A stretch of DNA of 64,000 bases from Bacteroidota bacterium. Its GTDB lineage: Bacteria > Bacteroidota > Rhodothermia > Rhodothermales > UBA10348. Each line of letters opens with the position of its first letter. The stretch's first letter is position 1. The DNA is taken from positions 40,767-104,766 of the forward strand of contig JAJCYQ010000023.1 of the NCBI GenBank assembly GCA_029262835.1, written 5' to 3'. Under the pieces are notes generated by a model. It had not been told where the DNA came from. It made no database searches and saw nothing but the letters and a program-made list of their open reading frames with translations. The translations under genes were made by a program, and so were the position numbers. Below are positions 1 to 64,000 of the stretch, piece after piece.

Positions 1-1025
1 AGACCAGCCTTCGCGGCAGGCGCGCCTTCTGTCACGGACGTGACCTGGGCCGCACTGCGGGGTACGTTCTGCAGATCGGCCAGCGTTTCTGGCACGCGAT
101 CAAAGGTGACGCCAAGGAAGCCACGATCCACGCGTCCCTTTTCAATAAGCTGATCCGTGACATTTCGGACGACATCGACCGGAATGGCAAAGGCAATGCC
201 CTGGTTGACTCCCGTCCTGGAGTAAATCGCGGAATTGATACCCACCAGTTCTCCCTGCAGGTTGACGAGAGGGCCGCCCGAATTGCCGGGGTTCACGGCC
301 GCATCGGTCTGGATGAGGGATGCGAACGGGTTGATGTTGCCCAGCTGGACGCTGGTTCGCCGCAACGCACTCACAATACCGGATGTGACGGTGTTGCCAA
401 GGTCTTCCGACATGGGCGACCCGAAGGCCAGGACCCATTGCCCGATTCGGATTCGATCCTTCTCGCCGAACGAGATGGCAGGAACCGTGCCTTCAAAACC
501 TACGAGCCTCAGGACAGCGAGGTCCGAATTGGGATCACTGCCCACGACTTCGGCCTTGTGGAATGTCCCGTCGTGGAGCATGACCTCGAGATCATCCGCC
601 CCGTCAATGACATGGTAATTGGTTGCCAGAAATCCATCATCACGGATGAAAACGCCCGACCCGAGCGCATTTGTACGGAACTGCTGAGGTTCTCCCTGTG
701 GCTGTTGTCGGAAGAAATTTTCGAACGGTGATCCTTCGAACGGATTGACGAGCGAGCGCTCGACGAGGCGTTCGGACCGGATCTGTACAACGGTCGGAGA
801 GACGCTGTCCGCGACGCGTACAAAGGCGTCGTCGATCGAAACGCGCTGATCAACACGCGTGTCTCCTTCGTAATGAACCCGCGGATCCACACCCTGCGCG
901 GACGTGGGTTTCATGATCCGTTCGGACACGCCCAGGATGTCCGACCCGGCGGTTGCGAACAGGATACCGGCCAGGAACGTGATGACGATAACGAGTGAGT
1001 AGGGAAGGGCTCTTCGTGTATTCAT
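1..1025 (-). CDS. HtrA/DegP-family trypsin-like serine protease with PDZ region (truncated by window edge)
   Basis: Minus-strand translation from ATG at 1025 contains NYHVIDGADD (His), DPNSDLAVLRL (Asp) and TDAAVNPGNSGGPLVN (Ser); open to window start. Confidence 0.9.
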   Translation of the reverse strand, partial: MNTRRALPYSLVIVITFLAGILFATAGSDILGVSERIMKPTSAQGVDPRVHYEGDTRVDQRVSIDDAFVRVADSVSPTVVQIRSERLVERSLVNPFEGSPFENFFRQQPQGEPQQFRTNALGSGVFIRDDGFLATNYHVIDGADDLEVMLHDGTFHKAEVVGSDPNSDLAVLRLVGFEGTVPAISFGEKDRIRIGQWVLAFGSPMSEDLGNTVTSGIVSALRRTSVQLGNINPFASLIQTDAAVNPGNSGGPLVNLQGELVGINSAIYSRTGVNQGIAFAIPVDVVRNVTDQLIEKGRVDRGFLGVTFDRVPETLADLQNVPRSAAQVTSVTEGAPAAKAG

Positions 1026-1127
1026 GACAGCGTAGCTGGGAAAGTTCGAGTTTCACATCTGGCACCGAAAAAAATGTGCCATTCTTTCCAACGTTTCTCC
1101 GCACGGCGTTCGTATGCGGACAACCTG

Positions 1128-2597
1128 TCAAATTGTCGCGAGTGCCTCCAGAAGTCGCCCATGAATACCGCCAAAACTGCCGTTTGACATGATGAGGGCC
1201 ACATCGCCCGGCTGGAGGTAGCGCAACAACATAGGCAGCAGGGCATCGGCATCGGTGCCTTTGAACGCATCTGTACCGTGCAACGTCACATCCGCCAACA
1301 CGTGATCCACGTCCATGAAATTGGACGGATCGTCGTTGTACCTGAACGGTGGTGTGCTCAGGAAGAGGGCATCGGCCGCTCGGAACGCGTCGGCGTAACC
1401 AGCTTCGAATACCTTGCGGCGGCTCGAGTTGGAGCGCGGCTCGAAGACCGATACAATACGGCGGTCCGGCCACCGCTCCCGGGCGGCCTGGATCGTTGCC
1501 CGGACCGCCGTTGGATGATGGGCAAAATCATCGACGACCACCACACCGTGCTCTTCGCCACGGACCTGCTGCCGGCGTCGTATCCCCTCAAAAGAGGCAA
1601 ACGCTCTTCCAATCTCGTCGGGGGAGAGGCCTTCATCCAGACAGATACCCATTACAGAGAGCGCGTTCATGAGGTTGTGGCGGCCACTCATGTTGAGGAA
1701 CATGCTCTCCAACACCTCTCCATGGACAACGGGCGTGAACCTGATGCCGCCATCGCCGGGCCGGATGTCACGTGCCGTAATGTCTGCGTTGTCCCTGTCC
1801 AGGCCGTAATAATGTACGCGCGCTTTCCCGTGCCCCGCCAGCTCCCGGGCTTCTGCATCGTCTGCGTTCAGCATGAGGAGCCCACGCTCCGGAACGAGCG
1901 ACACAAACGCGCGGAACGCCTCCCGGTAGTCGTCCATGCTGGCGTAGATATCGGCATGGTCGAACTCCAGGCTCGTCACAATAGCCGACTGCGGACGGTA
2001 ATGCATGAATTTCGGCCGCTTGTCGAAATAGGCCGAGTCGTATTCGTCGCCTTCCACCACGAAGTGGGTGCCCGATCCGACATCGAACGATACGCCGCCG
2101 TTGTTCATGACGCCGCCGACGAGAAAGCCGGGCTGAAGGTTGTTTGAGCGCAGAACGTGCGTCAGCAGGCTGGTCGTTGTGGTCTTTCCGTGCGTACCCG
2201 TAACGACGAGCGAGCGCCTCTCGCCGATGAAGTACCGGGCGAGGGCTTCTGGAAGGGAAACCTGCGGAGCGCCGTTCTCGCGGGCCCAGGCCGCCTCGAC
2301 GTGCGTAGGTGTGCAGGCATTTCCAATCACGTAGAGGTCTGCGATGCCGGGTAGCCGCGCGGCGTCGAATCCCTCGTATACCCGAATGCGTTGGGCGGCG
2401 AGCCGCGTACTCATTGGGGGATACACGGCAGCATCGGAGCCACTGACGCGCTTTCCGGCCTGCTGGAACAGTCCCGCCAGCGATCCCATTCCGGTACCGC
2501 AGATGCCAATCAGGTATACGGATTCGGGATCTGCCGGCGGCTCGGGGCGCTTGAAAATGCGCAGGTGCGCATCCGGGAAGGCTTCCAGGGGCTTCAT
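1128..2597 (-). CDS. mpl: UDP-N-acetylmuramate:L-alanyl-gamma-D-glutamyl-meso-diaminopimelate ligase (Mpl)
   Basis: Mur ligase family: YLIGICGTGMGSLAGL, VTGTHGKTTTTSLL, DDFAHHPTAV; 489 aa. Confidence 0.88.
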   Translation of the reverse strand: MKPLEAFPDAHLRIFKRPEPPADPESVYLIGICGTGMGSLAGLFQQAGKRVSGSDAAVYPPMSTRLAAQRIRVYEGFDAARLPGIADLYVIGNACTPTHVEAAWARENGAPQVSLPEALARYFIGERRSLVVTGTHGKTTTTSLLTHVLRSNNLQPGFLVGGVMNNGGVSFDVGSGTHFVVEGDEYDSAYFDKRPKFMHYRPQSAIVTSLEFDHADIYASMDDYREAFRAFVSLVPERGLLMLNADDAEARELAGHGKARVHYYGLDRDNADITARDIRPGDGGIRFTPVVHGEVLESMFLNMSGRHNLMNALSVMGICLDEGLSPDEIGRAFASFEGIRRRQQVRGEEHGVVVVDDFAHHPTAVRATIQAARERWPDRRIVSVFEPRSNSSRRKVFEAGYADAFRAADALFLSTPPFRYNDDPSNFMDVDHVLADVTLHGTDAFKGTDADALLPMLLRYLQPGDVALIMSNGSFGGIHGRLLEALATI

Positions 2598-5500
2598 TCT
2601 GTGGTTGCGTGCACGTCAGCTGGTTCAGGGGTTTCGCCACCCAGCATTCGACCCAGTCGGACGGAGAGCGAGTCGAACGTGGAGTACATGACCGGTACAA
2701 TGACGAGCGTCAGGAACGTCGCGAACGTGAGACCACTGATGATGGCTGTTCCCATGGGGCCCCAGAACTGCGTGTTTTCTGACCCGAACTGGAAGTCCGG
2801 ATTGAGGTCTGTCAGAAGGCCGACGAAATCAATATTGATGCCGAACGTAAGGGGGATGAGTCCCAGGACCGTCGTCATGGCGGTGAGCAGTACCGGACGT
2901 AGTCTTGTAGCGCCCGCCTCCACAATGGCTTTCTGTTTTTCCATGCCACGTTGGCGCAGCTGCATGGCGTAGTCGATGAGAACAATGTTGTTGTTGACGA
3001 CGATTCCAGCCAGCGAAATAATCCCGATGAACGTCATGAGACCAAAGGGTGTGCGCGTCAGGATCAGCCCGAGAAGCACACCGATCAGGCTGAATCCGAC
3101 GGCAATCATGATAATGAATGGGGAGGAGACCAGATTGAACTGGGCCACCATGATCATGAAGACCAATGCGACGCCAACGATGAGCACAACAGTCAGAAAG
3201 CCAAAGCTCTCCTGCTGCTCCTCGTTCTCACCGGTGTATGCCATGGAATACCCTGGCGGCATAGCCTGCTCAAAATCCGACAGAAGGGCCTGGACCTGCC
3301 CCAGGATGGCCTGCCCGTTGAATCCTGCGGCGGCCTCGGCCGTGACAATAGCCACGCGGTCCAGGTCGAGCCGCGTGATCGATCCCAGGCCGCTCGACAG
3401 GTTGACATCTGCCACCGAAACGAGCGGTATCTGAACGCCATCCTCGAAAATGGTAAGGTCCCGAACGCTCTCAAGCGTGGATCGGTCTTCTTCGCGCAGT
3501 CGTACAATAATATCGTATTCATCATCGCCCGTGCGGTACGTCCCGGATTCGAGCCCGTTTATTGCCGCCCGGACCTGTCGGGCAACGATTCCCGTACTCA
3601 ACCCAAACCGGGCCGCCCGTTCGCGATCAATATCTACGCGCAGCTCGGGACGCCCCTCATTCAGGTTGTCTTCAATGTCTACCAGTCCTGGAATGGCACC
3701 CGACTCGGAGGCCGTTCGCAGGCGTTCGACCACGGTCCGGGTCATGGTTACGATCTGATCGAACTCGGGTCCGGTAATTTCGATATTCACCGGTGCGCCT
3801 GTCGGGGGGCCATCCTGGTCCTTGTCAATGGCAATCGACACACCCGGAATGCCCTGGAGGCCATCGCGGATCCGATTGAGAGAGATAAAGGAGTCCTCGG
3901 ATCGCGATGCGTAATCTACCAGGTTCATGGTGATACGCGAACGCTCGGGGCTCGACGCACTGCCACCAAAATCGGAATCGGCACCGACCCCGACATTCAC
4001 GAGCATGTTCTTGACATTGGCCTCGAAGGCCGGATTCTGATCAATCAGGGCTTCAATACGCGTGGTGGCTTCGCGTGCCACGCGGTCCGATGCGTCGATG
4101 TTCATCCCGAGCGGTCCCTCGGCAGTTACCCGTATCTGGCCCGGTGACGTGTCCGGAAAAAACTCTACACCAGTCGGGGCCGCAATGAACATGCCGATGA
4201 TGATAAGCAGCGAGCCGAGCGTCGTATTCAGGAGGCGCGACCGGTTGTCGGTAAGGAGCAGCGTCTTTCGCCTCACGAGGGTTCCAAGAAAGCCGAGCAC
4301 GATGATGGCGGCTGGGAACAGGACCAATTCGGCGGCAGTGGAGAATGCAACGTCGGCTTTGGCCAGGCTCATCAGGTAGAGTGCGCCGAGCGAAAGCCCA
4401 GTCAGGAGCGCACCCGCTTTCACGCTGCCCCAACCTCCGAGCAGGACGGTTTCAGCCGTGTGAACCACGACGCCAACAGCTCCCAGAGCCAACAGCGCTG
4501 CGCCGGGGACAAGGAGAACCATTGACGCCATCTGGCCGAGCGAGGAGCCAACAAGCAGCCCAGCGAGCGAGAGCACGAATCCCAACGTGAATGCGGACAA
4601 CGCACCGGTATTGCGTATCCACGCGCGCCTGACCGTGTAGTCGCGGACCAACATCCATGTCAGGAACACCCGGTATTTTGAAACGAGCCACGGGAGGAAT
4701 CGCTGTACGAAACGATCACCCAGTTTCTTCAGCGCGCGTGTGTGCAGGAAGTACACAAGAGGAACGGCTACGACGAGAACAACAAGTGTCTTCCAGTTGG
4801 CCAGTCCGAGGAGGGCCCCTAGAACAAGGACCGTCAATATGCCAAGGCGCCTGGCCAGCGGCGGACGCGCTGCCACGCGCTCGCCTTCGAGGCGAACGAA
4901 AATACCTGTGAAGACCGGGTTGATGATCAACGCGACAAACAAGGAGGAGACAAGCGTTACGATCAATGTGAGTGGCATGTAGGACATGAACTCACCGATG
5001 ATTCCCGGCCAGAAGAGCATGGGGGCGAATACGGCGACGGTCGTTGCCGTCGATGCCACCACCGCGCTGGCGACTTCACGCGTTCCCCGGCACGCCGCAT
5101 CGAAACGTTCGTATCCCTCTTCCCTGAATCGATAAATATTTTCGACAATCACGATCGCGTTGTCCACCAGCATGCCAAGCGCGATAATGAGGGAGAACAG
5201 AATCACGAAGTTGAGCGTGTAGCCCATGGCCTGGAACAGGATGAACGAGAGCAGCATGGACATGGGAATGGCAATCCCCACCAGCACAGCATTCCGTACA
5301 CCAAGGAAGAAGAGCAGTACGATCACGACGAAGATGAGGCCGCTGATGATGTTGTTCTCCAAATCCTTGATCAGGTCTCTCACGTCTTCCGACGCGTCAC
5401 CGGTCACAATCACCTCCGTTCCACTTGGAAACGGAAACGCGTCCAGTACCGTCCGTACCTCGCTGACCGTTTCAAGAATGTTTTCGCCCGCTCTTTTTTT

Positions 5501-6406
5501 AATGTTCAGGCTGATTACCGGTAGCAGCGCCTGCGCCTCCTCGGCATACACGTCCAGACTTCCATCGGGCTGTTCCACCTGGCGAACAGACAGTCGCGAG
5601 TACGATGTCCGATCGGCAAACCCGAATTCGACACGCGCGACGTCCCGGATGTAAACAGGCCTCCCGTCTGGCGTATCGATGACAAAGTCCCCGATCTCGG
5701 CGGGGTCCCTGATTTCACCGTCGACGCGGACCAGCCAGTTCATCTCATCGACATCGATCGAGCCGCCCGGAAGATTCGTATTCTCGTCCCGGATGGCCTC
5801 GGCAATGTCCTGGAAGGTGATGTTGTACCCGTTCATGCGGTTGACGTCCACATGCACCTGCACCTCGCGCTCGAGCGCACCAATTACATCCACTTCGAGT
5901 ACGGTCGATATGGATTCCAGGTCGTCTTCAAGCTGTTCTGCCACGCTCTTGAGCCGCGTCAGCGAATACGGCGCCGACAGGTTCACCGTCATGATCGGAA
6001 ACTCCGAGAAGTCAATCTCCGATACAATGGGTTCTTCTACATCGTCCGGCAGATCGCTCTTGGCTAGATCTACCTTGTCGCGGACCTTGGAAAAAGCTTC
6101 ATCAATCGAGACGTCCGGGTCAAACTCAATGATTACAGTGGAGACACCTTCTGTAGAGGTCGACCGGATTTCCTTGATGCCCGTGATAGCCTGGACTTCC
6201 CGTTCAATGTGCTGCGTGATCAGCGATTCAATGTCATCTGGGGAAGCGCCTGGAAAAATAGTGGTTACTATGATGTTGGGGATCTCAATCGAAGGTTGGG
6301 CCTCCTTTGGGATGGTGACATAGCTGAACAGCCCCCCCAGCGTGAGCACGGCCGTGAGGACGAGGATTGACGTCCTGTATTCGATGGCCTTGTCGGTAAT
6401 GCGCAT
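2594..6406 (-). CDS. RND efflux transporter permease (AcrB/CusA/HAE-type) with an additional hydrophobic central region
   Basis: 1270 aa; N-terminal TM1, porter domains, LGMLVDNAIVIVENIYR motif, C-terminal TM block; 4-bp overlap with mpl. Confidence 0.93.
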   Translation of the reverse strand: MRITDKAIEYRTSILVLTAVLTLGGLFSYVTIPKEAQPSIEIPNIIVTTIFPGASPDDIESLITQHIEREVQAITGIKEIRSTSTEGVSTVIIEFDPDVSIDEAFSKVRDKVDLAKSDLPDDVEEPIVSEIDFSEFPIMTVNLSAPYSLTRLKSVAEQLEDDLESISTVLEVDVIGALEREVQVHVDVNRMNGYNITFQDIAEAIRDENTNLPGGSIDVDEMNWLVRVDGEIRDPAEIGDFVIDTPDGRPVYIRDVARVEFGFADRTSYSRLSVRQVEQPDGSLDVYAEEAQALLPVISLNIKKRAGENILETVSEVRTVLDAFPFPSGTEVIVTGDASEDVRDLIKDLENNIISGLIFVVIVLLFFLGVRNAVLVGIAIPMSMLLSFILFQAMGYTLNFVILFSLIIALGMLVDNAIVIVENIYRFREEGYERFDAACRGTREVASAVVASTATTVAVFAPMLFWPGIIGEFMSYMPLTLIVTLVSSLFVALIINPVFTGIFVRLEGERVAARPPLARRLGILTVLVLGALLGLANWKTLVVLVVAVPLVYFLHTRALKKLGDRFVQRFLPWLVSKYRVFLTWMLVRDYTVRRAWIRNTGALSAFTLGFVLSLAGLLVGSSLGQMASMVLLVPGAALLALGAVGVVVHTAETVLLGGWGSVKAGALLTGLSLGALYLMSLAKADVAFSTAAELVLFPAAIIVLGFLGTLVRRKTLLLTDNRSRLLNTTLGSLLIIIGMFIAAPTGVEFFPDTSPGQIRVTAEGPLGMNIDASDRVAREATTRIEALIDQNPAFEANVKNMLVNVGVGADSDFGGSASSPERSRITMNLVDYASRSEDSFISLNRIRDGLQGIPGVSIAIDKDQDGPPTGAPVNIEITGPEFDQIVTMTRTVVERLRTASESGAIPGLVDIEDNLNEGRPELRVDIDRERAARFGLSTGIVARQVRAAINGLESGTYRTGDDEYDIIVRLREEDRSTLESVRDLTIFEDGVQIPLVSVADVNLSSGLGSITRLDLDRVAIVTAEAAAGFNGQAILGQVQALLSDFEQAMPPGYSMAYTGENEEQQESFGFLTVVLIVGVALVFMIMVAQFNLVSSPFIIMIAVGFSLIGVLLGLILTRTPFGLMTFIGIISLAGIVVNNNIVLIDYAMQLRQRGMEKQKAIVEAGATRLRPVLLTAMTTVLGLIPLTFGINIDFVGLLTDLNPDFQFGSENTQFWGPMGTAIISGLTFATFLTLVIVPVMYSTFDSLSVRLGRMLGGETPEPADVHATTE

Positions 6407-7515
6407 CAGTTCCCTCGATTGGAGATGCGAACGGCATCGCCTGTCGTGACATTGGTCTGCCCGCTTACAATGAGCTGCTCGCCGGGAGCCAGGCCGCTGG
6501 AAATGAGCGTGCGGCCCGATTCGGTGGGACCAGGTTCGATGGTCTTGAGGACAGCTCTTCCATCCTCTACGACATACACCGTGTAGCCGCTCTCATCTCG
6601 CAGAATGGAGTTCTGGGGCACAACCACCTGATCTTCATACGTTGCCCGTGTAAGCAATACGTCGGCGATCATTTCCGGCTTCAAGACGCCGTCTCGGTTG
6701 TCCAATTCAATTTCCACAGTGAATGTCCGGCTGCCCGGATCAATTACCGATCCAACGAAGGTCGCCTTGGCATCCCGGACATCGCCACCGTATGCGCGGA
6801 ACCGGACCTGCACGGGCGTACCCTCTGAAATATCATTGGCGTAGGTTTCAGGTACCCCGGCCCGCACGCGGACAAATTCTGTATTGACGATGCGAAGGAG
6901 GGCGGCGCCCGGCGCCACCTGCTCCCCTGGATCGATCATATGCTCTTCGATCGTCCCATCGAAGGGCGCTTTGACCGCCGAAAATTCCAGTTGCCGCTCG
7001 GCCGATGCCACGGCAGCCTGCGCCTGCGCAAGCGCCGCAGCGGCCTGGTCCCGCTGGGCGGTCACGTTCTCGAATTCCAGGCTTGAGATGATGGAGTCGG
7101 CAAACAGCCTTTCCTGCCGGTTGAATGTCTGGTCGGCGAGCTTGAAGGCCGCCTCTGCCGCACGTGCAGCCGCCCGGGCCTGTTCAAGGGCGGATCGGAC
7201 CAGGCGGTCATCGAGTCGCACGACAACATCACCCTGCCGCGCGCGCGTTCCAAGGGGGGTTATGTTCACGATCGTTCCTGCGGTCTCGGCCGAAAGCGTG
7301 GCATCGTTCATCGAAATGACCGAGCCCGTGAGCTGAACGAACTCTGTGAATGGCTCCGGTCGAAGCGTCACGGTTTCCACCTGCAGCGTACGCTCATTGC
7401 CGCCAGTCGCTGGCGCGGGGAGCGGTTTTGCCTGGTCCGCGGCAGGTTGCTGCTCGGGGTTCTGGCATGCGGCCACCGTAAGCGCGAGAAGAAGTAAAAA
7501 TAACCTGGGATGCAT
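6406..7515 (-). CDS. RND efflux periplasmic adaptor subunit (HlyD/MFP family)
   Basis: Lipoprotein-like N-terminus (LLLLALTVAACQN), barrel-sandwich hybrid and coiled-coil hairpin pattern, adjacent to RND pump. Confidence 0.92.
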   Translation of the reverse strand: MHPRLFLLLLALTVAACQNPEQQPAADQAKPLPAPATGGNERTLQVETVTLRPEPFTEFVQLTGSVISMNDATLSAETAGTIVNITPLGTRARQGDVVVRLDDRLVRSALEQARAAARAAEAAFKLADQTFNRQERLFADSIISSLEFENVTAQRDQAAAALAQAQAAVASAERQLEFSAVKAPFDGTIEEHMIDPGEQVAPGAALLRIVNTEFVRVRAGVPETYANDISEGTPVQVRFRAYGGDVRDAKATFVGSVIDPGSRTFTVEIELDNRDGVLKPEMIADVLLTRATYEDQVVVPQNSILRDESGYTVYVVEDGRAVLKTIEPGPTESGRTLISSGLAPGEQLIVSGQTNVTTGDAVRISNRGN

Positions 7516-7526
7516 GGAGGTATGGG

Positions 7527-9107
7527 CTACGGGGTAGAATCGCCGAGTGCCGTCTGATAGGCACTGAGTGCGACGAGATAGTCGTGTGTGGCCTGGAGAA
7601 AGTTCAGGCGCGCCTCGTCGAGTTGATTGCTGGCCTCGCGGACCTCGATGGGGCTGGCGACGCCCTCTGCCAGGCGGGCTTCTGCGAACTCAAAGTTGGT
7701 TTCAGCGAGGGCAACGTTGTCCTGCTGGGAAACCATGCGGGTACGTGCCGATGCTACGTCACGCAGCGCGGCGCTGACCTCGGTCCTGACGGTGCGTTCC
7801 AGGAACTTCGTGTCGAGTTCGGCACGTTGCAACGCAATTTTGCGCTGCTCGAGGCGCTGACGCGATGCCATGCCGTTGAACACATTCCACGTCAGGCGGA
7901 CGCCGCCGCTCACCGTGCGGTCCCACCAGGCGTCCGAGAAGAAGCCGAGTTCTTCGGAGGAAAATAGGAAAGGATTATTGGGATCCGAGGAGGTCACGAC
8001 CCGGTCGTCGGGCACACTACCCTGGAAATTATAATTGAAGAAGGCGTCAAGCGTGGGCATGAATTCGGCCCGCGCGACTTTAAGCTGGATGCGTTCGAGT
8101 TCCGTATTGATGCGGGCCTGTGACAGGTCAGGACGCCTGGCCAGCGCCCGTATGGCAGGTGAGGCGTCCGGATCAGGAGGAGGGAACCGGAGCGCGTCGG
8201 CTTCAAGCGAACCCCTGAGCCGGATGTCGAGCGTCACCTGAATGCCAAGGGTCAGTTTCAGGGCATCGAGCTGGGCGGCATATTCCGTTTCACGCTGCGT
8301 CAGCGCCGATTCCAGGTTGGCAAGCTCAACTGCCGCTGTCAAGCGCTGGAATTTCGGAGCAGTGCCTTCCTCGACCTGTCTGGATATCTCCGACAGCGTA
8401 CGCTCTGAGCGAGTCACTGATTCACGCGCCACATCGACACTGGCCTGAGCGAGTAGCGCGCCATAAAAAAGACGCCGGACGTCATCGACGAGTAGTTGCT
8501 GCTGCCGATTCAGACCCGCCTCGGTAAAGGGCTCCAGCCACCTGGAGGCCCCCCGTGCGCCGAAAAATGCCCGTCCGTCGAAGATTTTCTGGGTAACAGA
8601 CAGCCCGGCCAGGTACTGATTGGCAACCCCGAACGGATTCCCGCCCCCATCCTGCGCAACCCCAGCCGCTTCAAGGCCAGCCTGTTGGCGCTGAAAAAAC
8701 TCCTGGACTGTAATGGGCGATGTACTGTCGTCACCGTCGGTGCGGGCCTGCTCGTTGAAACTCAGCCAATCAATGAAGCCCAGCGACTGGAAAAACCCCC
8801 CTGCCTGGGATCCAGTGAACGGATTGGCTGTCCTGAAATTCCTCGTGTAGGAGGATGAGAGGTCAATCTGTGGAAAAAGCTCCGCCCATCCCTCACGGAC
8901 CTGCGCGCCCGCCGTCCGCAGGTCGAGTCGGGCCTGCTCAAGCGCAATGTTCTGCGCGAGCGCAACCTGGAGCGCTTCGTCAAGCGTCAGGACCAGTCTC
9001 TCGGCCGCTGGCTCGCTTCGTCCAGACGGTGCGTCAACGGACTGGGCACTCAGAGACCCGGCACCCACGACAGCGAGAAGTATCAGACAGGGGACGGCGC
9101 GTTTCAT
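7527..9107 (-). CDS. TolC-family outer membrane efflux protein
   Basis: Signal peptide (MKRAVPCLILLAVVGAGSLSAQS), LTLDEALQVALAQNIALEQARLD, repeated coiled-coil barrel pattern; start refined within ORF 7527..9167. Confidence 0.9.
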   Translation of the reverse strand: MKRAVPCLILLAVVGAGSLSAQSVDAPSGRSEPAAERLVLTLDEALQVALAQNIALEQARLDLRTAGAQVREGWAELFPQIDLSSSYTRNFRTANPFTGSQAGGFFQSLGFIDWLSFNEQARTDGDDSTSPITVQEFFQRQQAGLEAAGVAQDGGGNPFGVANQYLAGLSVTQKIFDGRAFFGARGASRWLEPFTEAGLNRQQQLLVDDVRRLFYGALLAQASVDVARESVTRSERTLSEISRQVEEGTAPKFQRLTAAVELANLESALTQRETEYAAQLDALKLTLGIQVTLDIRLRGSLEADALRFPPPDPDASPAIRALARRPDLSQARINTELERIQLKVARAEFMPTLDAFFNYNFQGSVPDDRVVTSSDPNNPFLFSSEELGFFSDAWWDRTVSGGVRLTWNVFNGMASRQRLEQRKIALQRAELDTKFLERTVRTEVSAALRDVASARTRMVSQQDNVALAETNFEFAEARLAEGVASPIEVREASNQLDEARLNFLQATHDYLVALSAYQTALGDSTP

Positions 9108-9199
9108 GTAGAACGTGGGATGGGGAAAGCAACAGCCGCGAAGCGAAAACAGGCAACGACCGGCCATTACGTCCCGCAGGCTGACTGGTTACGTGAAGT

Positions 9200-10276
9200 T
9201 CATGTATACTCGTCGAGTTGGTTCGCCTGCAGGTAGTCTACCACGTTTTTCACCTGTTGCGATGCGTCCCTGTGGCAAATCAGTACGGCATCGGCCGTGT
9301 CGACGACCACGAGATCATGGACACCGACGAGGGCTATGAGCTTGTCTCCTGCCTGAACAAGGCAACGGCCCGAATCATGGACGATGGCGTTCCCTGAAAT
9401 GGCATTCCCATGGCGTCCTTTCGTCGAGAGGTCATAGACCGCTTTCCAGTCTCCGACATCGTTCCAATCGAAATTTCCAGGTACTACATAGACTTTTTCC
9501 GCGTGCTCCATGACGCCATAGTCAATGGAAATGGACGGGCAGGACTGGTAGGCCCGCGTGACGGCAGACGCCTCTTTTTCCGTCCCCATTGTGCTACCCG
9601 TACCTGAAAACGCGTCCCATACGTCAGGAATATGCTTCTCAATAGCGGCAAGGATCGAGTCGACGCGCCAGATGAACATGCCGCTGTTCCAGAGGAAGTC
9701 CCCGGAATCAATGAACCGCTCGGCTGTTGCCTCATTGGGCTTTTCGGCAAATGTCTTTACATACCATGCGCCAGAGTCGGCCTCAGTGGTATGCTGCACA
9801 GAGTCATACTGAATGTACCCGTAACCGGTCGCGGGGTATGTGGGCTCAATACCGATCGTTACGAGCGCACCTTGTTCGCTGGCTTTGTCAATGCCGATTT
9901 GAAGGACACGCTGGAAGGAGGATACATCGCCAATCCGGTGATCAGCAGGGAGGACGACCATGATGGCATCCGGGTCGGACTGCTGCAGACGCAGCGCCGC
10001 GTAGAGGATGCATGGCGCTGTATTTCGTCCGATCGGTTCCGCCAGAATGTTCTGCTCTGGGAGTGCTGGCAATTGCTTCCGTGTCGTCTCAACGTAGTCT
10101 GTGTTCGTAACTACATGGCAGTTATCTGGAGGAATCAGACCCGACAGACGTTGCACCGTGGCCTGTATCATGGTGTCCTCGCCCACGATATCAAGGAACT
10201 GTTTCGGCGAGTTACGTCGGCTGACAGGCCAGAATCGGCTTCCAATGCCGCCTGCCATGATGACTGCGTGGACCAT
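9200..10276 (-). CDS. manC: Mannose-1-phosphate guanylyltransferase
   Basis: MAGGIGSRFWPVSRRNSPKQFLDI nucleotidyltransferase signature; EKP and NSGMFIWR motifs. Confidence 0.92.
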   Translation of the reverse strand: MVHAVIMAGGIGSRFWPVSRRNSPKQFLDIVGEDTMIQATVQRLSGLIPPDNCHVVTNTDYVETTRKQLPALPEQNILAEPIGRNTAPCILYAALRLQQSDPDAIMVVLPADHRIGDVSSFQRVLQIGIDKASEQGALVTIGIEPTYPATGYGYIQYDSVQHTTEADSGAWYVKTFAEKPNEATAERFIDSGDFLWNSGMFIWRVDSILAAIEKHIPDVWDAFSGTGSTMGTEKEASAVTRAYQSCPSISIDYGVMEHAEKVYVVPGNFDWNDVGDWKAVYDLSTKGRHGNAISGNAIVHDSGRCLVQAGDKLIALVGVHDLVVVDTADAVLICHRDASQQVKNVVDYLQANQLDEYT

Positions 10277-10474
10277 GGTGGTAGTGGTTTGACTCGATGG
10301 TGGGCGGGAATCAACAGGAGACCGTGCCCCAGGTTTCGGTCAGCAGGTGTACAGAATTGGCTACACAATGTCGGAGACTTCCCTGCCATGTTGCCCCTTT
10401 TTGGCGCTGATTGACCACTGGCCCGGCATTTGAAGAGCCGGTTGACGAAACGTTCCGTTCTTCATCCATGGGTT

Positions 10475-10996
10475 ATGATTATGAAAAGGTTTACTACCGG
10501 TGCCTTCGCCGTCACGCTGACACTTTCGCTGGCCGCCTGCAACATAGATACAGGCACGGGTCCGGTTGGCCCCCAGGGCCCGCCTGGAAACGCCAATGTG
10601 TTCTCTCTGAACTTTGTGTTCTCGATGGACGATGCGGCCGTGAACGGATCGGTGGCATCCGTTCAGTACGACGTTCCCGATTTGACGCCGCTCGTGGTGG
10701 ACGAAGGAGGGGTTCTGATGTTTTTCCGGGACCAGGGAACGTGGACCGCCATGCCGTGGACCATTGGCGTGGAATCACAGGACCTGCCCGCAGTGGACTA
10801 CACCCTTTCACTGGGCTTTGGATACGACGTCGGATTCCTGGAAGTATTCTACGAGGCCTCTACGCTGGCCGTTGACCTGCTCCAGGAGCCGGACCGCGAG
10901 GTCAAATTGGTGGTCATAGACGGCGCTGCGTTCGGGAAGCAGGGTGTCGATCTGACAAATTGGGATGCAGTCCGTACGGCATATGGCCTTGATTGA
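10475..10996 (+). CDS. Putative lipoprotein with short collagen-like N-terminal segment
   Basis: Lipoprotein signal (MKRFTTGAFAVTLTLSLAACNI), GPVGPQGPPGN Gly-X-Y stretch; start at 10475 or 10481. Confidence 0.7.
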   Translation: MIMKRFTTGAFAVTLTLSLAACNIDTGTGPVGPQGPPGNANVFSLNFVFSMDDAAVNGSVASVQYDVPDLTPLVVDEGGVLMFFRDQGTWTAMPWTIGVESQDLPAVDYTLSLGFGYDVGFLEVFYEASTLAVDLLQEPDREVKLVVIDGAAFGKQGVDLTNWDAVRTAYGLD

Positions 10997-11072
10997 CTTC
11001 CCCGGCAGCGACTTCAGTTTGTGCGTCGTGTGTCGATACTGGATCTGTAACCAGAAACCAGTCAGCCGGAAC

Positions 11073-11261
11073 ATGAAACCCCTCGAAACGAACCGCCGGG
11101 AGAGCAGGAAAAAAGCCCAGACCGCTACCATGCGGCGTATTGTCGCCGAGTTCATGAAGACGGCTGGGGCGGAGTACAGGGAGGCGGGATATCCTTTCGG
11201 GAATTCGATGGATGGCCTCCTGATCTGGTTCGAATATGGGCAGCATTCGACGGACAACTGA
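11073..11261 (+). CDS. Small hypothetical protein (62 aa)
   Basis: ORF MKPLETNRRESRKKAQ...; charged N-terminus; no recognised family. Confidence 0.35.
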   Translation: MKPLETNRRESRKKAQTATMRRIVAEFMKTAGAEYREAGYPFGNSMDGLLIWFEYGQHSTDN

Positions 11262-11285
11262 AGCACCTCGCCGCCGTCGCACGCA

Positions 11286-12431
11286 TCAGAATTTGGTGAA
11301 GGTCCGGACGGTGCCCAAGGTGCCCGTGCGGAGCAGATAGATACCGGGCGCCAGATGCCCAACGTCGAATTCCAGATCTGTCGTACCGGCCGTCTGCGCG
11401 GGGCTCACGCTCCGGCCCAGCGTATCGTACACACCAACAGTCGCTCCGGGCCTGATGCCGCGAACGCGGAGGGTCACTGAAACAGGATTGGGCCAGACTT
11501 CCAATTCCGGCCGTACAGGCTGCTCGCCGGTGGAAGTGTTTACGACGACCGGCAGCAGTCGGGTGAACACGGGTACGTGATCCGATGTGTTGCTCAGGAA
11601 ACCTGGAATACCCTGTATGACCGAGCTGTGCCGATCGGTTGAGCCCGCATCTGCAGCGGCAAACAGTTCATTGCTCAGCAGGATATGGTCAATAGTAGAC
11701 GCCTGCGAGCCGCAGAATGTGCACACGCTGGCATCTTCAAGAGGCAATGTGGAGAAGCGGTAGTTGACTGTGTCCTGCATGAAATTTTGGTAAGGCGAGT
11801 CCTGTCCGCTCGTAATGGATGCGCGGAGTTCATCGTTGTAATCCCCGAGCACGACGAGATTGGTGCTCGATTCCAGGAAATCCAGGCGGAACTTGAGTCG
11901 TGAGGAGGCTTCCTGCCTGCGCGACCAGGAGTCGAGATCGGAGAATGCCTTCATGTGGACCGTGATGAAGGTCGCCGTGAAGCTGGTGTCGGGCAGCGTG
12001 ACCAGGGCTTCCATGACGAGCGGTGGTCGGCCAGCAAATGCGTTCGTGAAATCCGTCAGGATGTGCTCCGTCCTCAGCGGCTGGATCACGTCCGGGTTGT
12101 AGATGAACCCGATGCGCTGCTCCCCACTTTGCGTTGCCAGAGCACTCTCGTACGCGCCGCCAAGCGCCGCCAATACGCTTTGGAGCGCCAGAGGACTGGC
12201 TATTTCCTGGACGGCCCAGAGGTCGATGTCCGAAGCCGCGAGCACGTCACGCACATTGTCCTGCTGGCGCTCCTCATTCGACGGACCGTTCGACGCGCTT
12301 CCGAACCACTCGATATTCCACGTTGCGACGTCGAGCGTCGCCGCGCTGCCGACGCCCTGCACCTGCGCAGACGCAGCAGACGGAGCCAGCAGCAGTATTG
12401 CGACTGACGCGTAAAACCAGGTTCGAATCAT
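11286..12431 (-). CDS. Secreted endonuclease/exonuclease/phosphatase (EEP) family protein with T9SS type-A-like C-terminal sorting domain
   Basis: Signal peptide; EEP motifs WNIEWF, AVQE, LGDYND, STIDHILLS, TSDHVPV; C-terminal ELEVWPNPVSVTLRV...LAPGIYLLRTG. Confidence 0.87.
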   Translation of the reverse strand: MIRTWFYASVAILLLAPSAASAQVQGVGSAATLDVATWNIEWFGSASNGPSNEERQQDNVRDVLAASDIDLWAVQEIASPLALQSVLAALGGAYESALATQSGEQRIGFIYNPDVIQPLRTEHILTDFTNAFAGRPPLVMEALVTLPDTSFTATFITVHMKAFSDLDSWSRRQEASSRLKFRLDFLESSTNLVVLGDYNDELRASITSGQDSPYQNFMQDTVNYRFSTLPLEDASVCTFCGSQASTIDHILLSNELFAAADAGSTDRHSSVIQGIPGFLSNTSDHVPVFTRLLPVVVNTSTGEQPVRPELEVWPNPVSVTLRVRGIRPGATVGVYDTLGRSVSPAQTAGTTDLEFDVGHLAPGIYLLRTGTLGTVRTFTKF

Positions 12432-12440
12432 GGAGACAGC

Positions 12441-13694
12441 CTATTCGAAATCGGTATTCAACCGGAAGCGGGAAATGCGGTTGTTTCCCGTGTCGGCCAC
12501 GTAGACAATACGCTCGAAATAGGCGACGCCAAGCGGCCCGTTGAACTGACCGGAGCCATCGCCCGGTCCGCCGAATGACACATTGACCGGCTGCGTACTG
12601 GATGAGCCGGGAGGCGGGCTTACGCCTTCAACACCTTGTCCGGTGAAGACATGCAGGCTGTCCGACCCGGTATCGACTACGAAAATGAAGTTTGTACCGT
12701 CCATGGCGACCGTGATGTCGCCCACCCTTTCGAATTTGAATTCATCGTAGAGGAAGGAGTCGCCTGCCTCAGGATTGAAGGTAACCTGCAGTTTTTGCGC
12801 GTCGGGTTGGAATTCCGTTCCATTCGGCGTGTCAACGACGCGGATGGAAAGGGCCGAGAATCGCAGTGCGGGCGCTCCCGGGAGCCCAGGGGTCTGGCCG
12901 ACCAGAAAGTGCCTCTCCTCGCCGAAGAAGGCCCGCTGCGGAGGGTGAACGAAGGTCGTCACGGTCGACGGGAAGACGGAGCTGCGGAGGCTCGGGTTCG
13001 TCGGGCTGAGGGAAATCAGTGCCTGCCGCGGCGAGCCGTCGGGTCTGAACTCAAGGATGATATTGTGGGGGAAGAGGATGGAGCCGGCATCGTTGACGGG
13101 CCCCGTACGAGAAATATAGACGTTGTTGTCGGGCAGGACGCCGACGCTAGTGAACTCGACGTCTTGGTCGGTCGCGACCGGGTCCGGTCGGTTGAACCGG
13201 CGCGAATCGTCATCGAACGGATGCCAGATGATGTCGGCAATACGCGGCGATCCATCGGAAATGCCGTCAAAACGGTATACGACAGGCAGATTCCAGTTCT
13301 GACCGGCGAGCACCGTGTCTCGGCGCGCCGTCACATAGAGGTGCATGCGCCGGTCCTGGATTACGCTCGTCGCGCCTCCGGGAATGGCAATCAGCTCTGC
13401 CGCCCGCCCGGAGAGATCCATGATGTGTACGCCCGCTTCGTCGGCCACGTAGAGCAGTTCGTCGTATCCAACATAGACATCCTTGGGCGCGGAAAACGTA
13501 CCGGCACGGCCCTGTGTGAAGAAGGGAAACAGTGGCACATACTCGACCTCGTTGATGAGCGACGGCTCGGCGCGGCCGGCGTCAAAAATTTCATCCGTCG
13601 TGACGTCGTCCTTGGAGCCAAACACGCCGTCGCACCCGGCCGTGAGGACGGTCGCCAGCAACAGTGGTATGAAGAGCAGGGTTCTCATTCTCAT
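12441..13694 (-). CDS. NHL-repeat / beta-propeller lipoprotein
   Basis: Lipobox (LLATVLTAGC); repeated propeller-like blades e.g. GQFNGPLGVAYFERIVYVADTGNNRISRF. Confidence 0.75.
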   Translation of the reverse strand: MRMRTLLFIPLLLATVLTAGCDGVFGSKDDVTTDEIFDAGRAEPSLINEVEYVPLFPFFTQGRAGTFSAPKDVYVGYDELLYVADEAGVHIMDLSGRAAELIAIPGGATSVIQDRRMHLYVTARRDTVLAGQNWNLPVVYRFDGISDGSPRIADIIWHPFDDDSRRFNRPDPVATDQDVEFTSVGVLPDNNVYISRTGPVNDAGSILFPHNIILEFRPDGSPRQALISLSPTNPSLRSSVFPSTVTTFVHPPQRAFFGEERHFLVGQTPGLPGAPALRFSALSIRVVDTPNGTEFQPDAQKLQVTFNPEAGDSFLYDEFKFERVGDITVAMDGTNFIFVVDTGSDSLHVFTGQGVEGVSPPPGSSSTQPVNVSFGGPGDGSGQFNGPLGVAYFERIVYVADTGNNRISRFRLNTDFE

Positions 13695-14719
13695 TACAAC
13701 GTCAGGTTGAGTCCTACCCGGTTCACGTTTCCGAGACGATCCAGCCGGTTGAAGGCGTAATCAAAGCGCAGGTCGGGGCCCGAAATGGGCAGTTTCAGCC
13801 CCACGCCGAAGCTGGGTGTTTCGAACTCCTCGATGGCGAACCGGTAGCCCGTGCGCAGGAAAAGCAGGTCGTCCCAGCCGTACTCGACGCCGACATTCCA
13901 GTTTTCGGCATTGTCATTGGGGTTGTTCAGCTGCGCGGAGACCTGCACCATGTGATCGGGCCGGTCACGAAACAGTTCGTACACGGCCCCCATATGGAAA
14001 GTGGTCGGCGGCGTGATGGATTCGAAGTCCGTCTCCTGGACGGTCGGATTCGTTCCGATGACCGTACGCTCCAGCGTGCCGTCAGGGCGTCCGTCCACGC
14101 CGAAATTGCGGACCGAAACGGCGATATCCAGTCCGGTAGTCCCGACTGCGTAAAAGAAGCCAACGTCAAAGACGACGGTATTCGTGGTGAGCCCGGCCAC
14201 GCTTTCCCGGATGTACTTCGACGTGATGCCATAGGAGAAAAGGTCTGTAAGCCGCTGCGAGAACGTGACGCCGAGCGCCAGATCACGCAGCTCAAAGGTC
14301 TGGCCCGTTCCGAAAGGCTGGAACTCTGTCGTCACATCCATCTCGCCCGAATCCATGGTCTGTATGCTCGATGCAACGGCCATGTTCGTGCCGGGAATGG
14401 GATAGATGATACCTGCGTAGTCGAGCACGACGTCGGCGAAATATTCCGTGTGGAAAAAACCCGCCTGGATGCCCGTTGACTGTGCGACCAGTGCCGGATT
14501 CCAGAATATGGCGCCGACATCGGATGCCGATGCGACGACGGTCTGGCCGAGTGCGGCGCTTCGGGCATCGACAGGAATCTTGAGGAACTGGAAGCCGGAC
14601 GTACCGGCCCGTTCGTCTCCGAGGGAGGGCAGGAGCTGGGCGGCGGATGGCTGCGTTCGCCCACCGAGAACGACGAGCGCGGGTAGCAACAGGAGGATAT
14701 GTAGGAAACGTATGCGCAT
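13694..14719 (-). CDS. PorV/PorQ-like outer membrane protein
   Basis: Signal peptide then GTSGFQFLKIPVDARSAALGQTVVASASDVGAIFWNPAL, typical PorV/PorQ N-terminus. Confidence 0.85.
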   Translation of the reverse strand: MRIRFLHILLLLPALVVLGGRTQPSAAQLLPSLGDERAGTSGFQFLKIPVDARSAALGQTVVASASDVGAIFWNPALVAQSTGIQAGFFHTEYFADVVLDYAGIIYPIPGTNMAVASSIQTMDSGEMDVTTEFQPFGTGQTFELRDLALGVTFSQRLTDLFSYGITSKYIRESVAGLTTNTVVFDVGFFYAVGTTGLDIAVSVRNFGVDGRPDGTLERTVIGTNPTVQETDFESITPPTTFHMGAVYELFRDRPDHMVQVSAQLNNPNDNAENWNVGVEYGWDDLLFLRTGYRFAIEEFETPSFGVGLKLPISGPDLRFDYAFNRLDRLGNVNRVGLNLTL

Positions 14720-17625
14720 CAGAATCGGAAGGCCACCCCGAGCACGATATGGCGTTGGGGGAGGAACCGTGCCGGGTTCAGGGGCGGCAGACCGCCCGAA
14801 TCGGGGTCGTCGAATCGGAGATCACGTGTCCCGGTCGGTACATCGAAATTCCGGTTGCCGCGCAGCGTGGTCATGTCCACCTTGTTCGGGTCGATATCCG
14901 GGAAGGCCTCTCCTGTAACAGGGTTCACAATAATGCTGTTGGACTGATTGAAGAGGTTCGTAACCTCGAGCGTGAACACGACATTGGTACCCGCGACGGG
15001 GACGGTGCGCTGCGCGTTCAGATCGAACCACCACCAGGCGTCGCCGATCTCTGAGAACCGCTCTGCGGGGTCCTGGACGCGCTCGTAGATGGGCCTCCAG
15101 TCGGCTTCGCCCGTGAATGGGTTGACCTGGTTACCACGGAACTCCACGGGCGTGAAGCGCTGCCCACTCCGGTAGGTGGAGGAGAGGAAGACGCGGAACT
15201 TGTTGAGTCCCGGGATGCCAGCGAGCGGCGATGGCTTGTCGTACGAGTACGTCACGCTGGCCTTGATGTCTACCGGGCGGTCCCAGGCGAGTGGCGTCTC
15301 AAACGTATTGTCGATGTCGCCATCGGCCAGGAATTGGCTGAGGGCGTCGTTGTTCGTCGAGCTGAGTCCCGTGGCGCGGGAATAGGAGGCCGATACCTGT
15401 CCCTGGAAGGAGCGGCCAATGCGCTTGAGATAGCTGGCTTCAATACCCCGCACACGGGCAAAATCACCGTTTATGCGGAAGGCGCGTGTGACGTCGCGCC
15501 CGGTCGGGTCCTTTACGGTCACGTTCTGCACGGTGATGAAGTCGAACTTGTCGCGCCAGAACCCGGTCAGTGTCAGCACATCGTTGCTGGTAAACTGGGT
15601 GCGTAGGCCAAGCTCATAGCTGATATCGACCTCCGGGTCGAGGTCGGGGTTACCGAGATCCGAGAAAAACGACCGGTCCTGGAAGAACGGGTCCAGACCT
15701 GTGTACACAAACGTCGGGTGCGGCAGGATGGTCGAGTGGCCGTAGTTGAAAAACAGCACGCGATTCTCCTGGATGGGGAAGGAGACGCGCACCTTCGGCA
15801 GCATGCGAAACTTGGTGGCAAGACCAAAGACATTCACCGTGCCGTCCTTGTAGGACTCCCGGACCGAGTCCAGGATGGGTGCCTGGGGGTCGTCGATCAG
15901 ATCATCCACATATTTTCCAGGTGACCAGTACTCGAGCCGCGTGCCGAGGTTGGCGACGAGACCGCGGAACCGAATCTGATGGCTGACCCAGAGGCCTCCG
16001 CGGCGCGGCTTGACGCGCCAGATATCGGACGCTTCGCCAAGCCGGTTCGTACCCGTTCCCTCGGCGTCGGAACCAATCGGCGCGCCGACCCAGGGACGAA
16101 TGACATCAATCCATTGGTAGTCATTGAATTTCATCTCCAGACCCACGTTCGTCTGGTGATTTTTGGACACCGAGAACCGGGTATACGACACGCGGGCCGT
16201 CCATTCTTCGGCAAAGTGATCGTGGAATTGGGTGGCTATGCCCCCATTGTTGATGAGGCCCGGTCCCGGGAGCACGAAGAGTGCGTTCGGATCGAGTGGC
16301 TGGCCGTCATTGTCCACGAAAATATTCGGGGGGAAGGTCACAATGCTGGCCGGATCAAGCTCTGACGTAACGGCCTCAGGGCGCCAGCGGCGACCGTTGG
16401 CATCGGCGCGCAGCCGCGTGAAGAGGCGCGAAACCTGGATGTCATAGAAGGACCGGTCTCCAAGTACGTGGGACCACTTTACATACGATATGATGTTGTC
16501 GTGAGCGTACGTGTTGGCATTGTCCGGATCGAGAATGAATGCATATTGGAAGCCAGGTTGGACAATGGCGTCGTTCCCGGTTACCTGCAGCATGCGCGTG
16601 TTCTGGTTCACGGTGAACGAGCGCTGGTAGGATCCCTGCAGCTTCATGCCCGGCTTGAGCTGGTAGGTCAGCTTGGAAATGCCATTCCAGCGGTTACCCG
16701 TGCGCGGCATGAGGAAGGTGCCATCGACGAGCGACGTCCGGACCTGGTCGGGGGTGGACTGAAGACGCGTAAATCCATCGGAAAGCTGCACCTGTCCCGA
16801 CACGAAAAACCGGAGCTTCCCTTTGACGATGGGCCCGCTCAGATTGAATTCGAAGACTTCCTCCTTGAAGTTGGACTCGGCGTCGTCATTGAATCCCAGG
16901 TGATCCCGCTTGTGGTTGAAAAAACCCTCGAAGGTATCGGTGCCATCCTGGGTCTGTACGCTCACGACGCCCGACGTGACATCGCCGAATTCTGCTCCCA
17001 CGCCGCCCGTCGTTACCTCTATGGACTGGAAGGAATTCGACCCGAGGTCGAGCCCGAAGCCCGTGCCGGCGAGCGGATCCTTGGCCGAGACGCCATCTAC
17101 GATGAATCCGGTCTCATTCGCACGGCCGCCCCGGATATAGAGTCCTGTGGGGTCCTGCATAATACCGACCTGGGAAGAAACTGCATCCTGAACGTCCCGC
17201 AGTGGAGCTGCTTCCAGTTGCTCGCGACTCAGCCGAGTGGTCGATGCCGACTCCTCGACATCCACCAGTGGGCGCTCGCCGATAATGACCACCTCATCTT
17301 CCGTCGAGAGGACCGCTTCACCCAGTTCCACATTCAGCACGGTTTCCTCGCCGTCACGGATCTGCACGTCGGTGAAGAGTTTCGTCTCGAATCCGATGTA
17401 GGAAATGCGCACCGAATATTGTCCCGCGCGCAGGTTCTCTATCCGGTATCGGCCGTCGGAGTCTGTTGCCGCACCGCTCGTCGTGCCGGTTACTATGACA
17501 TTCACGCCGATGAGCGGTTCATTGAATTCGGTGTCGATGATGCGACCGACGAGCGTGCCCTGTGCCAGTGCCTCAGGCGCCATGACGAGGAAAAAGACCG
17601 CTATCAGAACCAGGTATCTTCTCAT
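14719..17625 (-). CDS. TonB-dependent receptor with N-terminal carboxypeptidase-regulatory-like domain
   Basis: GTLVGRIIDTEFNEPLIGVNVIVTGT; plug domain (LEAAPLRDVQDAVSSQVGIMQDPTGLYIRGGRANE); ends in aromatic F-R-F. Confidence 0.92.
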   Translation of the reverse strand: MRRYLVLIAVFFLVMAPEALAQGTLVGRIIDTEFNEPLIGVNVIVTGTTSGAATDSDGRYRIENLRAGQYSVRISYIGFETKLFTDVQIRDGEETVLNVELGEAVLSTEDEVVIIGERPLVDVEESASTTRLSREQLEAAPLRDVQDAVSSQVGIMQDPTGLYIRGGRANETGFIVDGVSAKDPLAGTGFGLDLGSNSFQSIEVTTGGVGAEFGDVTSGVVSVQTQDGTDTFEGFFNHKRDHLGFNDDAESNFKEEVFEFNLSGPIVKGKLRFFVSGQVQLSDGFTRLQSTPDQVRTSLVDGTFLMPRTGNRWNGISKLTYQLKPGMKLQGSYQRSFTVNQNTRMLQVTGNDAIVQPGFQYAFILDPDNANTYAHDNIISYVKWSHVLGDRSFYDIQVSRLFTRLRADANGRRWRPEAVTSELDPASIVTFPPNIFVDNDGQPLDPNALFVLPGPGLINNGGIATQFHDHFAEEWTARVSYTRFSVSKNHQTNVGLEMKFNDYQWIDVIRPWVGAPIGSDAEGTGTNRLGEASDIWRVKPRRGGLWVSHQIRFRGLVANLGTRLEYWSPGKYVDDLIDDPQAPILDSVRESYKDGTVNVFGLATKFRMLPKVRVSFPIQENRVLFFNYGHSTILPHPTFVYTGLDPFFQDRSFFSDLGNPDLDPEVDISYELGLRTQFTSNDVLTLTGFWRDKFDFITVQNVTVKDPTGRDVTRAFRINGDFARVRGIEASYLKRIGRSFQGQVSASYSRATGLSSTNNDALSQFLADGDIDNTFETPLAWDRPVDIKASVTYSYDKPSPLAGIPGLNKFRVFLSSTYRSGQRFTPVEFRGNQVNPFTGEADWRPIYERVQDPAERFSEIGDAWWWFDLNAQRTVPVAGTNVVFTLEVTNLFNQSNSIIVNPVTGEAFPDIDPNKVDMTTLRGNRNFDVPTGTRDLRFDDPDSGGLPPLNPARFLPQRHIVLGVAFRF

Positions 17626-19283
17626 TATCGACTCGGGAAGTCCAGGGCGCGGAGCAGCGCATGCACGACGAGTTGCCCCGCCGGGTCGCTTTCTCCTGGC
17701 GCAGTGAAGTTTTCCGTACTGTTCAAATCGTTCAGGAGGGGAAGCGCCATGAGCGCAATGCGGCGGTCGCTGCTTATGGATGCGACCGTCGTCGGGTCGG
17801 TCCAGTCGCCGCTGCCCCCGCTGGCCGAACGGAACCGGAACGCTCCTGTGTAAAGGGGCTCGATGTTGGCGCCGACGGCCCGGTATGGCCGCAGATTGAT
17901 GAAGAAGCGGTTCGATTCGAGCGGTGGCAGGCCGAGCGATGTCCCGATTGTGGTGGGCGTCACCGGTGCGCCTGTACCAAGTTCAAGGCGCCGGACGGAA
18001 TCAGGGACCACCAGTGGCTCGGAAAGCGGCAGGAGGAGTACCGCTGCGTTGTCTGTAAAGTCTGTGTCGACGGTGGGCACATTTACAGGGCTATGGACGA
18101 GCATTTTTCCACCGTTTCCGAAAAATTCGGCCATGGCGGGGGCAACAAACGGCATGTTGTCCGTGCCCACGTTGCCGGTCGTGCTCGTCGACACCCAGTA
18201 TATGTACCTGTAGAGCGAGAGGGTGAGCCGGAGCATGGGTTCAGCCACCGGGGGTAGCGCAGATGACCGGGGTACGGTGCCAGACGAGCCTGTTGTAAAC
18301 GGCTCCGAAATGTCCCATGTGTCCACAGGGCTTCCAGCTGGCAAAAAAGCCTCAAGTACGCCCAGATGATATTGCTGGACGACGGGATTCGTGGCCAGCC
18401 GGTAGTCATTCACATACAGGATGTCGGATGCATTCCGCTTGACGCGCCAGGTGAATCGCTCAATGGTGCTCGTCGTGTCTGCCTGGTCTGTCGTTCTGAT
18501 ATAGAAGGTGTTGTCAGCGTCGAGCAGCATGCCCGGGACGACGAGCGAGGTCGCCTCAACGCCGCGCCCGAGGAAAAGGCGGGCATCTACTTCGCTGGCT
18601 GTAGTTACCTGGTTCTGGTCGCCGACGAGCGTTACGAAATCGAATTCAGGTGGTATTTCAACAAAAGAGGTACTGTCATTCAGACTGAGACCAATCGATT
18701 TCAGGTTCTGTACGCCGTCCGGGTCGTCCGGGACGAAAGCAAAGCTGATGACAGGAAAAGTGGTATCCGGTGGCAATTCAAACTGGCTGAACCGGATGGT
18801 GGGCGGCGAATTCTGGATTGGAAATACGCTGCGTGCGGGTGACGGGTCTTTTTCGCCCTCGTTGTCTACCGCGCGGACTTCAACAATCACATTGGCTACA
18901 GATTCGCCGGACGGCAAAGGAAGTAGGAGGAGCGAGTCGTTACGTGTCGTGAATATCCACCCAGCGTCACCTGCCGGAGACTCCGTAGCCGGAAAGACGC
19001 GCAGGTCGAAACCGGATACAAAGCCATCGGGGTCATCTCCCGACCAGGAAAGTCGCAGTGTGGACAGCAGCCGGTTATCATCGGCCAGATTGTCGACGAG
19101 CGATTCATCCCGCACACTGAGCGACGTGTTGGGGGGCTCGTTCTGAAGGGAACTGCCTTCAAAATCGCTGTCACAACTGGTCAGCGTGACCAGAAAGAGC
19201 AGGGTCAACAGAAGAATGACCAGCCGCGACTGGCGGTCGTCAACAGTCGGGAATGCGAACACGGGGTGACGGAATAGGGTCAT
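17625..19283 (-). CDS. Putative lipoprotein, multi-domain (Ig/FN3-like repeats, possible GATase-like region)
   Basis: Signal/lipobox LVTLTSC; SWSGDDPDGFVSGFDLR repeat; FFGNGGKMLVHSPVN segment; in operon with TonB receptor. Confidence 0.6.
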   Translation of the reverse strand: MTLFRHPVFAFPTVDDRQSRLVILLLTLLFLVTLTSCDSDFEGSSLQNEPPNTSLSVRDESLVDNLADDNRLLSTLRLSWSGDDPDGFVSGFDLRVFPATESPAGDAGWIFTTRNDSLLLLPLPSGESVANVIVEVRAVDNEGEKDPSPARSVFPIQNSPPTIRFSQFELPPDTTFPVISFAFVPDDPDGVQNLKSIGLSLNDSTSFVEIPPEFDFVTLVGDQNQVTTASEVDARLFLGRGVEATSLVVPGMLLDADNTFYIRTTDQADTTSTIERFTWRVKRNASDILYVNDYRLATNPVVQQYHLGVLEAFLPAGSPVDTWDISEPFTTGSSGTVPRSSALPPVAEPMLRLTLSLYRYIYWVSTSTTGNVGTDNMPFVAPAMAEFFGNGGKMLVHSPVNVPTVDTDFTDNAAVLLLPLSEPLVVPDSVRRLELGTGAPVTPTTIGTSLGLPPLESNRFFINLRPYRAVGANIEPLYTGAFRFRSASGGSGDWTDPTTVASISSDRRIALMALPLLNDLNSTENFTAPGESDPAGQLVVHALLRALDFPSR

Positions 19284-19327
19284 GTTGAAAAAAGAACAAC
19301 CCTGGGGCGCCTGGCGGCGCCCCAGGG
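19284..19327 (-). terminator. Intrinsic (Rho-independent) terminator, minus-strand transcription
   Basis: Perfect 12-bp stem CCCTGGGGCGCC/GGCGCCCCAGGG (19300-19311 and 19316-19327) with 4-nt loop, followed on the minus strand by TTGTTCTTTTTTCAAC. Confidence 0.85.
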
Positions 19328-19350
19328 CATTCTTTCAGATCGCACGTGCG

Positions 19351-21525
19351 TTATTTCACAAGCATCATGGTGCGCGTCAGGCTCTTCTCACCCGTCTGCA
19401 GACGGTAGAGGTAGAGACCGCCTGCGAGACCTTCTGCCTCAAAGCGGGCAGTGTGCTCACCAGCTGTCTTGTCCTCTGAGACAAGCGTCGTCACCTTGCG
19501 GCCCAGTACGTCATACACTTCGAGCGTAACCGGTCCGGTTGTGCCGACCTCATAGCGGATTTCGGTCGATCCCGTGAACGGGTTCGGGAAATTCTGCTGG
19601 AGCGCCACAACGCGTGGGAGTACGTCATCCTCGTTCGCCACGTTCGTGACTTCGCCGATGTCGTCAAGGCTTCCGGGCTCCAGCTTGAAGTTGCTGAAGG
19701 AGAACCAGAGCGTGCCCTGTACGAATGCCAGTGTTTCGCCTTCCGCAAATACGGTGCCTGGATCACCACCTTCATAGGACAGGTTGCTCGATGCATCGTC
19801 GACGCGAAGGGCATCGTCATCTGTACCATTTGAGACGTTGAACTCACCGAAAGGCCCACTTGGCGCATCCGCGTTTGTTGCGGTCACTGTCACGTTCTCG
19901 ACGCGAACGAACATGCCTTCAAGAGACTCCGCCACCTCTGAATCCTGCAGTGCGCTCGTTGGCACAACGATGGGGCTGAAGATATCACCTCCTGTCGACA
20001 CGATTTCAAAGGTGTAATCACGCAATTCAGTCAGGTCGAAACTCTCGCGAACCTCGGCGTTCGTAATCCGAATTACGTCTCCCTGGTTCACACCGGCTGC
20101 GAGCAGAGGGTTGCCAGAGCTACGGAGTGTCAGGCCTGACCAGGGGCTGGCACCGTCCTGGACGGCCAGAACGCCTGTCGCCGGGTCAGTCATGACGGTC
20201 ACTTCCAGATCCATATCGACGACGAAGCGGTCGAAGGGTGAACTGCTGGAACCCGAAGCTGGCTCCTGGATGTCACGAACGTCCGTGATCCCATCAAACA
20301 ACACGCGGTACGAGTTCTCTACCGTAGTCGACACGGCGCCTTCGTTGTCCGTTGCGCTGATCGTGAATGTGACAAATGAGCGGTCAGCCTGAGCAGGAAT
20401 CTGGAACGTCCATGTTCCATTTCCAGCATCCGTGCCCGCGACGGTACCCGAGGCTCCGCCGGAAGTCGTGAAATCCAGCGAAGTTGACGTCAGCGTACGT
20501 GTCTGATCGACTGCAATATCCGCAGCAATCGTCACCGGGTTGTTGCCTGGAATGGTAGACGGCAATTCAATATTTGAGATATTCGGCGGCGTCTGCGTGA
20601 TAACCAGATCGGCATCTTCCCATGGCGTGATCTTGATCAGAGCAACCGCAGGATCTCCAATCTCGAACGGGTCGAAATCCGAACGCAGAAGCGCAAATCC
20701 CTGCACGTTCACGGTCGCACCCACCGGAGGCGCCGTAAAGTCGTTCGTTGCATTGAAGTCGGACGGGTAGTCCGTGCGGTCATTGCGGAATTGCAGCGAA
20801 ATGTCGTCGTTGGAAATGACGGCGTTTGTTGCCAGGTCGCGAAGGGCCCAGTTCGGGCGGTCGTCTGTCCGGTTGGGAGACTGGAAAACCTGGACGCCTT
20901 CAATACGGACAAAGTCCTGGTGCAGCGCACTGAAGTTGTCCCAGTTGGCACGTCCCTGATTAGTGCCCGTCGGCTCGTTCAGATCGGCGATTGTGACGGT
21001 CCGTGGCTCCAGAATGGAGGCTGGCAGGCCCTGGTCCTGGTATGTCCCGAGGAACTCTACATTCGATGGAGAGAACTGGATGCCGACACCAAAGTAGGCG
21101 ATTTCGCCCGTGAAGCGGACGACATCACCCACGAACAGGTTCAGCGAGCCGGTCGCGCGGAAGTTTCCATCCACAACCTGCATGACCTGTCCATCAAATC
21201 CAGCCGTAGCCGCATTCACGTCACGAACAAAATAGTGGACGCGTGAGGGTTCGTTTGTTGACGAGTTGACGCTCGATAGACCGGAATTACGGGGGTCGGA
21301 GACGACGACAGCCGTAAACTGGACGGTTTCACCCTCGAATGGGGAGCGGATATTGGCAACGATATCATCGAAAGTGATATCGGCACCAAGCGCATTCGCA
21401 GCATCAATACCTGCCTGCGGGATGGCATTGATCTCGGCAATGGTTGAGACGGTCTGAGCCTGTGTCGTCTGGATGGCAAATGCTGCAATGAGCAGTAGCA
21501 TCCAGGTAGTAGCCAGTTTTTTCAT
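19351..21525 (-). CDS. Secreted multi-domain protein with T9SS type-A sorting domain and OB-fold-like repeats
   Basis: Signal peptide; repeated blocks GETVQFTAVVV..., DFVRIEGVQVFQ..., GMFVRVENVTVTA...; C-terminal LQQNFPNPFTGSTEIRYEV...GGLYLYRLQTGEKSLTRTMMLVK. Confidence 0.8.
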   Translation of the reverse strand: MKKLATTWMLLLIAAFAIQTTQAQTVSTIAEINAIPQAGIDAANALGADITFDDIVANIRSPFEGETVQFTAVVVSDPRNSGLSSVNSSTNEPSRVHYFVRDVNAATAGFDGQVMQVVDGNFRATGSLNLFVGDVVRFTGEIAYFGVGIQFSPSNVEFLGTYQDQGLPASILEPRTVTIADLNEPTGTNQGRANWDNFSALHQDFVRIEGVQVFQSPNRTDDRPNWALRDLATNAVISNDDISLQFRNDRTDYPSDFNATNDFTAPPVGATVNVQGFALLRSDFDPFEIGDPAVALIKITPWEDADLVITQTPPNISNIELPSTIPGNNPVTIAADIAVDQTRTLTSTSLDFTTSGGASGTVAGTDAGNGTWTFQIPAQADRSFVTFTISATDNEGAVSTTVENSYRVLFDGITDVRDIQEPASGSSSSPFDRFVVDMDLEVTVMTDPATGVLAVQDGASPWSGLTLRSSGNPLLAAGVNQGDVIRITNAEVRESFDLTELRDYTFEIVSTGGDIFSPIVVPTSALQDSEVAESLEGMFVRVENVTVTATNADAPSGPFGEFNVSNGTDDDALRVDDASSNLSYEGGDPGTVFAEGETLAFVQGTLWFSFSNFKLEPGSLDDIGEVTNVANEDDVLPRVVALQQNFPNPFTGSTEIRYEVGTTGPVTLEVYDVLGRKVTTLVSEDKTAGEHTARFEAEGLAGGLYLYRLQTGEKSLTRTMMLVK

Positions 21526-21542
21526 GGGTTCTGTCAGGTTGG

Positions 21543-23741
21543 TTATTTGATGATGACGAACTTGCCACGCTGAACGTCGCCGTCGTCAAGGTCTTTCACG
21601 GTGAACAGGTAAAGGCCTCCAGCGAGCCCCAGGCCGTTGTCGGACAACAGGTCCCAGGAATGTTCACCACCAGGCTGGATGCGACCAGGCGCGCTGAAGT
21701 CGTCAAACCACCGGGTATCCCCGATGTAAGTCTCAGCGTCATGATCGAGTGTCGCTACGATTTCACCCGCGAGCGTGTAGATCCTGATCTGGGATCGCGG
21801 CGGGAGATTGTAAAAATTGAGTTTGCGCGTCCGGTTCGAGTCGCCGTCCCAGGCGGCATTGACGCGGTAGGGGTTGGGATAGACGCCGACCTCCTGCGTG
21901 CCTTCATCATCGGCGGGCGTGCCAGGGAACACCCGGATGCTGTTCGCCACACGGGATGACTCGAACGGATTGAGCCCGGCGTCCGGGTCTCCACGGTCGA
22001 ATGCCGTCACGGCAAACAGGTACTGCCAGCCGTTACGCAGGTCACGCGCTTCAAAACGATACCAATATTCGGTCGGGTCGCCCTCGAACTGGCGGGCCTC
22101 GTCGAGTTCGACTTCTCCGAAGCCGTTGTTGAAGCCGGTCCGATTTCCGGCCACGTCGTACTGTGCAATGAGTGACGCCGCGTCGGCGATATTGCCTCCG
22201 CGATCGTCACCGGGATCCGAGCGGTAGAGCCGGTAGCCTTCGAAGTCCTGTTCACCCGTTACGGGATCAACCGATTCTTCAGCCGTCCGGTCCCAGTAGA
22301 GTGCCACAACCGGGGTATCGGTCGCCGGGTCCCGCTCGAATTCAACGCGGACACGGGGCGATGCCGGGGGCTCCGGAATCAGATACCGATCCAGCACGCC
22401 GTTTCCATTCACATCCTCGCCAGCATCGAGCCGGCCATTGAAGTTATTGTCCTCGCCGCCATACGTGCGCCGGGCCCACTGGATATTGTTGGCAAGCAGG
22501 GCGCGGGTTTCGGGCGTATCGACTGACTTGCCACCTGGACCTTGGAATTCCTCTGGTTTGAGGGCGGCAACGAGCGCGAACGTGACCTGGAGGGTATCGC
22601 CGGGGAGGACCTGGGGGACGGGTCCCATGGGCGTCAGGCCAATCCAGTTACCTGCCGAAATCTGTCCATCGGTCCGAAGGCGCGTGAACCAGGCCTCTTC
22701 TGCGTCTTCAAGTTCTGCCTCGGACCCAAATTCGGCGGGATTTGGAAACGGCGTGGACATGCGGCGGTAGCGCTCGTCGTCATTTCCGGGTCGGTTCAGT
22801 TCGTCGCTTCCTCCCGAGAAAAGCCACCAGCGCGGGTTGACTACGGGGGGCTGCAGGCCGTCTGCAACGAACTCATCGGCTACGGCCGGATGGAAAAAGC
22901 GCTTGCGGCCGGTCGCGGGATCACGCCACTCGGCGCCAAGGACAGCGACCGATCCGTACGTGTTCAGAGTCTCTTCGGCGCCACCCGCATTGAATGCGTA
23001 CATGGTCTGGAGCGAATCAATGTACCCGAGTCCGCCTTTGTTGAAGAACGCGCCACCGGTGTCGTTCGTGGTATTCACATTGCGCACCACGAGGTCGTGG
23101 AAGAGGCCTACGTATACGTCCTCCCATGCGGCTACCGACGTGTTGATGATGTCGAAGTTCAAAATGGCAAACGACTCCGTGAACGGAAAATTCCACGCGA
23201 ATGTGGACATTTCAACGGTCATGCCGAGCCGGCCAGCCACGTCCGGAAGCTGGATGGACGTGTTCGGGAGCACGCTGGACGTGTCTTCAAATGCCGTAAG
23301 CAGATCCTGGTGACTGACGGCGTCGCGCGTGAATACTTCGGACGTCGGAAGAGACGAGCGTGTCCGGAAGAGCTGGTTCTGCGCGAATTCATAGCCCGTG
23401 GCACCGGGCGAGTACCCACCTGAAGACGTGACGGCACCTGTCCGGACCGTGATCGTGCCGTCTGAGCGACGCGCCCCGATCCAGAGACCTGCTTCAAACA
23501 GGTGCTCTACGCCTGAGTTCAGAGGAAACTCGAAGGAGGGATCACCCGTCGGATTGTTGCGCACGTTCGAGCGGCCCACGAAGCCAGCGTTCGTGACCGT
23601 GATACCCACGTTACCTACATCGATCAGGGCTTCCTCGAAAGAGGCCTGGGCACGAACCTCATGGGCAGGCGCTCTGGCCGTCACCACGAGGACGGCCAGG
23701 AAAACAGCAGGAAACAGGACAGATTGGTAGCGGAATAGCAT
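21543..23741 (-). CDS. Large secreted protein with T9SS/FlgD-like C-terminus and Asp/Asn-rich putative Ca2+-binding loops
   Basis: Signal-like N-terminus; DNNFNGRLDAGEDVNGNGVLDRY; C-terminal YPNPYRVNAAWDG...AGGLYLFTVKDLDDGDVQRGKFVIIK. Confidence 0.72.
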   Translation of the reverse strand: MLFRYQSVLFPAVFLAVLVVTARAPAHEVRAQASFEEALIDVGNVGITVTNAGFVGRSNVRNNPTGDPSFEFPLNSGVEHLFEAGLWIGARRSDGTITVRTGAVTSSGGYSPGATGYEFAQNQLFRTRSSLPTSEVFTRDAVSHQDLLTAFEDTSSVLPNTSIQLPDVAGRLGMTVEMSTFAWNFPFTESFAILNFDIINTSVAAWEDVYVGLFHDLVVRNVNTTNDTGGAFFNKGGLGYIDSLQTMYAFNAGGAEETLNTYGSVAVLGAEWRDPATGRKRFFHPAVADEFVADGLQPPVVNPRWWLFSGGSDELNRPGNDDERYRRMSTPFPNPAEFGSEAELEDAEEAWFTRLRTDGQISAGNWIGLTPMGPVPQVLPGDTLQVTFALVAALKPEEFQGPGGKSVDTPETRALLANNIQWARRTYGGEDNNFNGRLDAGEDVNGNGVLDRYLIPEPPASPRVRVEFERDPATDTPVVALYWDRTAEESVDPVTGEQDFEGYRLYRSDPGDDRGGNIADAASLIAQYDVAGNRTGFNNGFGEVELDEARQFEGDPTEYWYRFEARDLRNGWQYLFAVTAFDRGDPDAGLNPFESSRVANSIRVFPGTPADDEGTQEVGVYPNPYRVNAAWDGDSNRTRKLNFYNLPPRSQIRIYTLAGEIVATLDHDAETYIGDTRWFDDFSAPGRIQPGGEHSWDLLSDNGLGLAGGLYLFTVKDLDDGDVQRGKFVIIK

Positions 23742-23842
23742 ACAGTACGTGGTTCAGGCCGCGGCAATTCGCTGAAAACCGTGAACAGTGAACATAGCAG
23801 TTTTCAAGCGGTTGGTAAAGGCAAAGTTTTACACACTACACA

Positions 23843-24556
23843 ATGTTAACCGGACATTCTCGCGTTTTCAAGGCTGAAATCAGTTCGCTGTCGGTTTTCG
23901 TTCTACTCGCCGCTACCATTTCAACAGGGTGCGCGGGGGAGCGCGACCGTAGTACCTGGATGGGACGCGAAATTGCCGGTGTCATGTCGTCCGAGCACGG
24001 CGCTGTCTGGCTTGACCGCCCCGAGCGGGATGCTGAAGAACTGCCAGGCCGGCTGTTCGCCGCGCTGCGGCTGACCGCGTCGGATCATGTGGCCGATATT
24101 GGAGCAGGAACAGGATTTTTTACCTTCCCACTCGCTGAACGCGTGCCGCATGGACGTGTATACGCGGTAGAGGTACACGAAGCGTTCGTGGACACGCTCC
24201 ACGCGCGCGCCGGGAGGCTTGCTGTGCGCAACGTGGTCCCGGTACTGGGGGCGGTCGACAACCCATCGCTTCCCGAGGAGCGCCTGGATCTCGTCCTCAT
24301 TGTTTCCTCCTACCACGAATTCTCGCATCCACAGGAAATGATGGCGCACATCTACCAGGCACTCCGGCCGGGTGGACGACTCGTCATCGTGGAGTATCGG
24401 GGCGAAGACAGGACAATTCCCGTCGAGCCGCTGCACCGCATGACCGAGGCGCAGATCCGTCTCGAAATGGAGGCGGCTGGCTTCGAGTGGCTCGAAACAC
24501 TCGACATCCTGCCCATGCAACACGTGGTTACGTTCCGGCGGCCGGTGGAGCCGTGA
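23843..24556 (+). CDS. Class I SAM-dependent methyltransferase-fold protein with predicted export/lipoprotein signal
   Basis: N-terminal hydrophobic segment ending ATISTGCAGE; motif I VADIGAGTGFFTFPLAE; motif post-I VYAVEVHE; LRPGGRLVIVEY. Confidence 0.83.
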   Translation: MLTGHSRVFKAEISSLSVFVLLAATISTGCAGERDRSTWMGREIAGVMSSEHGAVWLDRPERDAEELPGRLFAALRLTASDHVADIGAGTGFFTFPLAERVPHGRVYAVEVHEAFVDTLHARAGRLAVRNVVPVLGAVDNPSLPEERLDLVLIVSSYHEFSHPQEMMAHIYQALRPGGRLVIVEYRGEDRTIPVEPLHRMTEAQIRLEMEAAGFEWLETLDILPMQHVVTFRRPVEP

Positions 24557-24578
24557 CGGCCATGTGGACGGATGGCAT

Positions 24579-25202
24579 TCAGGCGGGTATGTCCAGGCTC
24601 CGCCACAGATACCACGCCGCAATGGTCCTATAGGGCTTCCAAGGGGTCGATGCGTCGGCCGCGTCGGCCGGGGCGGGCAGCTCGTCGAGCCCGTAGAGGC
24701 GCGCCAGCCCTTTCCGGATTCCGAGGTCGGATGCCGGAAATACATCGGGGCGTCCGAGGCAGAACATGAGGTACATCTGGACCGTCCAGGGGCCGATGCC
24801 CTTGACGCTTGTGAGACGCGCCTCTATTTCCGCATTTTCCATGGTGGCCATCACGCTGGCGCCAGGAATCTGGCCGTCTGCGGCGTGCCGGGCGAGATCC
24901 ATGATGGCCGTTGTTTTGGCGCGCGACAGGCCAGCAGAGCGCAGGGCATCTGGGTGGGTCTCCAGAATGACGTCCGGTTGCGCGGGGTTGCCTGTGATGG
25001 CCAGGAGCCGACCGTGGATGGTGGCCGCGGCCTTCCCTGTGAGTTGCTGGTAGACAATATTGCGAACGAGCGCCTCGAACGGTGGCTCCTCAGTCCGGGG
25101 CGTGAGGGTGACGGGTCCTGCACGGCGAATGAGCGCGCCGAGGGCAGCGTCAGACGCCGTAAGGTGACGCAGGCACTGGTCGATATCGAAAGGCCAGGAC
25201 AT
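24579..25202 (-). CDS. DNA-3-methyladenine glycosylase II (AlkA-like HhH-GPD)
   Basis: ALVRNIVYQQLTGKAAATIHGRL; LTSVKGIGPWTVQMYLMFCLGRPDVFPASDLGIRKGL HhH-GPD with catalytic Asp. Confidence 0.9.
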   Translation of the reverse strand: MSWPFDIDQCLRHLTASDAALGALIRRAGPVTLTPRTEEPPFEALVRNIVYQQLTGKAAATIHGRLLAITGNPAQPDVILETHPDALRSAGLSRAKTTAIMDLARHAADGQIPGASVMATMENAEIEARLTSVKGIGPWTVQMYLMFCLGRPDVFPASDLGIRKGLARLYGLDELPAPADAADASTPWKPYRTIAAWYLWRSLDIPA

Positions 25203-25269
25203 GGTGTATATTCCGGTTTGAGCACATTGGATGCGGACGTAAAGATACACCTTGGAGGGAGCGCTTTTC

Positions 25270-25902
25270 GTGGATTGGATAGTGACCGCTGTCGTGCTGG
25301 CCATCGGGGGCAGCCTCCACTGCATGGGGATGTGCGGAGGATTTGCCATGCTGGCGCATGCGGGAGGTCGTGCGGGGCAGCGTTTTCTGGCGTACGGGCT
25401 TGGAAAGACGTTCGTGTACGTCGCGCTCGGCATCGTTGCAGGGGCCGTTGGACAGGCCGTGTCGGTAACGCCGGTGGCGTCGCGCACACTTCGCGTGGTC
25501 GCAGGTATCGTCATGATCGTGTCCGGTCTACAGCTCGGGGGGTGGGTCGCTCTCGAGCGGCTGTATATGCCACGGGCGGCTGGAAGGATCGTGGATGCCC
25601 TGGCGTCCCGCTTACGGCAGGCGTCGGTGGCTGGCCGTTTTGCTATGGGGGCGCTCAATGGACTCCTGCCTTGCGGCCTGCTCTATGCGGCGCTTGGGGG
25701 AGCGGCGGCGACGGCCCTGTGGTGGGAAGGGGCGCTGTTCATGGCCGTTTTTGGACTGGCTACGCTGCCAGCGCTTCTCCTGGCTGCCCAGTTCGGACGG
25801 CTTCTGGATGCGGATCGCCGGCAGGTGCTCATTCGCGTTGGGGCCATCATGGTCATCGCTTTCGGCGTACTCCTGATTGTTCGCGTCGGGCACCAGATGT
25901 AG
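25270..25902 (+). CDS. Sulfite exporter TauE/SafE-family membrane protein (cbb3-associated type)
   Basis: GGSLHCMGMCGGFAMLAHAGG; six hydrophobic segments; next to cco genes; GTG start at 25270 (TTG at 25252 possible). Confidence 0.85.
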   Translation: MDWIVTAVVLAIGGSLHCMGMCGGFAMLAHAGGRAGQRFLAYGLGKTFVYVALGIVAGAVGQAVSVTPVASRTLRVVAGIVMIVSGLQLGGWVALERLYMPRAAGRIVDALASRLRQASVAGRFAMGALNGLLPCGLLYAALGGAAATALWWEGALFMAVFGLATLPALLLAAQFGRLLDADRRQVLIRVGAIMVIAFGVLLIVRVGHQM

Positions 25903-25917
25903 GGCGTTGAGGGCGTG

Positions 25918-26085
25918 TCAACCCGCCTTGGCACCATCATCGTCTTCGTCTTCGTCGACCAGCATGCGCATGCCGGGAGTGTCGACATCGTCGTACTGGC
26001 CCGAGCGGACGCTCCAGATGAATGCGGCTACGCCGACGCCCGCGAGGGCCAGTGCAAGTGGAACCAGGAAGTAGAGGACATTCAC
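25918..26085 (-). CDS. ccoS: cbb3-type cytochrome oxidase assembly protein CcoS (GTG start)
   Basis: (V)NVLYFLVPLALALAGVGVAAFIWSVRSGQYDDVDTPGMRMLVDEDE, typical CcoS; GTGA overlap with ccoI stop. Confidence 0.9.
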   Translation of the reverse strand: MNVLYFLVPLALALAGVGVAAFIWSVRSGQYDDVDTPGMRMLVDEDEDDDGAKAG

Positions 26086-28571
26086 CGTCGAAACCGTGTC
26101 TTGTGGCTCTTGAGCGATGACAAAACGACAACGAAGCTCGATATGGGCATGGCTACGGCCGCCAGGAGGGGTGTTACAAGACCCACCAGGGCGGCTCCTG
26201 CGCCCATCACATTGTATGCCAAGGAGAAGGTCAGGTTGCGGCGAACCACGCCGACGACGCGCGTTGCGTGTTCAATCAGATCCCGTGCGGCACCGAGGCC
26301 TGGTCGGGTCACGTACACGTGAGCGGCCATGCGGCTCGCAGCCGAGCCGTCCGCGACGGCGAGGCCGATATCGGCGGCCCGGAGAGCTGGCGTATCATTG
26401 ACGCCATCTCCGACAACAAGAACGTGATGGCCCTCATCCTGGAGCGCCTCAACCAGCTGCTTCTTGCGCTCCGGCGAGGCGGCGCCAATGGCGCGGCCAG
26501 CGGTCACACCAACACGACTGGCGACATGCGCTGTCGTCGCCTTGTCATCCCCAGAGCAGATCCAGACCTCGGTCCGGGCCGAAAGCCAGTCAATGGTTGC
26601 GCGGGCATCGGGCCGGACGGGATCGGTAATGGCTACGACAGCTGCCAACATACCATCAATTTCTACAGCAACGGGCGTTCGGCCACCCGCTGCCATTCGC
26701 GCCGCGGCTCCTTCGAGGCTCTTCGGCACCGTTGCGCTATCCAGAATCCACGCTGGCCGGCCGACGCGGACGCGTTGGCCATCGACGCGCGCTTCGATGC
26801 CCGTCGATGGAACGAGGTGGACGCCGGTAGCCGGTTCGAGCGGACGTCCATCGGCCCAGGCAGTGAAAGCGCGGGCTATGGGATGGGAGAGTCCGGTTTC
26901 GACTGAGGCGGCAAACAGCATGGCACCTATCGTTCCCTCGAAGGCATCGATCCGCATGGCGCCTTCGGTGATGGTACCCGTCTTGTCGAGTATGACGGCC
27001 GTAATGGACGTCGCGCGTTCCAGGATGCGTTCACCCTTTATGAAGAGTCCCCGCCGGGCGGCGCGCCCAAGACCCACGGCGAGCGCCAGGGGCGTCGCCA
27101 TGCCGAGTGCGCAGGGGCACGTGATGACCAGGAGAGCCACCACATGGCTGACCGCACGGGCAGGATCGATGACAGACCAGGCCACGGCCGATATGCTGGC
27201 CAGCGCGAGGACCGAGATGGAGAACCAGCCGCCCAGCGCATTGGCCGCGCCAAGAAGGCCCGGCCGGGATGCGGGTGATGCACCACCCGGCTCTGAAACC
27301 CACGAAACAAGGCTTCCAATGCGTGTCCGCGGCCCCGTCCGCGCCACCTGTATGGTGAGTGGAGATGTTTCATTGATGGTGCCAGCGAACACCGTGGTCC
27401 CCGGGCGCACAAAGACAGGGCGGCTCTCGCCCGTCAGGACGGCGTGCCCGACATGGCTTTCTCCGTCGGCAACGCTACCGTCGACCGGAATCAATTCTCC
27501 TGGCTCCACGCGTACGAGATGTCCGGCGACCAGGTCGTCGGCCTGGACGCGTTCCGTGCGGCCGTCGGCCATCTGGCGACGCGCCACGCTTGGAACGAGG
27601 GCGAGCAGGCGATCGGACGTATCGCCCGCCAGGCGCTGGGCGCGAAGTTGGAGCCAGCGCGCCGTGAGGAGCGCAGCTATCAGGACGGTGATGGAATCGA
27701 ACCAGATTTCGCCGCTCCCGGTGATCGTAGCCCACGCGCTGTAAACGAATCCAGTCAGGATGCCGGCCGAGATCGGCGTATCCATGTGGATGTGCCGGAG
27801 TGATCGGGCTCGCGCCGCAACACGAAGCGAAGAAACCGCCCGTCGGAAAAACACACCGCCCCCATAGACAACAGCCGGGACCGCGAGTAGAAGACTCAGC
27901 CACCGGGCGGCACTGCCGAGCCCTGTTGCGTCACTGTCGAGCCCGCCGTACAGCGCAAAAGCGAGCAGCATTACGTTTCCGGCGAGGGCCCAGGCGACGC
28001 CAACACGAACGAGCAGCCCCCTTTCCGCGCGCGAGGCTCCAGATTGAGATTCGCCGCGTCCCGGAACGCGCGGCTCGACCGGGTATCCGAATCGGGCCAG
28101 CCACCTGGCAATGTCTGACAGCGCGACCTCACGCGGATTCCACGTGAGCGTGAGTCGTCCCCTGGCCAGTTGAAGCCGGGCTGAATACGCTCCGTCCACC
28201 TCTTGCGGCAGGCGTTCGACGAGCCACACGCAGGCGGCGCAGTGCACGCCGTCCAGATAGAGGTCGGTTCGGTAGCGCCCGCCGTCCAGTGGCACGGCGT
28301 GCTGCTCCATGAAATCGGGCGAATCGAGTTCCTGCAGTAGCGATTCGGGCGCAGAGGAGGAGGGTGGCCGGAGCCGGCCCACAGCTGGCGACGATTCCTT
28401 GAGACGGTAATACGTGGCATCGAGTCCCGAGTCCTGGAGAATGCCGTAGACCGTGCGGCAGGAAGAGCAGCAGAACGCCGGTTCCCGGGCGCGGAGAGCC
28501 GGCGGAACGGGAAGCCCGCAGTGGGCGCATTGTGCGCCGCGAGGGGCAGTCACGTCCTTCCGAGCGCTCAC
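26082..28571 (-). CDS. ccoI: Heavy-metal (Cu) translocating P-type ATPase CcoI/FixI
   Basis: N-terminal Cys cluster CAHCGLPV...CCSSC, HMA CAAC, CPCALGMATPLAL, DKTGTITEG, GDGVNDTPAL; GTG start (VSARKDV) overlapping ccoH stop. Confidence 0.93.
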   Translation of the reverse strand: MSARKDVTAPRGAQCAHCGLPVPPALRAREPAFCCSSCRTVYGILQDSGLDATYYRLKESSPAVGRLRPPSSSAPESLLQELDSPDFMEQHAVPLDGGRYRTDLYLDGVHCAACVWLVERLPQEVDGAYSARLQLARGRLTLTWNPREVALSDIARWLARFGYPVEPRVPGRGESQSGASRAERGLLVRVGVAWALAGNVMLLAFALYGGLDSDATGLGSAARWLSLLLAVPAVVYGGGVFFRRAVSSLRVAARARSLRHIHMDTPISAGILTGFVYSAWATITGSGEIWFDSITVLIAALLTARWLQLRAQRLAGDTSDRLLALVPSVARRQMADGRTERVQADDLVAGHLVRVEPGELIPVDGSVADGESHVGHAVLTGESRPVFVRPGTTVFAGTINETSPLTIQVARTGPRTRIGSLVSWVSEPGGASPASRPGLLGAANALGGWFSISVLALASISAVAWSVIDPARAVSHVVALLVITCPCALGMATPLALAVGLGRAARRGLFIKGERILERATSITAVILDKTGTITEGAMRIDAFEGTIGAMLFAASVETGLSHPIARAFTAWADGRPLEPATGVHLVPSTGIEARVDGQRVRVGRPAWILDSATVPKSLEGAAARMAAGGRTPVAVEIDGMLAAVVAITDPVRPDARATIDWLSARTEVWICSGDDKATTAHVASRVGVTAGRAIGAASPERKKQLVEALQDEGHHVLVVGDGVNDTPALRAADIGLAVADGSAASRMAAHVYVTRPGLGAARDLIEHATRVVGVVRRNLTFSLAYNVMGAGAALVGLVTPLLAAVAMPISSFVVVLSSLKSHKTRFRR

Positions 28572-29044
28572 GGCAGACTCCACTCCCGCCGGAGTTCGTG
28601 TATAAACCGGTCTGAGCCGCGCATGGCATCTATACGAACGTCCCACAGCCCTGCACCATGGGCAGATACGGTCAGATCCGTGGCTGTGCCCGATGCATCT
28701 ACCCGAAAAGGAATGACCTCGGAGAAGGTCGCTTCGTGCGGCCGCGTCAGCGTCAGTGTTCCCTGCGCATCCGGTACGGGCTCTCCATTCCGATCCAGAA
28801 GTTCGAGCTGAAGTGTGCTGTTTTCCGCATGTTCGACGTCCACCGTCCACCCCAGTGCGCGGCTGGCTGCGCGCGTCGCAGCGATCTCATCCCAGGCAAC
28901 GGCTTTGTCGTAATAGCCAGGAATGACCTCGGGGCCTCCGTCCACACGGGACGCGAAAAGAAGGCCGAACGTCATCGTCATGCCGAAAAGAATAAGGCCG
29001 ATGATAGCGGCTGGCCAGGTCCAATCTGTTGTCGGGGTTTTCAT
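28568..29044 (-). CDS. ccoH: FixH/CcoH family protein
   Basis: Single N-terminal TM, PEVIPGYYDKAVAWDE motif, between ccoG and ccoI. Confidence 0.88.
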   Translation of the reverse strand: MKTPTTDWTWPAAIIGLILFGMTMTFGLLFASRVDGGPEVIPGYYDKAVAWDEIAATRAASRALGWTVDVEHAENSTLQLELLDRNGEPVPDAQGTLTLTRPHEATFSEVIPFRVDASGTATDLTVSAHGAGLWDVRIDAMRGSDRFIHELRREWSLP

Positions 29045-30474
29045 GGGCGTTCGCTCGGACCCAGCAATGTGAAGGAGCGCTCAAGCACCTGACCGTCCGA
29101 AAACTCGAGCAGGAAGTTTACAGGCATGGTGTCACCCGCAAAGGCGGTACTGGGGGCCATGACCCAGATTTCAACGCGGCGCATTTCACCGCCATCGAGG
29201 GTGAGGGGGAGGGCCTCTACCGGCCGCAGGTCAAGTGAAGAACCGTCGGCAACACGCACCGTGAAGGACGCTGGAACCGGCGTCTGGTTGCGCACGCGGA
29301 AACGCAGGCGGTTGGCAATGCGCCCGTCACCGAGCTCGGTGTAGGGCTCGCCGACGGCGCGCCCGATGTTGATGTCATAGTCAGCGCGCTGCGTCAGTAC
29401 GATCGAGAAGGCAGACAGTACGAAAACAAGGGCGATCGCGTAGATGACCGTTCGCGGGCGGAACAGTCGGGTTTTCTTGCCCTCCAGCTCCCGTTCGGAT
29501 GTGTACCGGATAAGCCCACGGGGTTTTCCAATGTTGTCCATGATGTGGTCGCACGCGTCAATGCATTGCGTACAGGCCACACATTCCATCTGCAGGCCAT
29601 CCCGGATGTCAATCCCTGTTGGGCATGTGCGTACGCATGCGAAGCAGTCAATGCAGTCGCCCTTCTGCTCGGCGCGGCCCTCTTCCTCTTCCTGCAGCTG
29701 TTTTTTGGACCTACGGGCGCGGGGCTCGCCACGGCCAGGGTCGTAGGAAACGATGGCAGAGTCTTCATCGAGCATGATGGACTGCATGCGGGCATAGGGA
29801 CATGTGATGGTGCACATCTGCTCCCTGAATATGCCGAAATCAAACAGGATGAGGCCAGTAGTAATGGCCATCACCAGAAAGAAGCCCCAGTGTTCGGTGG
29901 GCGGGGCCTGCATCCAGGTGAGGAGCGCTTCCCAGCCAACAAAGTAGGCGACAAAGGTGTTGGCAAGCAGAAGGGAGATCACAAGGTAGATACTCCACTT
30001 GGCGGCTTTTCTCCATGCCTTGTCGACGGACATGGGGCCCTCGTCGCGGCGCTTGCGAACGTGTTCCTTTCCCTCGATGAGGCGCTCAATCGGACGAAAT
30101 ACGAATTCCAGGTAGACCGTCTGGGGACACGCCCATCCGCACCATACGCGTCCCAGAAGCGCCGTGACCAGGATGACGGCCACCATGATGGCGATCAGCA
30201 TGAGCATCAGAAGGAGCGTGTCTGTGGGATAGAACACGGCCCCAAAAAGGGCGAATTCCCTGTGTACCACATCCAACAGCATGGCCGGCTTGCCACCGAT
30301 GTGTACAATGGGCAATGCGAGGTAGGCGAGAACGAGCAGAAAGCCGGTCCAGCGCCGCCGAGTCAGGAAGCGCCCCTTGCTTTCTACAGGGTACAGCCAC
30401 TTGCGCTTGCCATCCTTGCCAAGAGTGGACAGTACCTCATCAGGGGACTGGAGGATAGCGGGGCCATCGGCCAT
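29041..30474 (-). CDS. ccoG: Cytochrome c oxidase accessory protein CcoG (RdxA/FixG)
   Basis: TM segments, ferredoxin motifs CTITCPYARMQS, CIDCFACVRTCPTGIDIRDGLQMECVACTQCIDACD. Confidence 0.93.
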   Translation of the reverse strand: MADGPAILQSPDEVLSTLGKDGKRKWLYPVESKGRFLTRRRWTGFLLVLAYLALPIVHIGGKPAMLLDVVHREFALFGAVFYPTDTLLLMLMLIAIMVAVILVTALLGRVWCGWACPQTVYLEFVFRPIERLIEGKEHVRKRRDEGPMSVDKAWRKAAKWSIYLVISLLLANTFVAYFVGWEALLTWMQAPPTEHWGFFLVMAITTGLILFDFGIFREQMCTITCPYARMQSIMLDEDSAIVSYDPGRGEPRARRSKKQLQEEEEGRAEQKGDCIDCFACVRTCPTGIDIRDGLQMECVACTQCIDACDHIMDNIGKPRGLIRYTSERELEGKKTRLFRPRTVIYAIALVFVLSAFSIVLTQRADYDINIGRAVGEPYTELGDGRIANRLRFRVRNQTPVPASFTVRVADGSSLDLRPVEALPLTLDGGEMRRVEIWVMAPSTAFAGDTMPVNFLLEFSDGQVLERSFTLLGPSERP

Positions 30475-30480
30475 GGAGTA

Positions 30481-31128
30481 TTACGTTTCCTCTTCGTTGT
30501 CTTCCGCAGGGCTTTCCTCATACAACGTGCCCTGTGGCTCTTTGGCTCCCTCCGGGTTGGTGCCTTCAATGGAGCGGATGTAAGCCACGAGTTCGGAGCG
30601 CTCCTGTGGCGCAAGAATGCTTCCCCAGGGCGTCATGCCCTTGTCGAGGACGCCCTCCGTGATCACGGTATAAATGTCCACGTTCTCATTACCGTGAATC
30701 CAGTAGGCATCTGTCAGGTTGGGACCGATCAGGCCTTCACCACTGGCTCCGTGGCAGACCGCACAGTTGGCGCTGTAGAGCTGCTGTCCCGCCGCAATGG
30801 CCTCCTCCACACCCACGAATGCAGCAATAGCGTCATTGGAGACTTCAAACGTGGGATTCTGCGCTTCCCATGCCGTTCGGATTTCAGCGAGTTCGGCCTG
30901 GTCCGATGCCAACTTTTCCTCGTACGTGGGAATGATGTCAAAGACGTGCATGCCCAGAACGTAGACGGGGGCAAACGCCACGCATATCCAGAAGAGCCAT
31001 ACCCACCAACCGGGCATGGGGTTGTCATATTCTTCGATGCCGTCATAACTGTGCCCCTCGATGAGGGGCTCGTCCTGCGAGGCAGACTGATTCGGGTTGG
31101 CGTCGTCGCGATGCGTATCGTTACTCAT
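30481..31128 (-). CDS. ccoP: cbb3 oxidase subunit III CcoP, with one CxxCH motif
   Basis: YDGIEEYDNPMPGWWVWLFW N-terminus, single CAVCH heme-binding motif. Confidence 0.9.
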   Translation of the reverse strand: MSNDTHRDDANPNQSASQDEPLIEGHSYDGIEEYDNPMPGWWVWLFWICVAFAPVYVLGMHVFDIIPTYEEKLASDQAELAEIRTAWEAQNPTFEVSNDAIAAFVGVEEAIAAGQQLYSANCAVCHGASGEGLIGPNLTDAYWIHGNENVDIYTVITEGVLDKGMTPWGSILAPQERSELVAYIRSIEGTNPEGAKEPQGTLYEESPAEDNEEET

Positions 31129-31307
31129 TTTGATTCCTCTTGCACGTCCTCGGAGTCATGGAGTGGCATGTTCTTGTGGTGTTCGCGTTCAGATTTCTTC
31201 ATGAGTACGACGCGAAGTGTGACCAGAAGAAAGGCGACCACAAAGGCGAGCAGCCCAATGATGGCCAGATCACCTGTTTCGAGACCGCGGACGACTTCTT
31301 TGAACAT
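31125..31307 (-). CDS. ccoQ: CcoQ-like small membrane protein
   Basis: 60 aa, one TM, between ccoO and ccoP; ATGA overlap with ccoP. Confidence 0.7.
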   Translation of the reverse strand: MFKEVVRGLETGDLAIIGLLAFVVAFLLVTLRVVLMKKSEREHHKNMPLHDSEDVQEESK

Positions 31308-31346
31308 GATGGGTTGGGGGGCTGGGCGCGTTTCCGGTGGCGGGTG

Positions 31347-32027
31347 TCAGTTGATATCAGTGCCGAGACGCTGCAGGTAGGCGACAAGCGCTACAATTTC
31401 TTTGTCTTCCAGGCCGTCGGGTCCCCCGGTTTCGGCAACGCCCTCGGCAATGCGCGTGGCCTGTGTCCGGGCATCACGGACTGCAGATTCGATCTCGGCG
31501 TCGGAATATGGCACACCCACTTTGCGGAGTGCGCTCATGCGGGACGGAATGTCCTCGAAGTCAAGGTCATTGGCGAGCAGCCAGGCGTACGGTGGCATGA
31601 GTGACTGTGGACTTGTTGAACGGGGATCTTCCATATGCCGAACGTGCCACAGGTCCGGGTACTTGCCTCCTACACGGTGCAGGTCCGGGCCCGTTCGTTT
31701 TGACCCCCAGAGGAAGGGATGGTCATAAACGTGTTCCCCTGGTTTGGAATATTCTCCGTAGCGCTCAATTTCATCGCGGAACGGCCGGACCTGCTGGGAA
31801 TGACACCCGACACACCCCTCACGGATGTAGACGTCCCGGCCCGCCAGTTCAAGCGGCGTGTAAGGAAGGACGGTCTCAATACGGGGAACATTGCTCTCCA
31901 CCAATACCAGCGGCAGGAATTCGACCGTGCCACCTATGAGGATGGCGATGGTCGTAAGCAGGGTGAACATGAACGGCCAGCCTTCCAGTTTGCGGTGCTT
32001 GCCGTCTGTTTCAATGAATGGACTCAT
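31347..32027 (-). CDS. ccoO: cbb3 oxidase subunit II CcoO
   Basis: N-terminal TM; YIREGCVGCHSQQVRPFRDEIERYGEYSKPGE. Confidence 0.95.
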   Translation of the reverse strand: MSPFIETDGKHRKLEGWPFMFTLLTTIAILIGGTVEFLPLVLVESNVPRIETVLPYTPLELAGRDVYIREGCVGCHSQQVRPFRDEIERYGEYSKPGEHVYDHPFLWGSKRTGPDLHRVGGKYPDLWHVRHMEDPRSTSPQSLMPPYAWLLANDLDFEDIPSRMSALRKVGVPYSDAEIESAVRDARTQATRIAEGVAETGGPDGLEDKEIVALVAYLQRLGTDIN

Positions 32028-32041
32028 GACGGTTCAGGGAT

Positions 32042-33553
32042 TCAGGATACAGTGATGGACGAATCGTCGAGCTTCGATGGGGCGGTCGCAATGGTCTTGA
32101 ACAGGTTGACCAGCATAAGGATGACCCCTGCCAGGTACATCAGGCCACCAATGAGGCGCACCCAGTACATGGGTACGATCTGGATGACGGTCTCCATGAA
32201 ATCTGGATAGACGAGGCGACCTGCTTCGTCGAATGCGCGCCACATGAGGCCCTGCGTGACGCCCGCCGAATACATGGCCATGACGTACAGCAGCATACCA
32301 ATTGTGCCAATCCAGAAGTGGGCATTGGCCAGGCGCGGGCTCCAGAGTTTGGTTTTCCAGAGTCGAGGGAGCAGCCAGTAAATCATTCCGAACGTCATGA
32401 ACCCATTCCAGCCAAGCGCACCGGCATGCACGTGGCCAATCGTCCAGTCTGTGTAATGACTCAGGGCGTTCACTGTCTTGACGGACAACATGGGGCCCTC
32501 GAACGTGGACATGCCATAGAATGTGATGCCTATCACGTACATGCGCAGGACAACGCTGTCCCGGAGCTTGTGCCAGGCCCCACGAAGCGTGAACAGGCCA
32601 TTGATCATGCCGCCCCAACTCGGCATCCAGAGCATGACTGAGAATACCATGCCCAGCGTCGCCGCCCATTCGGGAATGGATGTGTAGTTCAGGTGGTGGG
32701 GGCCCGCCCATATATAGATGAAAACGAGGCTCCAGAAGTGGACAATCGACAGCCGGTAGGAGAATACCGGTCGTTCGGCCGCCTTGGGCAGGAAGTAGTA
32801 CATGAGGCCCAGGAACGGCGTAGTCAGGAAGAAGGCCACGGCGTTGTGCCCGTACCACCATTGGATAAAGGCATCCTGGACGCCGGCGTAGATCGGATAA
32901 CTCTTGAAAAGACCGGCCGGTATGGCTAGGCTGTTCCCGATATGGAGAACAGCCACGGTCACGATCGTGGCGATGTAGAACCAGATGGCTACGTACAGAT
33001 GCTTTTCCCGCCTGACCTTCAGCGTCCAGAAGAAGTTGACGGCGAATACAACCCAGATGACCGTGATCAGAATGTCGATGGGCCACTCGAGTTCGGCGTA
33101 CTCCTTGCTGGTTGTGATTCCAAGTGGGAGTGTGATGGCGGCCGATACGATGATGGTTTGCCATCCCCAGAAGTGGATGCGGCTCATAAGGTCGCTGAAC
33201 ATCCGCGCCTTCACGAGTCGCTGCGTGGAGTAATAGACAGCCGCAAAAATGGCGTTGCCGGCGAAGGCAAAAATCACGGCGTTGGTATGCAGCGGCCGGA
33301 GGCGGCCGAACGTCAGGTATGGACCCAGGTTGGCCTGCCAGAATGGCATCTGGAGCGCGATGAGCGCACCAACCAGCATTCCTACGAAGCCCCAGATGGC
33401 GGTTGCCAGGACGAAAAGACGGACAATCCCGTCGTCGAAATGTACAAGTTCGCCCCGGCTTTCCCGGTACGCGTGAGGTTGCGTCGTTTCCATGAATGGT
33501 GTGGTGGGTTCAGTAGCAGCCCCATGATATGTGTTTTTTGCGTTGTTTGGCAA
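32042..33553 (-). CDS. ccoN: cbb3 oxidase subunit I CcoN (start may be Met at 33493)
   Basis: Heme-copper oxidase core: LHTNAVIFAFAGNAIFA, WWYGHNAVAFFLT, HYTDWTIGHVHAGALGWNG. Confidence 0.96.
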   Translation of the reverse strand: MPNNAKNTYHGAATEPTTPFMETTQPHAYRESRGELVHFDDGIVRLFVLATAIWGFVGMLVGALIALQMPFWQANLGPYLTFGRLRPLHTNAVIFAFAGNAIFAAVYYSTQRLVKARMFSDLMSRIHFWGWQTIIVSAAITLPLGITTSKEYAELEWPIDILITVIWVVFAVNFFWTLKVRREKHLYVAIWFYIATIVTVAVLHIGNSLAIPAGLFKSYPIYAGVQDAFIQWWYGHNAVAFFLTTPFLGLMYYFLPKAAERPVFSYRLSIVHFWSLVFIYIWAGPHHLNYTSIPEWAATLGMVFSVMLWMPSWGGMINGLFTLRGAWHKLRDSVVLRMYVIGITFYGMSTFEGPMLSVKTVNALSHYTDWTIGHVHAGALGWNGFMTFGMIYWLLPRLWKTKLWSPRLANAHFWIGTIGMLLYVMAMYSAGVTQGLMWRAFDEAGRLVYPDFMETVIQIVPMYWVRLIGGLMYLAGVILMLVNLFKTIATAPSKLDDSSITVS

Positions 33554-33600
33554 GCCCCGTTGCCGGTGCGTTCGGCGGCGGGGGGATCCTGCACTGCGCT

Positions 33601-33659
33601 GTAGGTGAATATCCTACGTGCGGTCCGGCAGCGGGCAGTCATGTGGGCGAATCCCCCAC
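33601..33659. promoter_or_regulatory. Two related 17-bp interrupted dyads (GTAGG-N7-CCTAC and GTGGG-N7-CCCAC) between ccoN and response regulator gene
   Basis: GTAGGTGAATATCCTAC at 33601-33617 and GTGGGCGAATCCCCCAC at 33643-33659; conserved GAAT centre and trailing GT; 42-bp repeat spacing. Confidence 0.65.
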
Positions 33660-33774
33660 GTTGGATGAAGAGACGCCACTATTCACGTGTGGTACACGTC
33701 CCGTCATGACTCGCGTCAAGATCTTCTTATCGTCAAATGAGGATCACTTCGTTCACCTGTCATCGTGCAGCATC

Positions 33775-34449
33775 ATGCAGGATCAAGACATCATCCATGT
33801 CGGCATTGTCGACGATCACCCACTCATGAGGAAAGGTCTCCGGCTGGTACTTGAGGCCGAGAAGGACATCAGGGTCTGCTGTGAAAAGGAAACCGCTGAA
33901 AGCATGCTGGAAACCCTGGAACAGGCTCGTCCGGCCGTGGTCATTGTGGACGTATCGCTTCCGGGAATGAGTGGGATCGAACTCATTCCGCGCATTCATG
34001 CCATCAATTCGGGCATCAAGGTCCTCGTCGTATCGCGGCACGATGAGTCGCTATATGCAGAACGGGCCATCCGCGCCGGAGCGCGCGGATACCTAATGAA
34101 GATGGCCGCCGGCGAAGAGGTGGTAACGGCCGTCCGGCGCGTCCTGGGAGGCGGTATCTACGTATCCAACGAAATCAACGAGCGCCTCCTGCAGGGCATG
34201 GCCCTTGGGAAGAGCGCGTTCAACCGGTCACCACTGGATGTCCTTTCGAACAGGGAACTGGAGGTGTTCGAGATGACGGGTCACGGCCAGGGAACGAGGG
34301 AAATATCCGAGCGCCTCGGGCTTTCGATAAAGACCATCGAAAGCTACCGGGCCAGGATCAAGACGAAGCTCAACCTGGCTGGCGCGGCCGAGCTCATGCA
34401 ACACGCCGTGCAGTGGGTCGAAAGCGAAGTCGTTCGGCGGTCAGCCTGA
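33775..34449 (+). CDS. NarL/FixJ-family LuxR-type DNA-binding response regulator
   Basis: Receiver: VGIVDDHPLMRKGLRL, VVIVDVSLPGMSG, GARGYLMKMA; LuxR HTH: LSNRELEVFEMTGHGQGTREISERLGLSIKTIESYRARIKTKL. Confidence 0.93.
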   Translation: MQDQDIIHVGIVDDHPLMRKGLRLVLEAEKDIRVCCEKETAESMLETLEQARPAVVIVDVSLPGMSGIELIPRIHAINSGIKVLVVSRHDESLYAERAIRAGARGYLMKMAAGEEVVTAVRRVLGGGIYVSNEINERLLQGMALGKSAFNRSPLDVLSNRELEVFEMTGHGQGTREISERLGLSIKTIESYRARIKTKLNLAGAAELMQHAVQWVESEVVRRSA

Positions 34450-34467
34450 CACGATCTCTACGCCGGG

Positions 34468-35247
34468 TTATTCGCCCGGTTTGACGATTTCGTTCATCGT
34501 GACCTCGAACCGGATGACTTCCCACGGCGGAATGACCCCGCTGATACCCGCAGCTCCGTAGGCCAGGTTCGGGGGGATGAGAAGCGTGCGGGAGGAGCCG
34601 ACCTGCATGCCGAGTACGCCCTGTTCGAAGCCGGGAATCACGGTGCCGCCACCTATCGTGAAGAAGAAGTCGCCGCCCGCCACATTGGATGCGTCGAAAA
34701 GCTCTCCATCGGAGCGGAAGCCGAAGAATTCCACGAATACGATGTCACCGAATTCGGCTGTTCGGCCTTCTCCCGGTTCGGTCTGTGTGATTTTAACGGT
34801 ATCGAAAATTTCCTTGACCGTAAAGTCATACGTCACGACCGTATTCGGCGGGACACAGCCGCCTTCCAGCACGCAGAATTCTTCATCTCCAAAGCCTTTC
34901 TCGGGAGGTATGACCAGGCGGCGCGTACCACCTTCCAACATGCCCTGCAGCCCTTCGTCCCACCCGCGCAGTCCCTGCCCGACACCAAGCGTAAAAGTCA
35001 GGTCTTCACCGTTCAGCTCCGAGGAGTGAAAGACGGTGCCGTCCGGTAGTCGACCTTCAAAGGTCGTAATCAGCGTCTGGCCAAAGAGGACAGTCCGGCC
35101 CGAACCTTCAATCACATCTGTGACTTCAACGGCGGGTCCGCTGTCGCCCCCCCCACCATTCGAGTCGGAAGAGCAGGCAGCGAGGAGCCCCGCGGACAGC
35201 GCGACGGTGAGCGTGAAAAGAAAGCGTAAGCGCAAGCGGAACATCAT
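34468..35247 (-). CDS. Lipoprotein with two tandem FKBP-type peptidyl-prolyl isomerase domains
   Basis: Lipobox SAGLLAAC; two FKBP repeats (LGVGQGLRGWDEGLQGMLEGGTRRLVIPPEKGFG and IGGGTVIPGFEQGVLGMQVGSSRTLLIPPNLAYG). Confidence 0.9.
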   Translation of the reverse strand: MMFRLRLRFLFTLTVALSAGLLAACSSDSNGGGGDSGPAVEVTDVIEGSGRTVLFGQTLITTFEGRLPDGTVFHSSELNGEDLTFTLGVGQGLRGWDEGLQGMLEGGTRRLVIPPEKGFGDEEFCVLEGGCVPPNTVVTYDFTVKEIFDTVKITQTEPGEGRTAEFGDIVFVEFFGFRSDGELFDASNVAGGDFFFTIGGGTVIPGFEQGVLGMQVGSSRTLLIPPNLAYGAAGISGVIPPWEVIRFEVTMNEIVKPGE

Positions 35248-35353
35248 GGTTGACGGGAGGGAGAAAATGACTCTGTTTGCCCCAGCGAACGCCACCGCCC
35301 TGCAGCAGGTTCACCCGAAAGCGAGGAAAAACAGGGTAAAAATCCGTACCCGG

Positions 35354-36295
<942 letters not shown>

Positions 36296-36436
36296 TCAAT
36301 TCAGTGGTACATGGTGAACAGGTCCATTCTACAACGAAACGGCGTGAGGGTCCGCGACATGAGCACCCTGAATGGGCAATATTTTGCAAATTCATAACCC
36401 GGAGGTCGGTCGCCTGCCTTAGCTTGGCTTCTTTCG

Positions 36437-37939
36437 ATGCAAACGCCCAAACGGATGACCAACCCCGTGACAACACTCCACACGATTCGCTCCTCATTTG
36501 TCCACCGACGCAGGCAGCCGCTCCGCCAGGTGTCTCGACGTTTTCTGGGACTGGCCGTACTACTCGTACTGGGTGTCGGGCTCGGTCAAGGACAGACAGC
36601 GGCCTGGGCCCAGGACGCACTACGGGAGCGCCCACAGGGCGTCATTTTCTTTATCGCCGATGGCACAGGTTCGGCAACGTACACGCTCGCCCGTGACTTC
36701 CTGCGCGACCAGCGTGGCCCAGGGACAACGCTTTCCATGGACGCGGACCAGAAAGGATCGGTCGTTACACACGCTGTCAATTCCCGCATTACCGACTCCG
36801 CCTCGAGCGCTACGGCCTATGCCACGGGAGTCAAAACCTACAACGGTGCCATCGGCGTGGACCCCGATACGCTGCGGCTCGGCACCCTGCTTGAAGCCGC
36901 GGAGTCGAACGGGTGGAACACAGCGCTCATTTCGACCGCCCGCATAACGCACGCCACGCCGGCCGCCTTTTCGGCGCACGTACCGCTGCGCGCGCAGGAA
37001 GACGAGATTGCGCAGCAACAGCTCGCGCAGGGTATTGAAATCCTGCTCGGCGGTGGGCGAAGTTTCTTTTTTGGTCCAGAAGAGGGCGGGGCGCGCCGAG
37101 ACAGTACAGATATTGTAACAGGTTCCGGGTATGGACTCGTATCTACACGCGATGAACTTCTAGGCGCAACGCGACTGCCGGTACTGGGGCTGTTTTCAAG
37201 CAGCCACATGGCCTACGAAGTGGATCGGCGTCACACCGAGGAGCCTTCCATTGCAGAAATGACGTCGTGGGCGCTCGAGCGCCTCGCGTCTGCCGACGAG
37301 CCCTTTTTCATCATGATCGAAGCGGGTCGCATTGATCACGCAGGCCACAACCGCGATGTCGTAGCCCACCTGGCTGACATGCTGGCCTACGACGAGGCGT
37401 ATCGGGTGGCGGCGGCGTTTGCATCCACCCGGGACGACATCCTGCTGCTCGCCACGTCCGATCACGAGACAGGAGGCCTTACGCTCGGTGGAGAGTGGGA
37501 AGGGGGCGGATCGGGCTACCGGTACGACCCGGCACCGATTCCGGCCACCCAGTCGTCCATTGAGCGGTTTTCGCAGCAGTATGCCGAGTGGGTCCAGGCG
37601 CCCGAGACCCTGCGCCAGCGCGTTGTTACAACCCTCGCTGCAGATTTTGGCTACACGCTCGGGGAGGCCGATGTCTTCCAGATGGAGCGATTCCTGGCGA
37701 GCAGAAACCTGAACGGACTGCGCGCGTGGCTCGAGAACCTGCTGCGGGACGTGATGGCCCAGCGCGCCGCCGTCCACTGGAGCACGTCCGGGCACACGGC
37801 GGTCGACGTGCCTCTCTTCGCCCGTGGACCCGGCGCCGCGGCCTTCTCTGGATCGCTCGACAACCAGGAAGTGGGCCGTATTCTGTCTATCCTGATGGAT
37901 GCGGACCTCGGCGCCGAAACGGAGAAGCTCAGGCGGTGA
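36437..37939 (+). CDS. Alkaline phosphatase
   Basis: IADGTGSAT, ITDSASSATAYATGVKTYNGAIG (active Ser), MIEAGRIDHAGHN, SDHETGG metal ligands; signal peptide. Confidence 0.93.
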   Translation: MQTPKRMTNPVTTLHTIRSSFVHRRRQPLRQVSRRFLGLAVLLVLGVGLGQGQTAAWAQDALRERPQGVIFFIADGTGSATYTLARDFLRDQRGPGTTLSMDADQKGSVVTHAVNSRITDSASSATAYATGVKTYNGAIGVDPDTLRLGTLLEAAESNGWNTALISTARITHATPAAFSAHVPLRAQEDEIAQQQLAQGIEILLGGGRSFFFGPEEGGARRDSTDIVTGSGYGLVSTRDELLGATRLPVLGLFSSSHMAYEVDRRHTEEPSIAEMTSWALERLASADEPFFIMIEAGRIDHAGHNRDVVAHLADMLAYDEAYRVAAAFASTRDDILLLATSDHETGGLTLGGEWEGGGSGYRYDPAPIPATQSSIERFSQQYAEWVQAPETLRQRVVTTLAADFGYTLGEADVFQMERFLASRNLNGLRAWLENLLRDVMAQRAAVHWSTSGHTAVDVPLFARGPGAAAFSGSLDNQEVGRILSILMDADLGAETEKLRR

Positions 37940-38020
37940 TGCGCGTGCCCGGTCAACACGCTTTTAAGTATTCGGATAGGGGGGCGATACCGTAATCAGG
38001 ATGAACCCCTCTTTTCCCTC

Positions 38021-38668
38021 ATGATCACATTTCCCCCCAACAAGGCGGTCAGCCTGCAGGATGTTTCAGAGTCCCTCCGTGGGCCTCTGGCATCGCTCGG
38101 AGTGTGCCTGCAGACGCTGCGGGATCACGCCGGGCAGGATGCCGCGCCCTTCGTAGCGTCGGCACTTGGCGATGTGGAACGGCTTTCACGTCTGGCCCGG
38201 CATCTTCTCGAGTGGAGCGAACTGGAGGCCGGGACGCTGAGGGCGCATGCAAGCGCCTTTCAGGTCTCGGACCGCCTTACGGATGTCGTGGAGTGGCACA
38301 TGCAGCAGGCGCGCCTGGCTGACATCCCCTTTCGCATGGCGATCGAGCCGGGAGATGACCGTGCCTGGACAGATCCCGACCATGCCGCAGGTATACTGGA
38401 TGCGCTGTTGGAGCACGTGTTGGCCACAATGAAGGAAGGTGGAGTGGATGTGGCTATCGACATTGGCAGCACCGACTGCGCCATGAACATCACGGCCGAT
38501 CACGCGGCAGGCCAGACCGATACCATGCACCTGGCCAGGGCGCGTGCGCTCGCCGACCTGCTCGGAGGGCATGTCACGCTCAAGCCCTCGGTCTCCGCCG
38601 GTACAGTCTTCGCCGCTCATTTTCCGCTCCGCCTGCCGCGTCAGACGACGCTCCACTTGGCCGCCTGA
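38021..38668 (+). CDS. Histidine-kinase-like protein (HisKA plus HATPase fold remnants), catalytic motifs degenerate
   Basis: VSESLRGPLASLGVCLQTL...ERLSRLARHLLEWSELEAGTL aligns by eye with HisKA; ALADLLGGHVTLKPSVSAGTVFAAHFPL aligns with HATPase C-terminus; H-box His and N-box Asn absent. Confidence 0.75.
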   Translation: MITFPPNKAVSLQDVSESLRGPLASLGVCLQTLRDHAGQDAAPFVASALGDVERLSRLARHLLEWSELEAGTLRAHASAFQVSDRLTDVVEWHMQQARLADIPFRMAIEPGDDRAWTDPDHAAGILDALLEHVLATMKEGGVDVAIDIGSTDCAMNITADHAAGQTDTMHLARARALADLLGGHVTLKPSVSAGTVFAAHFPLRLPRQTTLHLAA

Positions 38669-38707
38669 GGCGGTTCCGGCCGGAATCTTTGCCCGTCCCG
38701 TGCGGGT

Positions 38708-40438
38708 ATGCCGTGCATGGACGCGCGCATTCGCACATCGGTATTCCAGGAGTTCCTCGGCACGGACGACACCATCGTCGTTACGGACACTGAAACCACA
38801 GGTACCTCGGCCAGAGCGCACCGCGTAATTGAGATAGGGGCGGTTCGAATTGCGCATGACGGCTCGCTGACCACGTTTTCGGAGCTCATCAACCCAGGCA
38901 CCGCCATCCCTTCGCGTATTACCCGCATTACCGGCATCAGCACGGGGCACGTGTTCGGCAAACCGGGTGCCGCAGCGGTGCTGCCGCGCTACAGGGCGTT
39001 TCTGGACCATGGCCTCTTCACGGCGCACAACATCGCCTTTGACCGGGGCTTTCTGAACGCCGAACTGGAGCGCGCCGATATGGACCTGCTGCCGGCGCGC
39101 GGTCTCTGTACGCTGCGCCTGGCACGGCGCCTGCTTCCCGGGCTGCGGTCCAAGAGCCTGGCCAGTCTGGCCACGTTCTACCGTTTGGAAGCGTCTGGCA
39201 GGCACCGCGCGCTGCGCGATGCGGAGATCACGACGGCAGTGCTTGAACGCCTGCTGCAGCACGCCTTCGAAGATCACGGCATTCGGCAGCTTGACGAACT
39301 CATTACCCTGCAGACGCGCAACTATGCCTCCGTGCGGCCTCTTTCCACGCATGTGGAGCGCATTCGGCGGGAGACGCTGCCGCTCGTGCCGGACGAGCCC
39401 GGTGTGTATCGCATGCGGGACGGCCGCGGAAAGCTGCTCTATATCGGCAAGGCCCGCGCGCTTGCGTCGCGCGTGCGCAGTTATTTCAATGCCGTCGAGG
39501 CGCACCCGGCGCGTATCCGCAAGCTGATTGCGGCTGTCAGGCACATTGACTGGGAAGTCCTGCCCACGGAACTCGACGCCCTCGTCGTCGAGTCGCGCGC
39601 CATCAAGCAGGAAGACCCGCCCTACAACCGGGCGCAGACGCGCTATGTGGAGCGGCCGTGGTTGCGCCTTGACCCCGGTGAGGCGTATCCCCGAATTACA
39701 GCGCAGGTTCTGGTACGCTCCGACGGAGCGCGGTATTTCGGCCCCTTGAAATCGAGGAGGCAGGCCGCCAGCCTGATCGAAATCATAGAGCGGGTTTTTC
39801 GGCTTCGGAACTGCTCGCAGAAGGAGCTCGATGGCGGGCGCCGCTGCCTGCGGGGAGACATGGGTCGGTGCCTGATGCCGTGTGAGCGACCTGACCCGGA
39901 GGCTTACGCGGCGGAGCACGCGCGCGTCGCCTCCTTTCTCGAGGGCGACGTGGACGACGTGGTGGCCGAACTGGAGGCCGACATGGCACATGCGGCCGGG
40001 GCGCTGGATTTCGAGACGGCGGCGCGCATGCGGGACTGGATCCAGCTCCTGGACGATCTCGTGGTAGAAGGAGGAGCCGTTGCGGAGCCCGTGGACGGGC
40101 TCGACCGTGCGGTGTGGCTCTGCCGCGAGGGCGAGGATCACGCGACGGCAGCGCTACTCAGGGGGGGCATCCTGGCGTGGACCGCGCGGCTGCCTGTGCC
40201 CGTTGGGGCGGGTAATCTGGAGCATATCCACGCCTCGTGGGAACGCGCCGTCCAGGCGCCCCTGCCGGAGGGTGACCCCACAGGTCGCGAAGAAGTCGAC
40301 GCAAGACGCGTACTGGAACACTGGATGTTCGTGTACCGCGACGAGCTTGCCGTGGTAGATCGCCGCGCCGGGGAAGCCCCCGTGATGTGGGCGCAACGCA
40401 TCATGGACGCTGTGACAGCGCGCGCTGGTAGACGTTGA
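38708..40438 (+). CDS. DEDDh 3'-5' exonuclease (DnaQ-like) fused to UvrC-like GIY-YIG, Cys-cluster and UVR domains
   Basis: DTETTGTSARAHRVIEIGAVRI, HNIAFDRGFLNAE, HRALRDAE; DEPGVYRMRDGRGKLLYIGKARALASRVRSYF; C-x10-C-x7-C-x3-C; LEADMAHAAGALDFETAARMRDWI. Confidence 0.92.
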   Translation: MPCMDARIRTSVFQEFLGTDDTIVVTDTETTGTSARAHRVIEIGAVRIAHDGSLTTFSELINPGTAIPSRITRITGISTGHVFGKPGAAAVLPRYRAFLDHGLFTAHNIAFDRGFLNAELERADMDLLPARGLCTLRLARRLLPGLRSKSLASLATFYRLEASGRHRALRDAEITTAVLERLLQHAFEDHGIRQLDELITLQTRNYASVRPLSTHVERIRRETLPLVPDEPGVYRMRDGRGKLLYIGKARALASRVRSYFNAVEAHPARIRKLIAAVRHIDWEVLPTELDALVVESRAIKQEDPPYNRAQTRYVERPWLRLDPGEAYPRITAQVLVRSDGARYFGPLKSRRQAASLIEIIERVFRLRNCSQKELDGGRRCLRGDMGRCLMPCERPDPEAYAAEHARVASFLEGDVDDVVAELEADMAHAAGALDFETAARMRDWIQLLDDLVVEGGAVAEPVDGLDRAVWLCREGEDHATAALLRGGILAWTARLPVPVGAGNLEHIHASWERAVQAPLPEGDPTGREEVDARRVLEHWMFVYRDELAVVDRRAGEAPVMWAQRIMDAVTARAGRR

Positions 40439-41864
40439 GGTAGGAAGCCGCGGCGCGGTCCCAGGAAAAGTCCTGTTGCATGGCGCGCCGCATGGCGGCG
40501 CGCCATATGTCCTGGTCCTGGAACGTATCAATGGCCCGGTGGAGCGTGGCGGCGACGACATCCGGGCGCGCATCATGGAAGGAAAAGCCGGTGCCCTGGT
40601 CGGGATGCTCGTCGAGGTCACGCACCGTGTCGGCCAGCCCTCCGGTGTGGTGCACAATCGGCAGCGTGCCGTAGAGCATGGAATACATCTGGTTGAGGCC
40701 GCACGGCTCGTAGTGGGAGGGCATCAGGAAGGCGTCCGCGCCTGCCTCAATCCGGTGTGAGAGGCCCTCGTCGTACCCGACGAAGAGGCCTACTTTGTCC
40801 GGGAAAATCGCCGCCAGACTGCGGAAGAAACCCTCCAGCCAGGGCGCTCCGCTGCCGAGCACAATGAGCCGGAACTCCCGCTCCCGGAGTACCTGTTCAA
40901 GCTCGGGGACCAACAGATCGAAACCCTTCTGATCGGCCAGGCGCGAGACAATGCCTATGACAGGTACGTCCGGCGGAGCCGACAGGCCAAATTCGGCGAG
41001 CAGCGCCGTGCGGCAGGCTGCTTTGCCTCCCAGGTCGCCGGCGCCATAGTGCGCGGCCAGGTGCGCATCGGTCCGGGGATTCCAGTACGCCGTATCGACC
41101 CCATTCAGTATACCGGTAAGATCGTTGTGCCGGGCCGACAGCACGCCATCCAGGCCGCAGCCGAGGAGGGGCGTCTGGATTTCGGCGGCATATGTTGGCG
41201 ATACGGTCGTGATCTGGTCGGCTTCGACAAGGCCAGCACGGAGGCAGGAGAAGGCACCGTCCATGTGGTAGGCGCCGCCCGGAACCGCGTGATCGACGGG
41301 GAGCCCCGCTTCCCAGGCGTAGTGGGGATGGGTCAGGCCCTGATAGGCCAGGTTGTGGATGGACAGCACGCTGCGCGCCTGGCGGAAGCGCTCATCCCAC
41401 GCATACGCGTGCCGGAGCATGGCGGGCATGAGGGCCGTCTGCCAGTCGTTGGAGTGCACGATGTCGGGCGAAAAGGCGTATCGCTGCATGACGTCGAAGG
41501 CCGCCTTCTGCAGCAGGATGAAGCGGCGGGCTTCGTCCACGTGGTCTGTGTAGAGCGTACCGCGGTGGAAGAAGCGCGGGCAGTCAATCAGGTAGACCTC
41601 GACTTCCGAGTCAGGCAGGTGGCCATACCAGACGTGATACGGAACGGGTTCGTCTCCGAGCGTAACGTTCAGCTCGCCGAGGTCATCGGCATGTACAAAC
41701 CCGTGATCAAAAACGGGGATGCGCGCGTACAGCGGCAGGAACACCTTGATCCGGATATCCGGGCGGGCGCGCGACAGCGCCACTGGCAGGGCACCGGCGA
41801 CGTCGGCGAGGCCACCGGTCTTCACAAAGGGAACGCATTCGCTCGTTGCAAAACAGACATTCAT
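40401..41864 (-). CDS. glgA: Glycogen synthase (ADP-glucose type, GT5)
   Basis: KTGGLADVAGALPVAL; HSNDWQTALMP; SHYEPCGLNQMYSMLYGTLPIVHHTGGLADTV; start refined to MNVCFATSE. Confidence 0.93.
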   Translation of the reverse strand: MNVCFATSECVPFVKTGGLADVAGALPVALSRARPDIRIKVFLPLYARIPVFDHGFVHADDLGELNVTLGDEPVPYHVWYGHLPDSEVEVYLIDCPRFFHRGTLYTDHVDEARRFILLQKAAFDVMQRYAFSPDIVHSNDWQTALMPAMLRHAYAWDERFRQARSVLSIHNLAYQGLTHPHYAWEAGLPVDHAVPGGAYHMDGAFSCLRAGLVEADQITTVSPTYAAEIQTPLLGCGLDGVLSARHNDLTGILNGVDTAYWNPRTDAHLAAHYGAGDLGGKAACRTALLAEFGLSAPPDVPVIGIVSRLADQKGFDLLVPELEQVLREREFRLIVLGSGAPWLEGFFRSLAAIFPDKVGLFVGYDEGLSHRIEAGADAFLMPSHYEPCGLNQMYSMLYGTLPIVHHTGGLADTVRDLDEHPDQGTGFSFHDARPDVVAATLHRAIDTFQDQDIWRAAMRRAMQQDFSWDRAAASYLNVYQRALSQRP

Positions 41865-41894
41865 GACAGCAGAACCACTTGTGGAAGGAAAACA

Positions 41895-43001
41895 ATGAAC
41901 CTGGAATCTGTACTGCGCCCGGACGCCTGGCTGGATGAAGACGCGGACATGCCGTATGACGTGATCGGGGAGTCGGAGGAAGGACGCCCCATCCGGGCGC
42001 TCACGGTGGGCCGCGGGCCCCGCCGGATGTCGCTCCTGGCCGGAGCCCACGCCGATGAGCCGGCGGGGCCCACCACGCTGCGAGCGCTCGCAGCGGCGCT
42101 TATGACCACACCGGAAGCGTTCCGCGCGCTGCTCGAGGAGTGGACCCTTTGCATTGTGCCGCATGTGAACCCCGACGGAGAGGCCAGAAACGCGTCGTGG
42201 CGCGCGGCGTGGCCGGACACGAGGGCATATCTGCGTGACGTCATCAGGGAAAAGCCTGGGCGGGATGTGGAGTTCGGATATCCGGACATGCGTCCCGAAA
42301 ATAGGGTGGTCGCGGCGTATCTGCGAACGCACGGGCCGTTCGATGTGCATGCGAGCCTGCATGGCATGGGTTTTTCAGATGGGGCCATGCTCCTCATAGA
42401 CAAGCACTGGGGGTACCGTACGGAGCATCTGCAGCGGGCGTTCGAGCGTGCCGCGGCCGAACACGGCCTGCGCCTGCATGACCACAACCGAAAGGGAGAG
42501 AAGGGGTTTTTCAGGATTGCCGAAGGCTTCACAACAACCCCAGAGGGCGCGGCCATGCGGACATGGTTCCGTAGCCGTGGCGACGAACCCTCGGCGCTTC
42601 TGTTTCGCGACAGTTCAATGGAGTTCGTGCGCTCGCTCGGTGGTGATCCACTCTCGGTGGTCACGGAGCTTCCGCTCTTCCTCGTTGAAGGCGCGCGTGA
42701 ACCGGAAACGCCGACAGCCTATCTGGCATTCCGTGAGCTCCTGCCCGAAATCCGGGCCCACCTCGCTGCCGCTGCTGCGCCACGGGATGCCGACCCGGCT
42801 ACCGGCGCCCACGGGACTGACACAGGTGCGGCCAGAGGCGGCCACGGGACTGACGCGGGTGCGGCCAAAGGCGGCCACGGGGACGCTCTTGCGGCGGCGC
42901 TCTGGGAGCCCTTCGGCCTGCATCCCGTTCCGGTTCGCGCCGCCGTCGATATCCACCTCCGCACCATTGAAGCGGCGGCGGCTACAATCCGGGGAGCGTA
43001 G
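41895..43001 (+). CDS. M14-family zinc carboxypeptidase-like protein with a tandem-repeat linker
   Basis: LLAGAHADEPAGPTTLRAL (HxxE zinc motif), IVPHVNPDGEARN; linker HGTDTGAARGGHGTDAGAAKGGHG. Confidence 0.78.
   Translation: MNLESVLRPDAWLDEDADMPYDVIGESEEGRPIRALTVGRGPRRMSLLAGAHADEPAGPTTLRALAAALMTTPEAFRALLEEWTLCIVPHVNPDGEARNASWRAAWPDTRAYLRDVIREKPGRDVEFGYPDMRPENRVVAAYLRTHGPFDVHASLHGMGFSDGAMLLIDKHWGYRTEHLQRAFERAAAEHGLRLHDHNRKGEKGFFRIAEGFTTTPEGAAMRTWFRSRGDEPSALLFRDSSMEFVRSLGGDPLSVVTELPLFLVEGAREPETPTAYLAFRELLPEIRAHLAAAAAPRDADPATGAHGTDTGAARGGHGTDAGAAKGGHGDALAAALWEPFGLHPVPVRAAVDIHLRTIEAAAATIRGA
42809..42882 (+). repeat. 33-bp in-frame tandem repeat (about 2.2 copies) within M14-like CDS
   Basis: CCACGGGACTGACACAGGTGCGGCCAGAGGCGG then CCACGGGACTGACGCGGGTGCGGCCAAAGGCGG then CCACGGGG. 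Confidence 0.9.
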
Positions 43002-43051
43002 AACGGGAGTGTGCCAGGCCGCGGGCGCCGGATTGCTTGCCGCACGGGGGG

Positions 43052-43594
43052 CTACCCGAACAGCAGGCGCACGACGTAGACGGCCGCGATCATGGCCACG
43101 ACGTCGGCCAACAGCCCCGCTGGCACGGCGTGCCGAGTCTTGCGCACATTGACCGCGCCGAAGTACACGGCGATCACGTAAAAGGTGGTTTCCGTCGACC
43201 CGAACATGGTCGCTGCCATCTTGACCAGGATGGAATCTTCCCCGAACTGCTGGATCATGTCGAGCACGATGGCGGCCGATCCTGAGCCCGTCAGAGGCCG
43301 AATGACCATCATGGGCAGCACCTCCGGTGGAATTCCGATGAGCGAGAGCAGCGGGCGCATGCCCTCGACCACAAATTCCATGGCACCCGATGCCCGGAAC
43401 ATGCCGATGGCGAAGAGAATGGCCACCAGGTAGGGAATGATGGTGACGGCGACGCGAAACCCGTCCTTGGCGCCTTCAACAAACTCCTCGTAGACGGGGA
43501 CGCGTTTGAGCATACCGTAGAGCGGAAAGCCCACGATGAGAAGCGGCAGCACGAATACCGAGGCGGTTTCTATGAATGAGCGTAAGAATTCCAT
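43052..43594 (-). CDS. SpmB-like nucleoside-recognition-domain membrane protein
   Basis: PLTGSGSAAIVLDMIQQFGEDSILVKMAATMFGSTETTFYVIAVYFG. Confidence 0.85.
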   Translation of the reverse strand: MEFLRSFIETASVFVLPLLIVGFPLYGMLKRVPVYEEFVEGAKDGFRVAVTIIPYLVAILFAIGMFRASGAMEFVVEGMRPLLSLIGIPPEVLPMMVIRPLTGSGSAAIVLDMIQQFGEDSILVKMAATMFGSTETTFYVIAVYFGAVNVRKTRHAVPAGLLADVVAMIAAVYVVRLLFG

Positions 43595-43595
43595 G

Positions 43596-44555
43596 TCAGA
43601 CCTCCCCGTCAGGTTGTGTGCGGTAGCGTTTCATGCGTGAGAGCAGCTTGGCCGCTGTGATGGCCACAACGAGTGAAATGAATGTCACGATGATGATGGC
43701 AAAAATCAGCTGATTGATCTGCAGCCCCATGAGGGCCACCAGGATGACGGGCGGTACGAGCTGCACCGACGCCGTATTCATGGCAAGCAGCATGACCATG
43801 GAGTTGGTGGCCGTATCTGGATTCGGATTCAGCTTCTGCAGTTCCTCCATGGCCTTGATGCCGAGCGGGGTGGCGGCATTTCCGAGACCGAGCATATTGG
43901 CGGTCAGGTTGAGGACAATCATGCCGAGTGCCGGATGGCCTTTCGGGATTTCAGGGAAGAGCGGACCCAGAATCGGCTGCGTGACGCGGACCACAGTATG
44001 AATAAGGCCGGCGGCTTCGGCAATCTTCAACAGGCCCATCCAGAGGGCAATCACGCCGATGAGGCCAAGAGCGAGGGATACGGCGGTCTCCGCCATGTCA
44101 ATAGCCGCCTGCGCAATGGCCGTCATCTTGACAAACTTCACGTCCGCGAACTGGATAACGGCCGTGGCGGTCGAGTCGGTGTGCGAATCCAGCGCGAGCA
44201 CCGTGCCGCGGAGGTCGTTATCGCGGGGAGAGGTCATGTCGCGGATAGTCGCCCAGGGTTCGGGGACAGAGGCATCGGCCGCAAACCGGAGTTGCATACC
44301 GTCGGCTGTCCGGACCAGCATGCCTTCGTAGGCCCCCGTGGGTGCGGCGTCGACCCCATAGAGCGCCCGGTAGCTGTCGGGCGAAATGCGTACGCGTGCC
44401 GGTTGGCGGCGCTGGGCGGCGTCGCCCTCGACGGCCAGTTCGAGCGTCACGTCCGCGCCATTGCGGTACGTGTCGCGCACGAGGTCGCGTGTATCGTAGA
44501 CGAGGGCGAACACCAGACTCGATATGATGAGTCCGCCCCAGATGTAATTGAGCAT
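43596..44555 (-). CDS. SpmA-like nucleoside-recognition-domain membrane protein with an extra domain after TM1
   Basis: LNYIWGGLIISSLVFAL; ALGLIGVIALWMGLLKIAEAAGL; NLTANMLGLGNAATPLGIKAMEELQKLNP; start refined to 44555. Confidence 0.85.
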   Translation of the reverse strand: MLNYIWGGLIISSLVFALVYDTRDLVRDTYRNGADVTLELAVEGDAAQRRQPARVRISPDSYRALYGVDAAPTGAYEGMLVRTADGMQLRFAADASVPEPWATIRDMTSPRDNDLRGTVLALDSHTDSTATAVIQFADVKFVKMTAIAQAAIDMAETAVSLALGLIGVIALWMGLLKIAEAAGLIHTVVRVTQPILGPLFPEIPKGHPALGMIVLNLTANMLGLGNAATPLGIKAMEELQKLNPNPDTATNSMVMLLAMNTASVQLVPPVILVALMGLQINQLIFAIIIVTFISLVVAITAAKLLSRMKRYRTQPDGEV

Positions 44556-44686
44556 GATCAGGCTGTGGCCGGGTGAGGCCGCAGTATACAGATCACGCGG
44601 TGTTAAGGAAACCGAATTACAACCGATTTCCCGTAGGAGGTCGCCGGAGCAGACCTCATGGCGGACTCCTCTCGAGGGGCCTCGTC

Positions 44687-44722
44687 GACCGGAATACAAA
44701 ACGGGACCGGTATACAAACCGG
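44687..44722. repeat. 18-bp tandem duplication (2 copies, 2 mismatches)
   Basis: GACCGGAATACAAAACGG / GACCGGTATACAAACCGG. Confidence 0.85.
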
Positions 44723-44762
44723 CGCGGCCGGGATGGCGGAACCACCCCGGCCGCGCCGGTTT
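44716..44762. promoter_or_regulatory. Strong GC-rich hairpin (17-bp perfect stem, 13-nt loop) in the intergenic region
   Basis: AAACCGGCGCGGCCGGG (44716-44732) pairs perfectly with CCCGGCCGCGCCGGTTT (44746-44762). Confidence 0.8.
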
Positions 44763-44991
44763 CTGCCGATGAGTGCGCCCGCAGGGTCAGTGCGGACGCG
44801 AGAGGGAATAAGCCGTCGGCTGCAGCGTACCGGTACAGGATCCGGTGATCGCTTCGACCTGTTCCTTTCCTCAGGAGGTACAAATTGTAACATCGGCCGT
44901 CGCGCGTGCAGTTTTAAGTCCCCGTCCAGTTAAGATCCAGAATAAGTGGCCGAAAACGATCCAGAAGCCTCGCCCATACCCTCCCCAGGAC

Positions 44992-46125
44992 ATGTCCCGT
45001 TCCACTCATTTCCACTTGCTGCCCGCTTTTCTGTTCGCGCTCGCACTGTCGGCGTGCTCGCAGGATGGCTCGGTAACACCGGAGGACGGTTCCTCCGCGG
45101 ACGATGCGCCAGCGGGCGCCAGTCCTTTCCGCATGCAGGCAGCCGGGTATCATCCGGCATGGATGGGCGACGCTTGGACCACGTATGATTTTGAGTTGCT
45201 GGACGTTCTGTTCTTTTTCGACCTGCCCGTCAGCGCAGATGGTCGCCTCGCCGACCGGCAGGGCTGGCCCCATGCGTGGGTGGGTCTTATTTCCGAGGCC
45301 CAGTCGCACAACGTACCCATCCATCTTACGGTGAGCATTCTGGACGCACATGTTTTCCACGCCGTTTTTTCCTCGGAAGAGCGCGTGGAAGAGCTGATTG
45401 GCGACATTACCGACCTGGCGACGTCCGGCTCCGTGGGCGGTATCCACATGGACGTGGAAGTCTTTGAGCCCGTGACGCCTGAGCTGCGCGGCGCGTATAC
45501 CCGCTTCGTGGCCGAACTGCGTTCGCGGCTCAGGGGTGTCCGCGCCGACCTGGAGCTCAGTGTCTTCCTTGCGGCGCTCGACGTGTCCGATGCCTACGAC
45601 GAGGCGGCGCTCGCTGCCGTCAGCGATTTTGTGGTGGTCCAGGGCTACGACCTGCACTGGCTGACGGGCGATACCGCCGGGCCCCTGTCGCCCATCCGGG
45701 GCTGGCCGGGGAGAAGCTGGGATACCATCCTGGCGCGATACGACGCCCTCGGCATTGGCCGGGACCGGATGCTTTTCTCCGTGCCCTATTATGGCTACGA
45801 ATGGCCCACGGAGGGTCCCGAGCCGGGTGCCCGCACTGAGGCGGTCGGCGCGCTGACCACGTTCGCACCCGCGCTCGCAGGTGTGCCCTCGGCGCGAGAC
45901 GCCGCACAGGTGCACGGTCTGCGCCGCGACGCCGCATCGGGCTCCCCGTGGTACCTGACAGGCGACTCGACCGCATGGCGGCAGGGCTGGTTCGAGGACG
46001 CCGAATCGCTCGGCCGGAAATACGACTTTGTGAAGCAGGAGCGCCTCGCGGGCGTCGCCATTTTTCCCCTCTCCTACGGCGACCAGTCGCTCGACAGTAC
46101 GCTCCGCGCAGCGAGGTGGCCATGA
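44992..46125 (+). CDS. Lipoprotein GH18-like glycosidase-fold protein (paralogue 1)
   Basis: Lipobox LFALALSAC; VGGIHMDVEVFEP at the GH18 DxxDxDxE position; VVQGYDLHWLTGDTAGPLSP; VPYYGYEWP. Confidence 0.78.
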   Translation: MSRSTHFHLLPAFLFALALSACSQDGSVTPEDGSSADDAPAGASPFRMQAAGYHPAWMGDAWTTYDFELLDVLFFFDLPVSADGRLADRQGWPHAWVGLISEAQSHNVPIHLTVSILDAHVFHAVFSSEERVEELIGDITDLATSGSVGGIHMDVEVFEPVTPELRGAYTRFVAELRSRLRGVRADLELSVFLAALDVSDAYDEAALAAVSDFVVVQGYDLHWLTGDTAGPLSPIRGWPGRSWDTILARYDALGIGRDRMLFSVPYYGYEWPTEGPEPGARTEAVGALTTFAPALAGVPSARDAAQVHGLRRDAASGSPWYLTGDSTAWRQGWFEDAESLGRKYDFVKQERLAGVAIFPLSYGDQSLDSTLRAARWP

Positions 46126-47240
46126 GGCGGCTTACACCCATTTTTTTCCTGTGGATGCTCTCGTGGAGCGCAAACTGGAGTGTACCGGCCCGGGGACAGG
46201 ATGCTCCGCCAGCCGGGGATACCTCACGGGCGCCGCTCGTGGCCGGCTACTACGCCTGGTGGATGACCGATGCGTGGACAGAGATGGATCTCAGCCTCTA
46301 TGACCGGATCATGTTCTTCACAACGCGAGTCGACTCGAGCGGCTTCATCCTGACCCGGAATGGGTGGCCGGATGCCTGGCAGGACTTTCGTACGGCCGCT
46401 GACAGCGTGGGTACGCGGCTTGTGCCAACCGTTGCCATGATGGAAGCGGAAACCATCCTGCCGGTCTTCGCCGACAGTGTGCGCTGGCAGCGCCTGGTGC
46501 AGGATATCGTGCGCATGGTGGACGAGGCCGACAGCCCGGGACTGCACCTGGACGTCGAGCTCTTCGAGCCGGCTCCGGACGCGACTATTGGCGGTTTCCA
46601 CGCGTTCCTGGCGGCGCTGCGCAGGGCGCTGCCAGCCGAAAAAGAAATCTCGGCGTTTGCACCCGCGTTTGATGTAAGCCGGATGTATGGCCTGGACGTC
46701 ATTGCGCCCCATATAGATATGTTCTATGTGCAGGGGTACGACATTCACTGGTTGACGGGGCCCACGGCAGGACCCGTTGCCCCGCTCAAGGCGTGGGAAG
46801 GGCGCTCGTGGAAGGATATCGTGGCGCGCTACCGCGCGGCAGGCATTGAAGATGCCCGCCTTGTCATGACAGTACCATACTACGGGTACGAGTGGCCGGT
46901 CGAGCATACTGGATATGGCGCACCGACAACTGGTGACGGCAGGATCCTGACCTGGGCCCGGGTCGACAGTCTGCGACTTCCCGATCTTCGTCTTTCGGTC
47001 GAAGCGCGTCTCGATAAGCTGGCCGTCCTGCGCGACACGTTGTCGGGCAGTCCGTTCTACACGCGCGCCGATTCGGCGGGCGTCTACCAGGGCTGGTTCG
47101 AGGATGCCGAAAGCCTCGGCGACAAACTGGACTACGTGGGTCGCGAGCGGCTGGGAGGCGTTGCCGTTTTCCTGATGGGATACGACAACGGGCAGTTCAC
47201 TCCGCTTCTGGAGGCTTTCCAGGAGCGCAGAACTCGGTAA
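46122..47240 (+). CDS. Secreted GH18-like glycosidase-fold protein (paralogue 2)
   Basis: Same motifs: PGLHLDVELFEP, YVQGYDIHWLTGPTAGPVAP, VPYYGYEWP, QGWFEDAESLG; ATGA overlap with paralogue 1. Confidence 0.78.
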   Translation: MRRLTPIFFLWMLSWSANWSVPARGQDAPPAGDTSRAPLVAGYYAWWMTDAWTEMDLSLYDRIMFFTTRVDSSGFILTRNGWPDAWQDFRTAADSVGTRLVPTVAMMEAETILPVFADSVRWQRLVQDIVRMVDEADSPGLHLDVELFEPAPDATIGGFHAFLAALRRALPAEKEISAFAPAFDVSRMYGLDVIAPHIDMFYVQGYDIHWLTGPTAGPVAPLKAWEGRSWKDIVARYRAAGIEDARLVMTVPYYGYEWPVEHTGYGAPTTGDGRILTWARVDSLRLPDLRLSVEARLDKLAVLRDTLSGSPFYTRADSAGVYQGWFEDAESLGDKLDYVGRERLGGVAVFLMGYDNGQFTPLLEAFQERRTR

Positions 47241-47610
47241 GGACGCCACCGGCATCCTTCGGGTGGACGAAAAAAATCAGCTTGCCGTCGGCGCCCGCTT
47301 TCGGCGCGTCACTGAGCGGCCTGAGACCCTGCTGCCGTACGCGTTCCATCATCCCGTCCGCATTCTCCACGGCGAATGCGAGATGGTGAAGGCCTGGGCC
47401 CCGCTTTTCGATGTGCCGGGCAATGGCACTCTCGGCGGATGTCGCCTCGAGGAGTTCAATCTTGGTGCCGCCCGCATCCAGGAAATACGTGCGTACGCCC
47501 TCGGAGGGGACTTCTTCTACTTTGTATGGAGCGATGCCGAAAAGAAGCCGATAGCGTTCCAGGTCGGCCTCAATGTCGGCGCTGGCTATGCCAATGTGTT
47601 CGAGCTGCAT
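47197..47610 (-). CDS. mce: Methylmalonyl-CoA epimerase (glyoxalase fold)
   Basis: MQLEHIGIASADIEADLERYRLLFG; GPGLHHLAFAVENADGMMERV; FVHPKDAGGVLTEF. Confidence 0.93.
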   Translation of the reverse strand: MQLEHIGIASADIEADLERYRLLFGIAPYKVEEVPSEGVRTYFLDAGGTKIELLEATSAESAIARHIEKRGPGLHHLAFAVENADGMMERVRQQGLRPLSDAPKAGADGKLIFFVHPKDAGGVLTEFCAPGKPPEAE

Positions 47611-47693
47611 GGTGAAAGCGAAAACCTGCGGGGGTTCTGGTCGTCAGACTGTAGATTACGTCAACCACCTCCGGTTATCCAGGTTCATTTCCC

Positions 47694-48650
47694 ATGCATG
47701 TCGTTCTGACGGAAAAAGATTACCAGCGCCCGGTCATGCTGGCCAGTCTCCTGGTAGCTCTGGTCATGCTCGTCGGCAAGCTCACGGCGTGGAGCATTAC
47801 CGGGTCGGCCGCCATTTTCTCGGACGCGCTGGAGTCTGTAATTCACCTGTTTGCGACCGGTTTTGCCGGCTACAGCCTGTGGCTTTCGCAGCAGCCAGCC
47901 GACGCAGGACACCCGTACGGGCATGGCAAGGTGGCGTATTTCTCTTCTGGTTTCGAAGGGGCACTGATTGCCATCGCAGCCATATCCATCCTCTATACAG
48001 CCATCGTAGACTTGATTACGGGGCCCGAACTGCAGCGCCTCGGCGTTGGCCTGTGGATCACGGGCGGCCTGGCGGCAGTGAACCTGGTGCTCGGCGGCGT
48101 GCTCGTACGAACGGGGCGGAAGCACCGGAGCGTGGTGCTCGAGGCCAATGGGCACCATGTGCTTACGGACGTCTGGACCAGTGTCGGCGTGCTCATCGGA
48201 CTCGGGCTTGTCATGCTTACTGGCTGGCTGTGGCTCGACCCTGTGGTTGCCATTCTCGTGGCGCTGAATATTCTCTGGACAGCGCTTTCGCTTGTGAGGC
48301 GCTCCGTGCATGGTCTCATGGAGGCGGCTGACCCCGAGGAAACAGAGCGGATCCGGACGCTGCTCGACAGGGCCGTGGAGAAAGAAGTCGTTGAAGGCTA
48401 CCATCAGCTCCGCCACAGGCGCATCAACCATGAAGTTTGGATTGAATACCACCTGCTGTTCGAGAGTGGAATGAGTGTGATGGATGCGCACGATCGCAGC
48501 CACCGCGTTGAAGATGCCCTTCACAAGCTGTTTCCGGGAGACAGTGTGGTCATTACGGCCCACCTTGAACCTTCAGCGCATGACGAGGCGCACCAGGACC
48601 GGCGCCCGGAGCCGGTCGATGTGCTTGGACCACAGGACGACGGGCAATAG
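47694..48650 (+). CDS. Cation diffusion facilitator (CDF) family transporter
   Basis: SAAIFSDALESVIHLFATG, HPYGHGKVAYFSSGFEG, NGHHVLTDVWTSVGVLIGL. Confidence 0.92.
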   Translation: MHVVLTEKDYQRPVMLASLLVALVMLVGKLTAWSITGSAAIFSDALESVIHLFATGFAGYSLWLSQQPADAGHPYGHGKVAYFSSGFEGALIAIAAISILYTAIVDLITGPELQRLGVGLWITGGLAAVNLVLGGVLVRTGRKHRSVVLEANGHHVLTDVWTSVGVLIGLGLVMLTGWLWLDPVVAILVALNILWTALSLVRRSVHGLMEAADPEETERIRTLLDRAVEKEVVEGYHQLRHRRINHEVWIEYHLLFESGMSVMDAHDRSHRVEDALHKLFPGDSVVITAHLEPSAHDEAHQDRRPEPVDVLGPQDDGQ

Positions 48651-48651
48651 C

Positions 48652-50064
48652 ATGCGAGCCGACCACCAGACGGATCTGTTGATAGTTGGAGGAACGGCGG
48701 CGGGTACGGCAGCGGCGGCGGCGGCGCGCCGGGCGGCGCCCGGCGCGCGCATTCTGCTCGTTGACAAGGGCTATGACCTGGCCTATTCGACCTGCGAGCT
48801 CCCCATGTTCGCCGGTGGACAGATTGACCGGGAAGAGGCGCTCCTGCGCTACACACCGGATGCTTTTTCGGAGACGTTCGGTGTGGACGTGTGGACAGGC
48901 GCCGAGGTGACCGGGTTCGGGGCGCGCGAGAGGACGGCGCTCCTGGCCGATGGGCGCACCGTCCGGTGGCAGCGCCTCATCCTGGCCGTCGGCGCGCGGG
49001 CACGAGTACCGGAATATCTGGCGTCGGCGCCTCATACACCGGGCCCGCAAGGACCTGCCGGTCCGGGTGTCTTCGTTCTCCGGACGCTCGACGATGCCCG
49101 GCGCATCAGGGAGCGCTTTGCCACCGATCCGCCGGCCCACGTGGTGGTCGTTGGCGCCGGATATACCGGGTTGGAGGCGGCCGCGGCGCTCGGCCACGAC
49201 ACGCGTGTGAGTATCGTGGCGCCTGCTGGGCGGCTGTTGCCGTCCGGGCTTTCGGAGCCGCTCTCCCGCGTCGTGGCCGAGCGCCTCACGGCGGGCGGCC
49301 GGATCCTCGTCCGGGCCGCCCGCGCGACGGGGCTCGACAGAGCCCCGGACGGCCGCCCCCTTGCCGTTCGGACCGACGACGGTGAAAAAATAGGCTGTGG
49401 CGCTGTCATTCTGGCCACCGGCATCGCGCCCAATACGGAGGTCGCCGCCGCGCTCGGGCTGCGGCTCGGGGACGAGGGCGCCGTGCGCGTGACGACGGCC
49501 ATGCGGACCAACAAGCCGCACATCTGGGCGGCGGGCGACTGCGCCGCCATTCCGGAAGCCATTACCGGGAGGCCCCGCTGGATTCCTCTCGCCATGAACG
49601 CGTTTCGCACGGGGCGCGTGGCCGGGCGGAATGCGGTCTTCTCGCTCGCACCCTCCGGTGGCCGCCCGGCCACTCTCGAGCCGGCCGTGGCCGCCTTCGC
49701 CGTCCGGCTGGCCGGAGTCGATATGGCCCACGCCGGGCTGCGCCTGGAAGAAGCCCTCGACGCCGGATTCACCGCCGAGGCCGTGGACATCGTCGGCGCC
49801 AGCCATTCGCGCACGCTCGGCGGCGAAGACGTGCATGTACGCGTGGTCTTTGATCGGCGGCAGGGCCGGCTTCTTGGTGCAGAAACCGTGGGACCGCCCG
49901 GCAGCGCACTGCGCATGAACACGGTAGCGGCCCTTGTCAGGCTCGGCGCCAGCATCCACGACCTCGAAGCATCGGACACCGTCTACCATCCGGACATTTC
50001 GCCCCTGCACGATCCGCTCCGGGTGGCGGCGCGTTCCGCCCAGAAGCAGCTCCGTGCCCGTTGA
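48652..50064 (+). CDS. FAD-dependent pyridine nucleotide-disulfide oxidoreductase (CoA-disulfide reductase/NADH oxidase-like)
   Basis: LLIVGGTAAGTAAAAAAR, YSTCELPMFAGG (single redox-Cys position), VVVGAGYTGLEAAAAL, IWAAGDCAAIPE. Confidence 0.85.
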   Translation: MRADHQTDLLIVGGTAAGTAAAAAARRAAPGARILLVDKGYDLAYSTCELPMFAGGQIDREEALLRYTPDAFSETFGVDVWTGAEVTGFGARERTALLADGRTVRWQRLILAVGARARVPEYLASAPHTPGPQGPAGPGVFVLRTLDDARRIRERFATDPPAHVVVVGAGYTGLEAAAALGHDTRVSIVAPAGRLLPSGLSEPLSRVVAERLTAGGRILVRAARATGLDRAPDGRPLAVRTDDGEKIGCGAVILATGIAPNTEVAAALGLRLGDEGAVRVTTAMRTNKPHIWAAGDCAAIPEAITGRPRWIPLAMNAFRTGRVAGRNAVFSLAPSGGRPATLEPAVAAFAVRLAGVDMAHAGLRLEEALDAGFTAEAVDIVGASHSRTLGGEDVHVRVVFDRRQGRLLGAETVGPPGSALRMNTVAALVRLGASIHDLEASDTVYHPDISPLHDPLRVAARSAQKQLRAR

Positions 50065-50129
50065 CGCGCCCCGGCGCATCTCCCCGAACCCCCTCCCAGA
50101 TCCAACCGAATCCAAACGAGCAAACCCCC

Positions 50130-51557
50130 GTGGGCATACACGCAAGAAAAGAAGCCGTCCAGCAACTCCTCCGCGATGAAGCCTCGGGCGCCTACGCCGG
50201 GCACGCCCGGCGGCAGCAGGGGGGAGTCGCCGCCGATGAGCGGCAGATCACCGACCTCGTATCGGGCGTCGTGCGCTGGCGGCGCCGGCTCGATTTTATT
50301 GTCGACGCGTTCTACAGGGGCCAGCCGGACAAACTCGACCCCCGGATCCGCATGGTTCTGAGGATGGGGCTGTACGATCTTATCGTGGCCGAAACGCCGC
50401 CACACGCGGCGGTGCATGAGGCCGTTGGCGTCGCGCGGGAGCTTGTGCACAAAGGGGCGGCAGGACTCGTCAACGGAGTGCTCCGCGCCGTGCTCCGCGC
50501 GCCCCGGCTACCCGTGCCCACGACCGGTTCGCGCCCGCGCGATCTGGCCATATGGTATTCCCACCCCGACTGGATGGTCGAGCGCTGGTTCTGGCGCTGG
50601 CCTGAAGAGGAGGTGGTCCCACTACTCGAATACAACAACGCCCGGCCCTGGTGGAGTATCCACGATACAGGGCTGACGGAATCGGACCTGGCCGCGCTGG
50701 GCGAGGAGGGAGAGGACTACGCCGAATCGACCCGCGTACCCGGATTCCTGCGGGCCCGTGCCACGCAGGGACTCGTTCGCAGTGGCGCACTCACCGGCGG
50801 CCGTGCCCGTGTGCAGGACGAAGCCGCAGCCCTCGTTGTCCACGCGTTCCTGGATGTGTTGCAGCCGACCGGGCAGACACCGCCCTCCGGATCTTCGTCC
50901 ACGGACATTCCTCCCGAAGCGTCGGAGTCGGACGCGCGTCCGACCGACCGTCTGCTCCTGGACGTCTGCGCTGCCCCGGGCGGCAAGGCGGTCTACGCCG
51001 CGCTCCTTGCCCACAAACCCCTGCGTGTCATGGCCACCGACCTGCACGCCGGCCGCACCCGCCTCATTGGGCGGCTCGCCGCCTCACACAGCCTCGCGCC
51101 CAATGCACCGGGCCACGGAGCCGCGCCGGGCACGCGCGTCGAAACCCGCGTCATGGATGCCAAAACGCCTGACGAGGACCTCGTGGGGCGCGCCGACGTC
51201 GTACTCGTGGATGCCCCCTGTTCCGGGCTTGGCGTGCTTGCGCGCCGCGCCGATGCCCGATGGAAGCGCACTGAAGAAGATGTTCAGACGCTTATTACGT
51301 TGCAGGCCGACATACTTGACGGCGCCGCGCGGTGCGTGCGGCCGGGCGGCGTGCTCATTTACAGCACCTGTACGATCGAGCCGGAAGAAAACCAGCTGCA
51401 GGTCGAAGCCTTCCTTCAGCGGCACGAGGACTTCGCACGCGAGCCCATACCGTCAACATTTCCCGGCCCCGTCACAGAGGACGGTGACTACCTCAGTCTG
51501 CCGCAGCACACGGGCATGGATGGGGCCTACGCGGCCCGCCTGCGGCTCCGGAAATAA
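50130..51557 (+). CDS. rsmB: 16S rRNA m5C methyltransferase, RsmB-like (NusB domain plus NOL1/NOP2/Sun)
   Basis: NusB-like N-terminus; LLLDVCAAPGGKA; VDAPCSGLGVLARRADARWK; IYSTCTIEPEENQ; GTG start inferred at 50130. Confidence 0.87.
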   Translation: MGIHARKEAVQQLLRDEASGAYAGHARRQQGGVAADERQITDLVSGVVRWRRRLDFIVDAFYRGQPDKLDPRIRMVLRMGLYDLIVAETPPHAAVHEAVGVARELVHKGAAGLVNGVLRAVLRAPRLPVPTTGSRPRDLAIWYSHPDWMVERWFWRWPEEEVVPLLEYNNARPWWSIHDTGLTESDLAALGEEGEDYAESTRVPGFLRARATQGLVRSGALTGGRARVQDEAAALVVHAFLDVLQPTGQTPPSGSSSTDIPPEASESDARPTDRLLLDVCAAPGGKAVYAALLAHKPLRVMATDLHAGRTRLIGRLAASHSLAPNAPGHGAAPGTRVETRVMDAKTPDEDLVGRADVVLVDAPCSGLGVLARRADARWKRTEEDVQTLITLQADILDGAARCVRPGGVLIYSTCTIEPEENQLQVEAFLQRHEDFAREPIPSTFPGPVTEDGDYLSLPQHTGMDGAYAARLRLRK

Positions 51558-51583
51558 ATGTAACAATAATTGTTACATTTATT
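51553..51583. promoter_or_regulatory. Perfect 31-bp AT-rich palindrome (15-bp arms, 1-nt centre)
   Basis: AATAAATGTAACAAT-A-ATTGTTACATTTATT; left arm contains the rsmB TAA stop. Confidence 0.8.
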
Positions 51584-51658
51584 CGACCAGTTTCGGACCA
51601 GCGCAGAGGGCAAATCGGTGTCCCTGTCGAAACCTGCGCGGATATGGGGCATACGCCC

Positions 51659-51703
51659 CGAAATCCGGCTACCCGAAATCCGGCTACCCGGTATCTGATT
51701 ACC
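51659..51703. repeat. 15-bp tandem repeat, 3 units (2 identical, 1 degenerate)
   Basis: CGAAATCCGGCTACC CGAAATCCGGCTACC CGGTATCTGATTACC. Confidence 0.88.
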
Positions 51704-51724
51704 CGGAAACCCTTGCCATACGCC

Positions 51725-52816
51725 ATGCGCCCTGTCAATTTTGCCTCCGCGGCCGCTGCCGTAGTCATTCTTGCGGCGAGCCTCGCCTCGGCCCCGGCCG
51801 CCTCCGGCCAGCGCATTGCCAAGTACGGCGCCGACTTCCTGGCGGGCGGCGTTGGAGCCCGCGCCCTGGGAATGGGAGGCGCTTTCATTGCCTCGGCCAA
51901 CGATGTGCACGCCAGTTACTGGAATCCGGCGGGCCTCAGAGGGGTCAAGACGCCGGAAATCGCCTACATGCACGCCGAGCGCTTCGCCGGCGTCGTGAGC
52001 TTCGACTACGCGGCCTACGCGTGGCCGCTCTCCGAGCAGTCGTCGGTCTCGCTGTCCTTCTTCCGCAGCGGCGTGAACGACATCAAGAACACGCTCGATG
52101 CCTGGGACGCGGCGCGCAACCAGCCCATCCCCAATCCCGAAAGCCGGATTACCACGTTTTCGGCGACCGACTACGCCTTTTTCTTCGGGTACGGCCGGGA
52201 TGCCGGTGAAAATATGCGCATTGGCGCGACGGCCAAGATCATTCGCCGGTCCATCGGCGATTTCGCCGACGCCTGGGGGTACAGCTTTGATGTCGGAGCG
52301 CAGTATCACCGCGGACCGTGGCAGTTCGGCGCGACCGTCCAGGACATTTCGACCATGCTGCAGAGCTGGTCGGTGAACGATGGATCACTCACGAGCCTGG
52401 TCGAGGTCTTTGGCGACGACATGCCCGAGGGGGGCACGGAGCTCGTGCTGCCCGTCATCCGGCTTGGAGCCGCCCGTGTGGCTGCCATTGGCCAGGGCGA
52501 ACTCCGTGTCGAAACCGATCTCGATGTCGCTTTCGATGGCCAGCAGGCCAATGCCTTTTCGGCCGGCGAGACTTCGTTCCATCCGCGCGTGGGCGCCGAA
52601 TATGCCTTCCGCGACCTGGTATCGGTCCGGGCTGGGCTGAGCCGCATCCAGGATACCGATGCCGAGGGGCTGGATCTCACGCCCACCCTCGGTGCGGGCG
52701 TGCACGTCGACCGCATCCATCTGGATTATGGATTCGGGGATTTTGCAGGTCTGGTGTCGGATCTCGGATATTCCCACCGGATATCCCTGAACTTCCGGCT
52801 CGCCGCCCGCGAATGA
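51725..52816 (+). CDS. PorV/PorQ-like outer membrane protein
   Basis: Signal peptide; YGADFLAGGVGARALGMGGAFIASANDVHASYWNPAGL. Confidence 0.87.
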   Translation: MRPVNFASAAAAVVILAASLASAPAASGQRIAKYGADFLAGGVGARALGMGGAFIASANDVHASYWNPAGLRGVKTPEIAYMHAERFAGVVSFDYAAYAWPLSEQSSVSLSFFRSGVNDIKNTLDAWDAARNQPIPNPESRITTFSATDYAFFFGYGRDAGENMRIGATAKIIRRSIGDFADAWGYSFDVGAQYHRGPWQFGATVQDISTMLQSWSVNDGSLTSLVEVFGDDMPEGGTELVLPVIRLGAARVAAIGQGELRVETDLDVAFDGQQANAFSAGETSFHPRVGAEYAFRDLVSVRAGLSRIQDTDAEGLDLTPTLGAGVHVDRIHLDYGFGDFAGLVSDLGYSHRISLNFRLAARE

Positions 52817-53853
52817 CCACCCCGCACCCACCCGACGCGCACCCGCCCGGAGCACATCTGCCCGAAACACCTTCCGCTGCCCGCCGCACGGTCGCGCTCA
52901 TTGTTCCTCTCTACAACGAGGAGGCGCTGACCGATATTCTCGTCGGCGAAATCGAGGCCTTTCGCCGCACGCGCCCGGAAATCCAGGAAATCCTGCTCAT
53001 TGACGATGGGAGCCGGGACGCCACCTTTCGCCAACTGATGGGGCGTACGGAAGGACTCGATGGATACACGCTCGTGCGTTTCTCGCGCAATTTTGGTCAC
53101 CAACTCGCCGTCTCCGCCGGGCTGGATCTGGCAACGGCCGATGCCGCCGTGATCATGGACGCCGACCTGCAGGACCCGCTCGAAGTGGCCGGGCAGATGA
53201 TTGACAAGTGGAAGGAGGGCTACGACGTGGTCTACGGCATACGTCGTGAGCGCGGCGGCATGTCGTTTATGGAGCGGTGGACGGCCCGCGTGTTCTACCG
53301 GGTCTTTCGGCGCCTGTCGGGGGTCGATGCGCCGCTCGACGCCGGGGACTTTCGCCTTGTTTCGCGGCGCGTGATGGATGCCTGGATAGGGCTCACCGAG
53401 CAGCAGCCCTACGTGCGCGGCCTGATTGCGTGGCTCGGGTTCAACCAGACTGGAATTGAATACGATCGCCCGGCGCGCGTCGCGGGTACATCGAAGTATC
53501 CGTGGGTGAAGCGGCTGAACCTGGCGCTTGACGGCCTGGCCTCGTTCTCGGCCCAGCCGCTGCGCCTGGCCGTGCGGCTGGGACTGGTCATATCGGCAGG
53601 GTCCATCGCGGGGCTCGTGTGGGTGCTCATTACGAAATATGTGCTCGGGACGGCCATCACAGGCTGGGCATCGCTCATTTTCGTGGGGTTTTTCTTCGGC
53701 GGTCTGCAGCTGTTCTTCCTCGGCGTTGTAGGCTCCTATCTGGCCCGGGTGTACGACGAGGTGAAAGACCGGCCCCGCTACGTCGTACAGGATGTGCACC
53801 GGAGCCGCGGCTCGGAGCAAAACCCTGGCCAGGCGGTTGGACCAGAAAAATGA
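52813..53853 (+). CDS. Family 2 glycosyltransferase (GtrB/DPM1-like) with two C-terminal TM segments
   Basis: ALIVPLYNEEALTD, LLIDDGSRDAT, AVIMDADLQDPLE; C-terminal hydrophobic segments. Confidence 0.92.
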   Translation: MTTPHPPDAHPPGAHLPETPSAARRTVALIVPLYNEEALTDILVGEIEAFRRTRPEIQEILLIDDGSRDATFRQLMGRTEGLDGYTLVRFSRNFGHQLAVSAGLDLATADAAVIMDADLQDPLEVAGQMIDKWKEGYDVVYGIRRERGGMSFMERWTARVFYRVFRRLSGVDAPLDAGDFRLVSRRVMDAWIGLTEQQPYVRGLIAWLGFNQTGIEYDRPARVAGTSKYPWVKRLNLALDGLASFSAQPLRLAVRLGLVISAGSIAGLVWVLITKYVLGTAITGWASLIFVGFFFGGLQLFFLGVVGSYLARVYDEVKDRPRYVVQDVHRSRGSEQNPGQAVGPEK

Positions 53854-53860
53854 CAGGCGT

Positions 53861-54631
53861 ATGACACGGCTCAAAAAGGAAGACTGGATGGGAATGGCCA
53901 TGAGCGCGGGGCTGCACGCGTTGCTGTTGCTGCTGCTGGCCTTCATGACGACGTCGCCGCCCGAAGAGCAGCAGGTCGGATTTCTGGAAGTGGAGTTCGG
54001 TGCCTTTTCGGAGGCGCGGCCGCAGCCACGTGCGCCGGAATTACCGGTCGAAAAACCCGAGCCCGAGCCTGAACCCGAACCGGAGCAGGAGGAAGTGCCT
54101 CCCGCCGCCGTGCCGGACGAGGCCAAGCCTGTCGAACTCCCCGATGCGGCTACTGACGTGCCAGCCGATGATGTCGTCCAGGAGCCTGATACGGACGTAA
54201 TTGCCCCCGAAGAAGCTCAGGAAGAGGAGGTGGAGGAAGAGCCCGCAGAGAAGCCCGAGCCGCAGCCGGAAGTGGTTCGCCCGCTCGGAAGTGGCTCGCT
54301 GACCGACGACAGCGATACGTCGACCGGTGACGAAGGAGCGGGCACGGACGAAACGTCGGCCGCCCCGTTCCAGATCGAGGGACTGAACAGGTCGCCTGTG
54401 GCGACGCCGCTGCCGGTGTACGCCGAGCAGGTCAACGCCGAGATCCGGGTACGCATCACGGTCAACCCGCAGGGACGTATTGTACAGCGTATTCCGCTCA
54501 TGAAAGGCAATCCGGCGCTTGAACGTGCGGTCATGGAAGCCCTGCTCACATGGCAGTTCAACCCGCTGCCCCCGAACGCTCCGCAGGAAAATCAGACGGG
54601 CGTGATATCGTTCCGGTTCAGGCTACGCTGA
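53861..54631 (+). CDS. TonB-family energy transducer protein with acidic Pro/Glu spacer
   Basis: N-terminal TM, PE-rich spacer, C-terminal AEIRVRITVNPQGRIVQRIPL...ALERAVMEALLTWQFNPLP TonB domain. Confidence 0.85.
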   Translation: MTRLKKEDWMGMAMSAGLHALLLLLLAFMTTSPPEEQQVGFLEVEFGAFSEARPQPRAPELPVEKPEPEPEPEPEQEEVPPAAVPDEAKPVELPDAATDVPADDVVQEPDTDVIAPEEAQEEEVEEEPAEKPEPQPEVVRPLGSGSLTDDSDTSTGDEGAGTDETSAAPFQIEGLNRSPVATPLPVYAEQVNAEIRVRITVNPQGRIVQRIPLMKGNPALERAVMEALLTWQFNPLPPNAPQENQTGVISFRFRLR

Positions 54632-56091
54632 ACGTCGACGCCGCCCCACGTGCGCGGAAACAGGCTCTCAAGGAGGCCGTCTGCCTGCATACGCCCGAGG
54701 CCGAGCGCCGCGCCCTGGCACCGGACAATGACGACAGGAATGTGCGGCGCGGCCGGTGAGACGCCCCGCGGCTCGATCTCGCGTCCAAGCAGGTAGTCGA
54801 CCAGCTGGTCGGGCGCGATCTCGACCGTGCCATTCTGTGCAAATGGGCCGACCACGCGCGCGGCTTCCGTTGTCAGCCGGCTGTCGCTTGTTTTGGGATT
54901 GAACAGGCGCAGGCCCGAGGACACGCCGGTTGTATGGGCAGCGGCCGGGTCGAGCGTGGCACGCCAGGCCAGACCCGGCGACACGAGGCGGCCACGGACC
55001 ATGCGCCAGCGGGCGAGATCCGCGGAATCGAGGCCCAGGATGGACCAGGGGAGGGCGTTGGCGTCCAGCGCGGACCCCGCACGGATGCTCCCGCCAGCGG
55101 AGCCCCTGCCGGCTCTTCCGCCGGTACCTTGGGAGCCCGCATCTTCTTTTTCCAGGATGCACACAAAAAAGCCCCCCGTGTCGTTGTCGTGCGGCCAGAG
55201 CCGGCGCGCGTGGCGGACATCCGCGTGAAAGCGCTCGCCCTGCCACGAAGGCAGGCCCGGGCGCAGGACGAGCCCCGCGATGTCCCGCGGCAGGGCCACC
55301 CGCAAGCCGACAGGCCGTCCGCCACGCGCGCCGAGTACGTCGGACACGACGCCCTCGTTTTCTTCGGGAGAAAACGTGCACGTGGCGTAGGCAATGCGTC
55401 CGCCGGGCCGGACCAGACGTGCAGCCTCCCGCAAAAGCCGTACCTGCGCTCCGCGCAGCGTACTGTGATTGGCGCGGCCGAGCCGCTCGGCATCATGGAG
55501 GATATCCGGGTGACGGCGGCATGTGCCCTCGGCGCTGCACGGCGCATCGACCAGGACGAGGTCAAACGTGTTGTCGGGGGCCGGGAAATCGCCTCCGTCG
55601 GCGACGAGGCGGGTCACATTGGTAAGGCCCAGCCGGTTCATTGTTGTCTGCACAACCCCGAGCCGCGCTCGGGACCGGTCGGCCGCGATGACCGCGCCTT
55701 CCGGCCCGACAGCGAGGGCCAGTTCGGCCGTCTTGTTGCCGGGGGCGGCGCACATATCGAGGACGTGATCGCCGGGCGAGGGCGCGAGCAGATGCACCGC
55801 CAGCAGCGCTGCTTCTTCCTGGATGTGCCACCTGCCGAGCAGGTAGTGGGCCATGAAATCCACGGGCGCAGAATCTGTAGAAATCCTGTACGCTCCGGTG
55901 CGCCACGGAATGGGCACGGCATACCCTGGCACGTGTGGACCTGAATCGGCACCTGGATCGGTACCTGAATGCGACGCGACATCGGCGCGCCAGGCAGTCA
56001 TCGGCAACGCGCGCACGCATGCGGCGCTGAAGGCGGCCGCACCGCCGCAGATGTCGCGGTACGTGTCAACAAGAAGGGAGTAGGCGGCCAC
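54592..56091 (-). CDS. NOL1/NOP2/Sun-family rRNA m5C methyltransferase, RsmF-like
   Basis: VLDMCAAPGNKTAELAL; VDAPCSAEGTCRR; YATCTFSPEENEGV; C-terminal PUA-like region. Confidence 0.86.
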   Translation of the reverse strand: MAAYSLLVDTYRDICGGAAAFSAACVRALPMTAWRADVASHSGTDPGADSGPHVPGYAVPIPWRTGAYRISTDSAPVDFMAHYLLGRWHIQEEAALLAVHLLAPSPGDHVLDMCAAPGNKTAELALAVGPEGAVIAADRSRARLGVVQTTMNRLGLTNVTRLVADGGDFPAPDNTFDLVLVDAPCSAEGTCRRHPDILHDAERLGRANHSTLRGAQVRLLREAARLVRPGGRIAYATCTFSPEENEGVVSDVLGARGGRPVGLRVALPRDIAGLVLRPGLPSWQGERFHADVRHARRLWPHDNDTGGFFVCILEKEDAGSQGTGGRAGRGSAGGSIRAGSALDANALPWSILGLDSADLARWRMVRGRLVSPGLAWRATLDPAAAHTTGVSSGLRLFNPKTSDSRLTTEAARVVGPFAQNGTVEIAPDQLVDYLLGREIEPRGVSPAAPHIPVVIVRCQGAALGLGRMQADGLLESLFPRTWGGVDVQRSLNRNDITPV

Positions 56092-56109
56092 GGCGCGTTC
56101 GAGTGTACG

Positions 56110-58056
56110 TCAGAGGGTGAGAACTACGTGGATGCGGGCGGCCAGTTGCTCGTTGCCGGCATCCGGGTGCAGCGTAAGCGGCGTATCGGGCGCATTCAGC
56201 AGGGAGAGCGTCGCGGCAGCTGCATCTCCGAGAAGCCGTTTTGTTGCAGACAGCTCGCTGCGCACGAGCCACGGGCGCTCGGCGAGTGGTGAGTCGGCGC
56301 GGTCAGCGAATGTGCGCGGCGATTCGGCGGCGACGAAGAGGGACAGCCGAACACGCGGAATGGGGTCTACGCGGGCCGACAGGCCAAGTGTGTGTGGGGC
56401 CAAGCCGCTCGTGATCTGCCACCAGAGCACATTGCCGCGCGAAATCATGCGGCTGTAACGGTACCAGAGCGTGGCGTAGCGCGTGCCCGTGATGAGCGCG
56501 CTCGCGGCGACACCGCGCCCCACGAGCCCCGTTGACACATGGGACTCCCGGTTGAAGAAGCGTGGCCGCTCGCGCTGCTGGTCCACGCGTCGCGTCGCCG
56601 TGAGGCCTTTTGTGTCGCGAAACGTAGCCGAAAACTGCATGTCGCGTACCAGGCGACCGGCCGCGCCCGACAGGCGGCGGAGCGTCACGTCGGCGGTGAT
56701 TTCCACGCGCTGACGCCGCGTCGAAAAGCCAGGGTCCGATGTAATACCGACATACGGTTCGTCTGGCAGGAAATCCCCGAACGGGGCGCCGGCGCGCGTG
56801 AGGGAGAGGAGCGAAAGTCCGGTGTCGACATCGGCGCGTTCGGCGTAGAGGCGAAGGCTCGCGGCGGCCGATGGTGCCTGGATAAAGCGCAGCGTGAGCT
56901 GTCCAGCGGCTGACAGCGGCGCCCGCAGTTGCAGCGACGGGTGCCTCATGGACAGGTGCACGGCCGCGTCAACATCCGAGGAGGTGACTTCGAGGCGGGC
57001 CGCTGGAGATGTGTCGAGGATGCGTACGCCGCCGGAAGTCGTTTCCGTCGCGCGCAGCCCCGCCTCGAGGCGCCAGCAGCGGCGGTCGTCGCACCTTCGC
57101 AGCCAGGCGTTTCCACCGCCCTGCTGCACGCGGATGTCTGTCGGGGCATCAATACGCAGGGGACGGGATGCCACGGCAAGATCCCGGCCCCAGCCGCGGG
57201 CTCCGACAGTCCATTGGGCGGCTGGCCGATTCGCGCGCCGAGCGGAGGAATGTCCGGGCGGAGCCCGCGTTATGATCCGCGATACCTCCAGGATGCCAGA
57301 AAAGTCTTCTTCCTCCGTCGGCCACTCCCGGCCGAACTCAGGAATGAAGCGGAAGTCGCGCTGGAGCCTCGCGTGCGCCAGTGTGGACACGGTCCAGGCG
57401 CCGGGCGCTGCATCCATCCGAATCCAGGGAGCGTGGATGCGTACGCGCGGCCGGTCGGTGCCGTTGTAGGAGGACCAGACGCGGTTGGACAGAGCGGGAT
57501 CGGTCATGTGGTGTTCGTCGAACCGGTATCCGGCTTCCATGTGTAGTGCCTCGCGCGTGGATGAGGCCACGAGTTCCATGGCAGGGCCGCTCCGATCCAC
57601 GTTCCGGTCGTCGGCCTTCTGGAAACGGGCAGGGCCGGGATCGCCCGTTTCGTTGAGGGCAGATAACGAGAAACGGAGGTGACGACCTGCCTCGCGCCGG
57701 CTGCGTATGCGGATGGTGCCATCGGACGCGGCGTGGCCCGCGGCGAGGAACCACGCGGGGTCATGGAAGAGGGAATCAACGGCCGCTGTAGCGAACGGGA
57801 GGGCGTTCCAGGGAACGTCGCCAAGGAACGTATGCGCGACGGGAAGGCCATCGACAATAACCTGGGTGGGCCCGGAAAGGGGACCCTCGAGGCCCCGGCC
57901 GTGGACGTCCAGATGGAAGCGGTCGAGCGACGTGGATGCAAGTCCCGGCAGATTGCGGATGAGGTCCGAAGGCCGGTTCTGGGCCGCGGCCTGCAGCGCG
58001 CTGGAGGCCAGAAGGACCACGAGCGCCAGGAATATGGCACGTGCCCAGTGGTTCAT
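56110..58056 (-). CDS. TonB receptor plug-like/beta-barrel outer membrane protein
   Basis: Signal peptide; RPSDLIRNLPGLASTSLDRFHLDVHGRGLEGPLSGPTQVIVDGLPV plug-like; long beta-rich remainder. Confidence 0.65.
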   Translation of the reverse strand: MNHWARAIFLALVVLLASSALQAAAQNRPSDLIRNLPGLASTSLDRFHLDVHGRGLEGPLSGPTQVIVDGLPVAHTFLGDVPWNALPFATAAVDSLFHDPAWFLAAGHAASDGTIRIRSRREAGRHLRFSLSALNETGDPGPARFQKADDRNVDRSGPAMELVASSTREALHMEAGYRFDEHHMTDPALSNRVWSSYNGTDRPRVRIHAPWIRMDAAPGAWTVSTLAHARLQRDFRFIPEFGREWPTEEEDFSGILEVSRIITRAPPGHSSARRANRPAAQWTVGARGWGRDLAVASRPLRIDAPTDIRVQQGGGNAWLRRCDDRRCWRLEAGLRATETTSGGVRILDTSPAARLEVTSSDVDAAVHLSMRHPSLQLRAPLSAAGQLTLRFIQAPSAAASLRLYAERADVDTGLSLLSLTRAGAPFGDFLPDEPYVGITSDPGFSTRRQRVEITADVTLRRLSGAAGRLVRDMQFSATFRDTKGLTATRRVDQQRERPRFFNRESHVSTGLVGRGVAASALITGTRYATLWYRYSRMISRGNVLWWQITSGLAPHTLGLSARVDPIPRVRLSLFVAAESPRTFADRADSPLAERPWLVRSELSATKRLLGDAAAATLSLLNAPDTPLTLHPDAGNEQLAARIHVVLTL

Positions 58057-58685
58057 TCGATCACCCGGCGAAGCCACGCGGGCATGGTGACGTCGATGAC
58101 AAGGCCAGCTGACACCTGTCCGAGGTCAATCCGCGGCGCCGTGAAGGTGCGAAGCAGCCCACCTTCCAGAAAGAGGGCGCCGCGGCGGGTGAGTTGAATG
58201 TCAGCCCGCACATGGGGCTCAATGGCGAATTCGCTCTCGCGCCGCTGTCCGGCCACCAGGTCGGCGTCGTCGAAGAGCATGAGCACATTGCCCGCGCGAA
58301 GACCTGCGCCCAGGACGAGGCGGGTGTGGGCATGCCATGTGGCGCGCCATCCGGCGTGCACAAAGAAGGCGGTCCAGTCGGGGAGCCCTTCCTGGTCACT
58401 GCGGAACGCGAGGCCGATGACGCCCGCGCCGAGCCGGCCGCGGCCGAGCGGCGTGGCCGCCTGGATACGGGCGCCGCCGCGTGGATTCCACGCGGCGGCG
58501 CCTGTTTGCCGGGCATTCAGCGAGGCACCCCCCGAGAGGTAGAGGCGACTGAAGGCCGGAGGTCTTGCGGTCGATGTCGTCTGGCGGGCCAGCACGCTGC
58601 AAGCGTCAGAAAGCGACGATGCGCCGGTGAAAAGAAGGGCGACCAGGTAGATTACGCAAAGACGCGGCCAGGCACTCCCAGTCAT
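58053..58685 (-). CDS. Predicted small beta-rich outer membrane/secreted protein
   Basis: Signal-like N-terminus; alternating beta-strand pattern; ATGA-type overlaps with both neighbours. Confidence 0.55.
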   Translation of the reverse strand: MTGSAWPRLCVIYLVALLFTGASSLSDACSVLARQTTSTARPPAFSRLYLSGGASLNARQTGAAAWNPRGGARIQAATPLGRGRLGAGVIGLAFRSDQEGLPDWTAFFVHAGWRATWHAHTRLVLGAGLRAGNVLMLFDDADLVAGQRRESEFAIEPHVRADIQLTRRGALFLEGGLLRTFTAPRIDLGQVSAGLVIDVTMPAWLRRVIE

Positions 58686-60202
58686 GGCTCAAGCCGGCCA
58701 GAGGCGTGCACGCGGAAGCCGATGGCGAGCGATCCGCGCACGTCCGTCTCACCGCCTGAGAGCGCGGGCCCAACGTCCGCGCGGGCAAACAGGCCGGACG
58801 CGTGCCATGCGAACAGGCGGGCAAACGGTCGGACCGTCCGGCGCGTGTTTCCTGTGAGTATGGAGGGCTCTGAGTCATCGGGAAAATCCGCGAGGAGGTC
58901 GTGTTCGCCCTGCCACCGGGCCTCAGCGCCGAGCCGGGTGTGAATCATGTAGTCATTGGCAGCCTTGACGTGGGCTATCCAGCCCTGCCAATCCACGGCA
59001 TCGGCCTGCTGCGCACCAATGCTCCGCAGCAGGTAGACGTAGCGCCCCTCGGGCTGGAATGTCTTGTAGGTGCGGGCGGCGACGGCGAGCCCGCGACCGC
59101 CTATGCTGAGCGACGGGCTGATCTGTGTTTCAGCGAAGGCCGACACGCCGAAAGAAATAGGCTCGCTCAGGTTGAGTACATCCACGTCGTCGAGCATGAA
59201 CTGCAGCGATGCGGCGCGCGTGGGCGTAGAATGCCTCACTTCAAGGCCGAGCAGGCCGTTGTTTTCCTCGTTCTTGGGCCTGTTGTCAATGCTGAACAGG
59301 CCCACGTTGAATGGATTGGCGAACTTGAGCGAGAAGCCGGCCGTGCCGCCCGAGTAGAGCGTGCTGTGCATGAGTGAAATGGACCACTCCGGATGGACAC
59401 GTATATCCAGTCTGTGGGCTGCGAGGAAGCGCCGCTCGGCTCCGACGGCGACCGAATCGTCACCCGCCGTGCCGGTGAAGCGCCCATCGGCCGTAATGCT
59501 GTCCAGTTCATTGAGGGAGGAGTGCAGCACGAGGCGCTCGCTGCCAAGTCTCAGTGCAATGTGATCCATGGGACGCGGATTATCAGACAGCATGAGTCCC
59601 TCGAGGCCGGGCGGCCCCCAGTGCTGCACCAGTCGGCCGAACGTGAGGCCGATAATGGACCCTTCGTACCGGATATACGTGTTTTCAGGACGGATCTGCC
59701 AGCGCAGCGCGGCATCGAGTGCGTCTACATCCCGCTCATAGAATCCATCGTGTCGCCAGCCGAACCCGGCCATCCAGCGGCCCCATCGGGCATAGGATTC
59801 ATATTGGACGAGTTGATACAGGTTGGCGTCCTGATCCGCGCCCGTCCGCAGTGGATCGAAGCCGTCCTGCGCTGTGAGGCGTCCTTCGGCGCGGACCCGG
59901 ATGCCCCAGTTGGCTGGGTGTCGATCGGCGGCCGGAAGCATTTGTGAGGCGAGCCGCGGGAGGGAGCCCGAAAGGCCCTCCAGGAGCTGCCTGGCGTCCC
60001 CTTCGGTGAGCGGGGCCTGCGTCCAGTTCCACTGGGGAGCGCCTCCACGCACAAGCAGTGGCCTGAGGACTTCCCAGACGGGATCGTCTGCAGGCAGCGG
60101 CGCGTCCTGCGCGCGCGCATCAGCCGTAAGGAGCGCGGTCGCCGCGACGAGGACGGTGAGAACAGTCAGATGGAGAGATCGGCGGCGCTCGGCGGAAAGC
60201 AT
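58682..60202 (-). CDS. Capsule assembly Wzi-like outer membrane protein
   Basis: RYEGSIIGLTFGRLVQHWGPPGLEGLMLSDNPRPMDHIALRLGSERLVLHSSLNELDS; signal peptide from 60202. Confidence 0.8.
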   Translation of the reverse strand: MLSAERRRSLHLTVLTVLVAATALLTADARAQDAPLPADDPVWEVLRPLLVRGGAPQWNWTQAPLTEGDARQLLEGLSGSLPRLASQMLPAADRHPANWGIRVRAEGRLTAQDGFDPLRTGADQDANLYQLVQYESYARWGRWMAGFGWRHDGFYERDVDALDAALRWQIRPENTYIRYEGSIIGLTFGRLVQHWGPPGLEGLMLSDNPRPMDHIALRLGSERLVLHSSLNELDSITADGRFTGTAGDDSVAVGAERRFLAAHRLDIRVHPEWSISLMHSTLYSGGTAGFSLKFANPFNVGLFSIDNRPKNEENNGLLGLEVRHSTPTRAASLQFMLDDVDVLNLSEPISFGVSAFAETQISPSLSIGGRGLAVAARTYKTFQPEGRYVYLLRSIGAQQADAVDWQGWIAHVKAANDYMIHTRLGAEARWQGEHDLLADFPDDSEPSILTGNTRRTVRPFARLFAWHASGLFARADVGPALSGGETDVRGSLAIGFRVHASGRLEP

Positions 60203-60292
60203 GTGGGCACTGTATGCAATGGACGACGGCCATAAGGTAGATACAGGAACGTAGCCACGCATGTCCGGTTTGTCAGGACCGGCTTTCGGATA

Positions 60293-61792
60293 TTGCTTTT
60301 TCACACCCATTCCCCATGCTGCGTGAGTAGACGTGTTGAACTGCTGGCCCTGATCCTGGTCGATGCCATTGCCGTGGCGGCGGCCAACGCCGTCTGGTAC
60401 AAGGCGCGTTTTGATTGGGACCTGCTCCCGGAGCCGGTGTTTCGACCGGCGGCCGGTGTGATCTGGCTCCTGGTAGCGCTGCTCACCGCTTTTTGGCTCC
60501 TCTTTTTCCTGTTCCTGGGGCTGTACAGAGAGCGCTACGCCGGGTCCCGGTTTGACGAGTTTGTCTCGATCCTGCAGGCGGCCACGCTCGGCATCCTGGT
60601 GCTCTTCTTTGTGCTTTTCATTGAGCAGCTCGACGCGCTCGGGGCGCGAACGAACCTCGCCGCGTACTGGTTTTCGATCGTCGTCTTCGTGTCATTCGGG
60701 CGTATACTGGTCCGTTCACTGCAGAAGGTGCTGATTCTCAAGGGGCGTGGACTGCACCGGGCGCTGATTGTGGGGTGGAGCGATACGCTCTATGCGCTGC
60801 ACGAGGAAGTGGCGCGCTACCCGGAAGCAGGTCTTGACATCGTGGGTGCGGTCCGGCTGGGGACGGGCGCACAGGCTTCGGGGAGCCCCGCGTCGGTCGA
60901 CGCAGCAACGGGCTCAGAGGTTGCTGACGTGAAAACGTCGGGGGACGGAGCGCCCCTTGCGCCCATTCCGTTTCACGATGTAGAGGATTTGCCGCACCTT
61001 ATTGATCGGCTCGAAATCCAGGATGTATTGATTGCGCTGGGATCGAGCGATGGGGAAGCGCTCATGCGGGTGCTGACGCTGTGCGACGGAAAGAATGTGC
61101 ACCTCAAGCTGGTACCCGATTTCTACAGCATCATCGGTGGCATGGCGCGCACGGAACACATGTATGGTCTACCACTGATAGAAGTGCAGCCTGAGCCCAT
61201 GCAGGTTTGGGAGTACGTCGTGAAGCGGCTGCTGGATATCCTTGTCTCGCTTTTGGTTCTGCTTGTTGGTCTTCCAATCTGGGTCATCGTTGGCACCCTG
61301 GTGCGCCTGACGAGCTCCGGTCCTGCCATTTACCGTCAGAAACGGATTGGTCGGCACGGCAAGCCGTTTACGATGTATAAATTCCGGACCATGACACATA
61401 ATGCCGAAGCCGCAACCGGCCCGGTCTGGGCGCAGGCCAATGATCCACGGTACACGGCGCTCGGCCGGTGGCTGCGCAAAACGCGCCTCGACGAGATCCC
61501 TCAGTTCGTGAATGTGCTTCGAGGCAACATGTCGCTCGTTGGTCCGCGTCCCGAGCGGCCGTATTTTGTGGAGAAGCTGGCGCGGGAAATCCCGCTCTAC
61601 AACCGGCGACATCGGGTCAAGCCGGGCATTACGGGCTGGGCGCAGGTCAAGTGGAAGTACGATACAAGCCTGGAAGATGTGCGTCAGAAAGTGAAATATG
61701 ACCTTTTTTACATTGAGAACATGAGTCTGAAGAGGGACTTTCAGATTCTGTTCCGGACCATCTATACGGCCCTGAGGGGAAGCGGACAGTGA
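60293..61792 (+). CDS. Sugar transferase (polyprenyl glycosylphosphotransferase, WbaP/WcaJ-like)
   Basis: N-terminal TM cluster; YRQKRIGRHGKPFTMYKFRTM; LRKTRLDEIPQFVNVLRGNMSLVGPRPERPYF. Confidence 0.94.
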   Translation: MLFHTHSPCCVSRRVELLALILVDAIAVAAANAVWYKARFDWDLLPEPVFRPAAGVIWLLVALLTAFWLLFFLFLGLYRERYAGSRFDEFVSILQAATLGILVLFFVLFIEQLDALGARTNLAAYWFSIVVFVSFGRILVRSLQKVLILKGRGLHRALIVGWSDTLYALHEEVARYPEAGLDIVGAVRLGTGAQASGSPASVDAATGSEVADVKTSGDGAPLAPIPFHDVEDLPHLIDRLEIQDVLIALGSSDGEALMRVLTLCDGKNVHLKLVPDFYSIIGGMARTEHMYGLPLIEVQPEPMQVWEYVVKRLLDILVSLLVLLVGLPIWVIVGTLVRLTSSGPAIYRQKRIGRHGKPFTMYKFRTMTHNAEAATGPVWAQANDPRYTALGRWLRKTRLDEIPQFVNVLRGNMSLVGPRPERPYFVEKLAREIPLYNRRHRVKPGITGWAQVKWKYDTSLEDVRQKVKYDLFYIENMSLKRDFQILFRTIYTALRGSGQ

Positions 61793-63747
61793 CCAGAGAA
61801 CAGGACCTTGAAGCGCTGTACCGCGCGCTTCTGACGCCTCGCCTGATCGAGGAGAAAATGCTCCGGCTCATCCGGCAGGGCCGGATTTCAAAATGGTTCA
61901 GTGGGTACGGGCAGGAGGCCATCGCCGTCGGCGTGACGTTCGAACTGGACGAGCGTGACTGGGTGCTTCCCATGCACCGAAACGTCGGTGTCTGGACAAC
62001 GCGGGGCGTACCGCTGCGGCCGCTGTTCTGCCAGCTCATGGGCCGCGAAGGCGGATACACGAAGGGGCGCGACAGGACGTTTCACTTCGGGCTGCCGTCG
62101 CACCATCTGGTCGGAATGATATCTCATCTGGCCGCCATGTTGCCCGTCGCTGGTGGTCTCGCGCTGGCATCCGTGCTCGATGGCGCACCGCGCGTAGCGG
62201 CCGCCTTTGTAGGGGAGGGAGCGACGCGCGAGGGCGATTTCCACGAGGCGCTGAGTCTGGCATCGGTCTGGAAGCTGCCGGTCATCTTCGTGGTCGAGAA
62301 CAATGGCTACGGACTCAGTACACCGACGCACCAGGCACTGCCGGAGCTGGACCTGTCGAAGAGCGGGCCCGCCTATGCCATGGCGTCCGAGCGCGTGGAC
62401 GGTAATGATGTCGAGGCGGTCCGGGCGGCGGTGCGGCGGGCCCGCGAGCGGGGCCTTCGCGGCGACGGCCCGACGCTGCTGGACCTCGAAACCTTTCGTA
62501 TGCGGGGACATGAGGAGGCTTCCGGTACCAGGTACGTTCCGCAGGAACTGATGGACGAATGGGCGACAAAGGACCCCATACAGCGCTTTGAGGAGGGACC
62601 GGCTTCAGCGCTCCCTGCCGAGCAGCGCACCCGGATCCGGGAGGAAATCGCGGCGGACGTGGATGAGGTCGCGGAATGGGCGCTTTCGCAGCCACATGTG
62701 ACAAGTGTGCCCGATGCCGAACGGCGCGACGTGTTTGCCCCGCAGGCGGAGCGCGGTGCATCTACCATAACTCCATCTGGCACAAGTGAAAAACGCTTCA
62801 TTGACGCCATCACAGACGGTCTCCGGGCGGCCATGGAGGAAGACCCCAGGACGGTTCTCATGGGGCAGGATATTGCCGAGTACGGCGGGGTATTCAAGGT
62901 CAGCGCCGGCTTTCTGGAGGCCTTCGGGGCAGACCGCGTGCGCAATACGCCCATCATTGAGAGCGGCGCGGTCGGCGCGGCCATGGGGCTGGCGCTCGGG
63001 GGGTACCGCGCGGTGCTTGAAATCCAGTATTTTGACTTTATTACGTGCGGCTTCAATCAGATCGTGAACAACCTGGCGACGACCCACTACCGCTGGGGGG
63101 CGCCGCTGAATGTGACGCTGCGTGCGCCAATCGGAGGTGGCATTGGGGCAGGCCCGTTCCACAGCCAGAGCATGGAAGCGTGGTTCTGCCACGTTCCGGG
63201 TTTGAAGGTGGTGTTTCCGTCCGATCCGGAAAGCGCGAAGGCGCTTCTTCTTGCCGCGATCGATGATCCCAATCCGGTCCTTTTTCTGGAGCACAAGAAG
63301 TTGTACCGGTCCATCAAGGGGGAGGTGCCCGATGCGCCGGTACGCATGCCGCTCGGCCGTGCGCGGCTTGTCAGACGTGGGGAGAAGGCCACGATCGTGA
63401 CCTGGGGCGTGGCCCGCTGGTGGGCCGAGGCGGCCGCCGCTGCAACGGGCATAGACGCGGACGTACTGGATCTGGGAACGCTCATTCCGTGGGATCGGGA
63501 GTCGGTCCTGGCCAGCGTCCGCAGAACGCATCGACTATTGGTGGTCCATGAGGCCTCGCGTACCGGAGGGTTCGGAGCAGAGATTGCGGCCGAAATCACG
63601 GAGCTGGCGTTTGAGTATCTCGATGCGCCTCCCATCCGGGTGGGGGCCGAAGACATGCCGGTTCCATTCTCCGTGGCACTGGAGTCTGATATTTTTTCGG
63701 CCGAATCGCGCGTCGCCAGCGCACTCGAGCGGCTGGTGGCGTACTAG
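61789..63747 (+). CDS. 2-oxoacid (branched-chain/pyruvate-type) dehydrogenase E1, alpha and beta fused
   Basis: Alpha: GEGATREGDFHEALSLASVWKLPVIFVVENNGYGLSTP; beta: VLMGQDIAEYGGVFKVSAGF..., GPFHSQSMEAWFCHVPGLKVVFPSDP; GTG start in a GTGA overlap. Confidence 0.93.
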   Translation: MTREQDLEALYRALLTPRLIEEKMLRLIRQGRISKWFSGYGQEAIAVGVTFELDERDWVLPMHRNVGVWTTRGVPLRPLFCQLMGREGGYTKGRDRTFHFGLPSHHLVGMISHLAAMLPVAGGLALASVLDGAPRVAAAFVGEGATREGDFHEALSLASVWKLPVIFVVENNGYGLSTPTHQALPELDLSKSGPAYAMASERVDGNDVEAVRAAVRRARERGLRGDGPTLLDLETFRMRGHEEASGTRYVPQELMDEWATKDPIQRFEEGPASALPAEQRTRIREEIAADVDEVAEWALSQPHVTSVPDAERRDVFAPQAERGASTITPSGTSEKRFIDAITDGLRAAMEEDPRTVLMGQDIAEYGGVFKVSAGFLEAFGADRVRNTPIIESGAVGAAMGLALGGYRAVLEIQYFDFITCGFNQIVNNLATTHYRWGAPLNVTLRAPIGGGIGAGPFHSQSMEAWFCHVPGLKVVFPSDPESAKALLLAAIDDPNPVLFLEHKKLYRSIKGEVPDAPVRMPLGRARLVRRGEKATIVTWGVARWWAEAAAAATGIDADVLDLGTLIPWDRESVLASVRRTHRLLVVHEASRTGGFGAEIAAEITELAFEYLDAPPIRVGAEDMPVPFSVALESDIFSAESRVASALERLVAY

Positions 63748-63847
63748 AAGCCCGTTGAAGACGTAGCGGGCCTCTCGAGCGAGGGTCTTGCGCGGCGAAG
63801 ACAAAGAAGGGCGACGACGCGATGCCATAGCATCGTGGAGGAGCCAT

Positions 63848-64000
63848 GATGCAGTATTCGCCCGCAACCCCCTCGCTCCCTTTGGGTTCGGGCGGCATGA
63901 CAGCATCTTTTGTGTCGTCACTCCTATGCGTAGCTATGGCTATGCAGACGTCGTGACTCCTTGAATCTGCTGTCATGGCGCTCCGAACGAGAGGTCCGCT
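63848..64000. repeat. Inverted repeat pair resembling dispersed intergenic elements (partial at window edge)
   Basis: TGCTGTCATG at 63896-63905 (minus) and 63968-63977 (plus); both arms continue with a similar (G/C)CGC(T)CCGAAC outward. Confidence 0.6.

Follow-up and report, generated by a model that had tools for sequence, protein, structure and literature searches.

The gap between the divergent genes for subunit I of a cbb3 oxidase (ccoN) and for a response regulator raises a key question: do the two short inverted repeats located in it serve as binding sites for a regulator of the oxidase, and, if so, for which one? The earlier note on this DNA reported two 17-bp dyads at 33601 and 33643 of the window (the whole 64-kb stretch that was analysed), and both are present at these positions: a proximal dyad, GTAGGTGAATATCCTAC (33601..33617), and a distal dyad, GTGGGCGAATCCCCCAC (33643..33659), neither of which is assigned to a strand. 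They lie inside the 281-bp gap between ccoN and the regulator gene and are the sole matches to GTRGG-N7-CCYAC in the window. Shuffled windows contained 0.29 such matches on average, and at least two matches occurred in 5 of 100 shuffles, a frequency that leaves some room for the view that these inverted repeats arose by chance or are a coding feature; by itself, the count of the simple pattern is modest support for them.

On one side of the gap lie the genes of the cco operon, all on the minus strand: ccoN (32042..33493; TIGR00780 above cut-off), ccoO (31347..32027; FixO / TIGR00781), a ccoP-like gene with one cytochrome c domain (30481..31128; FixP_N and Cytochrome_CBB3, under the TIGR00782 cut-off), ccoG (29041..30474; Fer4_18 and FixG_C), ccoH (28568..29044; FixH) and a gene for a ccoI-type heavy-metal P-type ATPase (26082..28850; TIGR01525 above cut-off), the start of which is uncertain, as its open frame overlaps ccoH. 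Between the dyads and ccoN, a promoter is predicted on the minus strand, with a -35 hexamer TTGCCA (33548..33553) and a -10 hexamer TATCAT (33524..33529) separated by an 18-bp spacer. It is conserved in two sister species (G001 and G003; the window's own genome is G000): the -35 hexamer is the same in sequence, position and spacing in both, and the -10 hexamer reads TATAAT in G001 and TATCAT in G003. If ccoN transcription starts where this promoter predicts, the dyad centres are about 92 and 134 bp upstream of the start.

The sister species also retain the dyads themselves. Counterparts of the proximal dyad (GTAGGGGTACCCACTAC in G001 and GTAGGGATTTTCACTAC in G003) occur at an equal distance from ccoN, and those of the distal dyad are found at -164 in both genomes. 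An open frame spans the dyads and runs into the regulator gene in G000, as a coding feature would require; however, this extension of the frame to 33529, upstream of the regulator, is interrupted by stops in G001 and G003. The dyad region is therefore non-coding, and an extension of the regulator coding sequence over the dyads is ruled out. An automatic gene caller could nevertheless choose the start at 33529 (306 aa), which would hide the operators within a false coding region, 33529-34449. A remnant of a tRNA T-arm was considered as well, given two other T-arm-like matches in the genome, and rejected, since no tRNA was found. These two matches to the loose GTRGG-N7-CCYAC pattern, GTAGGTTCGAATCCTAC at G000:C1:1735 and C89:7422 (L001, L010), show that tRNA genes need to be masked when genomes are scanned with it.

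How far does this conservation extend beyond the genus? A close ccoN was present in 29 of the 60 genomes searched, the window's own included, and nearly all of those with enough upstream sequence carried a dyad resembling GTAGGG-N5-CCCTAC approximately 100-320 bp 5' of the gene. An unseeded search for palindromic motifs, with one 350-bp sequence per genus from 19 genera, yielded a 17-bp palindrome, GTRGGGG-N3-CCCCYAC, before ccoN of Rhodothermales, the order of the window's own genome, with a log-likelihood of 128 compared with 18-28 in six shuffled sets. The same motif was recovered when the window's genus was excluded from training, and in this form it scored no position of the window as high as the two dyads: the distal site came first with 18.3 bits and the proximal one second with 11.8 bits, followed by the next position at 9.7 bits. 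By score, the proximal site is weak. Where the region upstream of a Rhodothermales ccoN was of sufficient length for the test, a motif site was present in 27/27 cases, most of which were training sequences; among ccoN upstream regions from other groups, 1/51 had one. The single match outside, GTAGGCGAAACCACCAC in a Gemmatimonadaceae MAG (L123; 16.6 bits), is one strong site at most 450 bp upstream of ccoN and represents either chance or a transferred system. Phylogenetic footprinting upstream of ccoN, a check proposed in the earlier note, thus revealed a dyad motif conserved throughout Rhodothermales, and given the ranking and the orthologous sites in the sister species, an origin of the dyads by chance or as a coding feature is barely credible. 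Boxes of the FNR type (at least 9/10 matching) were absent from every Rhodothermales ccoN upstream region searched, and FNR control of ccoN was rejected for this reason.

Another important question is whether the symmetry acts in DNA or in RNA. The perfect 5-bp arms could make a short stem, and the dyads might accordingly be read as RNA hairpins in a transcribed leader, as an attenuator or a terminator. The compensatory covariation of the arms that had been claimed did not survive a larger sample: 30 of 55 sites were symmetric at position 3, where independent variation of the half-sites would give 29.1, and mixed A/G sites were common. Each half-site, as far as the aligned sites indicate, tolerates a purine at position 3 independently of the other, which argues for selection on half-sites and fits a dimeric protein rather than a base-paired stem. 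In addition, no terminator or Rfam match was found at the dyads, and they are located upstream of the conserved promoter on the ccoN side; the hairpin reading is consequently highly improbable. The spacing between the sites needs a similar correction. The distance described as exactly 42 bp holds in G000, but both sister species (G001 and G003) have 40 bp; in other genomes the second site, where present, lies at about 23-74 bp and in some is missing. As this spacing is not conserved among relatives, the argument that four helical turns place both sites on the same face of the DNA is weak. The GAAT centre, reported as kept, corresponds to a weak preference in the motif. Comparative evidence supports a NarL-family operator upstream of ccoN, but not the covariation and the exact four-turn spacing that had been attached to it.

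Which protein, then, would recognize these operators? The neighboring gene (33775..34449, plus strand) encodes, as had been stated, a LuxR-type regulator, with a receiver domain (PF00072, 5.9e-26) and a GerE helix-turn-helix (PF00196, 3.1e-15); the nearest solved structures are EvgA, NarL, DesR, VraR and DevR. Pfam, alignment and tree together identify it as a NarL-family response regulator and an orphan paralogue of a kinase-linked regulator. The latter is encoded on another contig of the same genome (G000:C60:101640-102284), is 65% identical to the window regulator and has a near-identical recognition helix. It directly follows the gene of a kinase with PAS and HisKA_3 domains, which in G000 is unlinked to the window regulator. 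The PAS domain of this kinase matches FixL structures with an E value of 1.4e-29, the heme-ligand His region H[DE].Y[ILV] is kept in 14/14 linked kinases, and a domain search returned no GAF match in the linked kinase. On this basis the linked kinase is assigned as a FixL-like heme-PAS sensor, for which heme binding and O2-inhibited activity are predicted.

The presence of two similar regulators allows for the dyads to be occupied in vivo solely by the kinase-linked paralogue, the window regulator having diverged to other targets or become vestigial. The paralogue stands beside the FixL-like kinase and has good sites of its own, the ccoN sites persist in genomes without the orphan clade, and this clade has longer branches, indicating faster evolution. 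The tree places the window regulator among cco-adjacent orphans, together with those of G001, G002, G003, G011 and G020 (97/91 support) and separate from the kinase-linked copies. However, the orphan has been kept beside ccoN in four species of the window's genus and in G011 and G020, and its functional residues are intact: both the recognition helix LS[IV]KT[IV]ESYR[AS]RIK and the phospho-acceptor Asp, before the SLPG motif, are kept in 23/23 aligned regulators. We regard exclusive occupation by the paralogue as possible but rather unlikely.

The link between motif and regulator rests on position and co-occurrence, so the palindrome could in principle belong to an unrelated regulator found in the same genomes as the two-component system. 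The kinase was found in 29/29 ccoN-positive genomes, and ccoN was absent from 13/13 kinase-negative genomes (Fisher p 5e-5). Kinase, regulator and cco operon occur in one stretch in eight genomes (G027, G031, G034, G035, G037, G045, G046 and G056), and this linkage is seen in several families. In 196 kb from 20 cluster loci, chosen partly for holding the kinase, the regulator or exact sites, there were 34 sites at the 1e-5 level, whereas about 2 were expected and a reversed control gave 1; kinase loci of the same class outside the order contained 11 sites in 43.6 kb, with 0.44 expected. Genome-wide counts of exact sites were not clearly above those of the reversed pattern, which has a different background, and the enrichment is therefore local. 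This clustering at the kinase-regulator locus throughout the order and beyond it, the parallel retention of recognition helix and motif and the lack of an FNR-type box make an unrelated regulator improbable.

The sites in the cluster loci precede ccoN, ccoP and ccoG as well as nitroreductase, universal-stress-protein and tonB genes. The site-linked nitroreductases belong to the Acg (Rv3131) family, NF047509; with a score of 196.9, the copy in G000 falls just short of the cut-off of 199. Sites in this genome also precede the tonB and nitroreductase genes on contig C60, and another lies on contig C43, where a sulfide:quinone reductase gene and its neighbor diverge. This last site, an intergenic match GTAGGTAAAACCCCTAT at L272:1342, adjoins the reductase gene L272:1-1239 (minus strand), the product of which is a type III sulfide:quinone reductase (NCBIfam 'selenoprotein subtype', 645.6 vs cut-off 525) and a possible further member of the regulon. 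Most other two-mismatch sites in G000 fall inside called open frames and were taken as chance. Many relatives possess the FixL-like kinase and the regulator without ccoN (G004, G008, G028, G036, G038 and others; L081, L082), and in both G028 and G042 an Rrf2-family regulator gene has an exact site nearby, conserved between the two. The regulon is for these reasons probably wider than the oxidase.

Taken as a whole, we consider it very likely that dimers of a NarL-family regulator, part of an O2-responsive two-component system of Rhodothermales, use the dyads as operators. When O2 falls, the heme-PAS kinase would lose its O2 and phosphorylate the kinase-linked regulator copy, the window copy, or both. 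Regulator dimers would then bind the paired dyads upstream of the predicted ccoN start and directly raise transcription of the ccoNOPGHI operon; the same regulator would also raise that of the Acg-type nitroreductase, universal stress and tonB genes. In this scheme, the window regulator would be a duplicated orphan in which the phospho-acceptor Asp and the recognition helix persist, and it may control its own gene as well, from the gap shared with ccoN. We infer each step of the scheme, from O2 sensing and phosphotransfer to binding, activation and autoregulation, from sequence comparison.

How does this system relate to known ones? A FixL-type heme-PAS kinase also stands upstream of cbb3 oxidase control in the FixLJ and hFixL-FxkR systems of rhizobia, where FixK/FnrN exert it by way of the TTGAT-N4-ATCAA anaerobox (PMC7888657). 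In contrast, no anaerobox occurs in the Rhodothermales ccoN upstream regions searched, and we propose direct action through the site of the regulator itself; moreover, compared with FixLJ, the kinase is of the HisKA_3 type, and EvgA/NarL/DesR/DevR are nearer to the regulator than FixJ is. By the anaerobox test, the Rhodothermales system is not a FixLJ-FixK cascade. In DosRST, a HisKA_3-type heme kinase is paired with a NarL-family regulator, and the DosR palindrome differs from GTRGGGG-N3-CCCCYAC. The mycobacterial DosRST (DevR) system resembles the present one in these two components and in the predicted Acg-family and universal-stress-protein targets, acg being under DosR control in M. tuberculosis (PMC3110807). 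The sensors differ, with a heme PAS in Rhodothermales and a heme GAF in DosS/DosT, and the cbb3 oxidase is a core predicted target in Rhodothermales. The analogy with staphylococcal NreC made in the earlier note is loose: NreC is a NarL-family regulator that acts at GC-rich palindromes under anoxia (PMC8139620), a likeness shared by the predicted Rhodothermales binding, but the kinase linked to the Rhodothermales regulator has a heme PAS of the FixL type, whereas NreB senses O2 by a 4Fe-4S PAS and nitrate respiration is controlled (PMC8139620). The NreC site as quoted in that note has a 4-bp spacer, compared with 5 bp between GTAGGG and CCCTAC in Rhodothermales. By the type of the linked sensor, the system is neither NreBC nor DosRST. 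In NmpRSTU of Myxococcus xanthus, oxygen-linked signalling likewise controls universal stress genes along with a cbb3 oxidase (PMC11841059), but with a globin sensor and an NtrC-like regulator, an unrelated DNA-binding protein. Overall, a FixL-like sensor is combined with a regulator like NarL/DevR and a predicted target set like that of DosR plus cbb3.

The Rhodothermales system combines known kinds of parts and seems to be undescribed: our search of the open-access literature, which is not proof of absence, found no description of it. We think it likely that Rhodothermia possess a previously undescribed hypoxia regulon in which a FixL-like heme-PAS HisKA_3 kinase and a NarL-family regulator directly switch the cbb3 oxidase, along with a dormancy-type gene set like that of DosR (Acg oxidoreductases, universal stress proteins and TonB), via GTRGGGG-N3-CCCCYAC, without FNR/FixK, and in which the regulator has been duplicated in part of the family, with the orphan copy at the oxidase. 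If this is true, the motif allows target prediction and direct tests, FixL-type sensing would be linked to an output like that of DosR in bacteria other than proteobacteria and actinobacteria, and Rhodothermales, in which transcriptional control is little known, would gain a defined oxygen regulon with an operator, a sensor and targets.
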